Of a stretch of DNA of 64,000 nt, positions 1 to 64,000 are shown one piece after another. Positions within the stretch are counted from its first letter, which is position 1. Every line of letters starts with the position of its first letter. The stretch is from the NCBI RefSeq assembly GCF_900446215.1, contig NZ_UAQZ01000002.1, positions 62,001 through 126,000 of the forward strand, given 5' to 3'. The notes beneath the pieces were generated by a model. The model did no database searches. It worked only from the letters and a program-made list of their open reading frames with translations, and was not told the origin of the DNA. A program made the translations under genes and the position numbers. The DNA is from Burkholderia cenocepacia. Lineage in GTDB: Bacteria > Pseudomonadota > Gammaproteobacteria > Burkholderiales > Burkholderiaceae.

Positions 1-450
1 TTCGGCGCGGAAGGCTTCATCGGCGTGCCGCCGTTCGTGATCGGTGCGCTCGCGGTCGGGATGATCTCGGGCGCCTATCAGGCAGAGGTCTATCGCGCGG
101 CGGTGCTCGCCGTGTCGAAAGGCGAGCTCGAGGCGGCGCGCTCGATCGGCATGCCGCGCAGCATGGTGCTGCGGCGCATCCTGGTTCCCCAGGTGCTGCG
201 CTTCGCGTTGCCCGGGATCGGCAACGTGTGGCAACTGAGCCTGAAGGATTCCGCACTGATCTCGGTCACCGGTCTTGCCGAGTTGCTCCGCACGAGCCAG
301 ATCGCGGCCAATTCGACGCACCAGTACTTCGTGTTCTTCGTCGCGGGCGGTGCGTTGTATCTGCTGATGACGGGCTTGTCGAACCGCGTGTTCAACCGGG
401 CGGAAGCGATCGTCGGCCGGTCGTTCCGCCGCAATTTCGCGCGCAACTGA
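1..450 (+). CDS. Polar amino-acid ABC transporter permease (HisQ-type), 5' end outside window
   Basis: Inner-membrane permease subunit of a polar amino-acid importer. The reading frame is open from the first base of the window, so the N-terminus lies upstream and about 149 residues are visible. The conserved EAA cytoplasmic loop that docks the ATPase is present (KGELEAARSIGMPRSMVLRRI), followed by PQVLRFALPGIGNVWQ and a final hydrophobic helix. It is followed 12 bp later by a second permease and then an ATPase, the usual HisQMP order. The substrate-binding protein is not in the window and probably lies upstream. Histidine or a related compound is a guess from the neighbouring lyase-fold gene and HutC-type regulator. 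Confidence 0.9.
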   Translation, partial: FGAEGFIGVPPFVIGALAVGMISGAYQAEVYRAAVLAVSKGELEAARSIGMPRSMVLRRILVPQVLRFALPGIGNVWQLSLKDSALISVTGLAELLRTSQIAANSTHQYFVFFVAGGALYLLMTGLSNRVFNRAEAIVGRSFRRNFARN

Positions 451-462
451 CGGAGAACGGGC

Positions 463-1209
463 ATGTCCATCGATTTCGCTTTTCTCGTCGATACGCTGCG
501 CCAGTTGCTCGCGGCCGTGCCGACCACGCTCGGCCTGTTCTTCGCGTCGCTCGTGCTCGGCGGCCTGCTGTCGCTCGTGATCGTCACGATGCGCGTATCG
601 CCGCGCTGGTTGCCGAACCGTTTCGCGCGTGCCTATATCCTCGTGTTTCGCGGCTCGCCGCTGCTGATCCAGATGTTCCTCGTGTATTACGGGCTCGGCC
701 AGTTCGGCGTGATCCGCGAGAGCTTCATGTGGCCGCTGCTGCGCGAGCCGTACGTTTGCGCGGTATTGTCGCTCGCGCTGTGCACGGCCGGCTACACGGC
801 CGAAATCCTGCGCGGCGGGCTGATGGCCGTGCCGATCGGGCAGATCGAGGCCGGCTATTCGATCGGCCTGTCGGGCTTCGCGCTGCTGCGGCGCGTGATC
901 GGCCCGATCGCGCTGCGCCAGTGTCTGCCCGCGTATTCGACCGAAGCCGTGCTGCTGGTCAAGTCGACCGCGCTGGCGAGCCTCGTCACCGTATGGGAAG
1001 TGACGGGCGTCGCGCAGCAGATCATCCAGCAAACCTACCGGACGACCGAAGTATTCGTCTGCGCGGCCGTCATCTATCTGGGCCTGAACTTCATCGTCGT
1101 GCGCCTGCTCGGCGCGCTCGAATGGCGGCTCTCGGGGCACCTGCGTGCGCCGAAGCCGTCCGGTGCGCCAGCCGCCGCGACCCGAAATGCCCGGCGCGTC
1201 GCGTCCTGA
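463..1209 (+). CDS. Polar amino-acid ABC transporter permease (HisM-type)
   Basis: Second inner-membrane permease subunit, 248 residues, normal length for the family. It has several hydrophobic helices, the early signature RGSPLLIQMFLVYYGLG, and an EAA-like loop near residues 120-150 (GGLMAVPIGQIEAGYSIGLSGF). It would form the heterodimeric channel with the preceding permease. The ATG follows a GGAGAA-type ribosome-binding site, and the gene lies 12 bp after the first permease and 27 bp before the ATPase, so one transcript is expected. The C-terminal tail is Ala/Arg-rich and probably cytoplasmic. Confidence 0.92.
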   Translation: MSIDFAFLVDTLRQLLAAVPTTLGLFFASLVLGGLLSLVIVTMRVSPRWLPNRFARAYILVFRGSPLLIQMFLVYYGLGQFGVIRESFMWPLLREPYVCAVLSLALCTAGYTAEILRGGLMAVPIGQIEAGYSIGLSGFALLRRVIGPIALRQCLPAYSTEAVLLVKSTALASLVTVWEVTGVAQQIIQQTYRTTEVFVCAAVIYLGLNFIVVRLLGALEWRLSGHLRAPKPSGAPAAATRNARRVAS

Positions 1210-1236
1210 GCGCGCCATTCCTTCCAGGAGAATCCG

Positions 1237-2028
1237 ATGAACACCGCTGCTCCCGTTGCGCTGTCGGTCAGAAACATCCACAAGTCGTTCGGCGATCATC
1301 ATGTGCTGAAGGGCATTTCGCTCGACGCGCACGAGGGCGACGTCATCTCGATCCTCGGCGCGAGCGGATCGGGCAAGAGTACGTTCCTGCGTTGCCTGAA
1401 CCTGCTCGAGACCCCCGATGACGGTTCCGTCGCCCTGGCCGGGGAGGAACTGGCGATGAAGCGCGCGCGCGACGGCAAGCTGCATCCGCGCGACCGGCGC
1501 CAGGTCGACCGGATCCGCTCGCAGCTCGGGATGGTGTTTCAGAACTTCAATCTGTGGTCCCACATGACGGTGCTCGACAACCTCGTCGAGGGGCCGCTGC
1601 GCGTGCAGAAGCGCAGTCGCGCAGAAGCGGTGGAGGAGGCCGAGGCGCTGCTGGCGCGCGTGGGCCTCGCGGACAAGCGTGGCTACTATCCCGCGCACCT
1701 GTCGGGCGGCCAGCAGCAGCGGGTCGCGATTGCACGCGCGCTCGCGATGCATCCGAAAGTGATGCTGTTCGACGAACCGACGTCGGCGCTGGACCCGGAA
1801 CTGGTGGGCGAGGTGCTGCGCGTGATGCGCTCGCTCGCGGAGGAGGGGCGCACGATGCTGGTCGTCACGCATGAAATGGGATTCGCGCGCCACGTGTCGA
1901 ATCGCGTGATGTTCCTGCATCAGGGCGAGGTCGATACGGACGGCACACCCGACGAAGTCTTCGGCGGCCAGACATCCGAGCGCTTCCGGCAATTCGTGTC
2001 GAGCCACCACGACCGCACCGCGAACTGA
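1237..2028 (+). CDS. Polar amino-acid ABC transporter ATP-binding protein (HisP-type)
   Basis: ATPase that powers the importer; 263 residues. Walker A is GASGSGKST near residue 40, the Q-loop lies in [10 protein letters not shown], the ABC signature is [15 protein letters not shown], Walker B is [14 protein letters not shown] and the switch His is in VVTHEMGFA. The insert between Walker A and the Q-loop ([19 protein letters not shown]) is typical of HisP/GlnQ/OccP-like ATPases. The start follows AGGAG. The next gene begins 7 bp after the stop, so the lyase-fold protein is very likely cotranscribed with the transporter. Confidence 0.94.
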
Positions 2029-2035
2029 GGCTGCC

Positions 2036-3529
2036 ATGACCGTATTCCGTGCGGCTCGGCCGCTTGACTGGCGGCAGGTTGCGGCGGTGGCGGCCGGCGC
2101 GCCGCTGGCGTTGGCCGACGATACGCGCGCGCGCGTCGTGGCCGCTCGCGAACTCGTCGACGAGATCGTCGCGCGCGGGATTCGCGCCTACGGCGTCAAT
2201 ACCGGCGTCGGTGCGCTGTGCGACGTGATCGTGTCGCCGGCGCAGCAGAGCACGCTGTCGCACAACATCCTGATGAGTCACGCGGTGGGCGTCGGCATGC
2301 CGCTCGGCGCAGCCGAAACCCGCGCGATCATCGCGGCCGCGATCAACAACTATGCGCACGGGCATTCGGGCGTCCGTCCCGATGTCGTCGAACAGCTCGT
2401 CGCGCTGCTCGAGCACGATTGCCTGCCGGAAGTGCCGGCGCACGGCTCGGTCGGGTACTTGACCCACATGGCGCATGTCGCGCTCGTGTGCGTCGGGCAC
2501 GGCCATGCGCGCCATCGCGGCGAACGCATGCGCGGCGACGAGGCGCTGCGGCGTATCGGCCGCGAACCGCTGGTGCTCGGCGCGAAGGAGGGGTTGAGCC
2601 TGGTCAACGGAACGCCGTGCGTCACGGGGCTGGCTGCGCTCGCGCTCGCCCGCGCCGAACGGTTGCTCGACTGGGCCGACTGGATCGCGGCGATGAGCTT
2701 CGAGAACCTGGGCGGGCAACTCGCCGCATTCGATCCGGCTTCGCTCGCGCTGCGGATTTCCCCCGGTATCGGGCAGGTCGGCGCCCGTGTGCGTGCGCTG
2801 CTGGCGGACAGCGGCATGCTTGCCGCGGCGAGCGGCCGGCATACGCAGGATCCGCTCAGCCTGCGCACGATTCCGCACGTGCATGGCGCGGCGCGCGACG
2901 TGTTCGACGTCACGGCGGAGGTCGTCGATCGCGAACTCGCATCCGTGACCGACAATCCGGTCGTGGCCGGCACGCGAGACGCGCCGGCCGTGCATTCGCA
3001 GGCGCACGCGGTCGGCGCCGGCATCGCGCTCGCGATGGACAGCCTCGCGGCGGCGATGGCGCAAGTCGCCGCGATCGCCGAGCGGCGTCTCGACCGGCTC
3101 GTGAATCCGCTCGTCAGCGGGCTGCCGGCGTTTCTTGCCGCGCCGGGCGGCAGCTGTTCGGGTTTCATGATCGCGCAGTACACGGCGGTCGCGCTGGTCG
3201 CGCAGAATCAGCGGCTTGCCGCGCCGGCGAGTCTCGACGGCGGCATCACGTCGGGGCTGCAGGAAGATCACCTGTGTCATGCGACGCCGGCCGCGCTGAA
3301 GGCGCTCGACATCATCGAGAATACGACCCGCGTGCTCGCGATCGAGCTATTGGCCGCCGCGCAGGCGTACGACCTGCAGCCGGGCGACACCGCGCGGGCC
3401 GCATCGACGGACGCGCTGTGGCGGCATGTACGCACGCGCGTGCCGGTCTATCGCGACGACCGGCCGCTCGCGGACGATATCGCGATCGCGGCCGGCATCG
3501 TCGCAGGCGTGCCGCCTTCGTTGCAGTGA
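2036..3529 (+). CDS. Histidine/aromatic ammonia-lyase family protein lacking the MIO tripeptide
   Basis: 497 residues across the whole HutH/PAL fold. Conserved active-site positions are present: Tyr52 in AYGVNTG, Asn191 in SLVNGTP, Arg277 in QDPLSLR, SVTDNPVV at 303-310 and Glu410 in QEDH. The stretch that normally reads GSVGASGDLAPLAH reads GSVGYLTHMAH at 137-147, so the Ala-Ser-Gly that cyclises into the electrophilic MIO group is absent. The usual N-F-H motif is replaced by SQAH. A classical MIO elimination is therefore not expected. The frame is intact, with no frameshift or stop. It lies 7 bp after the ABC ATPase and before a HutC-type regulator, so it probably acts on the transported substrate. 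It could be a binding protein, a MIO-independent lyase or another enzyme on this scaffold. Confidence 0.88.
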   Translation: MTVFRAARPLDWRQVAAVAAGAPLALADDTRARVVAARELVDEIVARGIRAYGVNTGVGALCDVIVSPAQQSTLSHNILMSHAVGVGMPLGAAETRAIIAAAINNYAHGHSGVRPDVVEQLVALLEHDCLPEVPAHGSVGYLTHMAHVALVCVGHGHARHRGERMRGDEALRRIGREPLVLGAKEGLSLVNGTPCVTGLAALALARAERLLDWADWIAAMSFENLGGQLAAFDPASLALRISPGIGQVGARVRALLADSGMLAAASGRHTQDPLSLRTIPHVHGAARDVFDVTAEVVDRELASVTDNPVVAGTRDAPAVHSQAHAVGAGIALAMDSLAAAMAQVAAIAERRLDRLVNPLVSGLPAFLAAPGGSCSGFMIAQYTAVALVAQNQRLAAPASLDGGITSGLQEDHLCHATPAALKALDIIENTTRVLAIELLAAAQAYDLQPGDTARAASTDALWRHVRTRVPVYRDDRPLADDIAIAAGIVAGVPPSLQ

Positions 3530-3579
3530 CGACAGGCGAGGACGGGCCGATTACCCAACATTCATTCGGTCGAGGGCGC

Positions 3580-4335
3580 ATGAGCGAAACGGAACGCAAG
3601 CTTTTCGCACGGCCGGCGCAGGCGTCGGCCGGCACCGTGCCGGCGCGGGCACTACCGGCCTATCAGCAGATCAAGCGCTACGTCGTCGAGCGGATCGCGA
3701 AGGGCGACTGGAAGCCCGGCGCCGCGATCCCGACCGAGGCCGAACTGGTCAAGGAATTCGGCGTGGCCCGGATGACGGTGTCGCGCGCGCTGCGCGAACT
3801 GACGGCCGAGCGCGTGCTGACCCGCATCCAGGGGGCCGGCACGTTCGTCGAGCGCCGGCATTACGAGTCGACGGTGCTGGAGATCCGCAACATCGCGGAC
3901 GAGATCGCCGAGCGCGGCCATCGGCACAGCGCGCGTGTGCTGCTGATCGAGCGCAGCGTCGAGCCGGACGCGATCGATGCGCTCGGACTGCGCGCCGGGC
4001 CCGTGTTTCATTCGCGTATCGTGCATTACGAGGAAGACGAGCCGATCCAGTTCGAGGATCGCTACGTCAATCCGGCCTTGTTTCCCGCGTATCTGGAACA
4101 GGACTTCACGCTCGAGACGCCGAATCATTACATGGTGCGACTCGCGCCGATCCAGCGGGCGGAGTTCCGGATCTACGCGGAGAAGCCCAACGCGCAGGTG
4201 CGTCGGCATCTCGTGATGGAAATCGGTGAACCGTGTTTGCTGCTACGACGCCGCACGTGGGTCGGCGAGCATGTCGCCACGTCGGTCAGGCTGTGGCATC
4301 CGGCGTCGCGGTTCCATCTGGCGGGCAAGATGTAG
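3580..4335 (+). CDS. GntR family regulator, HutC subfamily (UTRA domain)
   Basis: 251-residue repressor. An N-terminal winged helix lies at about residues 25-95, with the GntR pattern YQQIKRYVVERI, PTEAELVKEFGVARMTVSRALREL and RIQGAGTFV. It is followed by a UTRA effector-binding domain (VFHSRIVHYEEDEPIQFEDRYVNP; CLLLRRRTW). HutC proteins repress histidine utilisation and respond to urocanate. Here it probably controls the upstream transporter and lyase-fold gene, from which it is separated by 50 bp on the same strand. The ATG at 3580 is chosen because the domain begins shortly after it; a longer frame upstream only overlaps the preceding gene. The effector is not known from sequence. Confidence 0.9.
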   Translation: MSETERKLFARPAQASAGTVPARALPAYQQIKRYVVERIAKGDWKPGAAIPTEAELVKEFGVARMTVSRALRELTAERVLTRIQGAGTFVERRHYESTVLEIRNIADEIAERGHRHSARVLLIERSVEPDAIDALGLRAGPVFHSRIVHYEEDEPIQFEDRYVNPALFPAYLEQDFTLETPNHYMVRLAPIQRAEFRIYAEKPNAQVRRHLVMEIGEPCLLLRRRTWVGEHVATSVRLWHPASRFHLAGKM

Positions 4336-4569
4336 GGACGTGCGGCGGCCCTGGGCGGGGCGCACATTTGCCGCTGCGGCCGGCGCTGGCGATGTACCCG
4401 TATGGGTCGTGATGGCGCGATGTCGCACCTGCATCGAAAGGCGATACACTGCGCGGGTTCCCGATCCGGTCGGGAGCGTCGGGGAACCGGGCGACCGCAT
4501 CGCGGCACCCGCGCGGAGCATGCCACGGGCCCGGACTCATTCGAAAAAATCGAGAGAAAGAGAGGGCCC

Positions 4570-5142
4570 ATGCTGACACGTCTTCGTAACGGCATCCTTC
4601 GTGCACAGGACCTGCGCGAATCCGGAGCCGCTTCACCCACCCAGCGCCCGTCGATGGCGTGCGAACTGGTCGAGCTGAGCGCGAAGCGCGCGACGTGGCG
4701 CGTCCCCGTGCCGAATCAGGCGGACTGCTATCTGAAGGCCGAGCCGGGTGGACCCGAGCGGTTTGTCGTCCATATCGACGCGGAGACGTTCTATCGCCGC
4801 TGGCTCGAGACGAGCCCCACGTTCCCGAAACAGAATTCGCAGGATTGCGTACCGCGCCGGGCCATGTCGCTCGACAGCAAGTTCGCGGTAGCGGCCACCG
4901 CGTTCAGGGGCGGCCGCGACGCACCTGTGACGCTGCCGTCGGTCGGCTACTGGGCGGCGGCAAGCGGCTACGAGGTCGCGATGAGCGACGGCATAACGCG
5001 CACCTTCTGGCTGCTCGCCCATCGCGTGCGGTCGTTTCCCGTCAGCGTGGCCGACGCGAGCTGGGCGACGATACTGAACGGCATGGCCGGCATCGGCGTG
5101 GCGCCGATCGCGTTCAGCGAACTGTTCGCCCGGCGCGCATAA
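4570..5142 (+). CDS. Small protein of unknown function upstream of the retron-like unit
   Basis: 190 residues from an ATG preceded by a purine-rich AGAAAGAGAGGG. I do not recognise the family with confidence. There is no signal peptide or membrane helix; it looks like a soluble alpha/beta protein with VGYWAAASGYEVAMSDGITRTFWLLAHRV in the second half and a hydrophobic C-terminal stretch (GMAGIGVAPIAFSELF). The pattern is loosely reminiscent of proteins annotated as plasmid fertility-inhibition factors, but I could not check this. It lies on the same strand as the reverse transcriptase, with a separate promoter in between. It could be a retron accessory protein or an unrelated neighbour. Confidence 0.7.
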   Translation: MLTRLRNGILRAQDLRESGAASPTQRPSMACELVELSAKRATWRVPVPNQADCYLKAEPGGPERFVVHIDAETFYRRWLETSPTFPKQNSQDCVPRRAMSLDSKFAVAATAFRGGRDAPVTLPSVGYWAAASGYEVAMSDGITRTFWLLAHRVRSFPVSVADASWATILNGMAGIGVAPIAFSELFARRA

Positions 5143-5181
5143 GCGCGCCGCCGCCGCGCAGCGCGCATCGTCCGGCTCGAT

Positions 5182-5211
5182 TTGACACCTGGCGTCGCCG
5201 CCCATTAAAGT
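5182..5211 (+). promoter_or_regulatory. Sigma-70-like promoter of the retron-like leader
   Basis: A perfect TTGACA (5182-5187) is followed after 18 bp by TAAAGT (5206-5211), placing the start of transcription near 5218. This is about 180 bases before the reverse transcriptase start codon, leaving a long leader that holds several hairpins. It lies in the only intergenic space between the small unknown gene and the reverse transcriptase. Confidence 0.6.
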
Positions 5212-5217
5212 CGCGAC

Positions 5218-5395
5218 GCGGGGCGGTGGGTCAAGCACACGCCCGGAACAGGCAGCCGATGTTCCAGGACTACGGGGCTACCCCGTGGATCAGATCGATA
5301 CGCCGATGCGTCGCAAGTGCGCAAGTTGCGCGTTGCGCAACGACCGCTCTCGCAGCACCAGCCACGTTGGCTCATCGTCCCGCCTTCCTTTTCCC
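5218..5395 (+). ncRNA. Candidate msr-msd-like structured RNA ahead of the retron-type reverse transcriptase
   Basis: The leader holds four consecutive hairpins: GGAACA/TGTTCC at 5245-5250 and 5260-5265; an 8-bp stem with loop CTA at 5270-5288; a perfect 7-bp stem GTTGCGC/GCGCAAC with loop GTT at 5325-5341; and AGCCA/TGGCT with loop CGT at 5360-5372. Retron msr regions typically carry short stems with three-base loops and a branching G in an AGC context; AAGC occurs at 5233-5236, just before the first hairpin. I could not find convincing a1/a2 end repeats, so the boundaries and the msr/msd division are unknown. The role is inferred from position and structure only. Confidence 0.5.
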
Positions 5396-6745
5396 ATGCA
5401 CTCATCCCTGCGCGATACCACCCGCACGATTGCCGAGGCGATGCTCGCCGGTCCGCCCGAACGCGACGGCGTCGTCGCGCGGATGGCCGCCGTGCTCGGC
5501 GAGGCACAGCCGTGGGCGCCCGAATGCGCGGGCACCGCGCTCGCCCGCTTCGGCGCGGACTGGGCCGATACCGACACCGACGCGCTCGCGGCGCTCCTGG
5601 CCGAGGCGCCCGCGTTCGTGCGCGCATGGTATGGCGAGCGTCGGCCGGTGGTGATCCGCATCGTGCGGCGGCCGCTGGTCCAGCGACCGTTGCCGGCGCC
5701 GCTCGCGGGCTGCGATGTGCCGCAATGGCCGACGCCCGGCGATCTCGCCGGCTGGCTCGGGGTGAGCGCGCCGGAGCTCGACTGGCTGTCCGACCACTGG
5801 CGCGTCGACGCGCGCAGCGGCGCCACGCCGCTGCATCACTACACATACGTCGCGGTCGACAAGCGCAGCGGCGGGTGCCGCCTCGTCGAAATCCCGAAGG
5901 GGCGGCTGCGCGAAGCGCAGCGCCGCATCCTGCGCGGGCTGCTCGATCGCATCGCGCCGCATGGCGCGGTCCACGGTTTTCGCAAGGGGCACGGGATCGT
6001 GTCGTTCGCGACGCCGCATGCGGATCGCGATGTCGTCGTGCGTTTCGATCTCGCGGACTTCTTCGTGTCGGTGCGCGCCGCGCGCGTCCATGCGCTGTTC
6101 GCGACGCTCGGCTATCCGGCCGAAGTCGCGCGGATCCTCACCGGGCTCTGCACCAATCGCGTGCCGTCGGCGCGGCTGCTCGCGCCGGACCTGCGCGACC
6201 GGTTCGACTGGATCGGCCGTCAGCGCTATCGCGAACGGCATCTGCCGCAGGGCGCGCCGACGTCGCCGGCGCTCGCGAACCTGTGCGCGTTCCGGCTCGA
6301 CCTGCGGCTCGCCGCGCTCGCGCGTTCGGTCGATGCGACCTATACGCGCTATGCGGACGATCTCGCGTTTTCCGGCGGCGGCGCGCTTGCGCGCGACGTC
6401 GAGCGGCTGCAAGTCCGGGTCGCCGCGATCGCGCTCGAGGAAGGGTTCGCGCTGCAATTGCGCAAGACCCGCGTGATGCGGCGGGGCACGCGGCAGCAAC
6501 TGGCCGGCGTGGTCGTCAACCGGCATCCGAACCTGTCGCGCGACGCATTCGATCGACTGAAAGCGATCCTGACCAACTGCATCCGGCGCGGCCCGGCGTC
6601 GCAGAATCGCGATGCGCATCCGGATTTCCGTGCGCATCTGGCCGGGCGCGTCGCGCATGCGACGGCGCTGAATGCGGCGCGCGGCGCGAAGCTGCGCGCG
6701 CTGTTCGACCGGATCGTGTGGGACGCCGGCGGCGCGGGCCGCTGA
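5396..6745 (+). CDS. Retron-type reverse transcriptase with long N-terminal extension
   Basis: 449 residues. The reverse transcriptase core occupies roughly 145-390: GGCRLVEIPK (159-168), HGFRKGHGIV (193-202), FDLADFF (217-223), LPQGAPTSPALANL (283-296) and the catalytic RYADDLAF (318-325). Region AGVVVNRHPNLSRDAFDRL (370-388) corresponds to the retron segment that normally carries VTG, here LAG. The retron NAxxH motif is replaced by FATPH (204-208). The first ~140 residues form an extension like that of the large myxobacterial retron enzymes. There is no maturase or endonuclease domain, arguing against a group II intron. Retron enzymes make a branched RNA-DNA from the adjacent RNA and many act in phage defence. 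The ATG at 5396 has no clear ribosome-binding site; an upstream GTG at 5285 would run through the hairpins. Confidence 0.88.
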   Translation: MHSSLRDTTRTIAEAMLAGPPERDGVVARMAAVLGEAQPWAPECAGTALARFGADWADTDTDALAALLAEAPAFVRAWYGERRPVVIRIVRRPLVQRPLPAPLAGCDVPQWPTPGDLAGWLGVSAPELDWLSDHWRVDARSGATPLHHYTYVAVDKRSGGCRLVEIPKGRLREAQRRILRGLLDRIAPHGAVHGFRKGHGIVSFATPHADRDVVVRFDLADFFVSVRAARVHALFATLGYPAEVARILTGLCTNRVPSARLLAPDLRDRFDWIGRQRYRERHLPQGAPTSPALANLCAFRLDLRLAALARSVDATYTRYADDLAFSGGGALARDVERLQVRVAAIALEEGFALQLRKTRVMRRGTRQQLAGVVVNRHPNLSRDAFDRLKAILTNCIRRGPASQNRDAHPDFRAHLAGRVAHATALNAARGAKLRALFDRIVWDAGGAGR

Positions 6746-7070
6746 CCCGTCGGCCCGCGTCGGCGCCGGTCGGCAGACTTCTGCAACACGACGCCGCGCA
6801 CTGCTATCATTCGCGCCATGCCGCGCCCGTGCCAGGGGCGGCGAATCACTTGCCGCCGCCGTTCGCTTCATGCATGCGTACGCGGCGTGCCGCCCGTTGC
6901 CGGCTTGGTTCAAGCTGCCAGTGACGCACGACGTCGTTTAGTGCGCATCGCGCAAATCACGCCGGCTCAGGTGGACGATTCACCTATTTGACAGCCCCGA
7001 TCGGCGGAACTTCGTGGTAGGTTCGGCCATCGGAGCTTTTTGCAAAAACATGCCCAAAGAGGATGAATAC

Positions 7071-7400
7071 ATGACCCAGGCCCTGCAGGAACTCGAAGCA
7101 CAACTTCGGGACCTGAACATCAAGCTGTCAGAGGCGAAGCAGAAGGAGAAGCAAGCCGCGCTCGCGGCCTTCAAGGAACAGGTCGAGCTTTTGGGAATTT
7201 CGCAGCAGGAAGTGCTGAGCGCGCTCGGCTACATCGTCCAGCGCAAGCGCAAGGCGCCTGCCAAGTACTACGATCCGTCGACCGGCCGCTCGTGGTCGGG
7301 GCGCGGCCCGCGGCCGAAATGGCTCGAAGGCAAGGATCTCGAAGCGCTGGCGGTCGATCGCGAGGCCAAGACCTGGTGGCCCGGGGACGATCAGGGCTGA
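7071..7400 (+). CDS. H-NS family nucleoid-associated protein
   Basis: 109 residues. The N-terminal half is a charged coiled coil for dimerisation (ELEAQLRDLNIKLSEAKQKEKQ). The C-terminal half carries the H-NS DNA-binding motif in the form YYDPSTGRSWSGRGPRPKWL near residues 75-95. H-NS proteins bind and silence AT-rich, often acquired DNA. The ATG at 7071 gives the usual length; an upstream ATG at 7014 would add 19 residues that do not look conserved. A TTGACA lies at 6988-6993 without a clear partner hexamer. Its place directly after the reverse transcriptase suggests it travels with, or quiets, the accessory island. Confidence 0.88.
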   Translation: MTQALQELEAQLRDLNIKLSEAKQKEKQAALAAFKEQVELLGISQQEVLSALGYIVQRKRKAPAKYYDPSTGRSWSGRGPRPKWLEGKDLEALAVDREAKTWWPGDDQG

Positions 7401-7703
7401 AGCCCGGCGCGCCGCAAGGCGATCGGGCGCCGTCCGGTTCGCGCAGGCGGGCCGGCCGGCAATTCGCCGCCCGCCCGCCATCTTTCATTCGGTGTCCGGC
7501 CTGATCGCGACATCGCCGGCCTCGCCGCCGACACCGGATCGACGTTTTCCCTTTTCTTTTCTTTTCCTTTTCCCGCTCGTTGCCTCCGTTGTTGCCTCCG
7601 TTGCCCGCGCGCCGTCCGGCCAGCGCGGGCGCGACGCGCGTCCGCCGCCGTCGTTCGCCGGCACAGGCCTTAGAATGTCGCCGGACATTCGTGGCAGGAC
7701 ACC
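7401..7703. other. Intergenic stretch with a polypyrimidine tract
   Basis: About 300 bases with no gene I can support. It holds a strong polypyrimidine run at about 7549-7575 (repeats of CTTTT) and a directly repeated GTTGCCTCCGTT just after it. No strong hairpin precedes the T-rich run, so I do not call it a terminator. Confidence 0.5.
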
Positions 7704-8951
7704 ATGGCAGCAAACATGAAATCTTCGACGCTCGGCGGCCCATCGGCCCCGCGCGTGGAGCAGGTCGGCGCGTACGCGTGGAAAGCGCTGGCCGGATCGG
7801 CGATCGGCTACGCGATGGACGGCTTCGACCTGCTGATCCTCGGCTTCATGCTGCCGGCGATCACGGCGGCGCTGCACCTGACGCCCGGACAGGGCGGCGC
7901 GCTAGTCACGTGGACACTGATCGGCGCGGTCGCGGGCGGCATCGTGTTCGGCGCGCTGAGCGATCGCTACGGACGCGTGCGCGTGCTGACCTGGACGATC
8001 CTGCTGTTCGCGATCTTCACCGGCTTGTGCGCATTCGCGCGCGGCTTCGAGGATCTGCTCGTCTATCGCACCATCGCGGGCATCGGCCTCGGCGGCGAAT
8101 TTGGGATCGGCATGGCCCTCGCGGCCGAAGCGTGGCCTGCAGCCAAGCGCGCCCGCGTGTCGTGCTACGTCGCGCTCGGCTGGCAGGCCGGCGTGCTGCT
8201 GGCCGCGCTGCTGACGCCGTTTCTGCTGCTCCACATCGGCTGGCGCGGCATGTTCGTGGTCGGCGTGCTGCCCGCGCTGCTCGCGTGGGTGATGCGCAAC
8301 AAGCTGCACGAGCCGGAAGCGTTCGTGCAGCGCGCGACGCAGCCCACGTCCAACGCGTTCCGCATGCTCGTCGCCGACGGCCGCACCGCGCGCACGAGCC
8401 TCGGCATCGTGATCCTGTGTTCGGTCCAGAATTTCGGCTACTACGGGATCATGATCTGGCTGCCGACCTTCCTGTCGAAGCAGATGGGCTTCTCGTTGAC
8501 GAAATCGGGGCTGTGGACGGCGGCGACCGTCGTCGGGATGATGATCGGCGTCTGGGTGTTCGGCCAACTGGCCGATCGCATCGGCCGCAAGCCGACGTTC
8601 CTGCTGTATCAGCTCGGCTCGGTCGTGACGGTCATCGCGTATGCGCGGCTGTCGCACCCGACGACGATGCTGTGGGCCGGCGCGCTGATGGGGATGTTCG
8701 TCAACGGGATGGTCGGCGGCTACGGGACGCTGATGTCGGAAGGCTATCCGACGGCCGCACGCGCGACCGCGCAGAACGTGCTGTGGAACATCGGCCGCGC
8801 GGTCGGCGGCTTCGGCCCGGTCGCGGTCGGCGCGCTCGCCGCGCACTACGGGTTCCAGACGGCCATCGCGCTGCTCGCCGGCCTGTACGTGCTCGACATG
8901 ATCGCGACGCTGTTCCTGATCCCCGAGCTCAAGGGCGTCGAGCTCGAATGA
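7704..8951 (+). CDS. MFS transporter, aromatic acid:H+ symporter (AAHS) type
   Basis: 415-residue inner-membrane carrier with twelve predicted helices. The AAHS-type first-helix motif DGFDLLILGFMLP is near residues 38-50. The loop motif GALSDRYGRVRVL appears between helices 2 and 3 and a second copy, GQLADRIGRKPTF, in the C-terminal half. Family members import benzoate, hydroxybenzoates, protocatechuate or sialic acid with protons; no catabolic gene nearby reveals the substrate. The ATG follows CAGGACACC. The next gene starts close behind on the same strand, so they may share a transcript. Confidence 0.9.
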   Translation: MAANMKSSTLGGPSAPRVEQVGAYAWKALAGSAIGYAMDGFDLLILGFMLPAITAALHLTPGQGGALVTWTLIGAVAGGIVFGALSDRYGRVRVLTWTILLFAIFTGLCAFARGFEDLLVYRTIAGIGLGGEFGIGMALAAEAWPAAKRARVSCYVALGWQAGVLLAALLTPFLLLHIGWRGMFVVGVLPALLAWVMRNKLHEPEAFVQRATQPTSNAFRMLVADGRTARTSLGIVILCSVQNFGYYGIMIWLPTFLSKQMGFSLTKSGLWTAATVVGMMIGVWVFGQLADRIGRKPTFLLYQLGSVVTVIAYARLSHPTTMLWAGALMGMFVNGMVGGYGTLMSEGYPTAARATAQNVLWNIGRAVGGFGPVAVGALAAHYGFQTAIALLAGLYVLDMIATLFLIPELKGVELE

Positions 8952-8995
8952 GCGCGGCGCGCGTACGCGCCGCCACGATTTCACCGGAAACCACG

Positions 8996-9553
8996 ATGCA
9001 ACGGAAAACCAGGACGATTGGCGTGATGGGCTCGGGCAAGGAGCCGTGGGCCGCATTTTCGGAACCGCTCGGCGCGTGGCTCGCGCAGGCCGGGTTCAAC
9101 CTGCTGACGGGCGGCGGGCAGGGCGTGATGCTGGCGGTCGCGCGCGCGTTCGCCGGCGTGCCCGGTCGGACCGGACGATCGATCGGCATCGTGCCGACGC
9201 AGGCCGATCCGGTCGCGGGCTTCGTGCCGCTCGACGGCTATCCGCATCCGTTCGTCGACATTCCGGTCCTCACGCCGCTGCCGCGCCGCGAGCCGGGCGC
9301 GGCTCCGGACACGATCAACCGCAACTACGTGAACGTGCTGAGCAGCGACCTGATCGTGGCCCTGCCGGGCGGGCACGGGACGGCGGAAGAGATCGCGCTC
9401 GCGCAGCGCTGGCGCAAGCCGCTCGTCTGCTTCGGGCCGGACGGTGCGTTTCGGTCGCTTGCCGCGGACGCGGTGTGCACGTCGTCGCTCGACGACGTGA
9501 TCCGGTTCGTTGGCGATGCGTTTGCGGCGGAGCGGGGGCAGGCGTTGCGGTAG
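8996..9553 (+). CDS. LOG-like / nucleotide-binding Rossmann protein
   Basis: 185 residues with a Rossmann-like fold of the LOG/TIGR00725 group: IGVMGSGKEPW at the start, GGGQGVM near residue 40 and ALPGGHGTAEEI, matching the LOG motif PGGxGTxxE. LOG proteins release cytokinin bases from nucleotides or act as general nucleotide phosphoribohydrolases; other members carry molybdenum cofactor. The activity here cannot be assigned. The ATG at 8996 has a GGAAA-type site; an alternative ATG at 8948 overlaps the MFS stop codon as ATGA and would add 16 residues. Confidence 0.82.
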   Translation: MQRKTRTIGVMGSGKEPWAAFSEPLGAWLAQAGFNLLTGGGQGVMLAVARAFAGVPGRTGRSIGIVPTQADPVAGFVPLDGYPHPFVDIPVLTPLPRREPGAAPDTINRNYVNVLSSDLIVALPGGHGTAEEIALAQRWRKPLVCFGPDGAFRSLAADAVCTSSLDDVIRFVGDAFAAERGQALR

Positions 9554-9765
9554 GTCAGGGCCGGTGTCACCGCATCGAGGTCGATGAAGGTCGACCCGGG
9601 CCGCATGCATGCAACCAAGGCTTCGACGACGTCGGCCGCGGACGCCGCCGCGACGGCGGAAACGATCCACCATGCGTCGCGATTGCCATGCACTTGCCCG
9701 ATCGCACGAGACAGTGTGCGGCGCGCGCGAATGGTCGTCCGTCGCACCCGGCCCGGTCGATGGGC

Positions 9766-10854
9766 TCAGAATGAATGCGTCATCCCCACATGCGCGAGCA
9801 GTTGCGAGCGCCCCGACGACGGGCCGTTCGGATAGGTCGCCGCCGTCGCCCCGTTGCCCGATGCGAGCTGCCACGTCAGCGTCGCCTGCAATTGCGTGCG
9901 TTTCGACAGCGCGTACAGGTTGCCGGCCTCGAGCGTGTTCCAGTGCATGCCGTCCAGGCGCGAATACGTGTAATCGAGCGTGACCGCTTCCGCCGCGGTG
10001 AACTGGTAAAGCGTGCCGACGTCGATGTTCTGCATGTGCGTGGCCGTGCGTGCGCCCTTGATGTCCGTCCGCGTGTACAGCACGTTGACGTGCCACGGTT
10101 CCGTGATCCGGTACGTGAGCCCGATACCCAGGTTGTTGACCTCGTTCGACTGGAAAGTCTTTTGCGCGGATAGCGTCTGGTCGAGGAACCGGGTCCAGCC
10201 GAAGTAGTTGTACAGGTCGAGCACGCGACGCTGGGTCGTCATGTACGTGACGCCGACCGACAGCGGGCCGCGATCGTAGGTGGCGTACGCGCCCGCACTG
10301 TGGCCGGTCGCGTCCGACCCGGTGAAGCCGTACAGGGCACCGACGCGTATGCCGTACCATTCCGGACTCCGATATTTCACCGCATTCTCGATCTGGTAGC
10401 CGTTGGTCAGGCTGTCCAGGTTACCCGCATGGAACGCGTACAGGCTGCGATTCCAGAACGCGTTCGAATAGCGGATCGCGACGTCGTCCATCAGGTCGGC
10501 CTGGCGGCCGAACGTGATCGTGCCGAACGGACCGTCGAGGCCGACATACGCCTGCCGGTCGAATAACGTGTTGGACTTGATCAGCATGCCCGTATTGACG
10601 TTGAAGCCGCTCTCCAGCGCGAACACCGCGCGATAGCCGCCGCCGAGCGCCTCGTTGCCGCGCAGTCCCCAGCGCGTCGGCGCGCCGATCCCGGACGCCG
10701 TGCCCCACGACGCGCCACCGCGCTTGTTGCTGATGTAGGTAACGCCGGAATCCACCTGGCCCCACATGGTGACCGAACTGCTTTGTGCGTGTGCGAGCGA
10801 AACCAGCGAGGCGCCGCATCCGGCGATCAGAAAGGTGCGAGGCAGGATTTTCAT
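9766..10854 (-). CDS. Gram-negative outer-membrane porin
   Basis: 362 residues with a signal peptide ending LVSLAHAQ, the opening strand SSSVTMWGQVDSGVTYISN, the loop motif RWGLRGNEALGGGYRAVFALESGFN and the terminal phenylalanine HVGMTHSF needed for outer-membrane insertion. It forms a general or substrate-biased trimeric beta-barrel. It is divergent from an MFS carrier, and both promoters carry the same inverted repeat, so the porin likely lets the MFS substrate into the periplasm under control of the nearby IclR protein. Confidence 0.93.
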   Translation of the reverse strand: MKILPRTFLIAGCGASLVSLAHAQSSSVTMWGQVDSGVTYISNKRGGASWGTASGIGAPTRWGLRGNEALGGGYRAVFALESGFNVNTGMLIKSNTLFDRQAYVGLDGPFGTITFGRQADLMDDVAIRYSNAFWNRSLYAFHAGNLDSLTNGYQIENAVKYRSPEWYGIRVGALYGFTGSDATGHSAGAYATYDRGPLSVGVTYMTTQRRVLDLYNYFGWTRFLDQTLSAQKTFQSNEVNNLGIGLTYRITEPWHVNVLYTRTDIKGARTATHMQNIDVGTLYQFTAAEAVTLDYTYSRLDGMHWNTLEAGNLYALSKRTQLQATLTWQLASGNGATAATYPNGPSSGRSQLLAHVGMTHSF

Positions 10855-10905
10855 GTGTCAGGGACCGGGAAGCGGGCGGACAGACCAACCGAGCGATATA
10901 TACAA

Positions 10906-10923
10906 ATGACCACTGGTGGACAT
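10906..10923. promoter_or_regulatory. Operator 1 of the porin/MFS pair
   Basis: ATGACCA-CTGG-TGGACAT: seven-base arms with a four-base spacer and one arm mismatch. It lies at about +13 to +30 of the predicted porin transcript. It matches the perfect copy at 11043-11060 and is a likely site for the IclR regulator at 12453-13292. Confidence 0.6.
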
Positions 10924-10942
10924 TTTGTTATCAGGTGGAAAA

Positions 10943-10972
10943 ATCATAGGGCCCGGTTTTGATATGAATCAA
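10943..10972 (-). promoter_or_regulatory. Porin promoter
   Basis: On the minus strand TTGATT (10972-10967) is followed after 18 bp by TATGAT (10948-10943), giving a start near 10936. Operator 1 lies directly downstream. Confidence 0.5.
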
Positions 10973-10994
10973 GCGGAAAATAATTAAACGCGCC

Positions 10995-11023
10995 TTGACC
11001 CGTGCTTTTGTCCACGCGATCAT
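10995..11023 (+). promoter_or_regulatory. Promoter of the MFS-IclR transcript
   Basis: TTGACC (10995-11000), 17 bp, GATCAT (11018-11023), predicting a start near 11030. The -10 hexamer is weak, but the following operator lies at the same distance as in the divergent porin promoter, which supports the assignment. Confidence 0.4.
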
Positions 11024-11042
11024 CGCGTCTCATATGGTCGAA

Positions 11043-11060
11043 ATGTCCATTCATGGACAT
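11043..11060. promoter_or_regulatory. Operator 2 of the porin/MFS pair
   Basis: ATGTCCA-TTCA-TGGACAT, perfect seven-base arms with a four-base spacer, at about +13 to +30 of the predicted MFS transcript. Same arm sequence and spacing as operator 1; the two centres are 137 bp apart. Confidence 0.65.
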
Positions 11061-11090
11061 GTGGGACCAGGAAAAGACAAGGGACGACCG

Positions 11091-12437
11091 ATGCCTGACA
11101 CCTCCTCCCGGAAGCCCACCCGCATCCGCTTCCTGATGCTGTTTCTCGTGTTCGTCGGCACGGTCGTCAACTACGTCGATCGCGCGAACCTGTCGGTCGC
11201 GGCGCCGCTGCTCAAGCACGAATTCGGGCTCGACCCGGTGGCGATCGGCGTGCTGTTCTCCGCGTACTCGTGGACCTACGTGCTGGCCAACCTGCCGGGC
11301 GGCTGGGTCGTCGACCGTTTCGGCTCGCGCGTGATGTACGCGGTGGCGCTGCTGACCTGGTCGAGCTTCACGCTGCTGCAGGGTTTCGCGGGCCGCTTCG
11401 CGACGCTGTTCGGGCTGCGCCTGGGCGTCGGCATCGCGGAGGCGCCGACCTTCCCGATCAACAACCGCGTCGTGTCGATCTGGTTTGCGCAGCGCGAACG
11501 CGGCATCGCGACCAGCGTGTATCTGGTCGGCCAGTACGTCGGCATGGCCGCGCTGACGCCGGTGCTGTTCTGGATCGCCGGCACGTTCGGTTGGCGCGAG
11601 ATATTCTTCGCGACGGGCCTCGTCGGCGTCCTGTGGGCCGGCGTCTGGTATCTGCTGTATCGCGACCCCGAGCAGTGCAAGTGGGCGAACGATGCCGAAC
11701 TCGAGCACATCCGCACCGGCGGCGCGGTGGTCGAGATCGGCAAGCCCGCGCGCGGCGAGCCGTTCCCGTGGCGCAAGCTCGCGATCGTGTTCCGCAACCG
11801 CCAGATCATCGCGATCTGCGCGGGCAAATTCGCGTCGCTATCGTCGTTGTATTTCTTCCTGACGTGGTTCCCGAGCTACCTGATCACCGAGCGTCACATG
11901 ACCGTGCTGAAAGCGGGCGGCGCGGCGTCGGTCCCGTTCATCTCCGCATCGGTCGGCGTGCTTGCGGGCGGCGCATTGTCCGACTGGCTGCTGCGGCGCG
12001 GCGCGAGCGTCGGTGCCGCGCGCAAGACGCCGATCATCACCGGTCTGCTGCTGGTCCCGACGATGTCGTTGGCGGTGCTGACGGACACCAACTGGGTCGT
12101 GATCGCGATCATGTCGTTCGCGTTCTTTGCGCAGGGCGTCGCGTCGGCATCGTGGTCACTGATCGGCGACATCGCGCCGCGCAGCATGCTCGGGGTCACG
12201 GGCGGCGCGGTCAACTTCGTCGGCAACCTGTCTGGTATCGTTACGCCCATCGCCATCGGCTTCATCGTTCGCGAGACGGGTTCGTTCGGATGGGCGCTCG
12301 GGTTGATCAGCGTGTTCGCGGTGATCGGCGCGTTGTGCTACACGTTCCTGCTCGGCGAGGTCAAGCGCATCGAGCTCGATCCGCCGGCCACGGGCGGCAG
12401 CGCGCCCGAACCGCTGAAGTCGACGGTGCAGGACTGA
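11091..12437 (+). CDS. MFS transporter, anion:cation symporter family
   Basis: 448-residue inner-membrane carrier with twelve helices. The first helix reads VNYVDRANLSVAAPLL, the family hallmark shared with galactonate, glucarate and tartrate carriers. The sugar-acid or aromatic-acid substrate is not shown by any neighbouring enzyme. The ATG at 11091 is preceded by AAGGGA and starts just before the conserved region; upstream in-frame starts would include the operator. It is followed 15 bp later by the IclR gene, suggesting an operon in which carrier and regulator are made together. Confidence 0.9.
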   Translation: MPDTSSRKPTRIRFLMLFLVFVGTVVNYVDRANLSVAAPLLKHEFGLDPVAIGVLFSAYSWTYVLANLPGGWVVDRFGSRVMYAVALLTWSSFTLLQGFAGRFATLFGLRLGVGIAEAPTFPINNRVVSIWFAQRERGIATSVYLVGQYVGMAALTPVLFWIAGTFGWREIFFATGLVGVLWAGVWYLLYRDPEQCKWANDAELEHIRTGGAVVEIGKPARGEPFPWRKLAIVFRNRQIIAICAGKFASLSSLYFFLTWFPSYLITERHMTVLKAGGAASVPFISASVGVLAGGALSDWLLRRGASVGAARKTPIITGLLLVPTMSLAVLTDTNWVVIAIMSFAFFAQGVASASWSLIGDIAPRSMLGVTGGAVNFVGNLSGIVTPIAIGFIVRETGSFGWALGLISVFAVIGALCYTFLLGEVKRIELDPPATGGSAPEPLKSTVQD

Positions 12438-12452
12438 CGACGCAAGGCCACG

Positions 12453-13292
12453 ATGAACCCAGATACGCCCGATACCACCGGCACGCTTTCCGACGACGAC
12501 ACCTATCTCGTTCCCGCGCTCGAGCGCGGCCTGCGGATCCTCGAACTGTTCAACGCACGCGATCCGGTTCTGACGCCGAACCTGATCGCGCAGCGGCTGG
12601 GCTTGCCGCGCACTACGGCGCTGCGACTCGTGCAGACGCTGCAGACGCTCGGCTATCTTGAACGCGCGAACCGCGATCGCGACGTGCGGCTCGGCGCGCG
12701 CGTCATGAAGCTCGGCTTCGATTACCTGAGCTCGCTCGCGTTGACCGACATCGGCACGCCGGTGATCGAGCGGCTGCGTGATGCGACCGGTTTCGCGAGT
12801 CATCTGGTGGTGCGCGACGGCCGCGACGTCGTGTTCGTCGCGAAGGCGTGGACGCACGATTCGGTGATGAGCGCGATCAAGGTCAACATCGGTACGCGCA
12901 TTCCCGCACATGCTTCGGTGCACGGCCACGTGCTGCTTGGCGATCTCGACCAGGCGGAACTCGACGCGCTGTTCCCGGAGCCGATGCTGCCGACCTATAC
13001 GCCGCACACGCCGCGTACCGCGACGGAAGTATATGCGCGCGCGCAGAAGTATGCGGCCGACGGCTACGCGCTCAGCGAATCGTCGTTCGAGCCCGGCATC
13101 TCGGTGATCAGCGCGCCGGTGCGCGACAGCAGCGGCTTGATCGTCGCCGCGGTCACGCTGACGGTCGCGCGGCCGTTCCTCGAGAAGTCGATGATCGACC
13201 AGGGGCTCGTCGGGCAGGTCCGGCAGGCGGCCGCCGATCTGTCGGCGCGGCTCAACTACCACGCTGCCGAGCACGGCGCCGACCACGACTGA
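12453..13292 (+). CDS. IclR family transcriptional regulator
   Basis: 279 residues. The N-terminal winged helix (about 25-85) contains ALERGLRILELFNARD and LIAQRLGLPRTTALRLVQTLQTLGYLER. The C-terminal IclR effector domain includes HLVVRDGRDVVFVAKA and GYALSESSFEPGISVISAPVRD. PcaR/PobR-like members respond to aromatic or sugar acids. It is cotranscribed with the MFS carrier and most likely binds the two matching inverted repeats in the porin-MFS intergenic region. The N-terminal 20 residues are acidic and poorly conserved. Confidence 0.9.
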   Translation: MNPDTPDTTGTLSDDDTYLVPALERGLRILELFNARDPVLTPNLIAQRLGLPRTTALRLVQTLQTLGYLERANRDRDVRLGARVMKLGFDYLSSLALTDIGTPVIERLRDATGFASHLVVRDGRDVVFVAKAWTHDSVMSAIKVNIGTRIPAHASVHGHVLLGDLDQAELDALFPEPMLPTYTPHTPRTATEVYARAQKYAADGYALSESSFEPGISVISAPVRDSSGLIVAAVTLTVARPFLEKSMIDQGLVGQVRQAAADLSARLNYHAAEHGADHD

Positions 13293-13329
13293 GCCGGCGA
13301 CCGGGCTGGTGCCTCGCGTCGCCCCGCGC

Positions 13330-14436
13330 TCACCGCCCCGTCTTCAACTGCGCCCACAACCGGTTCTGCAGCCGGCGAATCTCGGGCGGCATCGGCTTGA
13401 GCAACGTCATCCTGCTCAATACCTCGTCGGACGGATACACTGACGGATCGCGCGCGATCGCGGGCTTCACGTACTGACGCGCGGCCTTGTTCGCGGTCGG
13501 GTAGAACACCGCGTTGGTGATGCCCGCATTGACCTTCGGGTCCTGCAGGTAGTTGATCCACTTCAGCGCGGCATCGCGGTTCGGCGCGTCCTTCGGGATC
13601 ACCATCATGTCGAACCACAGCAGGCCGCCTTCCTTCGGATTCGCGAAGCGGATCTCGTACGGGCGTTTCGCTTCGGCCGCGCGGCGGTGCGCGATGCCGA
13701 CGTCGCCCGAGTAGCCGAACGACACGCACAGGTCGTTGTTCGCGAGATCGTTGATGTAGCCCGACGAGTTGAACTGCGTGATGTACGGGCGCACCTTCTT
13801 CAGCACGTCGTAGGCGGCGCGGTAGTCGGCCGGGTTCGTGCTGTTCGGATCCTTGCCCATGTACTGCAGCGTCGCGGCGAACACGTCGACGGCCTGGTCG
13901 AGGAACGACACGCCGCACCCCTTCAGCTTCGCCATATTGGCCGGATCGAACACCAGCGCCCAGCTGTCGACCGGCGCCTTGTCGCCGAGCGCCTTCTTCA
14001 CGGCCTGCACGTTGTAGCCGATGCCGTCGGTGCCGTAGGCCCACGGCACGCCGTACTGGTTGCCCGGGTCGGCGTCGGCGACCATCTTCATCAGCAGCGG
14101 GTCGAGATGCGACAGGTTCGGCAGCTTCGATTTGTCGAGCGGCTGGTAGACGCTCGCCTGAATCTGCTTGGCCATGTAGTTCGACGTCGGCACGACGATG
14201 TCGTAGCCGGAGTTGCCGGACAGCAGCTTCGCCTGCAGCGTGTCGTCGCTGTCGTAGTTGTCGTAGCGAACGTGAAGGCCGGTCTGTTTCTGGAAGTTCG
14301 GGATCGTGTCCGGCGCGATGTAGTCGGACCAGTTGTAGATGTTCAGTTCGCCGGCTGCGTGGGCGGCAGTGCCGGCGGCGGCGATCGACAGGATGGCGGC
14401 GGCTGAAAGGGTACGGTGGAGCGGGCGGATTCGCAT
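13330..14436 (-). CDS. Polyamine (putrescine-type) ABC transporter substrate-binding protein
   Basis: 368-residue periplasmic protein with a signal peptide ending GTAAHAAG. The mature protein starts ELNIYNWSDYIAPDTIPNFQKQTG, the hallmark of PotF/PotD. Further PotF-like segments are SGYDIVVPTSNYMAKQI, GYSGDVGIAHRRA and LLWFDMMVIPKDAPN. The ATG at 14436 follows AGGAAAG with good spacing. No permease or ATPase is adjacent, so it is an orphan that must work with a transporter elsewhere or act as a sensor. It converges with the IclR gene. Confidence 0.9.
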   Translation of the reverse strand: MRIRPLHRTLSAAAILSIAAAGTAAHAAGELNIYNWSDYIAPDTIPNFQKQTGLHVRYDNYDSDDTLQAKLLSGNSGYDIVVPTSNYMAKQIQASVYQPLDKSKLPNLSHLDPLLMKMVADADPGNQYGVPWAYGTDGIGYNVQAVKKALGDKAPVDSWALVFDPANMAKLKGCGVSFLDQAVDVFAATLQYMGKDPNSTNPADYRAAYDVLKKVRPYITQFNSSGYINDLANNDLCVSFGYSGDVGIAHRRAAEAKRPYEIRFANPKEGGLLWFDMMVIPKDAPNRDAALKWINYLQDPKVNAGITNAVFYPTANKAARQYVKPAIARDPSVYPSDEVLSRMTLLKPMPPEIRRLQNRLWAQLKTGR

Positions 14437-15266
14437 GACGAAGTCTTTCCTGGCGGAGCGCGTCGAGCCCGGCGTACGGGCCATCGCGCGACGGTTCATC
14501 GGATGGAACAGGCGTGCGTGATCCGTGCTGTCGACGAGCACGGGCAGTGCAATGCAATCAGGAGTGCGTTCGATGTCGCGCGGGGCTTGCGGCCAAACGC
14601 GGCGCGAGCCGATCCCGTCGCCGCTCGGGCGACACGATGCGCAGGTCGAACGGACACGAAGAAGGGGAAAGGCGCGCTAAGGCAGCAGCGACGCCACGTC
14701 GTCGGTATGGATCGCGACGGACGCACGGGCGGCGACGGCGTTGTGACGGCGAACGGAACGGCGGGACAGGATGGTGTAGATCGACGGAGACAGGCGAGGA
14801 CTTCGCCAGCCGTCACGGTCGTCGAGGGACGGCAGCGCGGCGCGCAGGTTTCGCGCATCGCCTCGTCTCCATCGCACCAGCGGGCCACGGATTCTCACGA
14901 TTACTCTCGACCGGGTTGTTGAAAGTATTGAACACCCGACGCTTCGCCAACGGCTGCCGTTTCAGGCTGCGGTCATCGCGATTGCCGCGGGGCGGCATCG
15001 GCTGCATGGCGCGGACTGAAAGCTTGGCATTCAGCGAAATCGCCGAAACATGACGCTCTCGTGAATCATCGGATAAATCGCTGTAAGGATGTCTCCGGAT
15101 TTTCCCTAGTGATGGGCAGGGTGGCGACGCGGTGCGGCAGCGTGCACATCGCGCTTGCGAGCGTACTGGCGGTGGCCGGAATGCGGTCGAAGTGATGAGA
15201 ATATTAGACGGCTGGATAGCCCGCGCCGTCTCGCGACGACGAAGCGGGCGCGGGTGTGGCGGCGCG
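14437..15266. other. 830-base stretch without a supported gene
   Basis: Between the polyamine-binding protein (start at 14436) and the end of the pentapeptide-repeat gene. The open frames here are short, Arg-rich and have no recognisable motifs. The 3' half (about 14900-15260) is less GC-rich than its surroundings. The promoter of the binding protein should lie near 14450-14600. I see no RNA gene or repeat. Confidence 0.4.
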
Positions 15267-15995
15267 TTATGCGACCCGAATCCCGAAGTTCTCGATCAGC
15301 ATGGCCGCCTGATCGTAGGAGACGGTCGCGCCGCGTAGCACGCCGGACGCGAGCAGCCTGGGCGTGCCGCCCAGATCCACGTCGCGCAGGTCGGCACCCT
15401 CGAAGCGGGCGTCGTTCAGATGTGCGTTGCGCAGGCTGCCGCCTTCGAACACGGCATCGCGGAAGTCCGCGCCGGCGAGATCGGCGTCCGAGAAATCGAG
15501 CGCCACGAGCCGGGTTTTACGGAACGAAAAGCGCCGCAGGCTCGCACCGACCAGCAGCGTGCTGGCGAATTCGAGTCCAAGCGATTTGCATTCCTCAAAA
15601 TCGGCACCGGTCAGCCGGCATTCGTTGAAGCGGACCGATCCGAGCTTGCTGCGCCGCCAGCTCGTATTGTTGAGGTCGCACGACCGGAACGCGGCGTCCT
15701 CGAGATCCGACGACGCAAAGTCGGTTTGGCGGGCCCGGCAGCGAATCCACGTGGTGTGCGCGAGCGTGGCGCCGACGAACGACGCTTCCGCGAGCGCGCA
15801 GCGCTCGAATCGCGCGCCGCGCAGATCCAGGCGCGACAGATCGGCGCTTTCGAGGTCGCAATCCTCCAGGTGGAGGGGCGCAGGTGAGCCTTCGATGAGC
15901 TGCATCAATTCGGCGCGATCCAGCGTGCGGCCGGTCACGAGGACACCGGGAGTCATGAGCGGATCCATTGTCGGGCGAATGTTCGGGGCAGACAT
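15267..15995 (-). CDS. Pentapeptide-repeat protein
   Basis: 242 residues dominated by A(D/N)LxX repeats that build a right-handed quadrilateral helix: LESADLSRLDLRGARFERCALAEASF, then DFASSDLEDAAFRSCDLNN and DLAGADFRDAVFEGGSL. Qnr/MfpA relatives mimic DNA and protect gyrase, but most members have no known role. There is no signal peptide. The ATG at 15995 is one of several possible starts (15968 and 15956 also fit), none with a strong ribosome-binding site. It is on the same strand as the MarR-GNAT gene, with 93 bases between them. Confidence 0.82.
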   Translation of the reverse strand: MSAPNIRPTMDPLMTPGVLVTGRTLDRAELMQLIEGSPAPLHLEDCDLESADLSRLDLRGARFERCALAEASFVGATLAHTTWIRCRARQTDFASSDLEDAAFRSCDLNNTSWRRSKLGSVRFNECRLTGADFEECKSLGLEFASTLLVGASLRRFSFRKTRLVALDFSDADLAGADFRDAVFEGGSLRNAHLNDARFEGADLRDVDLGGTPRLLASGVLRGATVSYDQAAMLIENFGIRVA

Positions 15996-16088
15996 TATCC
16001 GGATTTCGCGCGCGTCGTGCATCGGGCGGCGTGCGACAGCTAACGCCGGGCTGCTGCCCCCCACGCACGGCGAAGCTGTCCGCCGATA

Positions 16089-17069
16089 TCAATCGCCGGA
16101 CGGCCCGGGCCGGCTGAAGCGCTGCTCGACGACCTTGGTTCCCCAGTGCGTGCCTGCCGACTCGTTCGTCAACGCAAAGCCGAACGACTCGTACAGATGG
16201 CGCGCCGCATCGAGCCCCTTGAAGGTCCACAGGTAGGTTTCGCGAAACCGGTGTTCGTCGACGAAACGCATCGCCAGCGTCATCAATTGACGCCCGACGC
16301 CAGAGCCGCGCAACGCGTCGTTGACGATGAACCAGCGCAGGTGCGCGACGCCCGTCGCCGGGTCGCCGTCGATCGCGAGCGACGCGAGTGTCCGGCCGTC
16401 TTCCTGGCACAGCCACAGCGCCTTGCCGGCGGCCGGCAGCGTGCCCGCGAAGGCGGCCAGCTCGGTCGCCACCCGCTGTTCGAAGAAGGCGCCGAAACCC
16501 CAGTGTTCCGCATAGAAGCGCGCATGCAGGCTCGCGATGTCGCCGATGCAGCCCGGCTGATAGCCTTCGCGAATCGACGGCGCATCGGTGGGTGCGACGG
16601 GCGCGCGGGCCGCGTTGTCCTGGGCGAGCGCATCGGCATACAGCGCGAGCGAACGCAGCAGCGCCTGCTGGTCGGCCGGAATCATCCGGCGCAGCGCGTT
16701 CGACACCTGATCGGTCGCGAACGTATCGATTCTTTTTCGGAGCTTTTTGCCTTCGGCGGTCAGGTACAGCTCGATCGCCCGCGCGTCTTCGCTCGACACG
16801 CGCCGCTCCACGATACCGGCGGCTTCGAGCCGCGCGAGTTGCCGGCTCGTGTTCGATTTGTCGAGCCGCAGGATGGCGCCCAGATCCTTCGCGTTGATGC
16901 CGGGCGCCATCCCGATCTCGAGGATCGCGTGCACGGCCGACGGCGCCCAGTCGCTGTCGGCCAGCGTCGCGCGCATGAAGCCGAGCTCGCGCACCAGTTT
17001 GCGCGAGAAGTCGCGCAATTCGAGGATGGTCGCATCGCGCGGCTTGGCCGGCGCGTCGATGAGGTCCAT
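16089..17069 (-). CDS. MarR-type regulator fused to a GNAT acetyltransferase
   Basis: 326 residues. Residues about 10-150 are a MarR winged helix (ATLADSDWAPSAVHAILEIG, NAKDLGAILRLDKSNTSRQLARLEAAGIVER). Residues about 165-320 are a GNAT domain with EGYQPGCIGDIASLHARFY and the acetyl-CoA loop LRGSGVGRQLMTLAMRFVDE. Such fusions couple ligand sensing or acetylation to repression. The ATG at 17069 follows AGGGGCAGACC. The promoter upstream is overlapped by two similar inverted repeats, indicating autoregulation. No clear target other than its own gene is visible. Confidence 0.9.
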   Translation of the reverse strand: MDLIDAPAKPRDATILELRDFSRKLVRELGFMRATLADSDWAPSAVHAILEIGMAPGINAKDLGAILRLDKSNTSRQLARLEAAGIVERRVSSEDARAIELYLTAEGKKLRKRIDTFATDQVSNALRRMIPADQQALLRSLALYADALAQDNAARAPVAPTDAPSIREGYQPGCIGDIASLHARFYAEHWGFGAFFEQRVATELAAFAGTLPAAGKALWLCQEDGRTLASLAIDGDPATGVAHLRWFIVNDALRGSGVGRQLMTLAMRFVDEHRFRETYLWTFKGLDAARHLYESFGFALTNESAGTHWGTKVVEQRFSRPGPSGD

Positions 17070-17086
17070 GGTCTGCCCCTGAAAAG

Positions 17087-17132
17087 GTTGCGTATCGCAA
17101 TCGATAATAGTTGCGGGTCGCAACTTGATCAA
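17087..17132 (-). promoter_or_regulatory. Promoter with tandem operators of the MarR-GNAT gene
   Basis: On the minus strand TTGATC (17132-17127), 17 bp, TATTAT (17109-17104). A perfect inverted repeat, AGTTGCG-GGT-CGCAACT, fills the spacer at 17109-17125. A near copy, GTTGCG-TAT-CGCAAT, lies at 17087-17101 over the transcript start. The centres are 23 bp apart. This is a typical arrangement for MarR autorepression. Confidence 0.65.
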
Positions 17133-17313
17133 GGCGGATTTTCACGTAATCGATTGCTTCGGGGCGGCGCATCCGTGCGGCCGCCACCGCGACGGGTACT
17201 GAAGCGGATGGCCGGGCGCGGCGAAGTGGCTGCATACTGGGCGGCGCTGGCCGAACTGCGAGCAGGGGCATCGACCGATTCTCGATCGACGACCGCGGAC
17301 CACGGAGATCACC

Positions 17314-17691
17314 ATGAACAAGCTGTTGCCGATGACGATCGCGTTGCTGGCCGGGAGTGGCCTCGGCGCGGTGCCGCTCCATGCGGCCGGCGTGATGGAT
17401 GCGGCGCCGTGCAGCGCCGCGCATGCGGCGGATCAGCGCGGCGGGAACGCCGCGATGCCGGGCACGTCGGTCCGCAGCTTCTCGACCGCCGGTTGTTCGG
17501 GTGCGGTTTTGCAAGGCGACCGGGCCACGGCGACCGTCAACGGCGACAGGGTGGAGTTGCGCGACGGCGTCGTCTATGTGAACGGCCGATCGTATGGTGC
17601 CGTTACACCCGCGCAGACCGTCGAATACGAAGTCGCGCGCGATCGGCGCACATTGAAGGTCGACGGAAAAACGCGCGCGCCGCTGCGCTGA
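17314..17691 (+). CDS. Small secreted protein of unknown function
   Basis: 125 residues with a clear signal peptide (MNKLLPMTIALLAGSGLGAVPLHAAG). The mature part is about 100 residues with two cysteines (PCSAAH and TAGCSG) that may form a disulphide, and a beta-rich C-terminal half (VNGDRVELRDGVVYVNGRSYGAV). I do not recognise a family. It stands alone, convergent with the osmoprotectant operon. The periplasm is the likely location. Confidence 0.7.
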   Translation: MNKLLPMTIALLAGSGLGAVPLHAAGVMDAAPCSAAHAADQRGGNAAMPGTSVRSFSTAGCSGAVLQGDRATATVNGDRVELRDGVVYVNGRSYGAVTPAQTVEYEVARDRRTLKVDGKTRAPLR

Positions 17692-17772
17692 TGCGTCTGG
17701 TTGCTTTCTGCAACGCGCGATGTCGATTCACTTCCCGAAGCCGGTGCAACGAAGCACCGGCCCGGGCGCGAC

Positions 17773-18948
17773 TCAGGACGTGGCGACCGAGGCGACCGTC
17801 TCGGCCGGGCTGCCCGGCGGCTGGCCGGTTTGCCGGCGCGAGCGGCCCGAGCTGAGGTACGCGGCGATCGAGTCCTGCGTGATCTCGCCGAGCCACGCAC
17901 CGTCGGGGTCGAGCACCGGCATCCACGACGCGCTGTACTGGTACATCTTCGACAGCACGATGCGCAGGTTGTCGTCCGCCGCGACGCCGGCCGGGAACGG
18001 CGTCACGCGTTCGCCGCACACGCCGCCGTCGGTGCGTGCCGCGCGGCGCGTCACGTAGCCGAGCGCCCGGCCCGCGTCGTCGAGCACGGTCAGGTAGCGG
18101 CAGTCGGTTTCGTCCATCACCGCCAGTGCGTGTGCGAGCGGCGTATCGACGCGCGCGGTTTCGGGTTGCGTGGCGGCGTCGCCGGCCTTCACGAGCAGCA
18201 GGCGCTTGAGCGTGCTGTCCTGGCCGACGAACTGCGCGACGAATTCGTCGCGCGGGCGGGCGAGCAGCGTGTCGGGGTGATCGTACTGAACGAGCTGGCC
18301 GCGCCGGAACACGGCGATGCGATCGCCGAGCTTGATCGCTTCGTCGATGTCGTGGCTCACCATGATCACGGTCTTGTTCAGTTGCCGCTGCATCTGGAAG
18401 AACTCGTTCTGGATCGATTCGCGATTGATCGGATCGACCGCGCCGAACGGCTCGTCCATCAGCAGCACGGGCGGATCGGCGGCCAGCGCGCGAATCACGC
18501 CGATGCGCTGCTGCTGCCCGCCCGACAGCTCGCGCGGATAGCGCTTCAGGTACAGCTTCGGATCGAGCGCGACCATCGACATCAGGTCGCGCGCGCGTTC
18601 GGCGCAGCGCTTCTTGTCCCAGCCGAGCAGGCGCGGCACGACGGTGATGTTCTCCTCGATCGTCATGTTCGGGAACAGGCCGATCTGCTGGATCACGTAG
18701 CCGATGTGGCGCCGCAGGTCGACTTCGTTCAGCTGCGCCGTGTCCTCGCCGTTGATGAGCACGCGGCCCGACGTGGCGGCGATGAGCCGGTTGATCATCT
18801 TGAGCGTGGTGGTCTTGCCGCAACCCGACGGGCCGAGGAACACGCAGATTTCCCCTTCGGGCACCGACAGGCTCACGGAGTCGACCGCGCGCACGGCCTG
18901 GCCGTCCTTGCGCGTGAAGGTCTTGGTCAGTTGGTCGAGTTCGATCAT
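17773..18948 (-). CDS. Osmoprotectant ABC transporter ATP-binding protein (OpuCA/OsmV-type)
   Basis: 391 residues. The ABC domain comes first: Walker A GPSGCGKTT (about 39-47), QQIGLFPNMT, signature [15 protein letters not shown], Walker B VLLMDEPFGAVDP and switch VSHDIDEA. The C-terminal 130 residues hold a CBS pair (VDTPLAHALAVMDETDCRYLTVLDD; DDNLRIVLSKMYQYSASWMPVLD), which in this family senses ionic strength or nucleotides. It energises uptake of glycine betaine, choline or similar. It is the last gene of a four-gene operon; its ATG overlaps the preceding permease stop as ATGA. Confidence 0.92.
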   Translation of the reverse strand: MIELDQLTKTFTRKDGQAVRAVDSVSLSVPEGEICVFLGPSGCGKTTTLKMINRLIAATSGRVLINGEDTAQLNEVDLRRHIGYVIQQIGLFPNMTIEENITVVPRLLGWDKKRCAERARDLMSMVALDPKLYLKRYPRELSGGQQQRIGVIRALAADPPVLLMDEPFGAVDPINRESIQNEFFQMQRQLNKTVIMVSHDIDEAIKLGDRIAVFRRGQLVQYDHPDTLLARPRDEFVAQFVGQDSTLKRLLLVKAGDAATQPETARVDTPLAHALAVMDETDCRYLTVLDDAGRALGYVTRRAARTDGGVCGERVTPFPAGVAADDNLRIVLSKMYQYSASWMPVLDPDGAWLGEITQDSIAAYLSSGRSRRQTGQPPGSPAETVASVATS

Positions 18949-19598
18949 GTCTTCTGCACTCCCTTCGGTGTCAATGCACGTTGCAGCATCTGCAGCAGCC
19001 GGTCGGCGACGATCGCGAGCAGGCTCACGAGCACCGCGCCGACCAGCAGCTTCATCATGCTGCTCTGCCCGATCGCACGCAGGATCAGCGTGCCGAGGCC
19101 GCCCGCGCCGATCACGGCGGCGATCGTCATCACGCCGATGTTCATTACGACCGCGGTGCGCACGCCCGCGAGAATCACCGGCACCGCGAGCGGCAAGTCG
19201 ACGAGACGCAGGCGCTGCCACGAGGTCATCCCGATGCCGGTGCCGGCTTCCTTGATCCCCGCATCCACGTTGTGCAAGGCCAGGTACGTGTTGCGCATGA
19301 TCGGCAGCAGCGAGTAGAGGAATACGGCCGTGATCGCGGGCGCGGCGCCGATGCCCTGGCCGAAGCGCGAGAAGAACGGGATCATCAGGCCGAACAGCGC
19401 GATGGACGGCAGCGTGAGCACGAGCGTGGCGATGCCGAGCAGCGGCCCGGCGAGCCAGTCGTGGCGATTGATCAGGATGCCGAGCGGTACGCCGGCGACG
19501 ATCGCGCAACCTACGGCGATCGCGACGAGCCACACGTGCTGCAGCGTGAGCTGCAGCAACTCGGGCCAGCTCGAAGCGAGATAGTCGAATACGTTCAT
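18945..19598 (-). CDS. Osmoprotectant ABC transporter permease
   Basis: 217-residue inner-membrane permease of the OpuCB/OsmW type. Hydrophobic helices are followed by the binding-protein-dependent transport motif AGIKEAGTGIGMTSWQRLRLVDLPLAVPVILAGVRTAVVMNIG (about 120-165). The ATG at 19598 follows GAAGGAGAACCG. It pairs with the other permease of the operon at 20517-21233. Confidence 0.92.
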   Translation of the reverse strand: MNVFDYLASSWPELLQLTLQHVWLVAIAVGCAIVAGVPLGILINRHDWLAGPLLGIATLVLTLPSIALFGLMIPFFSRFGQGIGAAPAITAVFLYSLLPIMRNTYLALHNVDAGIKEAGTGIGMTSWQRLRLVDLPLAVPVILAGVRTAVVMNIGVMTIAAVIGAGGLGTLILRAIGQSSMMKLLVGAVLVSLLAIVADRLLQMLQRALTPKGVQKT

Positions 19599-19608
19599 CG
19601 GTTCTCCT

Positions 19609-20520
19609 TCATGGCAGCGGGTGGGTGCGCAGGAACGCATCGGCGACGTCGCGCGGCGACTTGCCGTCGAGATCGACGGCCTTGGCCATCGCCTGCATCG
19701 CGTCGTTGTCGAGCGCGGCCGACAGCGCGTTGAGCTGCGTCGCGAGCTTCGGATTGCTTTCAAGCGTGCCCTTGCGGACCACGGGCGTCGCGTTGTACGG
19801 CGGGAAGAAGTGCTTGTCGTCCTCGAGCGGCACGATGCCGAAGCCCTTCACGCGGCCGTCGGTCGTGTAGACGAGGCCGATCTTCAGCTGATTGTTGTGC
19901 AGGGCCGTATAGACGAGCCCCGGATCCATCTGCTTCAGTTGCGCGCGGCTGAACTGCATGCCGTAGGCGGCGAGCAGCGGCTTCAGGCCGTCGGGGCGAT
20001 TCGCGAATTCCGCATCCATGCCGAATACGTAATGCTTCGCGGCGGGATCGTTCTTCAGGTGCTCGGCGAGCTGCGACACCGTGCGGATGCCGGTGGCCTG
20101 CGCGAGTTCGCTCGGCAGGCCGATCGCATAGGTGTCGTTGAGCGGCGACGCATCGAGCCACACGAGCCCGCGCGGCACGTCGAGCGCCTTGACGCGCCGG
20201 TACATCTCCTCGGGCGACAGCTTGTCCTGGATCTTGTTGTAGACGAGCGCCGCCGTGCCCGTGTAGTCCCACATCAGGTCGAACTGGCCGTTCTCCAGCG
20301 CGCTGCGCGCGAGCGTGCTGCCGAGCCCGGCGCGGACTTCGACGTCGTAGCCGCGCGAGCGCAGGTATTGCGACGTGAGTTCCGCCAGCACGTACTGCTC
20401 GGTGAAGTTCTTCGCGCCCAGCACGAGCTTCGCGGCGAACGCCGGCGTGCTCGCGGCGACGCACAGCGCGCCGACGGTGCACAGGCGTGCGAACGATCGA
20501 AGGATGCGATGAAGCGTCAT
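19609..20520 (-). CDS. Osmoprotectant ABC transporter substrate-binding protein (OpuCC/OsmX-type)
   Basis: 303-residue periplasmic protein with a signal peptide ending TPAFAAK. The mature start KLVLGAKNFTEQYVLAELTSQYL is diagnostic of the quaternary-ammonium-binding family; the segments LMWDYTGTAALVYNK and GLVYTTDGRVKGFGIVPLEDDKHFFPPYNATPVV also fit. Glycine betaine, choline or proline betaine are the likely ligands. Its start overlaps the upstream permease stop as ATGA, and the next permease begins 10 bases after it. Confidence 0.92.
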   Translation of the reverse strand: MTLHRILRSFARLCTVGALCVAASTPAFAAKLVLGAKNFTEQYVLAELTSQYLRSRGYDVEVRAGLGSTLARSALENGQFDLMWDYTGTAALVYNKIQDKLSPEEMYRRVKALDVPRGLVWLDASPLNDTYAIGLPSELAQATGIRTVSQLAEHLKNDPAAKHYVFGMDAEFANRPDGLKPLLAAYGMQFSRAQLKQMDPGLVYTALHNNQLKIGLVYTTDGRVKGFGIVPLEDDKHFFPPYNATPVVRKGTLESNPKLATQLNALSAALDNDAMQAMAKAVDLDGKSPRDVADAFLRTHPLP

Positions 20521-21233
20521 GCGGCACCTCCGTGGCGTGCCAGCCAGTGACGGCTGCCGGCCGCGACGATGCCGTCCAGCACCAGTGCCAGGATCGCGGT
20601 GAGCGACGCGCCGAGCAGCAGCAGCGGCTGGTTGTCGAGGTAGATGCCGGGAAAGATCAGCGAGCCGAGACTGTCCGCGCCGATCAGGTAGGCGAGCGGC
20701 GCCGTGCCGACGTTGATCGCGAGCGCGGTGCGCACGCCGCCGACGATGATCGGCAAGGCGTTGGGCAATTCCACGCGAACCAGCGATTGCCAGCCCGTCA
20801 TGCCGATGCCCTTGGCGGCTTCGCGCAGCGCGGCCGGTACGTTCTTCATCCCTTCGTAGGCGTTACGCGTGACGGGCAGCAGCGAGGCGAGAAACAGCGC
20901 GACGATCGCCGGCACGTTGCCGATGCCGAAGATGCCGAGCGCGATGGCGAGCACCGCGAGCGACGGGATCGTATTGCCGATGTTGAAGACCTGCATGAAG
21001 CGCTCGGCCTGGCGCTGGAATCGCGGCCGGCTCAGCAGCACGCCGGCCGGCACGCCCACGGCGATGGCCAGTGTCATCGAATAGACGACCAGCAGCATGT
21101 GCTGGCCCGCGTAGTAGGCGAGATCGTCCGAGCGCTGCTTGAACGTCTCGGCGCCGATGCCGCGCGCCAATGCCCATCCCACGGCGATGATGGCCACCAG
21201 GCTGCCCACCAGCTGGACAGTGCGTCGAGTCAT
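20517..21233 (-). CDS. Osmoprotectant ABC transporter permease, first gene of the operon
   Basis: 238 residues, six or so helices, with the family loop REAAKGIGMTGWQSLVRVELPNALPIIVGGVRTALAINVG (about 130-170). The ATG at 21233 follows GAGGAGG; the longer upstream frame has no domain. First gene of the operon permease, binding protein, permease, ATPase. A candidate promoter lies about 390 bases upstream, implying a long leader. Confidence 0.9.
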   Translation of the reverse strand: MTRRTVQLVGSLVAIIAVGWALARGIGAETFKQRSDDLAYYAGQHMLLVVYSMTLAIAVGVPAGVLLSRPRFQRQAERFMQVFNIGNTIPSLAVLAIALGIFGIGNVPAIVALFLASLLPVTRNAYEGMKNVPAALREAAKGIGMTGWQSLVRVELPNALPIIVGGVRTALAINVGTAPLAYLIGADSLGSLIFPGIYLDNQPLLLLGASLTAILALVLDGIVAAGSRHWLARHGGAA

Positions 21234-21554
21234 GAAGATACGCCTCCTCGATTCGGTGCGGCGCGCGCAGGCGCACGCCGCGATGACGCCGCATGGCGTC
21301 GCGATGGAAGTTCGTGATCCCGGCATGGCCGCGATTGAACTGACGGAAACAGTGCTGCCGGCTGCACCGAGGTGCGGCTGGCGGTCGGTTGAACGCGACG
21401 ACGCGTTCGTCTGATTGTCAGGTTCAGCCCGGCGGCGCCGTAACGGCGAGGCGCGTTCGAGCAGGGCACCGTCCTGTGAAGACGGCATGGATGCGGGCGG
21501 CTTGGCGCCGACCGCTGGGGCCGGAGGCCCCTTTGACGTGGCGAAACGGATGCA

Positions 21555-21590
21555 TGCGCAACGAAGTGCGAAATGACATCACGTTGCGCA
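21555..21590. repeat. Inverted repeat in the leader of the osmoprotectant operon
   Basis: TGCGCAACG (21555-21563) and CGTTGCGCA (21582-21590) are perfect nine-base arms separated by 18 bases. The repeat lies between the predicted promoter (21624-21652) and the first gene. It could be a protein-binding site or an RNA hairpin; nothing distinguishes these. Confidence 0.5.
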
Positions 21591-21623
21591 CGAGATCATG
21601 CGTTTTGTGATGAAGTTGAGGCG

Positions 21624-21652
21624 AGTATAGAACAATCGATCGAACGCGTCTA
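21624..21652 (-). promoter_or_regulatory. Candidate promoter of the osmoprotectant operon
   Basis: On the minus strand TAGACG (21652-21647), 17 bp, TATACT (21629-21624). The predicted start near 21617 leaves about 380 untranslated bases before the first gene. The rest of the 560-base space up to 21796 shows no gene. Confidence 0.4.
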
Positions 21653-21796
21653 CCGTGGGGAGCGATCGCGGCGATGCGTGGCCGGTCGTGCGAGGGCCAC
21701 GAGCAGGGTGCGTGAAAATTGATTCGAAGCCCGAATCAGTGCACGAGACCGGCGTGGCGACGGGCGATGCGCGAGCGGTCTCGCCGCATGAAATCG

Positions 21797-22726
21797 TTAC
21801 CGCGCGATGCGGCGCGCGGTGGTGCCGATCACGTTGGTCAGCAGCCGCACGATCGTCAGCGCGGTCATCTCGCGCACATCGAGCGCCGGGTGATATTCGA
21901 CGACGTCGATTCCCGCGAGGCGCGTGTTCGCGCACAGGTGCCGCAGTACGCCGCGCGTCTGGTGGAACGTCAGGCCGCCCGGCATCGGCGCGACCACGCC
22001 CGGCGCGATGCTCGGGTCGAGGCCGTCGATGTCGACGGTCACGAACCACGGCGCGTCGTCCACGAGGTGCCGCGTGACGGCTTCGATGCCTTCATCGTGC
22101 ACGACGTCGGCCGGCACGAGCACGTTGCCCGAGCGCAGCGCGTCCTCCACGTCGCTCGGGCGCGCGCTGCCGCTGCCGCGCAGGCCGACCTGGACGATCC
22201 GCCTGACGAACGGCATCTCGCGGATGCGCCGGATCGGGCTCGAATAGCCGTGCCGTTCGCCGTTCACTTCGTCGCGGAAGTCGAGATGCGCGTCGAACTG
22301 CAGCACGTTCAGCGGTCCGTACGCGTCGAACGCGCGCACGCACAGCGCCGGAATCGAATCGTCGCCGCCGAGCACCACCGGAATCGCGCCGCGCTCGAGC
22401 AGCGACGCGACGGCGGACGTCACGGCCGCCGCGTTGCGCGCGACGTCCAGCGTGCCGGGCAGGTTGCCGCAATCGACGCAGGTCGCGCCCGTGTCGCCGA
22501 ACAGCGTGCCTTGCAGGTCGAAGTCATAGTGTCCGATCTGGCGCCCGTAGCGGAAGCTGCGCTCGCGCACCTTGTCGGGCGCGTTGGACGCGTCGCAGTG
22601 CAGCAGCGCCGGGCCGTACGGCACGCCGTACGGCGCGCCGAGGACGGCGAACGTGGCGGAGACTCGCTCCGTATCCGGCTCGCAACCCTGAGCAAGAAAC
22701 GGCACCTTCGGTGAATCGCAAAGCAT
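21797..22726 (-). CDS. Agmatinase / guanidino-acid ureohydrolase family protein
   Basis: 309 residues of the arginase-agmatinase fold, which hydrolyses a guanidino group to an amine and urea with two Mn ions. Metal-site motifs are GGDDS at 120-124 (normally GGDHS), DAHLD at 145-149 and DIDGLDPSIAPG at 232-243. The usual histidine ligand is thus aspartate. The ATG follows GAGGAA. It lies 48 bases after an MFS carrier on the same strand, with a divergent LysR gene beyond, an arrangement like the 4-guanidinobutyrase-LysR pair of Pseudomonas. Agmatine, guanidinobutyrate or guanidinopropionate are all possible substrates. Confidence 0.87.
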   Translation of the reverse strand: MLCDSPKVPFLAQGCEPDTERVSATFAVLGAPYGVPYGPALLHCDASNAPDKVRERSFRYGRQIGHYDFDLQGTLFGDTGATCVDCGNLPGTLDVARNAAAVTSAVASLLERGAIPVVLGGDDSIPALCVRAFDAYGPLNVLQFDAHLDFRDEVNGERHGYSSPIRRIREMPFVRRIVQVGLRGSGSARPSDVEDALRSGNVLVPADVVHDEGIEAVTRHLVDDAPWFVTVDIDGLDPSIAPGVVAPMPGGLTFHQTRGVLRHLCANTRLAGIDVVEYHPALDVREMTALTIVRLLTNVIGTTARRIAR

Positions 22727-22774
22727 GTTTTCCTCGTTGAATAAGCGGGCCGAACGCGTGTGAACGTGTGACCG

Positions 22775-24085
22775 TCAGTCGGCGACCACGTGTTCGAGCA
22801 CGTCGGAGCGGATCGGCCCGAGCATGAAGATGTAGATCAGGCATCCGATGATCGCCATGATCGACGCCGAGATCAGGCCGGGCGTGAACGAGCCGGTCGC
22901 GTCCTTCAGCAGGCCGATCACGGCCGGGCTCGCGATGCCCGCGAGATTGGAGATGCAGTTCTGGAACCCGGCGACCGTGCCGGCCACCGAGCGTTCGCCG
23001 CGTGCGGACACGTCGGCCGGCAGCGCGAGAATGCTCGACGTGGCGACCGACACGCCGAAGAACGCGATCGACAGGAGCAGCAGCGCGAGCCATGCCTGCG
23101 ACGCGAGCCCCGCCAGACCGATCGTCGCGCTCAGCGCCATCCCGACGACGATGCAGAACTTGCGCGCAAAGTTCAGGCCGTAGTGGCTTGCCGCGATGCG
23201 GTCGGAGATCCAGCCGCCGACCCACGAGCCGACCAGCCCCGCGAGGCCCGGCAGGATGCCGTAGAAACCGAGCTGCAGCAGGCTGAAACCGCGTTCCTTC
23301 ACCAGGTAGGTCGGGTACCACGTGATGAAGAAGTAGACGACGTAGCCCTGGCAGGCGAAGCCGAGCGACATTGCCCACACCACACGCGACGTGAACAGCC
23401 GGCCCCACTTGATGCGGACCGGTGCGTGCTTTTCGGTGGGTGCGTCCTGGTCGACGTGCTTGGCTTCGGCCGCGTTGACGAAGCGGTTCTGCGACGGAAA
23501 CTCGCTCGCGACCAGCAGCCAGACGACGACCCACACGAGGCCGATCGCGCCGGTGAAGATGAACGACGCGCGCCAGCCGTACGCGGTGATGATCGCGGTG
23601 CAGATCGGCAGCGCGATCAGTGTGCCGCCGCGCGCGCCGCAATCGTAGATGCCGGACGCGAGGCCGCGTTCGGTCGGCGGGAACCAGCGCTCGACGAATT
23701 TCGTCGCGGACGGGAACGCGCCGGCTTCGCCGACGCCGAGCAGGAAACGCAGGCCGAGCAGCGACGCGCCGCCGCGCGCGAGGCTCGTCGCCATCGTGAA
23801 TGCCGACCACCACACGACCGCGCCCGCGAACACGAGTTTCGCGCCGAACCGGTCGACGAGCATGCCGGCCGGGATCTGGCAGGCCGCATAAGTCCAGAAG
23901 AACGCCCCGAGGATCAGGCCCGATTCGGCGGACGACAGGTGCAGCTCCGTATTCATGTACGGCAGCGCGACCGCCAGGTTGGCGCGGTCCATGTAGTTGG
24001 TGACGATCGCGAGAAACGCGAGGAACACCATGAACCAGCGGAATTTGGTGGGCTTGTGCGCCCGTGAGCTCGACATTGTCTGCAT
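22775..24085 (-). CDS. MFS transporter, anion:cation symporter family
   Basis: 436-residue carrier with twelve helices and the family first-helix motif TNYMDRANLAVALPYM. Other segments are GAFFWTYAACQIPAGMLVDRFGAK and YDCGARGGTLIALPI. The ATG at 24085 follows AGGGGACACTACG. First gene of a two-gene transcript with the ureohydrolase, so it probably imports that enzyme's substrate or a related acid. Divergent from a LysR gene with a palindrome between them. Confidence 0.9.
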   Translation of the reverse strand: MQTMSSSRAHKPTKFRWFMVFLAFLAIVTNYMDRANLAVALPYMNTELHLSSAESGLILGAFFWTYAACQIPAGMLVDRFGAKLVFAGAVVWWSAFTMATSLARGGASLLGLRFLLGVGEAGAFPSATKFVERWFPPTERGLASGIYDCGARGGTLIALPICTAIITAYGWRASFIFTGAIGLVWVVVWLLVASEFPSQNRFVNAAEAKHVDQDAPTEKHAPVRIKWGRLFTSRVVWAMSLGFACQGYVVYFFITWYPTYLVKERGFSLLQLGFYGILPGLAGLVGSWVGGWISDRIAASHYGLNFARKFCIVVGMALSATIGLAGLASQAWLALLLLSIAFFGVSVATSSILALPADVSARGERSVAGTVAGFQNCISNLAGIASPAVIGLLKDATGSFTPGLISASIMAIIGCLIYIFMLGPIRSDVLEHVVAD

Positions 24086-24188
24086 CGTAGTGTCCCCTGA
24101 CCTGCCCGTTGCGGCCGCTTTTGTGTTCAAAGCCGTGATTTCATCGAATTCCGGCCTGTTCCGCCAATACATTGTCGGACCGCGACCT

Positions 24189-24203
24189 ATAACCGTGGGT
24201 TAT
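24189..24203. promoter_or_regulatory. LysR-type binding site between MFS and LysR genes
   Basis: ATAACC-GTG-GGTTAT is a perfect palindrome containing the T-N11-A pattern recognised by LysR proteins. It lies 37 bases before the LysR start and about 100 bases before the MFS start, where a divergent activator and autorepressor would bind. Confidence 0.6.
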
Positions 24204-24239
24204 GCTCTCGCGATCGTGCGGCGTCGAAAGGAGGGGAAC

Positions 24240-25190
24240 ATGGCAAGGCGAACGCTGAACTATCACCAGGTCGAACTGCTGTACGAGGTGGTCCGGTGCC
24301 GGACACTGACGGCGGCGGCGCGCAATCTGCACATCTCTCAGCCGGCGGTCACGAAGCAGTTGAAGGTGCTGGAAGAAAGCCTCGGCGTCGAGCTGTTCAA
24401 GCGCGAGAAAGGCCGGTTGCTGCCGACGGCCGAAGCGATCCTGCTGTTCGAGCAGACCGAGCGGACCAACGCGAGCCTGCATGCGCTCAACGAACTCGCG
24501 GACGGCTTGCGCGCGGGCACGCTCGGCCGCCTCGGCATCTGCGCGTATCCGGCGGTCACCGAACGGCTGCTGCCGGAAGCGATCACCGTGTTCCAGGCGA
24601 AGTACCCGAAGGTGTTCGTCGAAGTCGCGATCGAGAACGCGGAGCGGATGCTCGATCTCGTCGAGAGCCAGCAAGTGGATCTCGGCATCTGCGCGCCGTT
24701 TCGCGCGATGCGCAACGTCACCGAACAGCATCTGCTCGATTCGACGATCGTCTGCGCGATGCGCGCCGACGATCCGCTGGCCGTGCGGCAGACGGTGACG
24801 CTCGCCGATCTCGAAGCCGGCGGGCTGACGAGCGTCGATGCGCTGGAAGGCATCCCCGAACTGGAGGCGCTGCTGTCGGCGTCCGAGAACCGGCACACGA
24901 TTCACGCGCGCGTGTCGAGTTCGGCGCTTGCGTGCCGGATGGTGCAACTGGCCGGGCGGCGCGCGATCGTCGACAGCCTGACCGCCGCGTCGATCGATGC
25001 GGCCGGCCTCGCGTTCGTGCCGATCGACACGATTCCGCCGCGCCGTATCGCGATGCTGCGCCCGTCGCTGCGGCCGGGTAGTGCGTTCACCGAAGCGTTC
25101 TGCCGGATCCTCGAAAGCCAGGCGAAGCGACTTCAGGTCGACATGACGCGCCGGTGCGCGAGCCGGCGGCGCGTCAGGGCGAAGCGGTAA
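24240..25190 (+). CDS. LysR family transcriptional regulator
   Basis: 316 residues. The N-terminal winged helix reads LNYHQVELLYEVVRCRTLTAAARNLHISQPAVTKQLKVLEESLGVELFKRE; the rest is a periplasmic-binding-like effector domain (LGRLGICAYPAVTERLLPEAITVFQAKYP). The ATG at 24240 follows AAAGGAGGGG. It most likely controls the divergent MFS-ureohydrolase pair through the palindrome at 24189-24203. The tail after residue 295 is Arg-rich and not conserved. Confidence 0.9.
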   Translation: MARRTLNYHQVELLYEVVRCRTLTAAARNLHISQPAVTKQLKVLEESLGVELFKREKGRLLPTAEAILLFEQTERTNASLHALNELADGLRAGTLGRLGICAYPAVTERLLPEAITVFQAKYPKVFVEVAIENAERMLDLVESQQVDLGICAPFRAMRNVTEQHLLDSTIVCAMRADDPLAVRQTVTLADLEAGGLTSVDALEGIPELEALLSASENRHTIHARVSSSALACRMVQLAGRRAIVDSLTAASIDAAGLAFVPIDTIPPRRIAMLRPSLRPGSAFTEAFCRILESQAKRLQVDMTRRCASRRRVRAKR

Positions 25191-25200
25191 CGCATCCCCG

Positions 25201-26295
25201 TCACGCGTCGGTGTCCGACGCCGAGCGCGGCGTTTTGCCGGTCCAGCGCCGGTACGCGTGACGAAAGCTGCGCGGTTCGCTGTAACCGAGTCGCTCGGCG
25301 ATCGCGGCGACGCTCAACGCATGATCGTCGAGCAACCGCACGGCTTCGTCGCGACGCACGTCGTCGAGCAACGACTGGAACGTGATGCCGTCCTTGTCGA
25401 GCCGCCGGCGCAACGTGCGTTCGGTCAGGTGCAGCGCGCCGGCGAGCGCCGTCATCGACTTGAACCGCACGAGGTCGCGCGCCATCAATTCCTTCGCGCG
25501 ATCGGCGAAGCGCGTGCCGACCGACGCGGCCCACTGCCGTTCGAGCACCTCGCACTGGCCGTGCAGCGCATTGAAGCTGACTTCGTTCGCGAGGCGCGGC
25601 GCTTCCGTGCCGTTCACCGACGTGAACACGAGCCGGTTGTCGGCCGCATTGAAGACGACCGGGCAGCCGAAGTGGCGCGCGTAGTCGGCCGCGTTGCGCG
25701 GCGTGCGGCGCGCGAGCTGAACCTGCTCGGGCCACACCGGCTTGCCGACGAGGTCGGACACGATCAGGCGCAGGCTCGACAGGCACATGTCGGCCTGGAA
25801 CACCTCGAGATCGGGCTCGCCGTTGTAGCGGCCGATGGTCACGCTCATGCCGCCGGCATGCGCGTCGATACGCACGTCGAAATACAGCCCCATGAACAGC
25901 GGAAACTGGCCCATGCAGCGGAACGCCTGCATCACCGAGCCGCTGATCAGCATCGCGTAGCCGGCGAGACCCAGCGTCGACACATGCAGCCGCGCGCCGA
26001 TCGACAGCCCGATCGACGGCACGCCGCTGCAGCGCAGCAGGTTGCGAAAGCAACGTTGCTCCTGGCCGCGATTCACGTGCAGGTTCGGCGATGCGACTTC
26101 GTCCGCGCCGAGCCCGGTGCCTTCGAGCAGTGCGGCGCCGTCGATGCGCCGCACGCGGCACTCGTCCAGCGCGACAGCGATCGCGTGAACCGTGGCGGGA
26201 ATATCCTCCTGGCGTCCGGCCGGACGCGCGAGGCCGAGCGCCGAACGCAGGCTGCGTTCGGCCCGGCTCTGGTTTCGTTGGGAACGGCTGTCCAT
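25201..26295 (-). CDS. AraC family transcriptional regulator (arabinose-binding-like N-terminus)
   Basis: 364 residues. The N-terminal 200 residues match the large effector domain seen in ArgR/OruR-type AraC proteins (GLGADEVASPNLHVNRGQEQRCFRNLL; GARLHVSTLGLAGYAMLISGSVMQAF). The C-terminal AraC domain covers about 260-360 with ALHLTERTLRRRLDKDGITFQSLLDDVRRDEAVRLL and IAERLGYSEPRSFRHAYRRWTGKTP. It is divergent from the permease-transaminase-dehydrogenase operon and is the likely activator of those genes. The ATG at 26295 precedes the conserved part. Confidence 0.88.
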   Translation of the reverse strand: MDSRSQRNQSRAERSLRSALGLARPAGRQEDIPATVHAIAVALDECRVRRIDGAALLEGTGLGADEVASPNLHVNRGQEQRCFRNLLRCSGVPSIGLSIGARLHVSTLGLAGYAMLISGSVMQAFRCMGQFPLFMGLYFDVRIDAHAGGMSVTIGRYNGEPDLEVFQADMCLSSLRLIVSDLVGKPVWPEQVQLARRTPRNAADYARHFGCPVVFNAADNRLVFTSVNGTEAPRLANEVSFNALHGQCEVLERQWAASVGTRFADRAKELMARDLVRFKSMTALAGALHLTERTLRRRLDKDGITFQSLLDDVRRDEAVRLLDDHALSVAAIAERLGYSEPRSFRHAYRRWTGKTPRSASDTDA

Positions 26296-26546
26296 GGTGC
26301 CGATGCGGTGACGGGGTCGCACAGAACATAGCCGGAATGTCCGCAAAACGCCAGTGCCGCACAGCAGCATGCAGGGCGGCAGGGCACCATGCCCGACGAT
26401 GTGTCCGGAAATATCCCTCGATTACGTCCGCTTTTCTCATTCGTCGTCGATTTTTTGGCGCACCACACTTTCTTCCAGTCGTGCCCCGCCGGCAGCGCCG
26501 GACGCACGCGTGTTGAAGTCATGGACGCCACCCACGTGAGGACAGC

Positions 26547-27935
26547 ATGGACAACGACAGGCCAGGTCGAACCGCATCAGCCGCCGCGATGCACGAGTTC
26601 GAGGCGTACGCGCCGCGCGGCGACACCGACGCACGCAAGCCGCACCTGCTCGGACTCTCGACGCTGGTGATCTTCGGCCTCGCGTACATGCTGCCGATGA
26701 CGGTGTTCACGACCTACGGCCTCGTCACGAGCGAGACGAACGGGCATCTGACGGCCGCGTACGCGGTCACGCTGATCGCGATGCTGTTTACCGCGCGCAG
26801 CTACGGCCACATGGCGCGGCTGATGCCGAGCGCCGGCTCGGCCTACACGTTCGCGAGCCGCAACTTCGGCACGTCGGCCGGTTTCATGGTCGGCTGGGCG
26901 TTGCTGATGGATTACCTGTTCATTCCGATGATCAGCTATCTCGCGATCGGCATCTACATGAAACAGATTTTTCCGACGGTGCCGGCCAGCGTGTGGATCA
27001 TCGGCAGCATCGCGCTGATCACCGGGCTGAACATCGTCGGCATCCGGCTCGTCAATCGCGTGAACCTGATCCTGATCGCGAGCCAGCTCGTGTTCATCGC
27101 GGTCTTCGTGATCGCGTCGGCGCACGTCGCGGCGGGCGAAGGGCTGTCGATTGCCATCGCGTTGCCGTCGTCCGGCGATGCACGCGCGATCTTCGCCGGC
27201 GCCGCGATTTTGTGCCTGTCGTTCCTCGGCTTCGATGCGGTCACCACGCTGTCGGAGGAAACGCGCGAGCCGCGGCGCACGGTGCCGCGCGCGATCCTGC
27301 TCTGCACGCTCGCGAGCGGCCTGCTGTTCATGCTGATCGCGTATGTCGGTCAAGTGGTGTTTCCTGACTGGCACGCGTTCAAGGATCTCGATTCGGCGAG
27401 CCTCGAACTGATGCGGCGGGTCGGCGGCCGCACGCTGTCGGCGTTCTTCGTCGCGGTGTACGTGGCCGGCTGCTTCGCGAGCGCGATGGCGGGCCAGGCG
27501 AGCGTGACGCGCGTGCTGTTCGCGATGGGCCGCGACCGCGTGCTGCCCGGATGCGTGTTCGGCCATCTGCATGCGCGGTTGCATACGCCGGTGCGGGCGA
27601 CGCTCGCGGTCGGCGTCGTGTCGCTGTCCGCGCTCTTCATCACGCTCGATCTCGCGTCGACGATGATCAGTTTCGGCGCGCTCGTCGCGTTCGCGATCGT
27701 GAACCTGTGCGTGATGCGCAGCTATCTGGGCCGGCCCGAGCATCGCCACGCAGCGGGCTGGATTGCATACGGCCTGATGCCGGCGATCGGCTTCGCGATG
27801 AACGTGTGGCTCTGGTCGGGGCTGTCGCGCCAGACGTTCTACGTCGGCATCGGCTGGCTCGTGGTCGGGCTCTGCCAGCTCGTCTGGCTGACGCGCGGTT
27901 TCACGCGGCCGGCGCCGACGCTGTCGATGAATTGA
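26547..27935 (+). CDS. APC family amino-acid/polyamine permease
   Basis: 462 residues, twelve hydrophobic helices, with the APC consensus in SAGSAYTFASRNFGTSAGFMVGWALLMDYL (about 95-125) and LSFLGFDAVTTLSEETREPRRTVPRAI (about 230-256). The architecture resembles the putrescine importer PuuP. First gene of an operon with a class III transaminase and an aldehyde dehydrogenase, which strongly suggests an amine or polyamine substrate. Divergent AraC regulator upstream. Confidence 0.9.
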   Translation: MDNDRPGRTASAAAMHEFEAYAPRGDTDARKPHLLGLSTLVIFGLAYMLPMTVFTTYGLVTSETNGHLTAAYAVTLIAMLFTARSYGHMARLMPSAGSAYTFASRNFGTSAGFMVGWALLMDYLFIPMISYLAIGIYMKQIFPTVPASVWIIGSIALITGLNIVGIRLVNRVNLILIASQLVFIAVFVIASAHVAAGEGLSIAIALPSSGDARAIFAGAAILCLSFLGFDAVTTLSEETREPRRTVPRAILLCTLASGLLFMLIAYVGQVVFPDWHAFKDLDSASLELMRRVGGRTLSAFFVAVYVAGCFASAMAGQASVTRVLFAMGRDRVLPGCVFGHLHARLHTPVRATLAVGVVSLSALFITLDLASTMISFGALVAFAIVNLCVMRSYLGRPEHRHAAGWIAYGLMPAIGFAMNVWLWSGLSRQTFYVGIGWLVVGLCQLVWLTRGFTRPAPTLSMN

Positions 27936-27985
27936 ATGACCGGCTGCGCGATGCCGGTTTTGAAACCCTGAAGGAGGAGTGATCC

Positions 27986-29383
27986 ATGCACGCTGTTGAC
28001 GTCAATCTCGATGCGGACCTGCAGGCGCTCGGCAAGCGCCATCTGCTGATGCACTTCACGCATGCCGATGCATACCGCGAGAACGCGCTGACCGTGTTCG
28101 ACCGCGGCGAAGGCTGCTGGCTCGTCGACCGCAGCGGCAAGCGCTATTTCGACGGGCTGGCCGGGCTGTACTGCGTGCAGGTCGGCTACAGCCACGGCGC
28201 GGAGATCGGCGATGCGATTCGCGAGCAGATGGTGCGGCTGCCATTCGCGACCAACTGGGGCTACGGGCACGAACCGGCGATCCGGCTCGCGCACCGGCTC
28301 GCGGCGCTCGCGCCCGAGGGCCTGAACCGCGTGTTCTTCACGTCGAGCGGCTCGGAGTCGAACGAATCGGCGATCAAGCTGGTGCGCCAGTATCACCAGT
28401 CGCGCGGCGAGCCGCAGCGGCGCAAGTTCATCGCGCGGCGCGTCGCGTATCACGGCACGTCGTTCGGCGCGCTCGCGCTGAACGGGATGACGAACTTCCG
28501 CAAGCATTTCGAGCCGCTGATGTCGGGCGTGCGGCACGTGGGCAACACGAAACGCTACGGCCGCCCGGCGGGCGAGACGGAGGCGCAGTTCACGCGCCAT
28601 CTGCTCGACGAAATCGAATCGCTGATCGTGCAGGAGGGGCCGGACACGGTCGCCGCGATCGTCGTCGAGCCGCTGCAGAACGCGGGCGGCAGCCTGACGC
28701 CGCCGGCCGGCTACGCGGCCGGGCTGCGCGACATCTGCGACCGGCACGGCGTGCTGCTCGTGGCCGACGAGGTGATCTGCGGGTTCGGCCGGCTCGGCGA
28801 GTATTTCGGGTCGGCGCGCTACGGGCTGAAGCCGGACATCATCACGTTCGCGAAGGGCATCGCGTCGGGCTACGTGCCGCTCGGCGGCGTGATCGCGAGC
28901 GACGCGGTCGTCGACACGGTGCTCGACGGGCCGCAGCAGATGTTCCTGCACGGCGCGACCTACGGCGGCCATCCGGTCGCGTGCACGGCCGCGCTCGCGA
29001 ACCTCGCGATCATGGAGCGCGAAGGAGTGCTCGCGAACGTTCGCGACAACGAAGCGGTGTTTCGCCGGACGCTCGACGGGCTGCTCGAACTGCCGTGCGT
29101 CGGCGACGTGCGCGGCGACGGCTATCACTACTCGCTCGAGCTCGTGACCGACAAGGTCGCGCGCCGCTGGGCGGCCGGCATCAGCGCGCAGGCGTTCGTG
29201 TCGACGCTGCTCGCGCCGGCGATCTTCGACGCGGGGCTGCTGTGCCGCGCGGGCGTGGATCACGAAGGCACGCCGATCGTGCAGTTTTCGCCGCCGCTGG
29301 TGATGTCGCGCGACGAGATCGCATGGTTCGTCGCGCAGATCCGCGACATCCTCGTCGAGACCTACGCGCGGGCGACGCGCTGA
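27986..29383 (+). CDS. Class III omega-aminotransferase (polyamine/amine:pyruvate type)
   Basis: 465 residues. PLP-enzyme features are FFTSSGSESNESAIKLVRQYH, VAYHGTSFGALALNG, LLVADEVICGFGRLGEYFGS and the Schiff-base lysine in IITFAKGIASGYVPLGGV. It closely resembles SpuC-like putrescine:pyruvate transaminases, which yield 4-aminobutyraldehyde and alanine. The start follows GAAGGAGGAG. It sits between the permease and an aldehyde dehydrogenase that would oxidise the aldehyde product. The exact amine is inferred from context. Confidence 0.92.
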   Translation: MHAVDVNLDADLQALGKRHLLMHFTHADAYRENALTVFDRGEGCWLVDRSGKRYFDGLAGLYCVQVGYSHGAEIGDAIREQMVRLPFATNWGYGHEPAIRLAHRLAALAPEGLNRVFFTSSGSESNESAIKLVRQYHQSRGEPQRRKFIARRVAYHGTSFGALALNGMTNFRKHFEPLMSGVRHVGNTKRYGRPAGETEAQFTRHLLDEIESLIVQEGPDTVAAIVVEPLQNAGGSLTPPAGYAAGLRDICDRHGVLLVADEVICGFGRLGEYFGSARYGLKPDIITFAKGIASGYVPLGGVIASDAVVDTVLDGPQQMFLHGATYGGHPVACTAALANLAIMEREGVLANVRDNEAVFRRTLDGLLELPCVGDVRGDGYHYSLELVTDKVARRWAAGISAQAFVSTLLAPAIFDAGLLCRAGVDHEGTPIVQFSPPLVMSRDEIAWFVAQIRDILVETYARATR

Positions 29384-29413
29384 GCGCGGCATCCGTCATT
29401 CCGGGAGCATTCG

Positions 29414-30853
29414 ATGCGAACCTCACAGCAGTCCTATATCGACGGCCAGTGGCGCGATCCGGCCGAGGCGCGATCGATCGACGTGATCGATCCGGCCACC
29501 GCGCGGCCGTATGCACGGCTCGCGATCGGCGGTGCGACCGAGGTCGACCGTGCGGTCGACGCGGCGAAGCACGCGTTCGACACGTATTCGCGCTGGTCGG
29601 TGGACGAGCGCGTCGCGTTGCTGAAGCGCGTCCTCGAGATCTACCAGCGCCGCTACGAAGAAGTCGCGCAGACGATCAGCCAGGAGATGGGCGCGCCGAT
29701 CGCGTTCGCGCGGGCGATGCAGGCCGCGGTCGGCACCGCGCATCTCGAACAGACGATCCGCGCGCTGCAGTCGTTCCGCTTCAGCACGCAGACCGGCTCG
29801 CTGCTGGTGTCGCACGAGCCGATCGGCGTGTGCGCGCTGATCACGCCGTGGAACTGGCCGATCAACCAGATCGTGTGCAAGGTCGCGCCGGCGCTCGCGG
29901 CCGGCTGCACGATGGTGCTCAAGCCGAGCGAGATCGCGCCGTTCAGCGCGATCCTGTTCGCGGAGATCCTGCACGAAGCCGGTGTGCCGGCCGGCGTGTT
30001 CAACCTCGTGCACGGCTACGGACAGGAAGTGGGCGACGCGTTGTCGCGGCATCCGGACGTCGACATGGTGTCGTTCACGGGCTCGACGCGCGCGGGCGTC
30101 GAGGTCGCGAAGGCGGCGGCCGATACCGTGAAGCGCGTGCACCAGGAGCTCGGCAGCAAGAGCCCGAACCTGATCCTGCCCGATGCCGACATCGAGGATG
30201 CCGTCACGCGCGGCGCGCGCAGCTGCTTCAGCAACAGCGGCCAGTCGTGCAACGCGCCGACGCGCATGCTGGTGCACGTCGATCATCTGGCGCGGGCCGA
30301 GCAGGCGGCGCGCCGGGAAGCGGAACGCACCGTCGTCGGCGATCCGCGTTCGACGGAAACCGGCATCGGGCCGGTGGTCAGCCGCACGCAGTTCGAGCGC
30401 ATCCAGCACTTCATCCGGCTCGGGATCGAAGAGGGCGCGACGCTCGTCGCCGGCGGCCCCGGCCGGCCGGAGGGGCTCGCGGACGGGTTCTACGTGCGGC
30501 CGACGGTGTTTTCGAACGTCACGCCGGGCATGACGATCGCCACGGAGGAAATCTTCGGACCGGTGCTGTCGATCATGACCTACCGGACCGAGGACGAGGC
30601 CGTCGCGCTCGCGAACGATTCGGTCTACGGGCTCGCGGCGTACGTGCAGTCGAAGGATCTCGAGCGCGCGCGCCGGATCGCCGCGCGGTTGCGCGTCGGC
30701 AACGTCCACATCAACTACCCGACATGGAACCCGGCCGCGCCGTTCGGCGGCTACAAGCGCTCGGGGAACGGGCGCGAGTACGCGGAGTTCGGCCTCGTCG
30801 AGTATCTGGAAACGAAGGGCACGACCGGGTACACGGAAGGCGACGCGCGATGA
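29414..30853 (+). CDS. NAD(P)-dependent aldehyde dehydrogenase
   Basis: 479 residues of the ALDH superfamily. Visible are the oxyanion/cofactor segment ITPWNWPINQIVCKVAPALAAGCTMVLKPSE, the glycine motif SFTGSTRAG, catalytic Glu in HQELGSKSPN, catalytic Cys in NSGQSCNAPTR and EEIFGPVLSIM. It would oxidise the aminoaldehyde made by the upstream transaminase to an amino acid such as 4-aminobutyrate. It starts 30 bases after the transaminase stop, behind GGGAG. Last gene of the operon. Confidence 0.92.
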   Translation: MRTSQQSYIDGQWRDPAEARSIDVIDPATARPYARLAIGGATEVDRAVDAAKHAFDTYSRWSVDERVALLKRVLEIYQRRYEEVAQTISQEMGAPIAFARAMQAAVGTAHLEQTIRALQSFRFSTQTGSLLVSHEPIGVCALITPWNWPINQIVCKVAPALAAGCTMVLKPSEIAPFSAILFAEILHEAGVPAGVFNLVHGYGQEVGDALSRHPDVDMVSFTGSTRAGVEVAKAAADTVKRVHQELGSKSPNLILPDADIEDAVTRGARSCFSNSGQSCNAPTRMLVHVDHLARAEQAARREAERTVVGDPRSTETGIGPVVSRTQFERIQHFIRLGIEEGATLVAGGPGRPEGLADGFYVRPTVFSNVTPGMTIATEEIFGPVLSIMTYRTEDEAVALANDSVYGLAAYVQSKDLERARRIAARLRVGNVHINYPTWNPAAPFGGYKRSGNGREYAEFGLVEYLETKGTTGYTEGDAR

Positions 30854-30880
30854 TGGCCTGAGCGCGCGGAAGAAGTCCGC

Positions 30881-30906
30881 GGGGCCGCCGCGCAGCGGCC
30901 GGCCCC
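30881..30906. terminator. Possible shared terminator hairpin
   Basis: Interrupted GC stem: GGGGCC pairs with GGCCCC and GCCGC with GCGGC, with one bulged base, loop GCA. It lies between the convergent dehydrogenase and FadR-type genes. There is no T-run on either side, so termination is only suggested by position. Confidence 0.3.
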
Positions 30907-30931
30907 GACGCCACGCCGCCGGTGCCGCCGC

Positions 30932-31795
30932 TCAGCGCTCTTCCGCGTCCGCCTCGGCCGCATCGGGTCCCGCAACCGGCGCGGCGGCGGCCCGCCGGCG
31001 AATCTCGGAATCGAGGATCAACCGCCCGCGCAGCTTCCCTTTCATCCGCTTCACATGCTTGGGCGCCTCGGTCATGTGCTCGACCATCAGCGCCCGGACG
31101 CGCTCGGCGTCCCGCTCGCGCGCGGCCTGCAGGATCGCCTTGTGAATCGACACGTTCGCTTCGCCGAAGCGCTTGTGCTCGACGAGCGGCGTATCGTTCC
31201 GGAACTCGATCAACTGCCGGATCATCTCGTTGATCAGTTCGCAACTGAAGCGCAGGAACGGATTCGGATTCGCGGCCGCGAGGATATCGTGGAACGTCGT
31301 GTCCTCCTGCCGCTGACGCAGCATGTGGCCGCGATCGTGCACGCCCGACGCGCCGTCGCAGCACGCGATGTTCGCTTCCAGCGCCGCGAAGTCGCGCTCC
31401 GTCAGGTGCGGCACGGCGCCGGCGGCCAGCTCGGGTTCGAGCAGCTTGCGCACCGTATAGATGTCGTCGATCGTCACGTCCTTGAAGAACAGGTAGTTCT
31501 GCAACAGCTGAAGCGCGCGGTCGAGCGGCACCTCGACGACCATCCCGCCGCCCGACGGCCCCGTCGTGACCTTGATGAGCCCCTGCACCTCGAGCGATTT
31601 CAGCGCTTCCCGGATCGTGCTCTTGCTCACCGCATAGAGCTGCTGCAGCTCGGCTTCGCGCGGCAGGCGGTCGCCGGGCTTCAGGTCCTTCTCGGTGATC
31701 AGCCGCTTGATCTCCTCGGCGACGAGGTCGGCCCGCTTCGGCTGCTTGATTTCGACCGCGAGGCCCGCCCTGGCTCGGTCCATGACCATCTTCAC
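30932..31795 (-). CDS. GntR family regulator, FadR subfamily (FCD domain)
   Basis: 287 residues. The N-terminal winged helix has RADLVAEEIKRLITEKDLKPGDRLPREAELQQLYAVSKSTIREALKSLEVQGLIKV (about 20-75); the C-terminal helical FCD domain spans about 95-250 with RKLLEPELAAGAVPHLTERD, FHDILAAANPNPFL and VSIHKAILQAARERDAERV. The acidic tail is Ala-rich. It is divergent from a Liv-type importer operon. The 36-base palindrome at 31900-31935 lies between the two and is the obvious candidate operator. Confidence 0.9.
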   Translation of the reverse strand: MKMVMDRARAGLAVEIKQPKRADLVAEEIKRLITEKDLKPGDRLPREAELQQLYAVSKSTIREALKSLEVQGLIKVTTGPSGGGMVVEVPLDRALQLLQNYLFFKDVTIDDIYTVRKLLEPELAAGAVPHLTERDFAALEANIACCDGASGVHDRGHMLRQRQEDTTFHDILAAANPNPFLRFSCELINEMIRQLIEFRNDTPLVEHKRFGEANVSIHKAILQAARERDAERVRALMVEHMTEAPKHVKRMKGKLRGRLILDSEIRRRAAAAPVAGPDAAEADAEER

Positions 31796-31868
31796 GACTC
31801 CTTTGTCTGACCGCGCGCCGCGTCATCGTCGACGATCGGTCCCGGCGCGGGTACGGAATTTTGCCTGA

Positions 31869-31897
31869 TTGACACCAATTTTGATCAACTCTAGCAT
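31869..31897 (+). promoter_or_regulatory. Promoter of the Liv-type importer operon
   Basis: TTGACA (31869-31874), 17 bp, TAGCAT (31892-31897), predicting a start near 31904. The large palindrome begins 3 bases after the -10 hexamer and covers the transcript start, a position suited to repression. Confidence 0.55.
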
Positions 31898-31899
31898 CA

Positions 31900-31935
31900 G
31901 GTTCATTCTATTTATCATGATAAATAGAATGAACC
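31900..31935. repeat. Perfect 36-base palindrome, probable regulator site
   Basis: Both halves are exact reverse complements over 18 bases, with the centre between 31917 and 31918 and the core TTTATCATGATAAA. It is AT-rich in a GC-rich region. It lies between the divergent FadR-type regulator and the importer operon, over the predicted transcript start. It is longer than a single GntR operator, so it may hold overlapping sites or fold as an RNA hairpin in the leader. Confidence 0.8.
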
Positions 31936-32018
31936 GGCGGCGCGCATCCAGGAGTGGCGTGGGCACGGTTTGGCAGTCGGTCGTATCGCGTGTGTCCCCC
32001 ATCATGAGGAGCGTCAAC

Positions 32019-33227
32019 TTGAATCGCCGAGAACTGTTGAAACTGGCCGCGCTGTCGGCCGTGCCGGGCGCGCTCGGCAGCATGTCGTCCCGTGTCGCGT
32101 TCGCGCAGGGCTCGCCCATCCAGCTCGCCTGCCCGGTGCCGATGTCCGGCCCGTTCGCCGCCAACGGCAAGTACGCCGATCTCGGCATGCAACTGGTCGT
32201 CAAGCAATACGGCAAGGTGCTCGGCGCGCCGCTCGCCTATACGGCGCTCGATACCGAGGGCAAGCCCGCGACCGCCGTGCGGCGCGTGCAGGAGATCGCG
32301 CAGCAGAAGGGCGTGCGATTCTTCGCGGGCGGCATCCTGTCGTCCGAATCGCTGGCGATGGGCAAGGAAGTCCAGAAGGCGGGCGGCGTGTTCATCACGA
32401 CGGCCGGCGCGGACGAGATCACCGGCAAGGACTGCAACGCGGCGACCTTCCGCTGGTCGGTGCCGACCTTCGGCGCGATCGAGCAGACGGTGCGCCCGTT
32501 GATCCAGATGCTGCCGAAGGCGAAGCGCTGGTACACGATCACGCCGCAATACGTGTTCGGCGACGGGCTGCTGTCGGCCGCGAAGGCGATCTTCAAGGAA
32601 AAGGGCATCGAGCACGTCGGCAACAGCTACCACTCGCTCGCCGAGAAGGAGTTCAGCGGTTACCTGACGAACGCGGCCGCCGCGCAGCCCGACGTGCTGC
32701 TGATCCTGAACTTCGGCTCGCAATCGTCGGACACGCTGCGTCAGGCCGTCAGCTTCGGGATGAAGCGCAACTGCACGATCCTGCTCGCGTGGGCGTCGGG
32801 CCTCGAACAGTTCGAGGCGCTCGGGCCGGACATCTGCGACGGCGTGTATTTCGGCGCGCAGTACTGGCACGGCATCGATTCGCCGCTGAACCGCGATCTG
32901 GTGAAGCGCGCGAACGCCGCGTTCAAGGCGAACCCGAACTACAGCCTCGCGGGTTCGTACATCTGCTCGAAGATCCTGATCGACGCGATGGTGAAGGCCG
33001 GCAGCGCCGATCCGAAGAAGGTCGTCGCCGCGATGGAAGGGATGAAGTACGACGGCCTCACGGGGCCGGAGGAAATCCGCAAGGGCGACCACCAGGTGCT
33101 GAAGAACTACTACCTGCTGAAAGGCAAGCCGAAGGCCCGGATGAAGAACGCGGACGACTATGCGGACATCGTCAGCTCGGGCCAGTCGTTCCTGCCGCTC
33201 GACAAGACGGGCTGCAAGCTCGCTTGA
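32019..33227 (+). CDS. Branched-chain-type ABC transporter substrate-binding protein (Liv family)
   Basis: 402 residues from a TTG at 32019, which has AGGAG eight bases upstream; an ATG at 32004 would add five residues but lacks a ribosome-binding site. The signal sequence carries a twin arginine (NRRELLKLAALSAVPGALGS), suggesting Tat export. The mature protein has the type I periplasmic-binding pattern IQLACPVPMSGPFAANGKYADLGMQLVVKQYG, YTALDTEGKPATAVRRVQEI and VGNSYHSLAEKEFSGYL. The ligand is probably not a simple amino acid, given the downstream carbamoylase-type hydrolase and M81 protein. First gene of a seven-gene operon. Confidence 0.9.
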   Translation: MNRRELLKLAALSAVPGALGSMSSRVAFAQGSPIQLACPVPMSGPFAANGKYADLGMQLVVKQYGKVLGAPLAYTALDTEGKPATAVRRVQEIAQQKGVRFFAGGILSSESLAMGKEVQKAGGVFITTAGADEITGKDCNAATFRWSVPTFGAIEQTVRPLIQMLPKAKRWYTITPQYVFGDGLLSAAKAIFKEKGIEHVGNSYHSLAEKEFSGYLTNAAAAQPDVLLILNFGSQSSDTLRQAVSFGMKRNCTILLAWASGLEQFEALGPDICDGVYFGAQYWHGIDSPLNRDLVKRANAAFKANPNYSLAGSYICSKILIDAMVKAGSADPKKVVAAMEGMKYDGLTGPEEIRKGDHQVLKNYYLLKGKPKARMKNADDYADIVSSGQSFLPLDKTGCKLA

Positions 33228-33297
33228 CGCCGTGCATGCGTTCGCGGCGCATCGCGCGCCGCGGGCGTCCGTTACCTTCCTTTCCGACACGGAAGCC

Positions 33298-34158
33298 ATG
33301 AACGTCTATCTGCTGCAGATCGTCAACGGCATCGGCGTGGGCATGCTGTATTTCCTGCTCGCCGTCGGCCTGTCGATCGTGTTCGGCCTGCTGCGCTTCG
33401 TGAATTTCGCTCACGGCGCGTTCTATTTGCTCGGTGCGTATCTCTGCTACCAGGCGCTGCAATGGTCGGCGAATTTCTGGGTCGCGCTCGCGATCGTGCC
33501 GCTCGTGGTCGGCGCGTTCGCGTGGGGCGTCGAAAAACTCGTGCTGCGCCACGTGTACGCGCAGCAGCACGAATTCCACATCCTCGCGACGGTGGGGCTC
33601 GCGCTCGTGCTGCAGGAGTGCGCGATCCTCGCGTGGGGGCCGCTCGGCGACAACGTGCCGCCGCCCGACGCACTGAACGGCGTCGTGATCTGGGGCGGCT
33701 TCGTCTATCCGAAGTACCGGCTGTTCGTGATCGGGTTCACGGCCGTGCTCGCCGCGCTGCTGTGGTGGGTGCTCGACGGCACGCGGCTCGGCAGTACGGT
33801 GCGCGCGGGCAGCGAGTCGACGGAGATGGTGTCGCTGCTCGGCATCAACGTGACGCGCGTGTTCAGCCTCGTGTTCGCGCTCGGCGCGGCGACGGCCGCG
33901 CTGGCCGGCGTGCTCGCCGCGCCGATCCGCGGCGTCGATCCGTTCATGGGGATCGAGGCGCTCGGCATTGCATTCGTCGTGGTGGTCGTCGGCGGAATGG
34001 GGAATTTTCTCGGCGCGCTCGTCGGCGGCCTGCTGGTCGGCATCGTGCAGAGCCTGATGAGCACGCTGTGGCCGGAAGGCGCGCGGCTGATGATCTATGT
34101 CGCGATGGCCGCCGTGCTGCTGCTGCGTCCGAACGGTTTGCTGGGGAGGGCCGCATGA
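33298..34158 (+). CDS. Branched-chain-type ABC transporter permease (LivH-type)
   Basis: 286-residue inner-membrane permease. Family signatures are MLYFLLAVGLSIVFGLLRFVNFAHGAFYLLGAY near the start and AFVVVVVGGMGNFLGALVGGLLVGIVQSL near residue 225. The ATG at 33298 is the first in frame before the initial helix. Its stop overlaps the next permease start as ATGA, so the two channel subunits are translationally coupled. Confidence 0.93.
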   Translation: MNVYLLQIVNGIGVGMLYFLLAVGLSIVFGLLRFVNFAHGAFYLLGAYLCYQALQWSANFWVALAIVPLVVGAFAWGVEKLVLRHVYAQQHEFHILATVGLALVLQECAILAWGPLGDNVPPPDALNGVVIWGGFVYPKYRLFVIGFTAVLAALLWWVLDGTRLGSTVRAGSESTEMVSLLGINVTRVFSLVFALGAATAALAGVLAAPIRGVDPFMGIEALGIAFVVVVVGGMGNFLGALVGGLLVGIVQSLMSTLWPEGARLMIYVAMAAVLLLRPNGLLGRAA

Positions 34159-35198
34159 TCGAATCGTCGAAACCGCTGCCGCCGGGCGCGGCGGCGTCGC
34201 AACGCCCGCGGCCGTGGCGCGGAGCGCTGCAGCGGCCGGAAGGCTGGCTCGCGGTGGTGGCCGCGTGCGTGTTGCCGCTCGTGTTGAGTTCGGGCTCGCT
34301 CGCGACCGAAGTGCTGGTGTTCGCGCTCGCCGCGCTCGGCTGCAACCTGCTGCTCGGCTACACGGGGCTGCTGTCGTTCGGGCAGGGCATCTTCTTCGGG
34401 CTCGGCAGTTACACGGCGGGGCTGGTGCTGACGCGCGGCGTCGCGTCCGTGACGGCCGCGCTGGTCGCGGCCGCGGTGTTCGGCGCGATCGCGGCCGCAC
34501 TCGTCGGCTGGTTCTCGATCCGGCAGCGCGGTACGTACTTCGTGATGCTGACGCTCGCGTTCGGGCAACTGTTCTACTTCCTCGCGTATACGACGCCGGA
34601 TGTGACGGGCGGCGACAACGGGTTGCTCGACATCCCGCGTCCGGCGCTGTCCGCGTTCGGCCATCCGCTCGTGTCGCTCGATTCGCCGTGGCGCTACTAC
34701 GGCTTCGTCGCGGTGCTGTTCGTCGCGGTGTTCTGGCTGCTGCTGCGCGTATCGCGCTCGGTATTCGGCCGGACGCTGCTCGCGATTCGCGACAACGAGG
34801 CGCGCGCGGCGGCGGCCGGCTACGACGTGAAGCGCTTCAAGCTCGCGGCGTTCGTGATCTCGGGCGCGGTCACGGGCCTTGCGGGCGCGCTGCACGCGCT
34901 GATGACGGGCATCGCGCCGCTGTCGAACATCGACTATCACACGAGCGAGATGATCCTCGTGATGACGGTGATCGGCGGCACGGGCAACCTGTTCGCGTCG
35001 GTGCTCGGCGCGGCGTTCTACGTGCTGTTCGCGGACTGGCTGTCGACGCTGTGGCCGCGCTGGCTGCTGCTGCTCGGCCTCGTGCTGATCGCGGTCAGCC
35101 TGTTCATGCAGCGCGGGTTGTGGGGGCTGGGCGAACGAGTCGTGGCGTCGCTGCGGCGTGGCGATCGCACGGTGGTCACGGTCAAGGAGCGGCAATGA
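34155..35198 (+). CDS. Branched-chain-type ABC transporter permease (LivM-type)
   Basis: 347 residues with about ten helices; hallmarks are LLGYTGLLSFGQGIFFGLGSYTAGL, LLAIRDNEARAAAAGYDVKRFKLAAFVISGAVTGLAGAL and MTVIGGTGNLFASVLGAAF. The hydrophilic N-terminus is Pro-rich. Forms the channel with the LivH-type subunit. Overlaps both neighbours by four bases. Confidence 0.93.
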   Translation: MIESSKPLPPGAAASQRPRPWRGALQRPEGWLAVVAACVLPLVLSSGSLATEVLVFALAALGCNLLLGYTGLLSFGQGIFFGLGSYTAGLVLTRGVASVTAALVAAAVFGAIAAALVGWFSIRQRGTYFVMLTLAFGQLFYFLAYTTPDVTGGDNGLLDIPRPALSAFGHPLVSLDSPWRYYGFVAVLFVAVFWLLLRVSRSVFGRTLLAIRDNEARAAAAGYDVKRFKLAAFVISGAVTGLAGALHALMTGIAPLSNIDYHTSEMILVMTVIGGTGNLFASVLGAAFYVLFADWLSTLWPRWLLLLGLVLIAVSLFMQRGLWGLGERVVASLRRGDRTVVTVKERQ

Positions 35199-35962
35199 GC
35201 GAAGCGATTCTCGAAGCGCGCGGCATCGTCAAGCGCTACGGCAAGTTCACCGCGCTGGGCGGCGTCGATCTGCGCATCATGCCGCGCACCGTGCATTCGG
35301 TGATCGGCCCGAACGGCGCGGGCAAGACGACGCTGTTCCATACGCTGACCGGCACGCTGCCGATCACGTCGGGCTCGATCCTGTTCGACGGGCACGACGT
35401 GTCGCACGAACCCGATCACAAGCGCGTGCGGCGCGGCATCGCCCGCTCGTTCCAGGTGACGAGCCTGTTTCCGAACCTGAGCGTGCGCGAAAACCTGCGC
35501 GTCGCCGCGCAGGGCGTCGAATCGCGGCGGGCGCTCAATCCGTGGACGCCGCCGCGCGGGGCGCTCGCGCACGACGGCATCATCGACGACGTACTCGAGC
35601 GGCTCGGCCTGCAGCGCTTCGCCGACACGGCGTCCGGCGTGCTGTCGCATGGGCAGCAGCGCCGGCTCGAGGTCGGCATGGCGCTGGCGGCGCGGCCGCG
35701 CGCGATCTTTCTCGACGAGCCGACGTCGGGCATGGGCATCGACGATCTCGACGACATGAAGGCGCTGATCCGCGGCCTGCGCGACGACTACACGGTCGTG
35801 CTGATCGAACACAACATGGGCATCGTGATGGACATCTCGGACACGATCACGGTGATGCAGCAGGGACGCGTGCTGGTCGAAGGCCGACCCGATGCGATTC
35901 GCGGCGACGCGCGCGTGCGCAGTGCGTATCTCGGCAACATGATCACGGGAGGCCGCGCATGA
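35195..35962 (+). CDS. Branched-chain-type ABC transporter ATP-binding protein (LivG-type)
   Basis: 255 residues. Walker A is GPNGAGKTT (about 37-45), the Q-loop is in RSFQVTSLFPN, the signature is the less common LSHGQQRRLEVGMAL, Walker B is AIFLDEPTSGMG and the switch is LIEHNMGIVM. The GVESRRALNPWTPPRG insert after the Q-loop is usual for LivG-like ATPases. ATGA overlaps at both ends. Confidence 0.93.
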   Translation: MSEAILEARGIVKRYGKFTALGGVDLRIMPRTVHSVIGPNGAGKTTLFHTLTGTLPITSGSILFDGHDVSHEPDHKRVRRGIARSFQVTSLFPNLSVRENLRVAAQGVESRRALNPWTPPRGALAHDGIIDDVLERLGLQRFADTASGVLSHGQQRRLEVGMALAARPRAIFLDEPTSGMGIDDLDDMKALIRGLRDDYTVVLIEHNMGIVMDISDTITVMQQGRVLVEGRPDAIRGDARVRSAYLGNMITGGRA

Positions 35963-36660
35963 TGCTCGACGTGAAGGAGGTGCACGCGTGCTACGGCAAG
36001 AGCCACGTGCTGCAGGGCATTTCGCTGAACGTGAACGAAGGCGAGACGGTGACGCTGCTCGGCCGCAACGGCGCGGGCAAGTCGACGACGCTCAAGACGA
36101 TCGCCGGCGTCGTCGCGCCGACCGGCGGCACGGTGACGTTCGCGGGCCGGCCGGTGTCCGGGCAGCCGGCGCACCGGATCGCCGCGCGCGGCCTGTGCTT
36201 CGTGCCCGAGCATCGCGGGATTTTCCGGCTGCTGTCGGTCGAGGAAAACCTGCGGCTCGGCGCGCGTCGCGATTCGCCGTGGCAGCTCGACGACATCTAC
36301 CGGATCTTTCCGCGGCTGAAGGAGCGTCGCCGCAACGGCGGCGCGCAGTTGTCCGGCGGCGAGCAGCAGATGCTCGCGATCGGCCGCGCGCTGATGAATC
36401 ATCCGCGGCTGCTGATGCTCGACGAACCGGTCGAGGGGCTTGCGCCGGTGATCGTCGAGGAGATCGTCGCGCAGTTGAAGCAGATCAAGGCGGCCGGTGT
36501 CGCGATCCTGCTCGTCGAACAGAACCTCGAAGTGTGCACGCAGCTCGCGGATCGCCACTTCGTGATCGAACAGGGCGTGATCGTCTACGAAGGCAGCAAC
36601 GCGGCGTTCGCGGCCGACCATGACGTGAAGGACCGCTACCTGGGCGTCGGTGTCGCATGA
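35959..36660 (+). CDS. Branched-chain-type ABC transporter ATP-binding protein (LivF-type)
   Basis: 233 residues. Walker A is GRNGAGKST, the Q-loop region reads CFVPEHRGIFRLLSVEENL, the signature is LSGGEQQMLAIGRAL, Walker B is LLMLDEPVEGLAP and the switch segment is LLVEQNLEV. Short, as usual for LivF. Completes the importer; overlaps the LivG-type gene as ATGA and is followed by two hydrolase-like genes on the same strand. Confidence 0.93.
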   Translation: MMLDVKEVHACYGKSHVLQGISLNVNEGETVTLLGRNGAGKSTTLKTIAGVVAPTGGTVTFAGRPVSGQPAHRIAARGLCFVPEHRGIFRLLSVEENLRLGARRDSPWQLDDIYRIFPRLKERRRNGGAQLSGGEQQMLAIGRALMNHPRLLMLDEPVEGLAPVIVEEIVAQLKQIKAAGVAILLVEQNLEVCTQLADRHFVIEQGVIVYEGSNAAFAADHDVKDRYLGVGVA

Positions 36661-36694
36661 GCGCCGGGCCCTTTCAATGCGAGGAATGGCAACG

Positions 36695-37984
36695 ATGCAA
36701 GTACAGGATGTGACTCCGGGCGTCGCGGCGTCCGGCTTGCGCGTCGATGGCGCGCGGCTGTGGGACAGCCTGATGCGGCTCGCGCGGATCGGCGCGACCG
36801 ACAAGGGCGGCGTGTGCCGCCTCGCGCTCACGGACCTCGATCGCCAGGCGCGCGACCTGTTCGTCGCGTGGGCGAAGGACATCGGTTGCACGGTGCGCGT
36901 CGATGCGATCGGCAATATCTTCGCGCGGCGCGCGGGCGAGCGGGACGACCTGCCGCCCGTGGCGACGGGCAGCCATATCGACACGCAGCCGACCGGCGGC
37001 AAGTTCGACGGCAACTACGGCGTGCTGGCCGGCCTCGAGGTGCTGCGTACGCTCGACGCCGCCGGGGTGCGCACGCGCGCGCCGCTCGAGGTGGCCGTCT
37101 GGACCAACGAAGAAGGGTCGCGCTTCGTCCCGGTGATGATGGGCTCCGGCGTATTCGCGGGCGCGTTCACGCTCGACCATGCGCTCGCGCAATGCGATCG
37201 CGATGGCGTGTCGGTGCGCGATGCGCTGGCCGCGATCGGGTACGCGGGCAGTGCGGACGACGGGCGCGGCGCGCATCCCGTCGGCGCGTATTTCGAAGCG
37301 CATATCGAGCAGGGGCCGGTGCTGGAGGCGCACGACACGACGATCGGCGTGGTCGAGGGCGCGCTCGGACAACGCTGGTACGACGTGACCGTGCACGGGA
37401 TGGAGGCGCATGCCGGCCCCACGCCGATGGAACTGCGCCGCGATGCGCTGCTGGTCGCGGCCGATCTCGTGCGCGCCGTGAACGGCATCGCGCGCGCGCA
37501 TCCGCCGCACGGACGCGGCACGGTCGGCTGGATCGACGTGCACCCGAATTCGCGCAACGTGATTCCCGGCCGCGTGACGCTGACCGTCGACCTGCGCGCG
37601 GCCGACGACGCGACGCTGACGGCGATGGACGCGCAACTGCGCGCGGCATGCGCCGACCTGGGCGCGGCGGCCGGGATGCGGATCGACATCGAGCCGGTCG
37701 TGTATTTTCCGCCGCAGCCGTTCGATCCGGCGCTGGTCGAGCAGGTCCGCGCCGGCGCGCGCGCGCTCGGGCTGTCGTCGATGAACGTGATCAGCGGCGC
37801 GGGCCACGATGCGGTGTATCTCGCGCGCGTGGCGCCGACCGCGATGATCTTCGTGCCGTGCAAGGACGGCATCAGCCACAACGAGATCGAAGATGCCGAT
37901 CCGGCGCATCTGGAAGCCGGCTGCAACGTGCTGCTGCACGCGATGCTGGGCGCCGCCGGGATCGCGGGGGGCCAAGCGCGATGA
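36695..37984 (+). CDS. Zn-dependent N-carbamoyl-amino-acid / ureido amidohydrolase (M20 family)
   Basis: 429 residues of the hydantoinase/carbamoylase family. The metal-binding pattern is visible: GSHIDTQPTGGKFDGNYGVLAGLE (His and bridging Asp), WTNEEGSRFVPVMMGSGVFAG (Glu-Glu), EAHIEQGPVLE and the C-terminal His in CKDGISHNEIEDAD. The dimerisation domain contains VHGMEAHAGPTPMELRRDAL. It would cleave an N-carbamoyl or ureido compound, as in pyrimidine, hydantoin or allantoate breakdown. The ATG at 36695 lies nine bases after GAGGA; in-frame starts at 36677 and 36686 are possible. Coupled to the M81 gene by ATGA. Confidence 0.9.
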   Translation: MQVQDVTPGVAASGLRVDGARLWDSLMRLARIGATDKGGVCRLALTDLDRQARDLFVAWAKDIGCTVRVDAIGNIFARRAGERDDLPPVATGSHIDTQPTGGKFDGNYGVLAGLEVLRTLDAAGVRTRAPLEVAVWTNEEGSRFVPVMMGSGVFAGAFTLDHALAQCDRDGVSVRDALAAIGYAGSADDGRGAHPVGAYFEAHIEQGPVLEAHDTTIGVVEGALGQRWYDVTVHGMEAHAGPTPMELRRDALLVAADLVRAVNGIARAHPPHGRGTVGWIDVHPNSRNVIPGRVTLTVDLRAADDATLTAMDAQLRAACADLGAAAGMRIDIEPVVYFPPQPFDPALVEQVRAGARALGLSSMNVISGAGHDAVYLARVAPTAMIFVPCKDGISHNEIEDADPAHLEAGCNVLLHAMLGAAGIAGGQAR

Positions 37985-39483
37985 AGATCCTGATCGCCCG
38001 GATGAACCACGAGACCAACACGTTCTCGCCGGTGCCGACGCCGCTCGCCGCGTTCGGCCGCAACGGCCCCGACCGGGGCGACGACGCGTATCGCGCGAAT
38101 CGCGGGATGCGCACCGCGATGGCCGCGTTCATCGATGCGGCCGAGCGCGAAGGCGCCGATATCGTGACGCCGGTGTCGGCCGCCGCGAACCCGAGCGGGC
38201 CGGTCGCGGCCGACGCGTATGCGGCGATCTGCGATGCGATCGTCGCCGCCGCGCCAGGCTGCGACGCGGTGATGCTCGACCTGCACGGCGCGATGGTCGC
38301 CGAGCAGAGCGCGGACGGCGAGGGCGACCTGCTCGCGCGGGTGCGTGCGGCGCTGCCGGCTGCGCCGATCGCGGTCGCGCTCGACCTGCATGCGAACGTC
38401 ACGCAGAAGATGATCGACAACGCGGACGTGATCGTCAGTTTCAAGACGTATCCGCACGTCGACATGTACGAGACCGGCGAGCATGCGGCGCGGCTGCTGC
38501 TGGACCGACTGCACGGCCGCGCGCGGCCCGTGCTCGCGTGGCGGCAGCCGCCGCTGATGACGTCGACGCTGCGCAGCGCGAGCGCCGAAGGCGCGATGCG
38601 GCGCGCGGTGGAAGCCGCATGCGCGGCCGAGGCGGACGGCATGCTCGCGGTCTCGGTGCTGCCCGGTTTCTCGCTCGCGGATATTCCCGCGCCGTGCATC
38701 AGCGTGGTCGTAGTAGCCGACGGCGATCGCGCCGCGGCCGACGCCGTCGCCGAACGCATCGCGCGGCAGATCTGGGATGCGCGCGACGAATTCGTCTATC
38801 GCAGCGCGCCGCTCGCCGAATCGGTCGCCCAGGCCGCGGCGCTCGCCGACGGTGCGGACCGCCCGGTGCTGATGCTCGATCACGGCGACAACTGCATGTC
38901 GGGCGGCCCGTGCGACACGATGGACCTGCTCGAAGCCGCGCTCGCGCACGGGCTCGACGGAATCGTCAGCGGGCCGTTGTGCGACCCCGAAGCCGTCGCG
39001 GCGCTGATCGACGCGGGCGTCGGCGCTACCGTCACGGTGCCGGTCGGCAACCGTCTGCCGTCGCACGGCGGCGTGCGGCGCGAACCGTTCCGCGCGACGG
39101 GCATCGTGCGCGCGATCACCGACGGCGAGTACGTGATCACGGGGCCGACGTACACCGGGCAGCGTGCGTACATGGGCCGCGCGGCGGTGCTTGACATCGG
39201 CACGGCCACGCTCGTCGTCACCGAGCGCACGCAGGAGCCGTGGGATCTCGGCGTGTTCGAGAGCGTGGGTGTCGATCCGCGGCGCGCGCGCTTCCTGCTG
39301 CTGAAGTCGCGGATGTATTGCCGGCCGGTGTTCGTGCCGATTTCGTCCGCGCTGGTCGAATGCGACAGCCGCGGCGTGACGGGCTCGGACTTCGGGCTGT
39401 TTCGCTACGCGCGGCTCGCGCGGCCGGTGTATCCGCTCGACGACGTCGTCGAGTGGTCATCGGGGATGCGACGCACGGATTGA
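37981..39483 (+). CDS. M81 family metallopeptidase-like protein (MlrC/DUF1485)
   Basis: 500 residues. The N-terminal M81 domain has MKILIARMNHETNTFSPVPT, AVMLDLHGAMVAEQ, ALDLHANVTQKMIDNADVIVSFKTYPHVDMYETG, with His/Asp clusters likely to bind zinc. The C-terminal domain includes VLMLDHGDNCMSGGPCDTM and SRMYCRPVFVPISSALVECDS. MlrC cleaves linear microcystin fragments, but most family members sit, as here, beside ABC importers with unknown substrates. Last gene of the importer operon; it probably acts on the same imported compound as the carbamoylase-type enzyme. Confidence 0.88.
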   Translation: MKILIARMNHETNTFSPVPTPLAAFGRNGPDRGDDAYRANRGMRTAMAAFIDAAEREGADIVTPVSAAANPSGPVAADAYAAICDAIVAAAPGCDAVMLDLHGAMVAEQSADGEGDLLARVRAALPAAPIAVALDLHANVTQKMIDNADVIVSFKTYPHVDMYETGEHAARLLLDRLHGRARPVLAWRQPPLMTSTLRSASAEGAMRRAVEAACAAEADGMLAVSVLPGFSLADIPAPCISVVVVADGDRAAADAVAERIARQIWDARDEFVYRSAPLAESVAQAAALADGADRPVLMLDHGDNCMSGGPCDTMDLLEAALAHGLDGIVSGPLCDPEAVAALIDAGVGATVTVPVGNRLPSHGGVRREPFRATGIVRAITDGEYVITGPTYTGQRAYMGRAAVLDIGTATLVVTERTQEPWDLGVFESVGVDPRRARFLLLKSRMYCRPVFVPISSALVECDSRGVTGSDFGLFRYARLARPVYPLDDVVEWSSGMRRTD

Positions 39484-39610
39484 CGGAACCGGACCGGGCG
39501 CGAGACGCCGGGTCGGCCCGCTTTCGGGCATCATCCGATAGCGCCGGCCCGTCGAGCAGCAGGGCCGGGCAATCCATTGCGTCCGCAACCGATCCGGAGA
39601 ACCGACCGCC

Positions 39611-40798
39611 ATGCATTCGAATCCTTTCCGCCTGCGCAGCGCGCGCCTGCTCGCCGCGCTGACCCTCGCTACGACGGCCGTTGCCGTGCACGCCGCCGAC
39701 TGGATCGTGTCCGGCAACGACGGCAAGTACCAGCGCGTCGAGGGCCGCGACACCTATCTGCCTGCCCCGCCCGCCGACACGCTGACGCTGCTCGACGCCA
39801 GCACCTTCCCGCCGAAGGTCGCCCTGCAGGTCGACGTCGAGAACGGTATCCAGGGGCCGCCGCAGGCCGTCGCGATCACGCCCGATGCGAAGCTCGCGCT
39901 CGTCGGTGCGCCGACGCGCTACGACACGGCCGCGAAGCAGCTCGTATTCGACACGTTTCTACAAGTCGTGAATCTCGACAGCGCGCCGCCGGCGATCACG
40001 CGCATCGAGCTCGGCACGCATCCGCAAGGGATCGCGATCGACCGCTCGGGCCGGCTCGCGCTCGTCGCCAACGTCGACGGCAGCGTGTCGATCGTGCGTA
40101 TCGACGGCACCCACGTGACGCTCGACAGCAACCTGAAAATCGGCAAGAAGCGGCTGGCCGGGATCAGCTTCACGCACGACGGCAAGCATGCGCTCGTGTC
40201 GCTGCGCGACGAGCAGGGCATCGCGGTACTGAACGTCGACGACGGCAAGGTGACCGACAGCGGCACGCGCCTGAGCACCGGCGTCGCGCCGTATACGATC
40301 GACGTGTCGAGCGACAACCGCTGGGCCGTCGTCAGCAACGTCGGGCTCGCCGGGCTGCCCGGTTACTCCGGCACGCTCGCGGGCGACGCCGATTCGGTCG
40401 TGCTGATCGACGTGTCGCGCGTGCCGTTCCGCACGGTCCAGTACCTGACGGTGCCGTCGCTGCCGGAAGGCGTCGCGATTTCGCCGAACGGCAAGTGGAT
40501 CGCCGTGCAGGCGATGGACGGTTCGAACCTGACGGCCGACAACCCGGGCCGCCACAAACTCGGCAAGGTGCTGCTGTTCGAGATCCGCGACGGGCGGGCC
40601 GTGAAGGTGAGCGAGGCGCCCGGCGGCGAAGCCGCGCAGGGCATCGTGTTTACCGCCGACAGCCGGCACGTGATCGTGCAGTTCAACGTCGAACGGCAGC
40701 TTGCGCTGTATGCGGTCGACGGCGGCAAGCTGCGCGATACGGGCAAGCGGATCGCGCTGACCGGCGGCCCGTCTTCGCTGAGGACATTGCCGCGCTGA
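39611..40798 (+). CDS. Secreted beta-propeller (YVTN/lactonase-like) protein
   Basis: 395 residues with a signal peptide ending VAVHAAD. The rest is a repeated beta-propeller: PQAVAITPDAKLALVG, PQGIAIDRSGRLALVANVDGSVSIV, ISFTHDGKHALVSLRDEQGIAVL, PEGVAISPNGKWIAVQ, QGIVFTADSRHVIVQF. Such proteins are binding scaffolds or act as lactonases; no catalytic metal site stands out. Probably periplasmic. It stands alone, followed by a strong GC hairpin. Confidence 0.85.
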   Translation: MHSNPFRLRSARLLAALTLATTAVAVHAADWIVSGNDGKYQRVEGRDTYLPAPPADTLTLLDASTFPPKVALQVDVENGIQGPPQAVAITPDAKLALVGAPTRYDTAAKQLVFDTFLQVVNLDSAPPAITRIELGTHPQGIAIDRSGRLALVANVDGSVSIVRIDGTHVTLDSNLKIGKKRLAGISFTHDGKHALVSLRDEQGIAVLNVDDGKVTDSGTRLSTGVAPYTIDVSSDNRWAVVSNVGLAGLPGYSGTLAGDADSVVLIDVSRVPFRTVQYLTVPSLPEGVAISPNGKWIAVQAMDGSNLTADNPGRHKLGKVLLFEIRDGRAVKVSEAPGGEAAQGIVFTADSRHVIVQFNVERQLALYAVDGGKLRDTGKRIALTGGPSSLRTLPR

Positions 40799-40845
40799 CG
40801 CGCCGCCGCGCGCTTCGTCAATTCTTTCGCATCCCTGAGTGAACG

Positions 40846-40870
40846 GGGCGCCCGGATTCGCCGGGCGCCC
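40846..40870 (+). terminator. GC-rich hairpin downstream of the beta-propeller gene
   Basis: A perfect 10-bp stem, GGGCGCCCGG with CCGGGCGCCC, and a five-base loop, 47 bases after the stop codon. No T-run follows, so it may be a weak or factor-dependent terminator. Confidence 0.45.
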
Positions 40871-40948
40871 GTCGCCGCACATCCCGCTCCGGCTGGTTGC
40901 AACGCAACAAACGCCGGCAATTTGTGCTCAAAGCCACTTAACTCCCAA

Positions 40949-40964
40949 TTGTTTAGTTAAACAA
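40949..40964. repeat. AT-rich palindrome upstream of the mannosidase gene
   Basis: TTGTTTA-GT-TAAACAA, perfect seven-base arms, in a locally AT-rich patch (about 40920-41010). Possibly an operator or part of a promoter of the mannosidase gene 275 bases downstream. The rest of the 440-base space shows no gene. Confidence 0.5.
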
Positions 40965-41210
40965 ACTGAAAATTCGGGAAACTTCTTGTGGTGAATAAAC
41001 AGTCGTTACGGCACTGTAAGTCCCCGGGAAGGGAGAGCCGGATGCGGTGGCGATTCGGTGGGTAGCACGCCCGCGCCCGCCGCGGTAGCGGCGGGCACCG
41101 GAAATTCGCAAGCGGAAGTCTGCGCGGCGCCGATTGGGGGACCAGCCGGCGTCGCGCCGCGCAAGGTGGCAAGCCTGGCGGCGCGTCGGAACATCGTCGA
41201 CGCCGGATGA

Positions 41211-41237
41211 TTCGTTTAATTAACGGTACTAAACGAA
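41211..41237. repeat. Inverted repeat directly before the mannosidase start
   Basis: TTCGTTTA (41211-41218) and TAAACGAA (41230-41237), perfect eight-base arms, 11-base spacer, ending one base before the start codon. As RNA it would occlude the initiation region; as DNA it shares the GTTTA half-site with the palindrome at 40949-40964. Confidence 0.5.
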
Positions 41238-41238
41238 A

Positions 41239-43947
41239 ATGAAAAATCCACGACTCTTGATCGTCGCTGCACTGACGTGTGCGGCGCTCGCCGCGTGTGG
41301 CGGCGATGACGTGAACGGTACGTCGACCGCCGGCAACGGCGGCACGGACGGGCCATCGACATCGGGGCCATCGCAACCGGGACAAGTGGGACAACCGGGG
41401 CAGCCAGCGCAACCGGGCCAGCCGTCCACGCCGACGCCCACGCGTACCAACATGCAATTGACGCAGTTCGTCAATCCGCTGATCGGCACGCAGGTCAACG
41501 GCGACTCCGGCTACGCGGGCAACGTGAACCCGGGCGCCACGGTGCCGTTCGGGATGGTCGGTTTCGGGCCGAACACGCCGCGCTACAACTTCAACGGGTC
41601 GGGCGGCTACCTGTCGTCGGGCAGATCGACCGGTACGATCGATTTCTTCAGCATCACGCACCTGAGCGGCGTCGGCTGCCCGGGGCAGGGCGCAGTCGCG
41701 ATGCTGCCCACCGACGGGGCGAACGCCATCGCGCCGGGCGGCAGACCGGCCGGCGTCGGATACAGCTATGCGGATGAAGTGGCTCAACCGGGCTACTACA
41801 AGGTGCGCCTCGCGAACGGCATCACGACGGAACTGAGCGCGACCGCGCGTTCCGGCCTCGCGCGCTTCACGTACACGGACAAGAACAAGGGCTTTTTCTC
41901 GATCGATGCGAAGCTGAACGGCAACAGCGATTCGGGCAGCACGAGCATCACCGCGAACAACGTGGCGCTCGCGCTCGCCAGCGACGGCCGGTCGATGAGC
42001 GGGCAGGCGGTCGCGCCGGCGTTCTGCACGCCGTACGGCACGATCTGGAATGCTCCCGTGTATTTCTATGCGACCTTCGACAAGCCGCTGCGCAAGCAAA
42101 CGGGTACGTCGTCGGTGAATACCGCGAGCAACGGTGCAGCGACACTGCAGTTCGACCTGACCGATGCGGACAAGACCGTGACCGTGAAGGTCGGCATCTC
42201 GTCCGTCAGCGTGTCGAATGCGCAGGCCAACCTCGCGGCCGAGGGCGAAAAACTGGCGTTCGACGATGCGCGGACGAAGGCCTCCGCGGCGTGGAACGAC
42301 CGGCTCAACACGATCCAGATCGATCAGGCGAAGGACCCGGCTGCGCTGAACGCCACGCAGAAGGCGAACCTCACGAAGTTCTACACGGCGCTGTATCACG
42401 TGTTCAGCGCGCCGACGCTCTACAGCGACACGAATGGCGAGTTCCGCAGCATGCGTCAGCCGAAGAACGCGAACGGCAGCTATCCGACCTCGGTGGACCG
42501 GACCGGCACCGTCCCGCAGCGTGCCACCGCGAACGTCAAGGACTATGCGTACAAACGTCCGGACGGCTCGCAAGGCGGCGGCGCCAATCACTACACGGGT
42601 TTCTCGCTGTGGGATACGTATCGCTCCCAGGCGCAGTTGCTTGCGATGCTCGCGCCGCAGGAAGCGAGCGACATGATGCAGTCGCTCGTCGTCGACGGGC
42701 TTCAGTGCGGCGCGTTTCCGCACTGGGTCGACGGCAGTGACGATTCGACGCCGATGGCGGGCGACAACGCGCTGAACGTGATTGCCGGTTCCTACAAATT
42801 CGGCGCGACCGATTTCGATCTGGTGTCGGCCGCGCGCCTGACGAAGCAGTCGGTGTTCGATCCGTCGAGCGCGTGCAACGACCGCGCGAGCGCGCCGGGG
42901 CTCGCCAATTTCCTGACGGCCCATTATCTGTCGCAGAGCGACGACGGCCACTCGTCGTCGGCGACCATCGAGCGCGTGCTGAGCGACCGCTCGGCGGCCG
43001 CGTTCCTGCAGGCGCTGCCTGCCAGCGTGCTGAACGCGCCGTCGGTCGGCGTGACGGCGGACAACATCGGCACGCTGTACACGCGCGCATCGTGGTGGCG
43101 CAACATCTTCGACTACCCGAACAAGGTGATCGCCGCGCGTAACGCGCCGCCGGCCGGTGCGGCGCCCGGCACGCTGGGCGCGCTCGTGCCGGGTTCGTTC
43201 CACGAATCGACGGAGCCGAACTACTTCTGGTCCTTCGCGCAGGACTGGTCCGCGCTGATCGATGCGATCGGCGGCAAGCAGGCGGCCGTCGCGCGGCTGA
43301 ACAAGCTGTTCGCGATCACGACGCCGTATTCGACGGTGCCGACTTCGGGCAGCCTGAACGGCGGCGAATCGTCGAACGGCCTCTATATCGGCAACGAACC
43401 GTCGTTCCAGTCGCCATGGGGCTACAACTGGGCCGGGCAACCGAGCGGGGCGCAGTACATCCTGCCGATCATCATGGCGCAGACGTTCGGCACCGGCCGC
43501 GACGGCCTGCCGGGCAACGACGACATGGGCGCGACGTCGAGCTGGTACGTGTGGGCGACGCTCGGCATGTTCCCGGTCATTCCGTCGGAAGCGGGTCTTG
43601 CGTTGTCCACGCCGCAATTCAGCGGCATCACGGTCTGGCTCGGCAACGGCAAGACGCTGCGGCTCGAAAGCGATCAGCAGGTCGCGGCGGACGATACCGG
43701 CCGTGCCGCGTTCCCGTATATCCAGTCGCTGAAGGTCAATGGAGCCGACTATGCCGGGTCATGGCTGCCGCTGGGCAAGATCGCCAACGGTGGGACGATG
43801 CGCTACGCGCTGTCCGCGACGCCGACGCAATGGGCGGCCGCCGACAACCTGACGCCGCCGTCCGGGCCGAACGCGGACTATACGCAGATGACCGCCGGCG
43901 GCGCGTCGACTGCGATGCGCACGCAGCGCCAGGTCGGCGCGCGATAA
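41239..43947 (+). CDS. GH92 family alpha-mannosidase, lipoprotein
   Basis: 902 residues. The lipobox is LTCAALAACGG, followed by a Gly/Pro/Ser-rich linker with GQPGQP repeats. GH92 signatures are FVNPLIGTQVNGDSGYAG, NPGATVPFGMVGFGPNT, FSITHLSGVGCPGQG, HESTEPNYFWSFAQDW, GNEPSFQSPWGYNWAG and PGNDDMGATSSWYVWATLG, the last carrying the acidic pair used as base in the family. It removes alpha-linked mannose from glycans using calcium. Expected on the outer membrane or in the periplasm. The start codon has no clear ribosome-binding site and follows an inverted repeat. Confidence 0.93.
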   Translation: MKNPRLLIVAALTCAALAACGGDDVNGTSTAGNGGTDGPSTSGPSQPGQVGQPGQPAQPGQPSTPTPTRTNMQLTQFVNPLIGTQVNGDSGYAGNVNPGATVPFGMVGFGPNTPRYNFNGSGGYLSSGRSTGTIDFFSITHLSGVGCPGQGAVAMLPTDGANAIAPGGRPAGVGYSYADEVAQPGYYKVRLANGITTELSATARSGLARFTYTDKNKGFFSIDAKLNGNSDSGSTSITANNVALALASDGRSMSGQAVAPAFCTPYGTIWNAPVYFYATFDKPLRKQTGTSSVNTASNGAATLQFDLTDADKTVTVKVGISSVSVSNAQANLAAEGEKLAFDDARTKASAAWNDRLNTIQIDQAKDPAALNATQKANLTKFYTALYHVFSAPTLYSDTNGEFRSMRQPKNANGSYPTSVDRTGTVPQRATANVKDYAYKRPDGSQGGGANHYTGFSLWDTYRSQAQLLAMLAPQEASDMMQSLVVDGLQCGAFPHWVDGSDDSTPMAGDNALNVIAGSYKFGATDFDLVSAARLTKQSVFDPSSACNDRASAPGLANFLTAHYLSQSDDGHSSSATIERVLSDRSAAAFLQALPASVLNAPSVGVTADNIGTLYTRASWWRNIFDYPNKVIAARNAPPAGAAPGTLGALVPGSFHESTEPNYFWSFAQDWSALIDAIGGKQAAVARLNKLFAITTPYSTVPTSGSLNGGESSNGLYIGNEPSFQSPWGYNWAGQPSGAQYILPIIMAQTFGTGRDGLPGNDDMGATSSWYVWATLGMFPVIPSEAGLALSTPQFSGITVWLGNGKTLRLESDQQVAADDTGRAAFPYIQSLKVNGADYAGSWLPLGKIANGGTMRYALSATPTQWAAADNLTPPSGPNADYTQMTAGGASTAMRTQRQVGAR

Positions 43948-43996
43948 AGGCAGGGATGCCCGCAGGGCAGCTGCGCTGCGCGCATCCGCGGAGACG

Positions 43997-44317
43997 ATGC
44001 CATCACGGAGGACAACTACAATCCTGCCGGCGTTCTGCAGCGACAACTGTCTGAACCTGATGCCGGGCGCGAAGCGGCAGATCACGATCGACCTGCCGCA
44101 TGCGAACGGCGCCCCGATATCGCGCGTCGCGTTGCGGATCGACGGGTGGCGACTCGATCGGCCGAACTGCAGGCTCGGGCTCGGCGGTGTGCCGGTCGTG
44201 TTCAACGAGCGCACGCTGGCGGTCGACCAGGCGGTGGCGACGTTCGCGAGTGCCCGCGTCGCGACGTGCGTCAGGGACGCAGCAGATCGAACCCGCCGAA
44301 GACCACGACACCGCTGA
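43997..44317 (+). pseudogene. Probable remnant of a GH2 beta-mannosidase C-terminus
   Basis: About 85 codons translate to a segment beginning ILPAFCSDNCLNLMPGAKRQITIDLP, which resembles the C-terminal beta-sandwich of GH2 beta-mannosidases (FSDNxFDLLPGE followed by a valine-rich strand). It continues ISRVALRIDGWRLD and GVPVVFNERTL, then turns into Arg-rich nonsense. No catalytic part precedes it; the GH92 gene ends 49 bases upstream. This looks like the relic of a second mannoside-degrading enzyme. The match is from memory of the family pattern and could be chance. Confidence 0.4.
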
Positions 44318-44405
44318 GCACGATCATCGCGACGGAGTGCTGGCCGAAGTAGAGAATCGCGGCGGCAAGCCACGTCGTGATGCAGAAGGCGCCGATGCGG
44401 GCCAT
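44271..44405 (-). CDS. Small membrane protein, 44 residues
   Basis: The ATG at 44405 is preceded by GAGGAA with eight-base spacing. The protein is almost entirely hydrophobic: FCITTWLAAAILYFG forms one helix and VAMIVLSGVVVFGGFDLL a second. No family recognised. It overlaps the 3' end of the mannosidase remnant on the opposite strand. The ribosome-binding site and clean two-helix pattern make it more credible than the shadow frames around it. Confidence 0.5.
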   Translation of the reverse strand: MARIGAFCITTWLAAAILYFGQHSVAMIVLSGVVVFGGFDLLRP

Positions 44406-44817
44406 CGTGTGTTCCTCGAATGCGTGATGAAGCGAATGCATGCCGCACGGCGTTCGCCGCTCGCGTGGATGAGCGGGGGGACGCAGGGCAGACGAACGGA
44501 AAAGGCGACCCGGAAAGCCGCGATTGCGGCGTCGGCACAGGGTGCATGCCGCGTGCAACGGGGCGGAGAGTCGAAGCCGGCGGCCGTGGCGCGTTCGGGC
44601 CCGACGGAGGCGTTCGACGTGCGTATCCTGCCGGCGAAGCAGCGATTCTACCAGCGCCGCCCGCCTGCCAATCTGGCCCTTTCGCGGTCGATTGAAGTGC
44701 GCGCGGGGGCAATCCACCCGGCCCCGATATTCAAGTTTCGTGTGACGAATGCCGTAAACGAACTGGAAGGCGATTTTCGCCCTTGTCACTTCGTTTACCG
44801 ACACACGGACCGACACG
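44406..44817. other. Intergenic stretch without a supported gene
   Basis: 412 bases. Open frames are short and Arg-rich. The promoters of the small membrane protein (minus) and the FlxA-like gene (plus) should lie here, but no strong hexamer pairs stand out. Confidence 0.4.
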
Positions 44818-45294
44818 ATGCAGATCGATTTCTCCACGACCGCGCGATCCCCGCTCGCGGACAGCGGCGTGACCGCGAACGCACCCGCCGCGACGTCGTC
44901 CAGCGGCGGCACGACGGATGCAGCGAGCACGACGGGCACGACCGGCGCCACGGGCGCGACCGACACGACCCGTACCACCGGCACGAAGGATTCGACCGGC
45001 GCCACCGGCGAAACGCTCGGCGCGGCGGGCGCATCGTCGGAAGACCCGGCGGTCGCGCAGTTGAAGGCGCTGATCGAGCGGCTGCAGAAGCAGCTCGCGA
45101 CGCTGGAGCGGCAGATGGCCACCGCGGCGCAGCGCGCGAAGGACGACCCGGCCGCGGCCGTCGAACAGCAGTCGCTGAGCGCGGAAGCCAGCGCGATTTC
45201 GGCTGCGCTCGCGACGGCCATCTCGCAACTCGCGGCGGCGCTCGAAAAATCCGGCGGCTCGCCGTCGGGCGGGCTGGTGTCGACGCAGGCCTGA
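44818..45294 (+). CDS. FlxA-like protein with Thr/Gly-rich N-terminus
   Basis: 158 residues. The first 75 are low-complexity (TTGTTGATGATDTTRTTGT); the middle is a coiled coil like FlxA (DPAVAQLKALIERLQKQLATLERQMATAAQRA). FlxA in E. coli belongs to the flagellar regulon but has no known biochemical role. No signal peptide. Stands alone; function unknown. Confidence 0.75.
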   Translation: MQIDFSTTARSPLADSGVTANAPAATSSSGGTTDAASTTGTTGATGATDTTRTTGTKDSTGATGETLGAAGASSEDPAVAQLKALIERLQKQLATLERQMATAAQRAKDDPAAAVEQQSLSAEASAISAALATAISQLAAALEKSGGSPSGGLVSTQA

Positions 45295-45366
45295 GCGCCC
45301 GCGGCGGCACGTCGGCCGCCCGCATTACAATCGCAAGCTCGTCTCCCTCTCGAGGACGGCTGAACG

Positions 45367-46176
45367 ATGCATGCGGAACCCGACGACGAACTCGTTCGCT
45401 TCGACGCGCACGGCGGCACGCCGCTGCCGGCGGCCGACGCGGAAGGATGGATCGACCACGACGGCGCGCGCATGTGGCACGCGTCGTTCGGCCAGGGGCC
45501 GGCGGTCGTGCTGCTGCACGGCGGCCTCGGCCACGGCGGCAACTGGGGCAACCAGGTGCCGGCGCTGCTCGCGGCCGGCTACCGCGCGATCGTGATCGAC
45601 AGCCGCGGGCACGGTCGCAGCACGCGCGACGACCGACCCTATTCGTACGAACGCATGGCATCGGACGTGCTGGCCGTGCTCGACGCGCTGCACGTCGACC
45701 GTGCACGCTTCGTCGGCTGGAGCGACGGCGCGTGCATCGCGCTCGTGCTGGCCGCCCGCGCACCGGAACGCGCGGCCGGCGTGTTCTTCTTCGCGTGCAA
45801 CATGGATCCGGGCGGCACGAAGGAGATGGTGCCGAGCCCGCTGATCGACCACTGTTTCGCGCGGCATCGCAAGGACTATGCGCGACTGTCCGCGACACCG
45901 GACCAGTTCGATGCGTTCGTCGCGGCCGTCAGCGAAATGATGCGCACGCAACCCGATTACACCGCGCAGGACCTCGCGGCGATCGCCGTGCCGGTGGCGA
46001 TCGTGCAGGGCGAGCACGACGAATTCATCCGGCCCGAGCATGCGGCGTACTTGGCACGCACGATCCCCGGCGCGACGCTGACGATCCTGCCCGGCGTGAG
46101 CCATTTCGCGCCGCTGCAGCGGCCCGAACGGTTCAACGCGGCGATGCTGGCGTTTCTCGAGCGGCTGCCGGGATGA
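45367..46176 (+). CDS. Alpha/beta hydrolase
   Basis: 269 residues with the alpha/beta-hydrolase fold. The oxyanion segment is VLLHGGLGHGGNWGNQ, the nucleophile elbow GWSDG (about 118-122), the acid lies in VQGEHDEFIRPEH and the catalytic His in GVSHFAPLQRPERF. Substrate class (ester, lactone, enol-lactone or peroxide) cannot be assigned. It is convergent with the three-gene DUF operon and has no operon partners. Confidence 0.88.
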   Translation: MHAEPDDELVRFDAHGGTPLPAADAEGWIDHDGARMWHASFGQGPAVVLLHGGLGHGGNWGNQVPALLAAGYRAIVIDSRGHGRSTRDDRPYSYERMASDVLAVLDALHVDRARFVGWSDGACIALVLAARAPERAAGVFFFACNMDPGGTKEMVPSPLIDHCFARHRKDYARLSATPDQFDAFVAAVSEMMRTQPDYTAQDLAAIAVPVAIVQGEHDEFIRPEHAAYLARTIPGATLTILPGVSHFAPLQRPERFNAAMLAFLERLPG

Positions 46177-46222
46177 TGCACGCACGGCCCGCCGGCGAGC
46201 GGGCGCGTGCGTCGGCCCGGGT

Positions 46223-48229
46223 TCAGACCATCGCGTTGTCGGCGCCCGGAATTTCGTGCGCCTTGATCTGCTTGCGCTGCAGCTTGTAGCGCAGCTTCCC
46301 GAGCATGCCGTCCTCGTGGCTGACGCGCGTGATGTTCTGCACGTATTCGTCGTCCGGTGCGATGGCCTGCGCGCCCATGATCCATCGCACGCTTTCGCGA
46401 TAGTCGTACAGCGACTTGTCGTTGATGTCCGCAAGGAAGAACGACAGCGCGGCCATCGCGGCAGGGTGACCGGCTTCGGCATGTCGGCGCAGTTCGTCGA
46501 CGTAGCGATGGCGCGACGGATAATCCTCGATGTCGCCGATGAACATCAGCATGCACTCGAGGCCGTCCGTATGCCCCATCTCGTGCGCCTTGCGCGCGGC
46601 CTCGACGGCCTCGGCCTGCATGCGCACGCGTTCGGCACGGTCCGTGCTGGTCTGCCCGATGTGATGGTACGTGTAGCCGAGCCGGTACGCAGCCATGTTG
46701 CCGCCGGCCTCCATCGATTCGCGGAAGTAGTGGGCGGCGCGGTACGGGTCGGCCTCGACATGCGTGCCGTCCTTGTAGAAGCAGCCGAGCAAGTAGCCGC
46801 ACGAATCGCCGCCCGCCTCGTAGCCGAGCTTGCAGATGGCGAGGGCATCGGCGGGGCGCCGGTTCTCATATTCGAACGCGGTGGCGATCTGGTTCCATGC
46901 GAGCGAGCCGGGCTCGTTCTCGCGCGCGGCTTCGAGCCAGGCGTCGCCGCGCGCGTCGTCCCGCGCGAAGCCGAACGTGCCGGTGCGATGCGCATAGCCG
47001 CGCAGGATCATCGCCGAGGTGCAGGCGCGCGCGTCCGACGCACGTTCGATCGCGCGGGGCAGCCAGTCGCCCTGTGGATCGAGGCCGAGCGCCAGCCGCA
47101 AGCCCATCGCCATCGCGCGGTTGTCGTCGATCGGCTCGTTGCGTTCGGCTTCCTGCAGCCGCGCGTAGGCTTGTTCGTACTCGCTGCGCTTGAAGTGGCT
47201 GTACGCGAGCCAGTGCAGCGTTTCCCACCGATGATACGGATGCAGCGCGGCCTGCGCACGCGCGAGCGTCGCGGTCATCGCGTGGCGTGCGTCGTCTTCG
47301 TCGTCATTCGCATCGAGCGTGTTGCCGGCGTAGTCGTCGCGCCAGATCTCGTGCAGCAGCCGGTCCTTTTCGACCGCATCGAGGTGCGCGCACGCGTCGG
47401 ACGCGACGAACGCGCGGATGTGATCGTGCGAGCCGCCCCAGCGCGGCTGCATGTACCAGATGAACGTGCGCATCGGGAAGAACAGCTTCGGGTGGACGTG
47501 CAGCGTCGCCTCCATCCAGTACCACTTCTCCTTGCGCAGCTTCTTGCCCTGGACCGGGCCCGGCAACGCGTCCGGAAATGCCGGCGGGCAGGCGACCGGC
47601 ACGTCGGGATTCAGCCCCGAACGCGCGAACATCTGCTGCAGTTCGGCGCGCGTGGCTTCGTCGTCGGCGCCGGCGTTCAGCTGCAGTTCGGTGACGGGCC
47701 AGCGGCGCTCGCGCACGAGCTGCGCGAGCCACTCGGGTTCGCCGAACGACGACACGCTCGTGAAGATCACCATCGGCGCGCTCCACATCGTCGGCGCGAG
47801 CGCCAGCGCGCGCAGCGCGGCGACGAGCGTCAGCGTCGCGCACGCATGCGCGCCGATCCAGCCGGCTTCGGTCACCGTTTCGGCCCAGCCGCCGCCGCGG
47901 TATTCGTAGGCCCAGTGGTGCCAGTAATGCGCTTCGCACAGCCACGCGTGCGCGGAGCGCGGGTTCGCGGCCTGCCACGCGCGCAGGCGCGCGAGGCCCT
48001 CGGCGCCGGCATCGAGGCACGGTTGCACGTCGGCCGGCAGCGCGTCGACGTACCGCCCTTCGGCGATGCGATCGTCGAAGCTCGCGGCGAGCGCGGCATC
48101 GAGTTGCGCGTCGAGCGCGGCGAACTCGCCCGCGCGCAGCAGCGCGTCGACGTCGCAAATGAACCAGCGGGATGTCGCGGGCGGAATCAGGTCGGCGGAG
48201 GCGGAGGACATGTCGGTATCGGCGGTCAT
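46223..48229 (-). CDS. DUF4034-like protein with Sel1/TPR-type C-terminal repeats
   Basis: 668 residues, apparently cytoplasmic. The N-terminal half resembles DUF4034 proteins (FICDVDALLRAGEFAALDAQLDAALAASF; AHAWLCEAHYWHHWAYEYRGGGW). The C-terminal half is built of helical repeats of Sel1/TPR type: DSCGYLLGCFYKDGTHVEADPYRAAHYFRESMEAGGNMAAYRLGYTYHHIG and EAGHPAAMAALSFFLADI. These repeats bind proteins. Last gene of a coupled trio; its ATG overlaps the DUF1266-like stop as ATGA. No enzyme motif is visible and the DUF name is from memory of the family. Confidence 0.8.
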   Translation of the reverse strand: MTADTDMSSASADLIPPATSRWFICDVDALLRAGEFAALDAQLDAALAASFDDRIAEGRYVDALPADVQPCLDAGAEGLARLRAWQAANPRSAHAWLCEAHYWHHWAYEYRGGGWAETVTEAGWIGAHACATLTLVAALRALALAPTMWSAPMVIFTSVSSFGEPEWLAQLVRERRWPVTELQLNAGADDEATRAELQQMFARSGLNPDVPVACPPAFPDALPGPVQGKKLRKEKWYWMEATLHVHPKLFFPMRTFIWYMQPRWGGSHDHIRAFVASDACAHLDAVEKDRLLHEIWRDDYAGNTLDANDDEDDARHAMTATLARAQAALHPYHRWETLHWLAYSHFKRSEYEQAYARLQEAERNEPIDDNRAMAMGLRLALGLDPQGDWLPRAIERASDARACTSAMILRGYAHRTGTFGFARDDARGDAWLEAARENEPGSLAWNQIATAFEYENRRPADALAICKLGYEAGGDSCGYLLGCFYKDGTHVEADPYRAAHYFRESMEAGGNMAAYRLGYTYHHIGQTSTDRAERVRMQAEAVEAARKAHEMGHTDGLECMLMFIGDIEDYPSRHRYVDELRRHAEAGHPAAMAALSFFLADINDKSLYDYRESVRWIMGAQAIAPDDEYVQNITRVSHEDGMLGKLRYKLQRKQIKAHEIPGADNAMV

Positions 48230-49008
48230 GACGAAACGGGTTGAGGATCGAAGATGCGGTAGCGCTTCCACGGCAGCGAAAGCCAGTTTCCGGACGGATT
48301 GCGCAGGTACTCGCGCACTTCCTGCGTGGCGCGCGACGACGCGGGGCCGTCCTGGCCGCTGCCGCGCAGCCACTGCTGGCGCGCCCGCGCATACGCGAGT
48401 CCGAAGTCTTCCCAGCTGTCGAAGCTGTCCTGCGCGCGCTGGGCGTTGAGCAGCAGCACGACCCACGCGTGCTGTTCGGACGTCCAGCCGAGCAGCGCGA
48501 TGCAGCGCACGAGAAATGCGGTGCGCGCGCAGTCGAACGCGAGTGCGTCGCGCACGCGCCCGACGGCGGCGAGTTGTTCGTAGAAGCCGTCGTGCGAGCG
48601 GCCGACGCCGCGGATCCAGCCCGCGAGGATCGACGGCACGCGCTGCACGATCTGCCACTCGGGCAGGTCGGCCGGCAGGTCGAGTTCGCGCCTGACCTGG
48701 CGCGCGAGCCGTTCGCGCTGCGAATCGGGCAGCGCATGGACGAGATCGTCGCAATCGCAGCGCAGCCCGTTGCGGATCAACAGGATGTCGGCCAGCGCGA
48801 GCGCCCAGCGACGGCGGTTCGGCGGCGCCTGCTCGGCCTGCGCATGCGCGAGACGAACGGCCGTGGTTTGCCGCACCGGCACCGCGCTGTCGGCGCCCGC
48901 GGCCTGGTCGGCGTCGACTTCGCGCACCATCCGCGCGGCGACCCGGAACGAGCGCCACACGTACCACACGAGCCACAGCGCGACCGCGCCGAGCAGCAGT
49001 TTCAGCAT
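48226..49008 (-). CDS. DUF1266-like membrane-anchored protein
   Basis: 260 residues. One N-terminal membrane helix (MLKLLLGAVALWLVWYVW) is followed by a soluble domain ending with NAQRAQDSFDSWEDFGLAYARARQQWL, which fits the DUF1266 pattern of a conserved Trp-Asp region in which the polypeptide handles a 'gR' acid-base cluster. Function unknown. In E. coli, DUF1266 genes such as ybeU lie beside Sel1-repeat genes, as here. Its start overlaps the PcfJ-like stop by seven bases, so translation is coupled on both sides. Confidence 0.78.
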   Translation of the reverse strand: MLKLLLGAVALWLVWYVWRSFRVAARMVREVDADQAAGADSAVPVRQTTAVRLAHAQAEQAPPNRRRWALALADILLIRNGLRCDCDDLVHALPDSQRERLARQVRRELDLPADLPEWQIVQRVPSILAGWIRGVGRSHDGFYEQLAAVGRVRDALAFDCARTAFLVRCIALLGWTSEQHAWVVLLLNAQRAQDSFDSWEDFGLAYARARQQWLRGSGQDGPASSRATQEVREYLRNPSGNWLSLPWKRYRIFDPQPVSS

Positions 49009-50309
49009 GACGGGCTCCCGTCCGCCGGCACGGGCAACGCGAACGCCGCGCACAGCGAGGGATCGATCGCGATGCCTTCGATTTCGAATGCGGTCGTGGC
49101 CGGTGGTGCATTCGGTGCGCGCGCGGCCGGCAGCGCATCGGCCGGCAATGCGTGGCGCGCGGACGCCGCGACGGCCGGATCGATCTGCCGCAGCTGGCCG
49201 AGCGCATAGGGCGCGTTGCGCAGCAGCAGCCATTGCAGCACGGCCGGCGGCTGCTCGAAATGCTCGATCAGGTGGAAGTTGTCGCTCATCACGCTCAGCA
49301 GATGGTCGGGCGAGCGCACGTCGGTGACGAAGGTCCAGGCGCCGGTGGCCGCGCCCGGCGCGTCCGGCTCGAACACGAGGCCCATGCCCTCGCAATCCGG
49401 ATGGCGCTCGCCGCGCGGCGCGAGCGCGCGCAGGAACTGGCGGACGTCGTCGGCATAGCGGCGCACCGGATGACGATTCTGCTTGCCCTTGATCTGGTCG
49501 ATGCGCAGGCCGTCGCCGCTGACCTGCAGGCTGATCGTCACGTGCGGCTGGTTGCCCGCGCCGCGCAGCGTGAACAGGCGCAGCCGGCCGTCCTGCGCGG
49601 CTTGCGCGTACTGCTCGCCGTAGCCGCCGCGCAACCGGCGGCGATCCGCGAACTGGCCGAGGCAGTGCTGCATGTAGTACGACTCGTACGCGAGCTCCTC
49701 GCGCAGCGCCGCATGGCTGCCGACGAATTCGAACACGATTCCGTTCGGCGTGCGCAGCACCTCGCGCAGCGCGAGGCCGCTGCTCGGCACCCAGCCCTTG
49801 TCGCGGCGCGCCTGCATCCGCTGGTGCTCGCGTTCCCACATGTCGAGCGCCATCGCGCAGGTGATGCGCTGCAGTTTCTGCGCGAGCCGCGTGCCGGCGC
49901 GCGAGCGCAGGAATTCGACCAGCACGCGTTCGCGGTCGATCAGCAGCATGTGCTCGGGATCGATGAAGTAGAGCGGCGCGGGCTCGGCGGCGGGTAGCGG
50001 CACAGCGTTGGCCGCCGGGCCGGGAGCGGCAGACGCCGCGGACGCCGGTTGCGCGCGGAACCGGCGCACGAGCCATTCGGGTGCCGGCCGGTCGGCGCCG
50101 GCGAGTGCGCGGTAATCGGCGAGCGAATCGAGCGGCTGCGCCTGCTCGAACGCACCGACGACCCAGCGGAAGAAATGGTTGCCGAGCCACGCACGGATCT
50201 CGGCGGGATCGTCGCGCTCGGTGCTGCGGCGGGCGATCGCCGCCTTGATGTCGGGTGCATTGACGACGTCGCGCGGCCGATAGGCCGACGCGGCCACGGT
50301 TTCGGTCAC
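49002..50309 (-). CDS. PcfJ-like protein
   Basis: 435 residues from a GTG at 50309, chosen because GGAGAG lies seven bases upstream; an ATG at 50399 would add 30 Arg/Pro-rich residues without a good site. The central part fits the PcfJ pattern: ESYYMQHCLGQFADR, GRLRLFTLRGAGNQPHVTISLQ and IDQIKGKQNRHP (about 210-290). PcfJ proteins occur on mobile elements and in many chromosomes; the role is unknown. First gene of the coupled trio, and the strongest clue that the trio is an accessory system. Confidence 0.78.
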   Translation of the reverse strand: MTETVAASAYRPRDVVNAPDIKAAIARRSTERDDPAEIRAWLGNHFFRWVVGAFEQAQPLDSLADYRALAGADRPAPEWLVRRFRAQPASAASAAPGPAANAVPLPAAEPAPLYFIDPEHMLLIDRERVLVEFLRSRAGTRLAQKLQRITCAMALDMWEREHQRMQARRDKGWVPSSGLALREVLRTPNGIVFEFVGSHAALREELAYESYYMQHCLGQFADRRRLRGGYGEQYAQAAQDGRLRLFTLRGAGNQPHVTISLQVSGDGLRIDQIKGKQNRHPVRRYADDVRQFLRALAPRGERHPDCEGMGLVFEPDAPGAATGAWTFVTDVRSPDHLLSVMSDNFHLIEHFEQPPAVLQWLLLRNAPYALGQLRQIDPAVAASARHALPADALPAARAPNAPPATTAFEIEGIAIDPSLCAAFALPVPADGSPSC

Positions 50310-50920
50310 GGGCTGACTCTCCGGTCGGGCAGGGCGTGCGCGGGCGGTGCGCGCAGGACCCTGACGGTTCTTTTGGCTCAACGGCGAAACGGCGAACATG
50401 CGCGCGCAAGAACGCGCTGGCGTCGCGTATTCCGGTTCAGGTCGATCGGTGCGTGAACGTCACGCGAGCGCGCGGGAGCCGATGACGCGGGAGCGGGCGA
50501 GCGGGATAGGGCGATTCATGGATTCTCTCAGGTCGGATTTTATTTTTGGCTTTCGCGAGTCTACTTCGATCCGTGCGGATGAATCAATCACGCGGCTGGC
50601 CGGCGCCGCTGGATCTGACAAGACTTATCTCTTTTTCATCGATTTTCGACGCGGCGCCACCCGGCCGCCGGATTCGATACTGTTAAAACCGGCAGGTTTT
50701 CCCGGAAAACGGGTGAGTGGCCCGGCCATGACGGCGGCCTCGTTCCCGCCTTCCACTTATCTCATAAGTTTTTCTTTCGGCTCGCGCAACATATCGTCGA
50801 TTGTTGGCGGCCGGGCGGTAGCGGATAGTCCTGCTTCGACAGGCCGGTCGCCACCTTTTTCGCGCGGCGCGGCCGGATCTGTTGTCCATGCAACCATCGG
50901 AAAGAGTAGGAACCGCCCCC
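50310..50920. other. Divergent intergenic region between the DUF operon and ampC
   Basis: About 610 bases, partly AT-richer than average (50520-50700). It contains the palindrome ACTTAT-CTC-ATAAGT at 50755-50769 and a second CTTATCTC at 50624-50631 on the same strand. No gene is supported, and there is no ampR-like regulator gene here. Confidence 0.4.
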
Positions 50921-52090
50921 ATGCGATTCAATGCGACACGCTTCGCCGCGACCCTGCTGGTCGCCGCATGCGCGACCGCCACGGCCGGTCGCGCGGCCGC
51001 CGTCACGCAGGACGACCTCCGCGACACCGTCACGCGCCAGATCGCGCCGCTGATGAAGCAGTACGCGATTCCCGGCATGGCGATCGGCATCGTCGCCGAC
51101 GGCAAGCCGTACGTGTTCGACTACGGTGTGATGTCCAAGCAAACCGGCAAGCCGGTGACCGGCGACACGCTGTTCGAGATCGGCTCGGTCAGCAAGACGC
51201 TGACCGCGACATTGGCGTCGGACGCGCAGGAGGGCGGCGAACTGTCGCTCGCGGACCCTGCAGGCAAATATCTGCCCGAGCTGCAGGGCAAGCCGTTCGG
51301 CGTCGTGACGCTGCTCCAGCTCGGCACGCACACGCCCGGCGGAACGCCCCTGCAGGTGCCGGACAGCATCCGCGACGACGCGGGCCTGATCCGCTATCTC
51401 GACGCGTGGCGGCCCGCGTATGCGCCGGGCACGCACCGCAAGTATTCGAACGTCGCGATCGGCATGCTCGGCTGGCTCACCGCGAAGGCGATGCACCAGG
51501 ATTTCGCGACGCTGATGGAGCAGCGGCTCTTTCCCGCGATCGGGATGACGCATACGTACATCAACGTGCCCGCCGCGCGCATGGCCGACTATGCGCAGGG
51601 CTACACGAAGGACGGCAAGCCGGTGCGGATGACGGAAGGCATGCTGTGGCAACCGGCTTACGGCGTGCGGACCACGGCGGCCGACCTGCTGCGCTTCGTG
51701 CAGGCGAACATGGGGATGATCCACACCGCGCCGCGCTTGCAGCGCGCGATCGAACGCACGCACACCGGCTACTTCCGCGCGGGGCCGCTGACGCAGGACC
51801 TGATCTGGGAACAGTACCCGTACCCGGTCGCGCTGCCGACGCTGCTGGCGGGCAACGCGCCGAAGATGCTGTTCGATGCGGTGCCGGCCAGCGCGATCCA
51901 GCCGCCGCTCGCGCCGAACCCGGCGACCTGGATCAACAAGACGGGCTCGACCGGCGGTTTCAGCACGTACGTCGCGTTCGTTCCCGCGAAGCGGATCGGG
52001 ATCGTGATGCTCGCGAACGGCAACGTGCCGATCGAGGAGCGCGTGAAGGCCGCCTACCGGATTCTCGGGTCGCTCGGCGACGCGCGGTAA
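50921..52090 (+). CDS. Class C beta-lactamase (AmpC-type)
   Basis: 389 residues with a signal sequence ending AGRAAAV. The three serine beta-lactamase elements are present: SVSK in FEIGSVSKTLTATLA (nucleophile Ser), YSN in HRKYSNVAIGML and KTG in WINKTGSTGGF. LLQLGTHTPGGTPLQVPD also matches class C. Periplasmic enzyme expected to hydrolyse cephalosporins. The ATG at 50921 follows AGGAA. No AmpR regulator is adjacent, unlike many inducible ampC loci, so control is unclear. Confidence 0.92.
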   Translation: MRFNATRFAATLLVAACATATAGRAAAVTQDDLRDTVTRQIAPLMKQYAIPGMAIGIVADGKPYVFDYGVMSKQTGKPVTGDTLFEIGSVSKTLTATLASDAQEGGELSLADPAGKYLPELQGKPFGVVTLLQLGTHTPGGTPLQVPDSIRDDAGLIRYLDAWRPAYAPGTHRKYSNVAIGMLGWLTAKAMHQDFATLMEQRLFPAIGMTHTYINVPAARMADYAQGYTKDGKPVRMTEGMLWQPAYGVRTTAADLLRFVQANMGMIHTAPRLQRAIERTHTGYFRAGPLTQDLIWEQYPYPVALPTLLAGNAPKMLFDAVPASAIQPPLAPNPATWINKTGSTGGFSTYVAFVPAKRIGIVMLANGNVPIEERVKAAYRILGSLGDAR

Positions 52091-52181
52091 CGTTGTCGCG
52101 CCCGCCCGTCGGGAAATGCTTATGATGGGCGGGCAATCCGGTGGTCGGTGGGCGAGACGCCGGGCGACGGAGGACAGCCGA

Positions 52182-52844
52182 TTGAGCATCGCATGGGACG
52201 GAATCACGGGCGCGGACGTGCTCGACGACGCGCAGCTGGCGAGCCGGCATGCGCTGGCCGACGCGGCGCGCGATGGCGCATGGGCGACGCTGCTCGCGCG
52301 TATCGCGCAACAGCCCGCGCTCGTCAACGCGACGCGGCCGGGCGGCACGTCGCTTGATGCGCCGCTGCATCAGGCCGCGTATGGCGGCGCGCCGCAGGAG
52401 GTCGTCGCCGAACTGCTGCGGCTCGGTGCATCGCGCATGCTGCGCGATGCGCGCCGCGAGCGCGCGGTCGATATCGCCGCGCGGTGCGGACATCGGCATC
52501 TGGTCGAGCCGTTGACGCCGCAACCGCGACGCTTCGTGCCCGACGACACGCTGCGCGCCATTCAACGCCATTTCCACGACATGATCGTCGGCCGCATCGC
52601 ACACCTGCGGGTTGACGCGCTGCGCTTGCCCGAACTCGAACCGCTGCTCGAATACGACGAGCAGGCCGACCGCATGTGGTTCGCGGTGCCCGGCATGTAC
52701 GGCGGATTCGACTACGCGCTGCGCACGGACGGCGATGCCGCTGTGCTCATGTCCGCGAGCTGGAGCCGCGTGGTCGGCGGCTCGGGCCAGCGACACGAGA
52801 TCACGGCCGACGGCTGCACGCTGGTCGAAGAAGGATTCGTCTGA
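52182..52844 (+). CDS. Ankyrin-repeat-like protein
   Basis: 220 residues from a TTG at 52182 with GGAGG eight bases upstream; an earlier start at 52116 would add 22 Arg/Gly-rich residues. Residues about 30-120 look like two ankyrin repeats (LDAPLHQAAYGGAPQEVVAELLRLGAS; RERAVDIAARCGHRHLVEPL). The C-terminal half (GMYGGFDYALRTDGDAAVLMSASWSRVVGGSGQRHEIT) is a separate beta-rich domain. Cytoplasmic, function unknown. It lies 91 bases after ampC on the same strand; a functional link is not evident. Confidence 0.78.
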   Translation: MSIAWDGITGADVLDDAQLASRHALADAARDGAWATLLARIAQQPALVNATRPGGTSLDAPLHQAAYGGAPQEVVAELLRLGASRMLRDARRERAVDIAARCGHRHLVEPLTPQPRRFVPDDTLRAIQRHFHDMIVGRIAHLRVDALRLPELEPLLEYDEQADRMWFAVPGMYGGFDYALRTDGDAAVLMSASWSRVVGGSGQRHEITADGCTLVEEGFV

Positions 52845-53051
52845 CGCGCCCCCTCGTTGCGCCGGGCAGTGTCGCGCGATGCATTCGCGCACGTCGTCAA
52901 CCGTCTGCGTTCCTCCCTTTGTATTTCAAGCCTGACGGTGTGCTGCCCACGGCATTCCACCACGCACGACGCGCGGCCCGAATGCCTGTTCAGGCAATTC
53001 GGGCCAGCACTACGGACGGCATGGACGAGTGTCTGCGCGCGTTGAGGCGAC

Positions 53052-53393
53052 TCAATGCCCGCGATAGATCGAGTCGCGGCCGTTGACCGACATCGCGCGG
53101 CCGGATTCGCCGGCCGTGCGGGTTTCGCTGCCGTAACCGGTCGCGTCCGCGGCCGGGGTGGCGTTCGGGGCGGATTGCGCGACGGCGTTTTCGCGCACAC
53201 GCTGTTCGGCGGCGAGGATCGCGGCCGGATACTGGTTGTGATCCAGCGCCGGGGTATAGCCGACGGCCGCGAGGCGGGCCATCTCGGCCTTCACTTCGGC
53301 GCGGGTCAGCTGATGGTCGGCCTGCTGCGCGAACGACAGCGCCGCTGCGGCAAGGATCAGGACGGCAAGGGTGGAAGAAACGAGCGTTTTCAT
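53052..53393 (-). CDS. DUF4148 family small secreted protein
   Basis: 113 residues. A signal peptide (MKTLVSSTLAVLILAAAALSFAQQ) is followed by the DUF4148 core LTRAEVKAEMARLAAVGYTPALDHNQYPAAILAAEQRV, a family abundant in Burkholderia with no known function. The tail is Ala/Thr/Gly-rich. Two adjacent ATG codons (53396 and 53393) are possible. A TATATT hexamer lies upstream at 53469-53464 on the same strand. Confidence 0.85.
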   Translation of the reverse strand: MKTLVSSTLAVLILAAAALSFAQQADHQLTRAEVKAEMARLAAVGYTPALDHNQYPAAILAAEQRVRENAVAQSAPNATPAADATGYGSETRTAGESGRAMSVNGRDSIYRGH

Positions 53394-53637
53394 CATGGGT
53401 ACCTGTGTGGTTGAGTGAGCCGCAACCAACGTCGACCACGTCGATGTCGTTGCGCGTGCAGCCAATATAGGTACGCCGACGCCCGGGAAAACGGCTGCCG
53501 GACCAAATCATTTTTGATTCTGAGTCACGAATCGAACGTGAATTCGGTCGGCAGCCTTGCCGGCCGGGCGTCTGGCCCGAGCAGCGGCTAGGGGCCGGTG
53601 ATCGAAACAGGCCGCCAATCGGCCCATTAGACCTCGC

Positions 53638-53676
53638 GGGACTCAAGTGTGTCGAATTCCGTCTTGGACAGACTTA
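53638..53676 (+). promoter_or_regulatory. Composite regulator box upstream of the aldo-keto reductase
   Basis: Begins GGGACTCAAGT and contains ATT at 53656-53658, GTCT at 53661-53664 and GACTTA at 53671-53676. The same elements recur at identical spacing at 56329-56367, upstream of the LysR gene. It overlaps the -35 region, a position suited to LysR activation. Confidence 0.6.
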
Positions 53677-53693
53677 ACCCGTCTCCCTAGACT
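53664..53693 (+). promoter_or_regulatory. Promoter of the aldo-keto reductase operon
   Basis: TTGGAC (53664-53669), 18 bp, TAGACT (53688-53693), start predicted near 53700, 27 bases before the reductase ATG. Confidence 0.5.
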
Positions 53694-53726
53694 GAACTCG
53701 CTTTCCTTTACTCCCTGGAGAAAATC

Positions 53727-54746
53727 ATGAGTCTCAAAGACAAGCTGCCCGGCAACAAGATCCTCGGTTTCGGTACCGCCCCGCTCGGCAACATGTTCCG
53801 CGACATCCCCGACGCGGAAGCCGCGGCCACCGTCGAAGCCGCGTGGCAACACGGCATCCGCTATTTCGATTCGGCCCCGTTCTACGGCGCCGGCCTGGCG
53901 GAAATCCGCCTCGGCGACGCGCTCGCGAACCATCCGCGTGACGAGTACGTGCTGAGCACGAAGGTCGGCCGCGTGATCCTCGACGAAATCGAAGACGTGT
54001 CGGCGCGCGATCTCGGCGAAAAGGGCGGCCTGTTCGAACACGGCCGGCCGAACCGCATCGTCAACGACTACTCGGCCGACGCGACGCTGCGCTCGATCGA
54101 GGACAGCCTGAAGCGTCTGCGCACCGACCGCCTCGATATCGTGTGGGTGCACGACATCGCGCAGGACTTCTACGGCGACGAATGGCTCGCGCAATTCGAA
54201 GTGGCGCGCAAGGGCGCATTCCGCGTGCTGAGCAAGCTGCGCGAGGAAGGCGTGATCAAGGCGTGGGGCCTCGGCGTGAACCGCGTCGAACCGATCGAAC
54301 TGGTGCTCGACCTCGCCGAACCGCAACCGGACGGCATGCTGCTGGCCGGCCGCTACACGCTGCTCGATCACGAGCGCGCGCTGCAACGCGTGATGCCGGC
54401 GGCGGCCGCGCAGAACGTCGGGATCGTCGTCGGCGGCCCGTACAGCTCGGGCGTGCTCGCGGGCGGCACGCACTTCGAATACCAGAAGGCGTCGCCGGAA
54501 ATCCTCGCGAAGGTCGACCGGATCAAGGCGATCGCCGCGCGCTACGACGTGCCGATCAAGGCCGCCGCGCTGCAGTTCTCGATGTCGCATCCGGCGACCG
54601 TCGCGGTGATCCCGGGCGCGAGCCGTCCGGAGCGGATCGCGGAAGACCAGGCCGCGCTGAACGTGGCGATTCCGGCCGACTTCTGGCGCGAGATGCGTGA
54701 ACAAGGCCTGATCGCGGCCAATGCGCCGCTGCCGACCGATCGTTGA
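53727..54746 (+). CDS. Aldo/keto reductase (aldose/pyridoxal dehydrogenase-like)
   Basis: 339 residues, TIM barrel. Catalytic residues can be placed: Asp and Tyr in YFDSAPFYGAGLAEIRLGDAL (about 49-69), Lys in LSTKVGR, His in VWVHDI. The NADP-binding end reads [17 protein letters not shown]. The closest family flavour is D-threo-aldose/L-fucose or pyridoxal 4-dehydrogenase. Ribosome-binding site GGAG. First gene of a two-gene operon with an SRPBCC protein. Confidence 0.88.
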   Translation: MSLKDKLPGNKILGFGTAPLGNMFRDIPDAEAAATVEAAWQHGIRYFDSAPFYGAGLAEIRLGDALANHPRDEYVLSTKVGRVILDEIEDVSARDLGEKGGLFEHGRPNRIVNDYSADATLRSIEDSLKRLRTDRLDIVWVHDIAQDFYGDEWLAQFEVARKGAFRVLSKLREEGVIKAWGLGVNRVEPIELVLDLAEPQPDGMLLAGRYTLLDHERALQRVMPAAAAQNVGIVVGGPYSSGVLAGGTHFEYQKASPEILAKVDRIKAIAARYDVPIKAAALQFSMSHPATVAVIPGASRPERIAEDQAALNVAIPADFWREMREQGLIAANAPLPTDR

Positions 54747-54763
54747 TCCTGAAAGGTGATGAC

Positions 54764-55180
54764 ATGGCACAGGCACATGCAAGTATCGAGATCGCGGCTT
54801 CGGCCGACACGGTCTGGCAACTGATCGGCGGCTTCGGGTCGCTGCCCGACTGGCTTTCGTACATTCCGGCCAGCGAGCTGAGCGAGGGCGGGCGCGTGCG
54901 GCGTCTCGCGAATCCGGCGGGCGATGCGATCGTCGAGCGGCTGGTCGCGTTCGACGAAGCGGAGCGCAGCTATACGTACGCGATCCTCGAAGCACCGTTC
55001 CCGGTCGTGAACTATCGCTCCACGCTGCGCGTGCGCGAGAACGGCCCGAACGCGTCGAAGGTCGAGTGGTCCGGCACGTTCACGCCGCACGGCGCGACCG
55101 ACGACGAAACGATCCGGCTGTTCCGCGGCATCTACGAAGACGGCCTCGCGGAACTGGCGAAGCGCTTCGCGGTGGCCTGA
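54764..55180 (+). CDS. SRPBCC (START-like) family protein
   Basis: 138 residues of the polyketide-cyclase/Bet v1-like fold: HASIEIAASADTVWQLIGGFGSLPDWLSYI at the start, YAILEAPFPVVNYRSTLRV in the middle and the closing helix GIYEDGLAELAKRF. Such proteins bind small hydrophobic ligands. The ATG at 54764 follows AAAGGTGATGAC; it starts 18 bases after the reductase stop and is probably cotranscribed. Substrate unknown. Confidence 0.85.
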   Translation: MAQAHASIEIAASADTVWQLIGGFGSLPDWLSYIPASELSEGGRVRRLANPAGDAIVERLVAFDEAERSYTYAILEAPFPVVNYRSTLRVRENGPNASKVEWSGTFTPHGATDDETIRLFRGIYEDGLAELAKRFAVA

Positions 55181-55404
55181 CGGCGACATGTCGCATCGTG
55201 TGACGGAGGCGGGACGCGATCGCCAGCCGCCAGCGCCTTCGTTGCGGGCTTCGGCCCGCTGCGAAGGCGTCGGCGCATCTGTTCGTGTGTGTCGATCAGA
55301 AGTCGTGCGCCGTGCAAAGAAGGTAAGGGTTGCGAAGCGATCGGTACACGCGCTGTTGACGTGTACGGCGCCGCAATGCAACGGCGCTCCGAGCACTCAT
55401 GGAT

Positions 55405-56316
55405 TCATTTTCCGACTGTCGCGACGACGTCCTCGCCGGTCAGGATCTCGCGGAAGATGCCGACCAGCGGCCGCAGGTTGACCTTGTGCCACGCGGCCCA
55501 CAGTGGCGTGCGGTAGCTGAACCACGGCAATTCGCGCAGCACGACGCCTTCCGGCACCTGGTGCCGCAGGCTCTGCTGGATCATCGTCACGCCGAGCCCC
55601 GCGGCGACGAGGCCGAGTGCGGCGAGCGGCTCGGTCGCCTCCACCGAAATGTCCGGCGAGAAGCCGGCCTTCGCGCAGGCCGCGACGAATGCGCCGTGAC
55701 GCGGCGCGCTGTCCTGCTGCGTGACGCCGATCCACGCCTGCGCGGCGAGATCGTCGGCGACGAGCTTTTTTTTCTTCGCGAGCGGATGCCCGTCGGGCAT
55801 CGCGAGCAGCATCGGATCGTCCAGCACTTTCGTCGATTCGAGTTCGGGATCATCCGATGCGGGCGGCTCGGTGACGAGCGCGATGTCGAGGCTGCGCTCG
55901 CGCAAGCCTTCGAGTTGCGCGGCAGATTGATAGTTGTACAGAGCGATATGAACGGACGGGCGCTCGGCGCGCAGCGTTTTCAGCGCGCGCGGCAGCACGC
56001 CCGAGTGCGTGGCCGTTTCGAGGTAGCCGATGCACAGGCCGCCTTCGTCGCCCCGGCCGAGCCGGCGCGCGAGCGATTCGAGCCGGTTTGCGTGGCGCAG
56101 GAACGCGTGCGCTTCGCTGAGGAACGTGCGCCCGTCGCGCGTCAGACGGATGCGCTGCTGGCTGCGTTCAAACAGCGTGAGGCCCAGCTTTTCCTCGAGC
56201 TGGGCGATCTGGCGGCTGAGCGGCGATTGCGAGATGTGCAGGCGTTCGGCGGCACGGCCGACGTGTTCCTCTTCCGCGACCGCGATGAAGTACTGAAGCT
56301 GGCGGATGTCGAGCAT
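55405..56316 (-). CDS. LysR family transcriptional regulator
   Basis: 303 residues. The winged helix is MLDIRQLQYFIAVAEEEHVGRAAERLHISQSPLSRQIAQLEEKLGLTLFER; the effector domain begins LCIGYLETATHSGVLPRAL. Convergent with the reductase-SRPBCC operon. Its upstream region carries the same composite box as the reductase promoter, so it probably regulates that operon and itself. Confidence 0.9.
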   Translation of the reverse strand: MLDIRQLQYFIAVAEEEHVGRAAERLHISQSPLSRQIAQLEEKLGLTLFERSQQRIRLTRDGRTFLSEAHAFLRHANRLESLARRLGRGDEGGLCIGYLETATHSGVLPRALKTLRAERPSVHIALYNYQSAAQLEGLRERSLDIALVTEPPASDDPELESTKVLDDPMLLAMPDGHPLAKKKKLVADDLAAQAWIGVTQQDSAPRHGAFVAACAKAGFSPDISVEATEPLAALGLVAAGLGVTMIQQSLRHQVPEGVVLRELPWFSYRTPLWAAWHKVNLRPLVGIFREILTGEDVVATVGK

Positions 56317-56328
56317 GTCAGACCTTAT

Positions 56329-56367
56329 GGGACTCAAGTTGTAAATATTATGTCTCAAATGGACTTA
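56329..56367 (+). promoter_or_regulatory. Composite regulator box upstream of the LysR gene
   Basis: GGGACTCAAGT at 56329-56339, ATT at 56347-56349, GTCT at 56352-56355 and GACTTA at 56362-56367, the same order and spacing as at 53638-53676. It lies just upstream of the LysR start codon (minus strand), where autorepression would act. Confidence 0.6.
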
Positions 56368-56453
56368 TTCATGCAACCCGGACCGGATCCATCTGCCTGC
56401 CACGACGCGGCGCGCGCGAGCCTCACGAGCGGGGGCCGAGCCCGCCCGCGGCG

Positions 56454-57236
56454 TCAGTTCCCGTACATGTCGAAGTCGAAATACTTCGACTGGATCGCGT
56501 TGTACGTGCCGTCGCCGCGAATCTGCGCGATGGCGCGATTCAGTGCGTCACGCAGGTCGGTGTCGGCCTTGCGCACGCCGGCCGCATCGCCGTTACCCAT
56601 GATCTTCGCGTCGTACACCACGCCGCCCGCGAACGAGAAGCCCTTGCCGCGCGGCGTCGCCAGGAACCCGAGCTGGCCCTGCACGGCATCCATCAGCACG
56701 CCGTCGACGCGCCCGGTGACGAGATCCGCATACGCCTGGTCGTAGCTCGGATACGGCACGACCTCGACCTTCGCGGCCGCCCACTTCTCGCGCGCATAGG
56801 TTTCCTGGACCGTGCCCTGTTCGACCGCGACGCGCTTGCCGGCGAGCTTCGCCGCGTCCGGCAGCAGCCCCGACCCGGTACGCGCGATCAGCCGCGTCTG
56901 GTTGCGGTACAGGCGGTCGGTGAAGTCGATCTGCTGGCGCCGCTGTTCGGTCGCGGCCATCGACGACAGGATCACGTCGAACTTGCGCGCCTGCAGCCCC
57001 GGAATCAGCCCGTCGAAGCTGCTCGACACCCACACGCATTTCGCATTCAGCTTCGCGCACAGCGCGTTGCCGAGGTCGATGTCGAAGCCCTTCACGCTGC
57101 CGTCGGTCGCGGTCGACTCGAACGGCGGGTAGGTCGGGTCGACACCGATGCGGATGGTCGTCCATTCCTTCGCCGACGCTAGCGACGCGACAGCCATCGC
57201 GGCGGCGGAAAGGAGAATCGTGAGGCGCGTCTTCAT
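56454..57236 (-). CDS. Amino-acid ABC transporter substrate-binding protein (cationic/opine type)
   Basis: 260 residues with a signal peptide ending ASLASAK. The mature part follows the family-3 pattern: IRIGVDPTYPPFESTATDGSVKGFDIDLGNALCAKLNAKCVWVSSSFDGLIPGLQARKFDVILSSMAAT, typical of Lys/Arg/ornithine, octopine and nopaline binders. No permease genes are adjacent. It lies 40 bases after an opine/amino-acid-type dehydrogenase on the same strand, so ligand and enzyme substrate are probably the same. Confidence 0.9.
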   Translation of the reverse strand: MKTRLTILLSAAAMAVASLASAKEWTTIRIGVDPTYPPFESTATDGSVKGFDIDLGNALCAKLNAKCVWVSSSFDGLIPGLQARKFDVILSSMAATEQRRQQIDFTDRLYRNQTRLIARTGSGLLPDAAKLAGKRVAVEQGTVQETYAREKWAAAKVEVVPYPSYDQAYADLVTGRVDGVLMDAVQGQLGFLATPRGKGFSFAGGVVYDAKIMGNGDAAGVRKADTDLRDALNRAIAQIRGDGTYNAIQSKYFDFDMYGN

Positions 57237-57276
57237 GGTCTGGCTCCGTTCGTGTGGGGAAGAGTGGGCGTGCGCG

Positions 57277-58713
57277 TCAGCTCGGGAATTCGCCGCGCTG
57301 AAAATCGTTCGACAGTTCGAGGGCGTCGGCCATCTCGCCGACGGTGACCGGCTTGATCGGCGCGCGGATCCGGTAGTGACCGACGTCGCCGACGCCGCGC
57401 TGCTGCACGTCGGCGATCAGTTCGCCGACCGTCGTGCCGCACCAGCGCCCCTGGCACGGACCCATTCCGCAGCGCGTAAACGCCTTCATCTGGTTCGGCC
57501 CCTGGCAGCCGAGCGCCGCGAGCTGGCGAATCTCGCCGGCCGTGACTTCCTCGCAGCGGCACACGATCGTGTCGTCGTCGGGGCGGCGCAGCGCGGCGGG
57601 CGGCGTATACAGCGCGTCGAGCAGCGGGCGCACCGCGAGATGGCGGCGCCATGCACGCAGCACCGGGCGTTCGCGTGCGGCCTGCCGTTGCGCGTCGAGC
57701 GCACCGAGTTGCCGGGCGATGTCGAGCGCCGCCACTTCGCCGGCGAGTGCCGCCGCCTGTGCGCCGCCGATCCCTGCGCCGTCGCCCGCGATCCAGACGT
57801 GCGGCACGCTGCTGCGGCCGCGCGCGTCGCGCTGCGGGCGCCAGCATGCCGACGCTTCGTCCCATTCATGCGCGCAGCCGAGCGCGCGCGCGAGCTGCGT
57901 CGACGGAATGACGCCCTGATGCAGCAGCACGAGGGACGTGTCGAGCGCTTGCACGACGCCTTCCGCGTCGCGAAAGCGGATGCGTTCGGCGCGATCGTCG
58001 CCGTCGATGCGGATGTCGGTGGCGCCGCGATAGACGGGAATCCCGGCGTCGCGCACCGCACGCAGCATGCGCCAGCCCTTGAGCAGATAGTCGACGCCGC
58101 GCAGTGCCGGCAGCGCATGGGGAAGCGCGCGGCGCCACGCGTCGCGCGGTGTCGTATCGACCAGCGCGCGCACGCGCCGGCCCGCATTCAGCAATTGCGC
58201 GGCGAACAGCCACAGCAGCGGGCCGCTGCCCGCCAGCACGGCGTCGGCCGACGGCGCGAGGCCCGACGCTTTCAGCAGCGTTTGCGCGGCGCCGACGCCC
58301 ATCACGCCGGGCAACGTCCAGCCGGGCACCGGCCACGGCCGCTCCTGCGCGCCGGTCGCGATCAGCACCGCGCGCGCGCCGATTTCGAGCGTGCCGCGCG
58401 ACGGGCCGCTCTGCGTGAGCATCGCGACGGGTGTCGGTTCGAATGCGACCTGCCACACGACGCTGCGCGGCAGGTAATGCGCGCCGCTGGCGAGCAGGCC
58501 GTCGACGAGCGGCCGGCCGGCCGCATAGTCGGCGCCAAGCCATTGCGCGAGCGGCGCCGGCGCATCGGCCACGTTGCGGTAGATCTGGCCGCCGGGCGCG
58601 CGGCCTTCGTCCGCGACGACGACCGACAAGCCGGCCGCACGCGCGGCGATGGCTGCCGCCATCCCGGCCGGCCCGGCGCCGACGATCAGCAGGTCGCACT
58701 GGCGGCGCGTCAT
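57277..58713 (-). CDS. FAD/NAD-binding dehydrogenase alpha subunit (HcnB/OoxA-type)
   Basis: 478 residues. The N-terminal dinucleotide fold is CDLLIVGAGPAGMAAAIAARAAG, with a second at LAGSGPLLWLFAAQLLNAG and an ATGAQERPWPVPGWTLPGV stretch typical of this group. The C-terminal BFD-like region has cysteines in CRCEEVT and CGMGPCQGRWC, which bind an iron-sulphur cluster. With the two following subunits it forms a membrane-linked or soluble heteromer such as octopine/nopaline oxidase, HCN synthase or D-hydroxyproline dehydrogenase. ATGA overlap with the small subunit. Confidence 0.9.
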   Translation of the reverse strand: MTRRQCDLLIVGAGPAGMAAAIAARAAGLSVVVADEGRAPGGQIYRNVADAPAPLAQWLGADYAAGRPLVDGLLASGAHYLPRSVVWQVAFEPTPVAMLTQSGPSRGTLEIGARAVLIATGAQERPWPVPGWTLPGVMGVGAAQTLLKASGLAPSADAVLAGSGPLLWLFAAQLLNAGRRVRALVDTTPRDAWRRALPHALPALRGVDYLLKGWRMLRAVRDAGIPVYRGATDIRIDGDDRAERIRFRDAEGVVQALDTSLVLLHQGVIPSTQLARALGCAHEWDEASACWRPQRDARGRSSVPHVWIAGDGAGIGGAQAAALAGEVAALDIARQLGALDAQRQAARERPVLRAWRRHLAVRPLLDALYTPPAALRRPDDDTIVCRCEEVTAGEIRQLAALGCQGPNQMKAFTRCGMGPCQGRWCGTTVGELIADVQQRGVGDVGHYRIRAPIKPVTVGEMADALELSNDFQRGEFPS

Positions 58714-59009
58714 GCGAGCCTCGCCTTGCCGTGCATCGCGCGCACCTGCATGCCGTCGGCGACGGGCGTCATGCAGCCTTGCACGTTCGGGACGCCGTCG
58801 ATTTCGACGAGGCAGTCGAAGCACACGCCCATCATGCAGAACGGGCCGCGCGGCGCGCCGCTCACGGCGCTCGTGCGGCACGCGGCCGAACCGGCGGCGA
58901 GCATCGCGGCCGCGACGCTGTATTGCGCGGGCACGTCGTGCGGCGTGCCGTCGATATGGATGCGCACGCGTTCGAGCGTCGCGGCGGCGGGAACGAGGGA
59001 TTCAAACAT
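58710..59009 (-). CDS. [2Fe-2S] small subunit of the dehydrogenase (HcnA/OoxC-type)
   Basis: 99 residues. Cysteines in ACRTSAV, GPFCMMGVCFDCLVEI and VQGC provide the ligands for a plant-type [2Fe-2S] cluster; the first motif is less regular than in ferredoxin. The ATG at 59009 follows the FAD subunit's final codons, overlapping them by eight bases, and its own stop overlaps the alpha-subunit start. It transfers electrons between the two flavin subunits. Confidence 0.87.
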   Translation of the reverse strand: MFESLVPAAATLERVRIHIDGTPHDVPAQYSVAAAMLAAGSAACRTSAVSGAPRGPFCMMGVCFDCLVEIDGVPNVQGCMTPVADGMQVRAMHGKARLA

Positions 59010-60126
59010 GCCGGGCTTCCGTGGGCGCGTCAAAGCGCGCGGTGGTAAAGGCGGACAGGTCGGCCGGCGCGGCGCCGCCGGCGATCCACGGCGCGACGAG
59101 ATCGGCGTGGGTTGCCGCGAGCGTCACGCCGCTGTGGCAGATCGCGATGAACGCGCCGGGATGCGTGGTCGACGCCTCGTAGACGGGCAGGCCGTCGGGC
59201 GTCATGATGCGCAGCGCGCCCCACGCGCGCACGATGCGTGCATGCGCGAGCGCGGGGAAGGCGGTGCGTGCGCGACGCGCGATGTCGACCATCGCCGGGC
59301 GCGTCTGGCCGTCGTCGAAGCCGACGTCTTCGGCCGAGTCGCCGAGCAGCACCGAGCCTTCCGGCGTCTGCCGGACGACGAGCGTCGGATAGTCGAGAAA
59401 CGGCGCGAGCCGTTCGGTGACCATGATCTGGCCGCGCAACGGCGAGATCGGTGCGCGCAGGTCGACCATCGGCGCGAGCCGCGCGTTGTCGAGGCCGGCC
59501 GCGAGCACCACGCGCCCGGCTTCGAGCCGCGCGTGGCGCGTGTCGATCTCGAAGCGCCCGGCGTGCGGGCGGATTTCGCTGACCTCGCTGCGCGGCAGAT
59601 AGACACCGCCGCACCGCTGAAACGCCTGCAGCATCGCGCGCAGCGTATAGAGCGGATTCGCGTGACCGTCGTTCGGCGACCACAGCGCGCCGGCCAGCGA
59701 CGGCGACGCCGACGGAATGCGCCGGCGCAGCGCCGCCGGATCGAGGACTTCGTACGACAGCGCGGCTTCCTGCCGGCGCAGCGATTCGAGCAGGTCGGTC
59801 GCGCCGTCGAGTTCCGCGCGGTGTTCGAACAGCTCGATGCCGCCCGGGCGTTCGAACGCGCAGTCGACGCCGGTTTCGCGCTGCAACTGCGCCCCGAACG
59901 CATGCCAGCGCTCGGACGATTCGCGCGACCAGCGCGCATAGGGCACGCAGCGGCCGCCTTTGCCCTGCACCCACACGAGCCCGAAATTGCCGCGCGCCGC
60001 GCGAAACGCGATGTCGTCGCCGTCGCACACCGCGACGCGCTGGCCGAGACGCGCGATGCCCCACGCGATGGCCATGCCGACGAGACCGCCGCCGGCCACG
60101 ACGACGTCGAAGCGGCGCACGGTCAT
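59002..60126 (-). CDS. FAD-dependent oxidoreductase, beta subunit (DadA/HcnC/OoxB-type)
   Basis: 374 residues. The FAD-binding N-terminus is FDVVVAGGGLVGMAIAWGIARLGQRVAVCD; further DAO-family elements are LRGQIMVTERLAPFLDYPT and the C-terminal AICHSGVTLAATHADLVAPWIAGG. It oxidises the C-N bond of an amino acid or opine. First gene of a three-subunit operon followed by a binding protein, with a divergent LysR gene upstream. Confidence 0.9.
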   Translation of the reverse strand: MTVRRFDVVVAGGGLVGMAIAWGIARLGQRVAVCDGDDIAFRAARGNFGLVWVQGKGGRCVPYARWSRESSERWHAFGAQLQRETGVDCAFERPGGIELFEHRAELDGATDLLESLRRQEAALSYEVLDPAALRRRIPSASPSLAGALWSPNDGHANPLYTLRAMLQAFQRCGGVYLPRSEVSEIRPHAGRFEIDTRHARLEAGRVVLAAGLDNARLAPMVDLRAPISPLRGQIMVTERLAPFLDYPTLVVRQTPEGSVLLGDSAEDVGFDDGQTRPAMVDIARRARTAFPALAHARIVRAWGALRIMTPDGLPVYEASTTHPGAFIAICHSGVTLAATHADLVAPWIAGGAAPADLSAFTTARFDAPTEARHV

Positions 60127-60218
60127 GCGCGGCTCCGGTGTCGCGGGTGAGGCGGTTGCGTGTTATATCCCATGGCGGCGCGGCTCCTTGCTTTCGGTAC
60201 GTTGCGGAACCGATGTTC

Positions 60219-60240
60219 GGACAGGCAAAATGTGCTGTCC
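60219..60240. promoter_or_regulatory. Candidate LysR site in the divergent region
   Basis: GGACAG (60219-60224) and CTGTCC (60235-60240), perfect six-base arms with a ten-base spacer, between the dehydrogenase operon and the LysR gene. Position and size fit a LysR binding site. Confidence 0.45.
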
Positions 60241-60275
60241 AATACAGCTTGATCAACGCTCCATAATCCAGTGTT

Positions 60276-61190
60276 ATGACCACGCCCTCGCTCAGGATTC
60301 GTCAGATCGAAGCGTTTCGCGCGGTGATGCAGCGCCATACCGTCACACGCGCGGCACGCGATCTCCATATCTCGCAGCCGGCCGTGAGCCGGCTGATCGC
60401 CGATCTCGAGGACCGGATCGGCTTCGTGCTGTTCGAGCGGCAGCAGGGGCGTTTCACGCCGACCGCGCAGGCGCGCGTGCTGTACGAGGAGGTCGAACGC
60501 GCGTTCGTCGGGCTCGACCGCGTCGCGCACGCCGCCGAGCAGATCCGCGCGATGCGGCGCGGCACGCTGCGCGTGGCCGGCTCGCCCGCCGTCGCGCTCG
60601 ATCTGCTGCCCGAACTCGTCACGCGTTTCTCGCACGCGCATCCGGGTGTCGACATCACGCTGCTCGCGCACAGCGCGTCCACCGTCGTCGACAAGGTCGC
60701 GTCCGGGCAATGCGATGTGGGGCTGATCGCGGAACCCGTCCCGCACCCGGCGGTGCGTGGCGAGCGGCTCGCGGAAGCCGCGATGTGCTGCATCGTGCCG
60801 CGCGGGCACCGGCTCGCGCGCAAGCGCGTCGTGCAGCCGGCCGACCTGCGCGACGAAGCGTTCATCTCGTTTCCGCCGAGCTTCGAGGCGCGCAGCGCGA
60901 TCGATCGCGTATTCGTGGAAGTCGGCGTGTCGCGCGTGCTGTCGATCGAGGCGCAACTGTCGCAGACGATCGTCGCGTTCGTCGCGAACGGCGCGGGCGT
61001 CGCGCTGATCGATCCGGTGACGGCCGCGTATGCGGGCCAGCGCGTGGCCGTCAAGCCGTTCGAGCCGGCCGTGCCCGATCACTTCTATCTGGTGACGTCC
61101 GCGTCGCAGCCGCTGTCGATGATCGGCGACGCGTTCTGCGCGGATTTGCGCGACGCGTTCGCCAGGATGCGGGAGCAGGGGGCCGGGTGA
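60276..61190 (+). CDS. LysR family transcriptional regulator
   Basis: 304 residues. The winged helix is LRIRQIEAFRAVMQRHTVTRAARDLHISQPAVSRLIADLEDRIGFVLFER, a pattern close to OccR/NocR-type regulators of opine catabolism; the effector domain begins GTLRVAGSPAVALDLLPELV. Divergent from the opine/amino-acid-type dehydrogenase operon. No ribosome-binding site is visible and a CATAAT hexamer ends nine bases before the ATG, so a leaderless or very short leader is possible. Confidence 0.9.
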   Translation: MTTPSLRIRQIEAFRAVMQRHTVTRAARDLHISQPAVSRLIADLEDRIGFVLFERQQGRFTPTAQARVLYEEVERAFVGLDRVAHAAEQIRAMRRGTLRVAGSPAVALDLLPELVTRFSHAHPGVDITLLAHSASTVVDKVASGQCDVGLIAEPVPHPAVRGERLAEAAMCCIVPRGHRLARKRVVQPADLRDEAFISFPPSFEARSAIDRVFVEVGVSRVLSIEAQLSQTIVAFVANGAGVALIDPVTAAYAGQRVAVKPFEPAVPDHFYLVTSASQPLSMIGDAFCADLRDAFARMREQGAG

Positions 61191-61257
61191 TCCGGCCGGG
61201 AAGGAATGGCCGCGGCGGTCGCGCCGGGGGCGTCGGCGCACCCCGGCGCGCGACCGC

Positions 61258-63285
61258 TCAGGCGAGCGCCGTGTCGGCGGCCACCAGCGCGGCCGGGGGC
61301 GCCGCGGCAGCACCCGCCAGCCGCCGATAACGCGCGAGCGCCCACAGCGGGAAGTACGCGGTATAGCCGTGATACTTCAGGTAGAAGATGCGCGGGAAGC
61401 CCGGCGCATTGTGCGAGCGGTGCCACCAGAAGCCGTCTTCCTGCTGCACCGACTGCAGATACGCGATGCCGCGCTTCACCGAATCGGATTCGCAGTCGCC
61501 GAACGCCATCTGCGCGAGCAGCGCCCACGCGGTGCAGTTCGACGTGCTCTCGCCGCCGTTCGTGCCGGCCAGCGTCGGGTCGAGGTAGCTGTCGTTCGTC
61601 TCGCCCCAGCCGCCGTCCGCGTGCTGCCGCGCGCGCAGCCAGTCGAGCGCGCGGGCGATATAGGGCTGCGACTTGTCCTCGCCCGCGAGCGCGAGACCGG
61701 CCAGCACGCTCCACGTGCCATAGAGGTAGTTCGTGCCCCAGCGCCCCCACCAACTGCCGTCGGGCTGTTGCGTGCGCTTCACGTAGTCGATGCAGCGCGC
61801 GAGCGACGCGCGGTCTTCCGCGCGCTTCGTCACGCCGAAGCACAGCAGTACGCGGCCCGATACGTCCTCGGTGGGCGGGTCGAGCAGCGCGCCGTGATCG
61901 GCGAACGGGATCGCGTTCAGATACATGCGGTCGCAGTCGGCGTCGAACGCCGCGAAGCCGCCGTTGCGCGATTGCAGCCCGCGCATCCAGTCCAGCGCGC
62001 GTGCGACGCGCGGCGCGTACGGATTCGTGCCGTCCGCGTGGCGATGCGTGCGGCCGCGGCGATCGAGCATCGCGGTGACGAGCGCGCTGTCGTCGATGTC
62101 CGGGTAGTACGGGTTCGCGTACTGGAACGCCCAGCCGCCCGGTTCGACGTCGGCCGGGACGTTCTCGATCCAGTCGCCGCGCAGGTCGTTCACCTGCCGC
62201 GCGGCCAGCCAGTCGTACGCGCGTGCGATGCGCTCGTCGAGTTCGCGCAGCGTGCCGGCAGCCGTCTCGCCGGTTTCCGGCGCCGCGACACCGCGCGCCT
62301 GCTCGAGCGCCATCGTGCTCCAGGCGGTATCCCAGACCGGCGACAGGCACGGCTGGCAATACACGCTGCCGTCCGGCCGCGTGACCAGCAGCTTTTCCAG
62401 CGCGTTTTCGCAATCGCGACGCAGCGGATGGTCGTCCGGATAGCCGAGCACCTGCATCATCTGGTAGCTGTAGACGATCGGCGGGAAGATGCCGCCGAGC
62501 CCGTCCTCGCCGTTCATCCGTTCCGCGCACCACGCTTGCGCATGCCGGATCGCGCGCTGCCGCAGGCGCTTCGGCATCAGCGGCTCGATATGCCGTACCG
62601 CGCGGTCGAGCGCGAGGAACAGCCGGCGCATGCCGCGCGCGGGCGGGAAGTAGCGGCGTTCCTGTTCCGGCGGCGTGACGAACAGCTCGCGGATCGAGAC
62701 GTTGCGCGGATTGCGTGCACGCGCCTTCAGCGAGCACAGCACCAGCAGCGGCACCATCGTCGTGCGCGCCCAGTACGCGACCTTGTACATCGAGATCGGC
62801 ACCCACTTCGGGAACAGCACGAATTCGATCGGCATGAACGGCGCCGCGCGCCACGGCACCTGGCCGAACGTCGCGAGCAGGATGCGGGTGAACACGTTCG
62901 AGCGCGCCGCGCCGCCGAGCTTCAGGATCGCGTCGCGCGCGCGGATCATGTGCGGCGCCTGTTCGCTGTCGCCGGCCGCCTTCAGCGCGAAGTACGCCTT
63001 CACGCTGCACGACACGTCCGGCGCGCCGTCGACGTACAGATCCCAGGCGCCGTGCGTGTCGAGCCGCTGGTTCGCGCGCAGGTAGCGCGCCATCTTCTCC
63101 TGGCGCACGTCGTCGATCCGGTCCATGAAATGCATCATCAGGATGTATTCCGCGGTGATCGTCGCGTCGGATTCGAGTTCGAAACACCAGCTGCCGTCGG
63201 GCTGCTGAAGGCGCACGAGTGCGTCGCGTCCACGGGCGATGGCAGTGTCGAGCGTGGACCAGGGAGAGGGGGCCGATTTGTTCAT
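61258..63285 (-). CDS. shc: Squalene-hopene cyclase
   Basis: 675 residues, normal for the family. The catalytic acid motif is DIDD at 396-399. Several QW repeats are present: QQPDGSWCFELE near the start, GGWAFQYAN, QSRNGGFAAFDAD, QQPDGSWWGRWG, QHADGGWGETN and QEDGFWWHRSH. It folds squalene into hopene/hopanol at the inner membrane, the first step to hopanoids that stiffen the envelope. No other hopanoid genes are in the window. The ATG at 63285 is used; one at 63297 would add four residues. Divergent from a TetR gene. Confidence 0.95.
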   Translation of the reverse strand: MNKSAPSPWSTLDTAIARGRDALVRLQQPDGSWCFELESDATITAEYILMMHFMDRIDDVRQEKMARYLRANQRLDTHGAWDLYVDGAPDVSCSVKAYFALKAAGDSEQAPHMIRARDAILKLGGAARSNVFTRILLATFGQVPWRAAPFMPIEFVLFPKWVPISMYKVAYWARTTMVPLLVLCSLKARARNPRNVSIRELFVTPPEQERRYFPPARGMRRLFLALDRAVRHIEPLMPKRLRQRAIRHAQAWCAERMNGEDGLGGIFPPIVYSYQMMQVLGYPDDHPLRRDCENALEKLLVTRPDGSVYCQPCLSPVWDTAWSTMALEQARGVAAPETGETAAGTLRELDERIARAYDWLAARQVNDLRGDWIENVPADVEPGGWAFQYANPYYPDIDDSALVTAMLDRRGRTHRHADGTNPYAPRVARALDWMRGLQSRNGGFAAFDADCDRMYLNAIPFADHGALLDPPTEDVSGRVLLCFGVTKRAEDRASLARCIDYVKRTQQPDGSWWGRWGTNYLYGTWSVLAGLALAGEDKSQPYIARALDWLRARQHADGGWGETNDSYLDPTLAGTNGGESTSNCTAWALLAQMAFGDCESDSVKRGIAYLQSVQQEDGFWWHRSHNAPGFPRIFYLKYHGYTAYFPLWALARYRRLAGAAAAPPAALVAADTALA

Positions 63286-63349
63286 GCGGCGGATCATACC
63301 ATCCAGCCGGAATGTTTATCTCGAGACGTGCAGTGCTACCATCCGCACC

Positions 63350-64000
63350 ATGAAAAAACGCCTCGAACCCGCGCCGCGCGACGTGTCCGCGCCCGTCGAA
63401 CCGACCGGAGCGCCCGACGCACGGGCCCCTGAAGGATCATCGGCGCCGCCGGCTGCCGCCGTGGCCGGCGTGCGGCGAAAAAAAGCGCCGGACCAGGTGC
63501 GCGCGCAATTGCTGGCGGCTGCATCGGAGATCGCGACGCATCACGGCGTGGCCGCATTGACGCTCGATGCGGTGGCCGAGCGTGCCGGCGTGACGAAAGG
63601 CGCGCTGCAATATCACTTCGCGAACAAGCAGGGGCTGCTGGATGCGCTGTTCGGGCAGGCGACCGAGCGGTTCGGCGCGCAGATGGCCGCGCGGATGGCG
63701 ACGGATTCCGGCGGCGACGGCGCGGCGGCGCGCGCGTATCTGCATGCGGTGCTCGATGCGGCCAATCCGGCCGCGAGTACCGACGTGCTGCGCGTGCTGG
63801 TCGCGTCGATGATCACCGAGCAGGACACGCGCGCGCGCTGGTCGGTGCCGATGCGCGAATGGACGCGGCCCGACCCGGTGCCGCTCGAGCAGGCCGCGAC
63901 GCTGATGATCTGCCGGCTCGCGGCCGACGGGTTGTGGATTTCCGAACTGCTCGACAGCATCGAGATATCGGACGAATTGCGCGCGGAAATCGTCCGGCAG
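63350..64000 (+). CDS. TetR family transcriptional regulator, 3' end outside window
   Basis: 217 codons are open from the ATG at 63350 to the window end without a stop. After a Pro/Ala-rich N-terminus of about 45 residues, the TetR helix-turn-helix reads RAQLLAAASEIATHHGVAALTLDAVAERAGVTKGALQYHFANKQGLLDALF. The ligand domain (LRVLVASMITEQDTRARWSVPMREW; LMICRLAADGLWISELLD) is typical of repressors of efflux or lipid genes. It is 64 bases from the divergent cyclase gene, but may instead regulate genes beyond the window. Confidence 0.88.
   Translation, partial: MKKRLEPAPRDVSAPVEPTGAPDARAPEGSSAPPAAAVAGVRRKKAPDQVRAQLLAAASEIATHHGVAALTLDAVAERAGVTKGALQYHFANKQGLLDALFGQATERFGAQMAARMATDSGGDGAAARAYLHAVLDAANPAASTDVLRVLVASMITEQDTRARWSVPMREWTRPDPVPLEQAATLMICRLAADGLWISELLDSIEISDELRAEIVRQ

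Follow-up and report, generated by a model that had tools for sequence, protein, structure and literature searches.

The stretch of Burkholderia cenocepacia DNA analysed here, 64,000 nucleotides long and called the window below, is part of a genome of 8.0 Mb. It holds a promoter, a structured RNA of about 166 bases (5218-5383) and the gene of a 449-residue YADD reverse transcriptase, which together are, as far as sequence can tell, a retron (see Table 1). The earlier note had read this place as a retron-like unit of promoter, leader RNA and reverse transcriptase, and the comparison with relatives bears this out in three respects: the promoter, the covariation of an msr-msd RNA that lies directly 5' of the enzyme gene, and the retron type of the reverse transcriptase.

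Table 1. Features of the retron and of the gene upstream of it (positions in the window)
Feature	Position	Strand	Basis
PFIN-family gene (plasmid fertility inhibition), 75 bases before a1	4576-5142	+	Pfam PF22162
Sigma-70-type promoter TTGACA-N18-TAAAGT (TTGACA 5182-5187, 18-base spacer, TAAAGT 5206-5211)	5182-5211	+	sequence, conservation in the genus
a1 arm of the a1/a2 stem, 16 bases	5218-5233	+	pairs with 5368-5383; 13 of 16 pairs with two-sided changes (26 leaders)
AGC, presumed branching G at 5235	5234-5236	+	CAAG in 26/26 leaders directly after a1; branching role by analogy with known retrons (PMC6868368)
msr hairpin H1, GGAACA ... TGTTCC (5245-5250 with 5260-5265, 9-base loop)	5245-5265	+	fold; sequence variable
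msr hairpin H2, GGGG-CTA-CCCC core (5270-5277 with 5281-5288, three-base loop CTA)	5270-5288	+	all cells of its 8 pairs paired (100%); two-sided changes in 3 of these pairs
Presumed msd template (approximate), copied from about 5367 backwards	5290-5367	+	position relative to a2 and known retrons
msd hairpin (outer stem 5313-5320/5346-5353, inner stem 5326-5331/5335-5340, loop GTT)	5313-5353	+	outer stem 88.5%, inner stem 96.8% of cells paired; compensatory changes
a2 arm	5368-5383	+	fold, leader alignment, covariation
Retron reverse transcriptase, 449 aa, YADD at residues 319-322	5396-6745	+	PADLOC, PDB Ec86, tree
N-terminal extension of the enzyme, about 104 aa	5396-5707	+	no known family; less conserved than the polymerase part

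The promoter, which had been placed about 180 bases before the enzyme, lies 184 bases from the ATG at 5396 and is conserved in the genus: TTGACA is identical in 22 of 22 aligned loci, the -10 element reads TAAAGT, TACAGT or TACATT, and the mean identity over 21 loci is 76% for the promoter against 50% just upstream of it. All 22 aligned loci share this ATG, whose frame in the window ends with the stop at 6745. Between a2 and this ATG (5384-5396), one can notice by eye no obvious Shine-Dalgarno sequence in the window and the 22 aligned loci; the start of translation may depend on processing of the RNA.

Folded alone, the leader of the window forms a 16-base stem, a1 with a2, which closes directly before the AGC. 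This fold is only moderately better than those of shuffled sequences (z -2.14; 5 of 200 shuffles were as good), which we counted against the retron reading. A single fold is weak evidence, and we therefore aligned 26 leaders: that of the window and those of 25 relatives, drawn from the loci of a scan with the best 80 of 561 confirmed places and chosen by the score of the a1/a2 pair or, for the weak L047, L048, L050 and L098, by eye. From the 32 leaders extracted we excluded two near-duplicates, L031 and L036, and the planctomycete forms of L088, L093, L097, L103 and L105. The a1/a2 score relied on mononucleotide shuffles and passed over many distant loci (for example L045, L055 and L058) which were later matched by the covariance model described below. 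RNAalifold, run unguided on the 26 leaders, proposed 35 pairs and found compensatory changes in 22. In the structure of 38 pairs which we named (985 cells in the 26 leaders), 92.7% of the cells are paired, against 76.8% when shuffled and 39-46% when slid, and 145 cells have two-sided changes against 49.8 in the shuffles. The count for the a1/a2 helix leans towards structure, since the alignment was chosen partly by that pair; helices 2, 3 and 4 played no part in the choice. We regard this covariation as decisive for taking the leader as a putative msr-msd RNA.

The arms a1 and a2 change together across the relatives, at a spacing of about 113-143 bases. After the CAAG common to all the aligned leaders, the next base is C in at least 90% of them. 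The AAGC seen earlier just before the first hairpin is confirmed, its AGC standing directly after a1, whose partner a2 is newly recognised. In retrons, the priming guanosine stands where a1 ends or just behind it, most often in the context TAGC, and also in CAGC, GAGC, CAGA or ACGC; the context here is AAGC just after a1, and a priming role is predicted for this guanosine. The hairpin detail of the earlier note is partly borne out: three hairpins had been credited with three-base loops, and two such loops are conserved, the CTA of H2 and the GTT of the msd hairpin. The hairpin H1 stands outside the 38 counted pairs; an A-T to T-A swap is preserved in it in L008 and L034. Two pairs of the outer msd stem are mismatched in the window's own sequence. 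Over 21 loci the leader is the most conserved part, with a mean identity of 90.1% against 88.2% for the polymerase part, 78.4% for the extension and 50-57% upstream. In a scan of the window with Rfam 15 no model reached its gathering cut-off, the only match within 5100-5500 being radC RNA (E 0.3). In the planctomycete locus L093, two leader-type RNAs stand in tandem (3709-3854 and 4028-4173) before one enzyme.

We built a covariance model of the leader, R1, from a seed alignment and ran it on 81 sources. Among the loci taken from the best 80 of 561 confirmed places, it matches 46 of the 50 clade loci outside the seed at E<=0.01, on the sense strand and upstream of the enzyme; the match is partial in L056 and L077. 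Four clade loci have no match at this threshold (L063, L096, L102 with E 0.018, and L104), and we counted them against the retron reading. No match at E<=1 was found in 13 loci of the myxobacterial-type clade (L135-L138, L140, L142-L147, L149, L151), and in 27 loci whose reverse transcriptases are other or remote ones the single match is L152, which holds two pieces of an enzyme related to the window's clade. The earlier note had proposed to model the leader across homologues and had tied its reading to a structure conserved upstream of their enzymes: the pairs formed in the alignment and the matches of R1 mean that the structure is conserved, and the retron reading survives.

Over 65 whole genomes of the genus, R1 found 43 leaders, one per genome, all beside the enzyme gene and about 10-30 bases before its matched start (in G031 the enzyme is split over two contigs). 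At least a piece of the enzyme is present in 45 of these genomes, and the other 20 have neither enzyme nor, with the stricter filters of this search, a leader; as such filters lose weak matches, the absence of a leader in a whole genome is no proof. The enzyme occurs without a leader in two genomes, in G008 with its first 113 residues unmatched and in G007 (locus L027) as residues 353-445 and 1-41. Both are remnants of the enzyme gene, and the leader was found in neither.

The YADD reverse transcriptase announced by the earlier note is indeed encoded, with 449 residues counted from the conserved ATG. A PDB search matched 14 distinct sequences, of which Ec86 is the best (E 5e-26). In PADLOC, the enzyme matches RT_other (PDLC02949; 1.6e-146, residues 5-444), RT_outgroup (PDLC03740; 2.5e-138, residues 11-442 on model positions 10-407 of 407, that is, over the full length of the model) and, as third-best, RT_XIII (residues 104-440). 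All 44 clade members scanned match both RT_outgroup and RT_other. Hence the suggestion that the enzyme belongs to an undescribed branch fails, as these two families of PADLOC-DB already cover it. Three NCBIfam retron models give 150-160 bits, each under its own curated cut-off, which was counted against the retron reading; the group II intron model TIGR04416 gives 34.9 bits for a cut-off of 300 and Drt2 30.4 bits for a cut-off of 390. The letters LAG for VTG and FATPH for NAxxH are as had been stated, and the lack of the usual VTG was again counted against the retron reading. Both departures are mild, because FATPH differs by one letter from the NATPH of Ec86 and the relatives vary similarly: the other eight sequences compared have AAPH (VEPH in L025) and LAG (LTG in L025). 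According to PMC6868368, VTG stands at the start of region Y in 14 of 16 validated retrons; it is no strict criterion, as Vc81 and Ec48 also depart from it.

In a tree of 57 rows, the enzyme groups with those of other Burkholderiaceae (100/100) and with those of Oxalobacteraceae (98/91), while the deep forks do not resolve. This phylogenetic placement, which the earlier note had proposed as a check, puts it with the retron reverse transcriptases and away from four reverse transcriptases of group II intron type. By their record titles, the relatives that carry the RNA belong to Pseudomonadota, Acidobacteriota, Planctomycetota, Verrucomicrobiota, Actinomycetota and Myxococcota, many of them being metagenome bins; as the scan covered the best 80 of 561 confirmed places, this makes at least six phyla. 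A search of 100 genomes of the order gave 26 with a match to RT_outgroup at E<=0.001; six of these exceed 300 bits, the window's own included.

The homology with Ec86 starts at residue 151 of the window's enzyme and at residue 50 of Ec86, which means an extension of about 100 residues. The N-terminal extension of about 140 residues reported before is therefore real, and its length comes down to about 100 once the usual N-terminal region of retron enzymes is allowed for. In the alignment of residues 1-104, the clade members have about 20-55% identity to the window; what they share is mostly a hydrophobic pattern, without any invariant residue and with one nearly invariant leucine. Compared with PDB, Pfam and NCBIfam, the extension gave chance-level matches only; we rejected the best one in PDB, a cytochrome c555 construct (E 0.0012 over 57 positions), as such. 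Scans of the family libraries found no known domain besides RVT_1 in the enzyme. In 21 loci of the genus, the divergence at codon positions 1 and 2 is 0.18 and 0.17 in the extension against 0.08 and 0.07 in the polymerase part.

The relationship with known systems is uneven. RT_outgroup and RT_other match the enzyme over nearly its full length, most of the extension included, but the library names the enzyme family only, without RNA partner or function. Type XIII retrons are defined by accessory proteins; none is conserved here, and the match to RT_XIII leaves the extension uncovered. With Ec86 (Eco1), the window shares a homologous polymerase core, YADD, xATPH and the succession of a1, presumed branching G, msr hairpins, msd and a2 (see also PMC6868368), but it differs by having no known effector, about 100 extra N-terminal residues and LAG for VTG. 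For myxobacterial retrons, PMC6868368 reports an enzyme with an N-terminal extension, inherited vertically and with a codon use like that of the host; the window's enzyme resembles those of Mx162, Mx65, Sa163 and Ne144 by its extension and its host-like third-position GC. The likeness to the long myxobacterial types suggested by the earlier note is a loose one, both having an extension. A separate clade (99/96 in the 57-row tree with its unsettled deep forks) unites 13 enzymes sampled in the phylum of Labilithrix, Mx162, Mx65, Sa163 and Ne144 not being identified among them; no R1 match was found in their loci, and in five of the 13 (from L135-L140) the extension is rich in lysine and arginine, a composition different from that of the window. 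L071 (Labilithrix) and L132, of the same phylum, fall outside this clade. A search for a1/a2 in the 13 loci gave no clear pattern, three of them exceeding all 15 of their own mononucleotide shuffles. The Mx162 transcript is given as 241 bases in PMC6868368, against about 166 for the leader of the window.

To look for partners in 72 loci (L039-L110 except L090, plus L162), we compared by BLASTP at E 1e-8 the 2911 open reading frames of at least 70 residues that lie no more than 5 kb from the enzyme. No widely shared gene was found in these 72 loci, several of which have short flanks: the widest cluster covers eight loci, at scattered distances and on either side. As the neighbours were compared by BLASTP without family-library annotation, partners sharing a domain but little sequence could be missed. 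In four planctomycete loci (L097, L100, L103 and L105), a common open reading frame of 235-278 residues follows the enzyme on the same strand after 10-190 bases and is a possible local partner there.

Downstream of the enzyme in the window, an H-NS-family gene (7059-7400) is kept in 20 of the 27 loci of the first set, mostly followed by an MFS gene, and in none of L038-L053; we rejected it as a partner, and it apparently stands beside the retron by synteny only. The distances of the enzyme correlate with those of the flanks (r 0.41; 137 of 5000 permutations as high, 17 loci). Those of the leader correlate with the enzyme (0.41; 1 of 5000 permutations) and not with the flanks (r 0.003), a value counted against vertical descent. 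Synteny with H-NS and MFS and the enzyme-flank correlation suggest descent in place, and on this synteny and modest correlation the retron is probably kept vertically. The GC3 of the enzyme gene (0.86) is host-like, its neighbours having 0.80-0.92.

Upstream, close homologues of the PFIN gene (E<=1e-8) are found in 22 of the 65 genomes of the genus, the window's included, 21 of them nearly full length and one partial (G014). Each of the 22 immediately precedes the leader and has the same orientation, and the 20 retron-free genomes of the genus gave no close homologue. From locus to locus, PFIN is more diverged than the H-NS and MFS genes that flank the unit. Leader and enzyme are present without PFIN in 21 of the 43 leader-bearing genomes; since they persist where it is missing, PFIN is not required. 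Short remnants of PFIN in L017 and L018 point to its loss there. Remoter PFIN genes are frequent elsewhere in the genomes of the genus, 48 of 65 having some PFIN. Among 7554 open reading frames of 81 loci, none is PFIN-like at E<=1 (the first genus set being represented there only by L020, L021, L022 and L024). We rejected PFIN as a general partner of the retron on this ground and keep it as a possible local partner in 22 of 65 genomes, where it may be a third part; this was counted against a purely two-part retron, as was the frame common to the four planctomycete loci.

At the level of sequence, a retron-group reverse transcriptase with a YADD core and, beside it, an msr-msd RNA with complementary a1 and a2 ends are both present; no type-specific effector of the tripartite retron types I-XIII was found, either as a gene widely shared in the 72 loci or as a known domain fused to the enzyme. 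We favour, with a probability of about 0.78, a resident and probably vertically kept two-part retron, in which the promoter is followed by the covarying msr-msd RNA and, directly after it, by the gene of the retron-type enzyme. Its working can be pictured as follows. The promoter would drive one transcript, in which a1 and a2 would pair while the enzyme would hold the msr with H1 and H2. By analogy with known retrons (PMC6868368), the 2'-OH of G5235 would prime DNA synthesis starting just 5' of a2, at about 5367. Synthesis would copy the msd hairpin and stop near 5290-5300, and RNase H would remove the template; the product would be a DNA hairpin of about 70-80 bases joined to RNA. As no separately encoded effector is conserved, the complex of enzyme and msDNA probably acts alone or via its own N-terminal domain. 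It may act as a phage sensor like other retrons, for which we see somewhat less than an even chance, or perhaps, with smaller probability, in a role other than defence.

Several readings compete with this one. That the N-terminal domain is a fused effector, in a layout comparable to the single-gene RT-TIR, RT-Toprim and RT-protease types, is a tentative idea which we consider rather unlikely: the domain is common to the clade members, matches no family and changes faster than the polymerase, but fast change fits weak constraint equally well, the alignment holds no invariant residue besides its one nearly invariant leucine, and the fused effectors known in PADLOC are recognisable families. About equally doubtful is the reading that the resident retron has nothing to do with phages and serves a housekeeping or ecological purpose. 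The position conserved beside H-NS, the constraint on the enzyme and its wide presence in the genus would fit such a role, and PMC4569332 offers a precedent, msDNA being linked there to intestinal colonisation in enteric bacteria; against it, the unit is reduced to remnants or truncated in G007 and G008 and, outside the genus, is patchy as defence genes are (a strong RT_outgroup match in 5 of 99 other genomes of the order). Of the two, phage defence seems to us slightly more likely than housekeeping.

It is improbable that the retron is tripartite in one Burkholderia group, with PFIN as an effector restrained by enzyme and msDNA. The strict position of the 22 close homologues and their absence from retron-free genomes speak for it, as do the faster divergence of PFIN and the fact that an annotated effector of the St85 family likewise sits upstream of the reverse transcriptase; the leader-bearing genomes without PFIN, the remnants in L017 and L018, the lack of PFIN-like frames in the 81 loci and the commonness of distant PFIN genes elsewhere in the genus speak against it. 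A speculative combination, in which we put limited belief, is that this lineage of at least six phyla never used a separate toxin, the RNA and the enzyme with its N-terminal domain being complete, and that PFIN joined it in one Burkholderia group as a new kind of partner against incoming conjugative DNA. Hardly credible, finally, is that the unit is no retron and that the RNA is a structured 5' UTR regulating in cis a reverse transcriptase of group II-like or DRT kind: the RNA does lie directly before the start codon and has the one weak match to radC RNA, below the cut-off, but the a1/a2 stem ends exactly at the invariant AAG, R1 is linked to the enzyme, retron families far outscore the group II and DRT models, and the tree places the enzyme with retron reverse transcriptases.

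The enzyme family is not new, being present in PADLOC-DB (2023), and PADLOC has msr-msd covariance models of its own (PMC9252829). What stands out in our comparison of sequences is a putative RNA without Rfam model in at least six phyla, the lack of a conserved effector gene and the unclassified N-terminal domain. The RNA may already be predicted in the Mestre 2020 classification or in the 2024 experimental census. The present explanation of retrons is mainly that they sense phages and hold a toxin in check, and a widespread lineage with a strongly conserved RNA and no conserved effector tests how general this model is. What retrons do that lack an effector and are inherited vertically is an old question, which can now be put to the test in Burkholderia and Paraburkholderia, as these are easily grown, and R1 is a means to locate and delimit the RNA in further genomes. 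Searched by title, the open-licence literature gave no paper on msDNA in Burkholderia; retron-type reverse transcriptases are no more than mentioned in PMC5877345. The retron-domain reverse transcriptase gp44 of the B. multivorans prophage KS5 (339 aa; PMC3091744) was set aside by its description, being shorter and phage-borne.

Many of the loci lie on contigs of about 1.0-1.5 Mb, including a circular replicon of 1.096 Mb in B. cenocepacia which we take to be the third replicon, pC3; L020 is on a contig of 3.75 Mb. In L026 (G043), a relative belonging to the same taxonomic order, the enzyme is interrupted by a stop in its middle, just after the YADD region, yet the leader matches R1 well. A match of 51 C-terminal residues at 86% identity, perhaps another remnant, lies on the 848 kb replicon of B. 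pyrrocinia (NZ_CP150851.1, 750381-750533).
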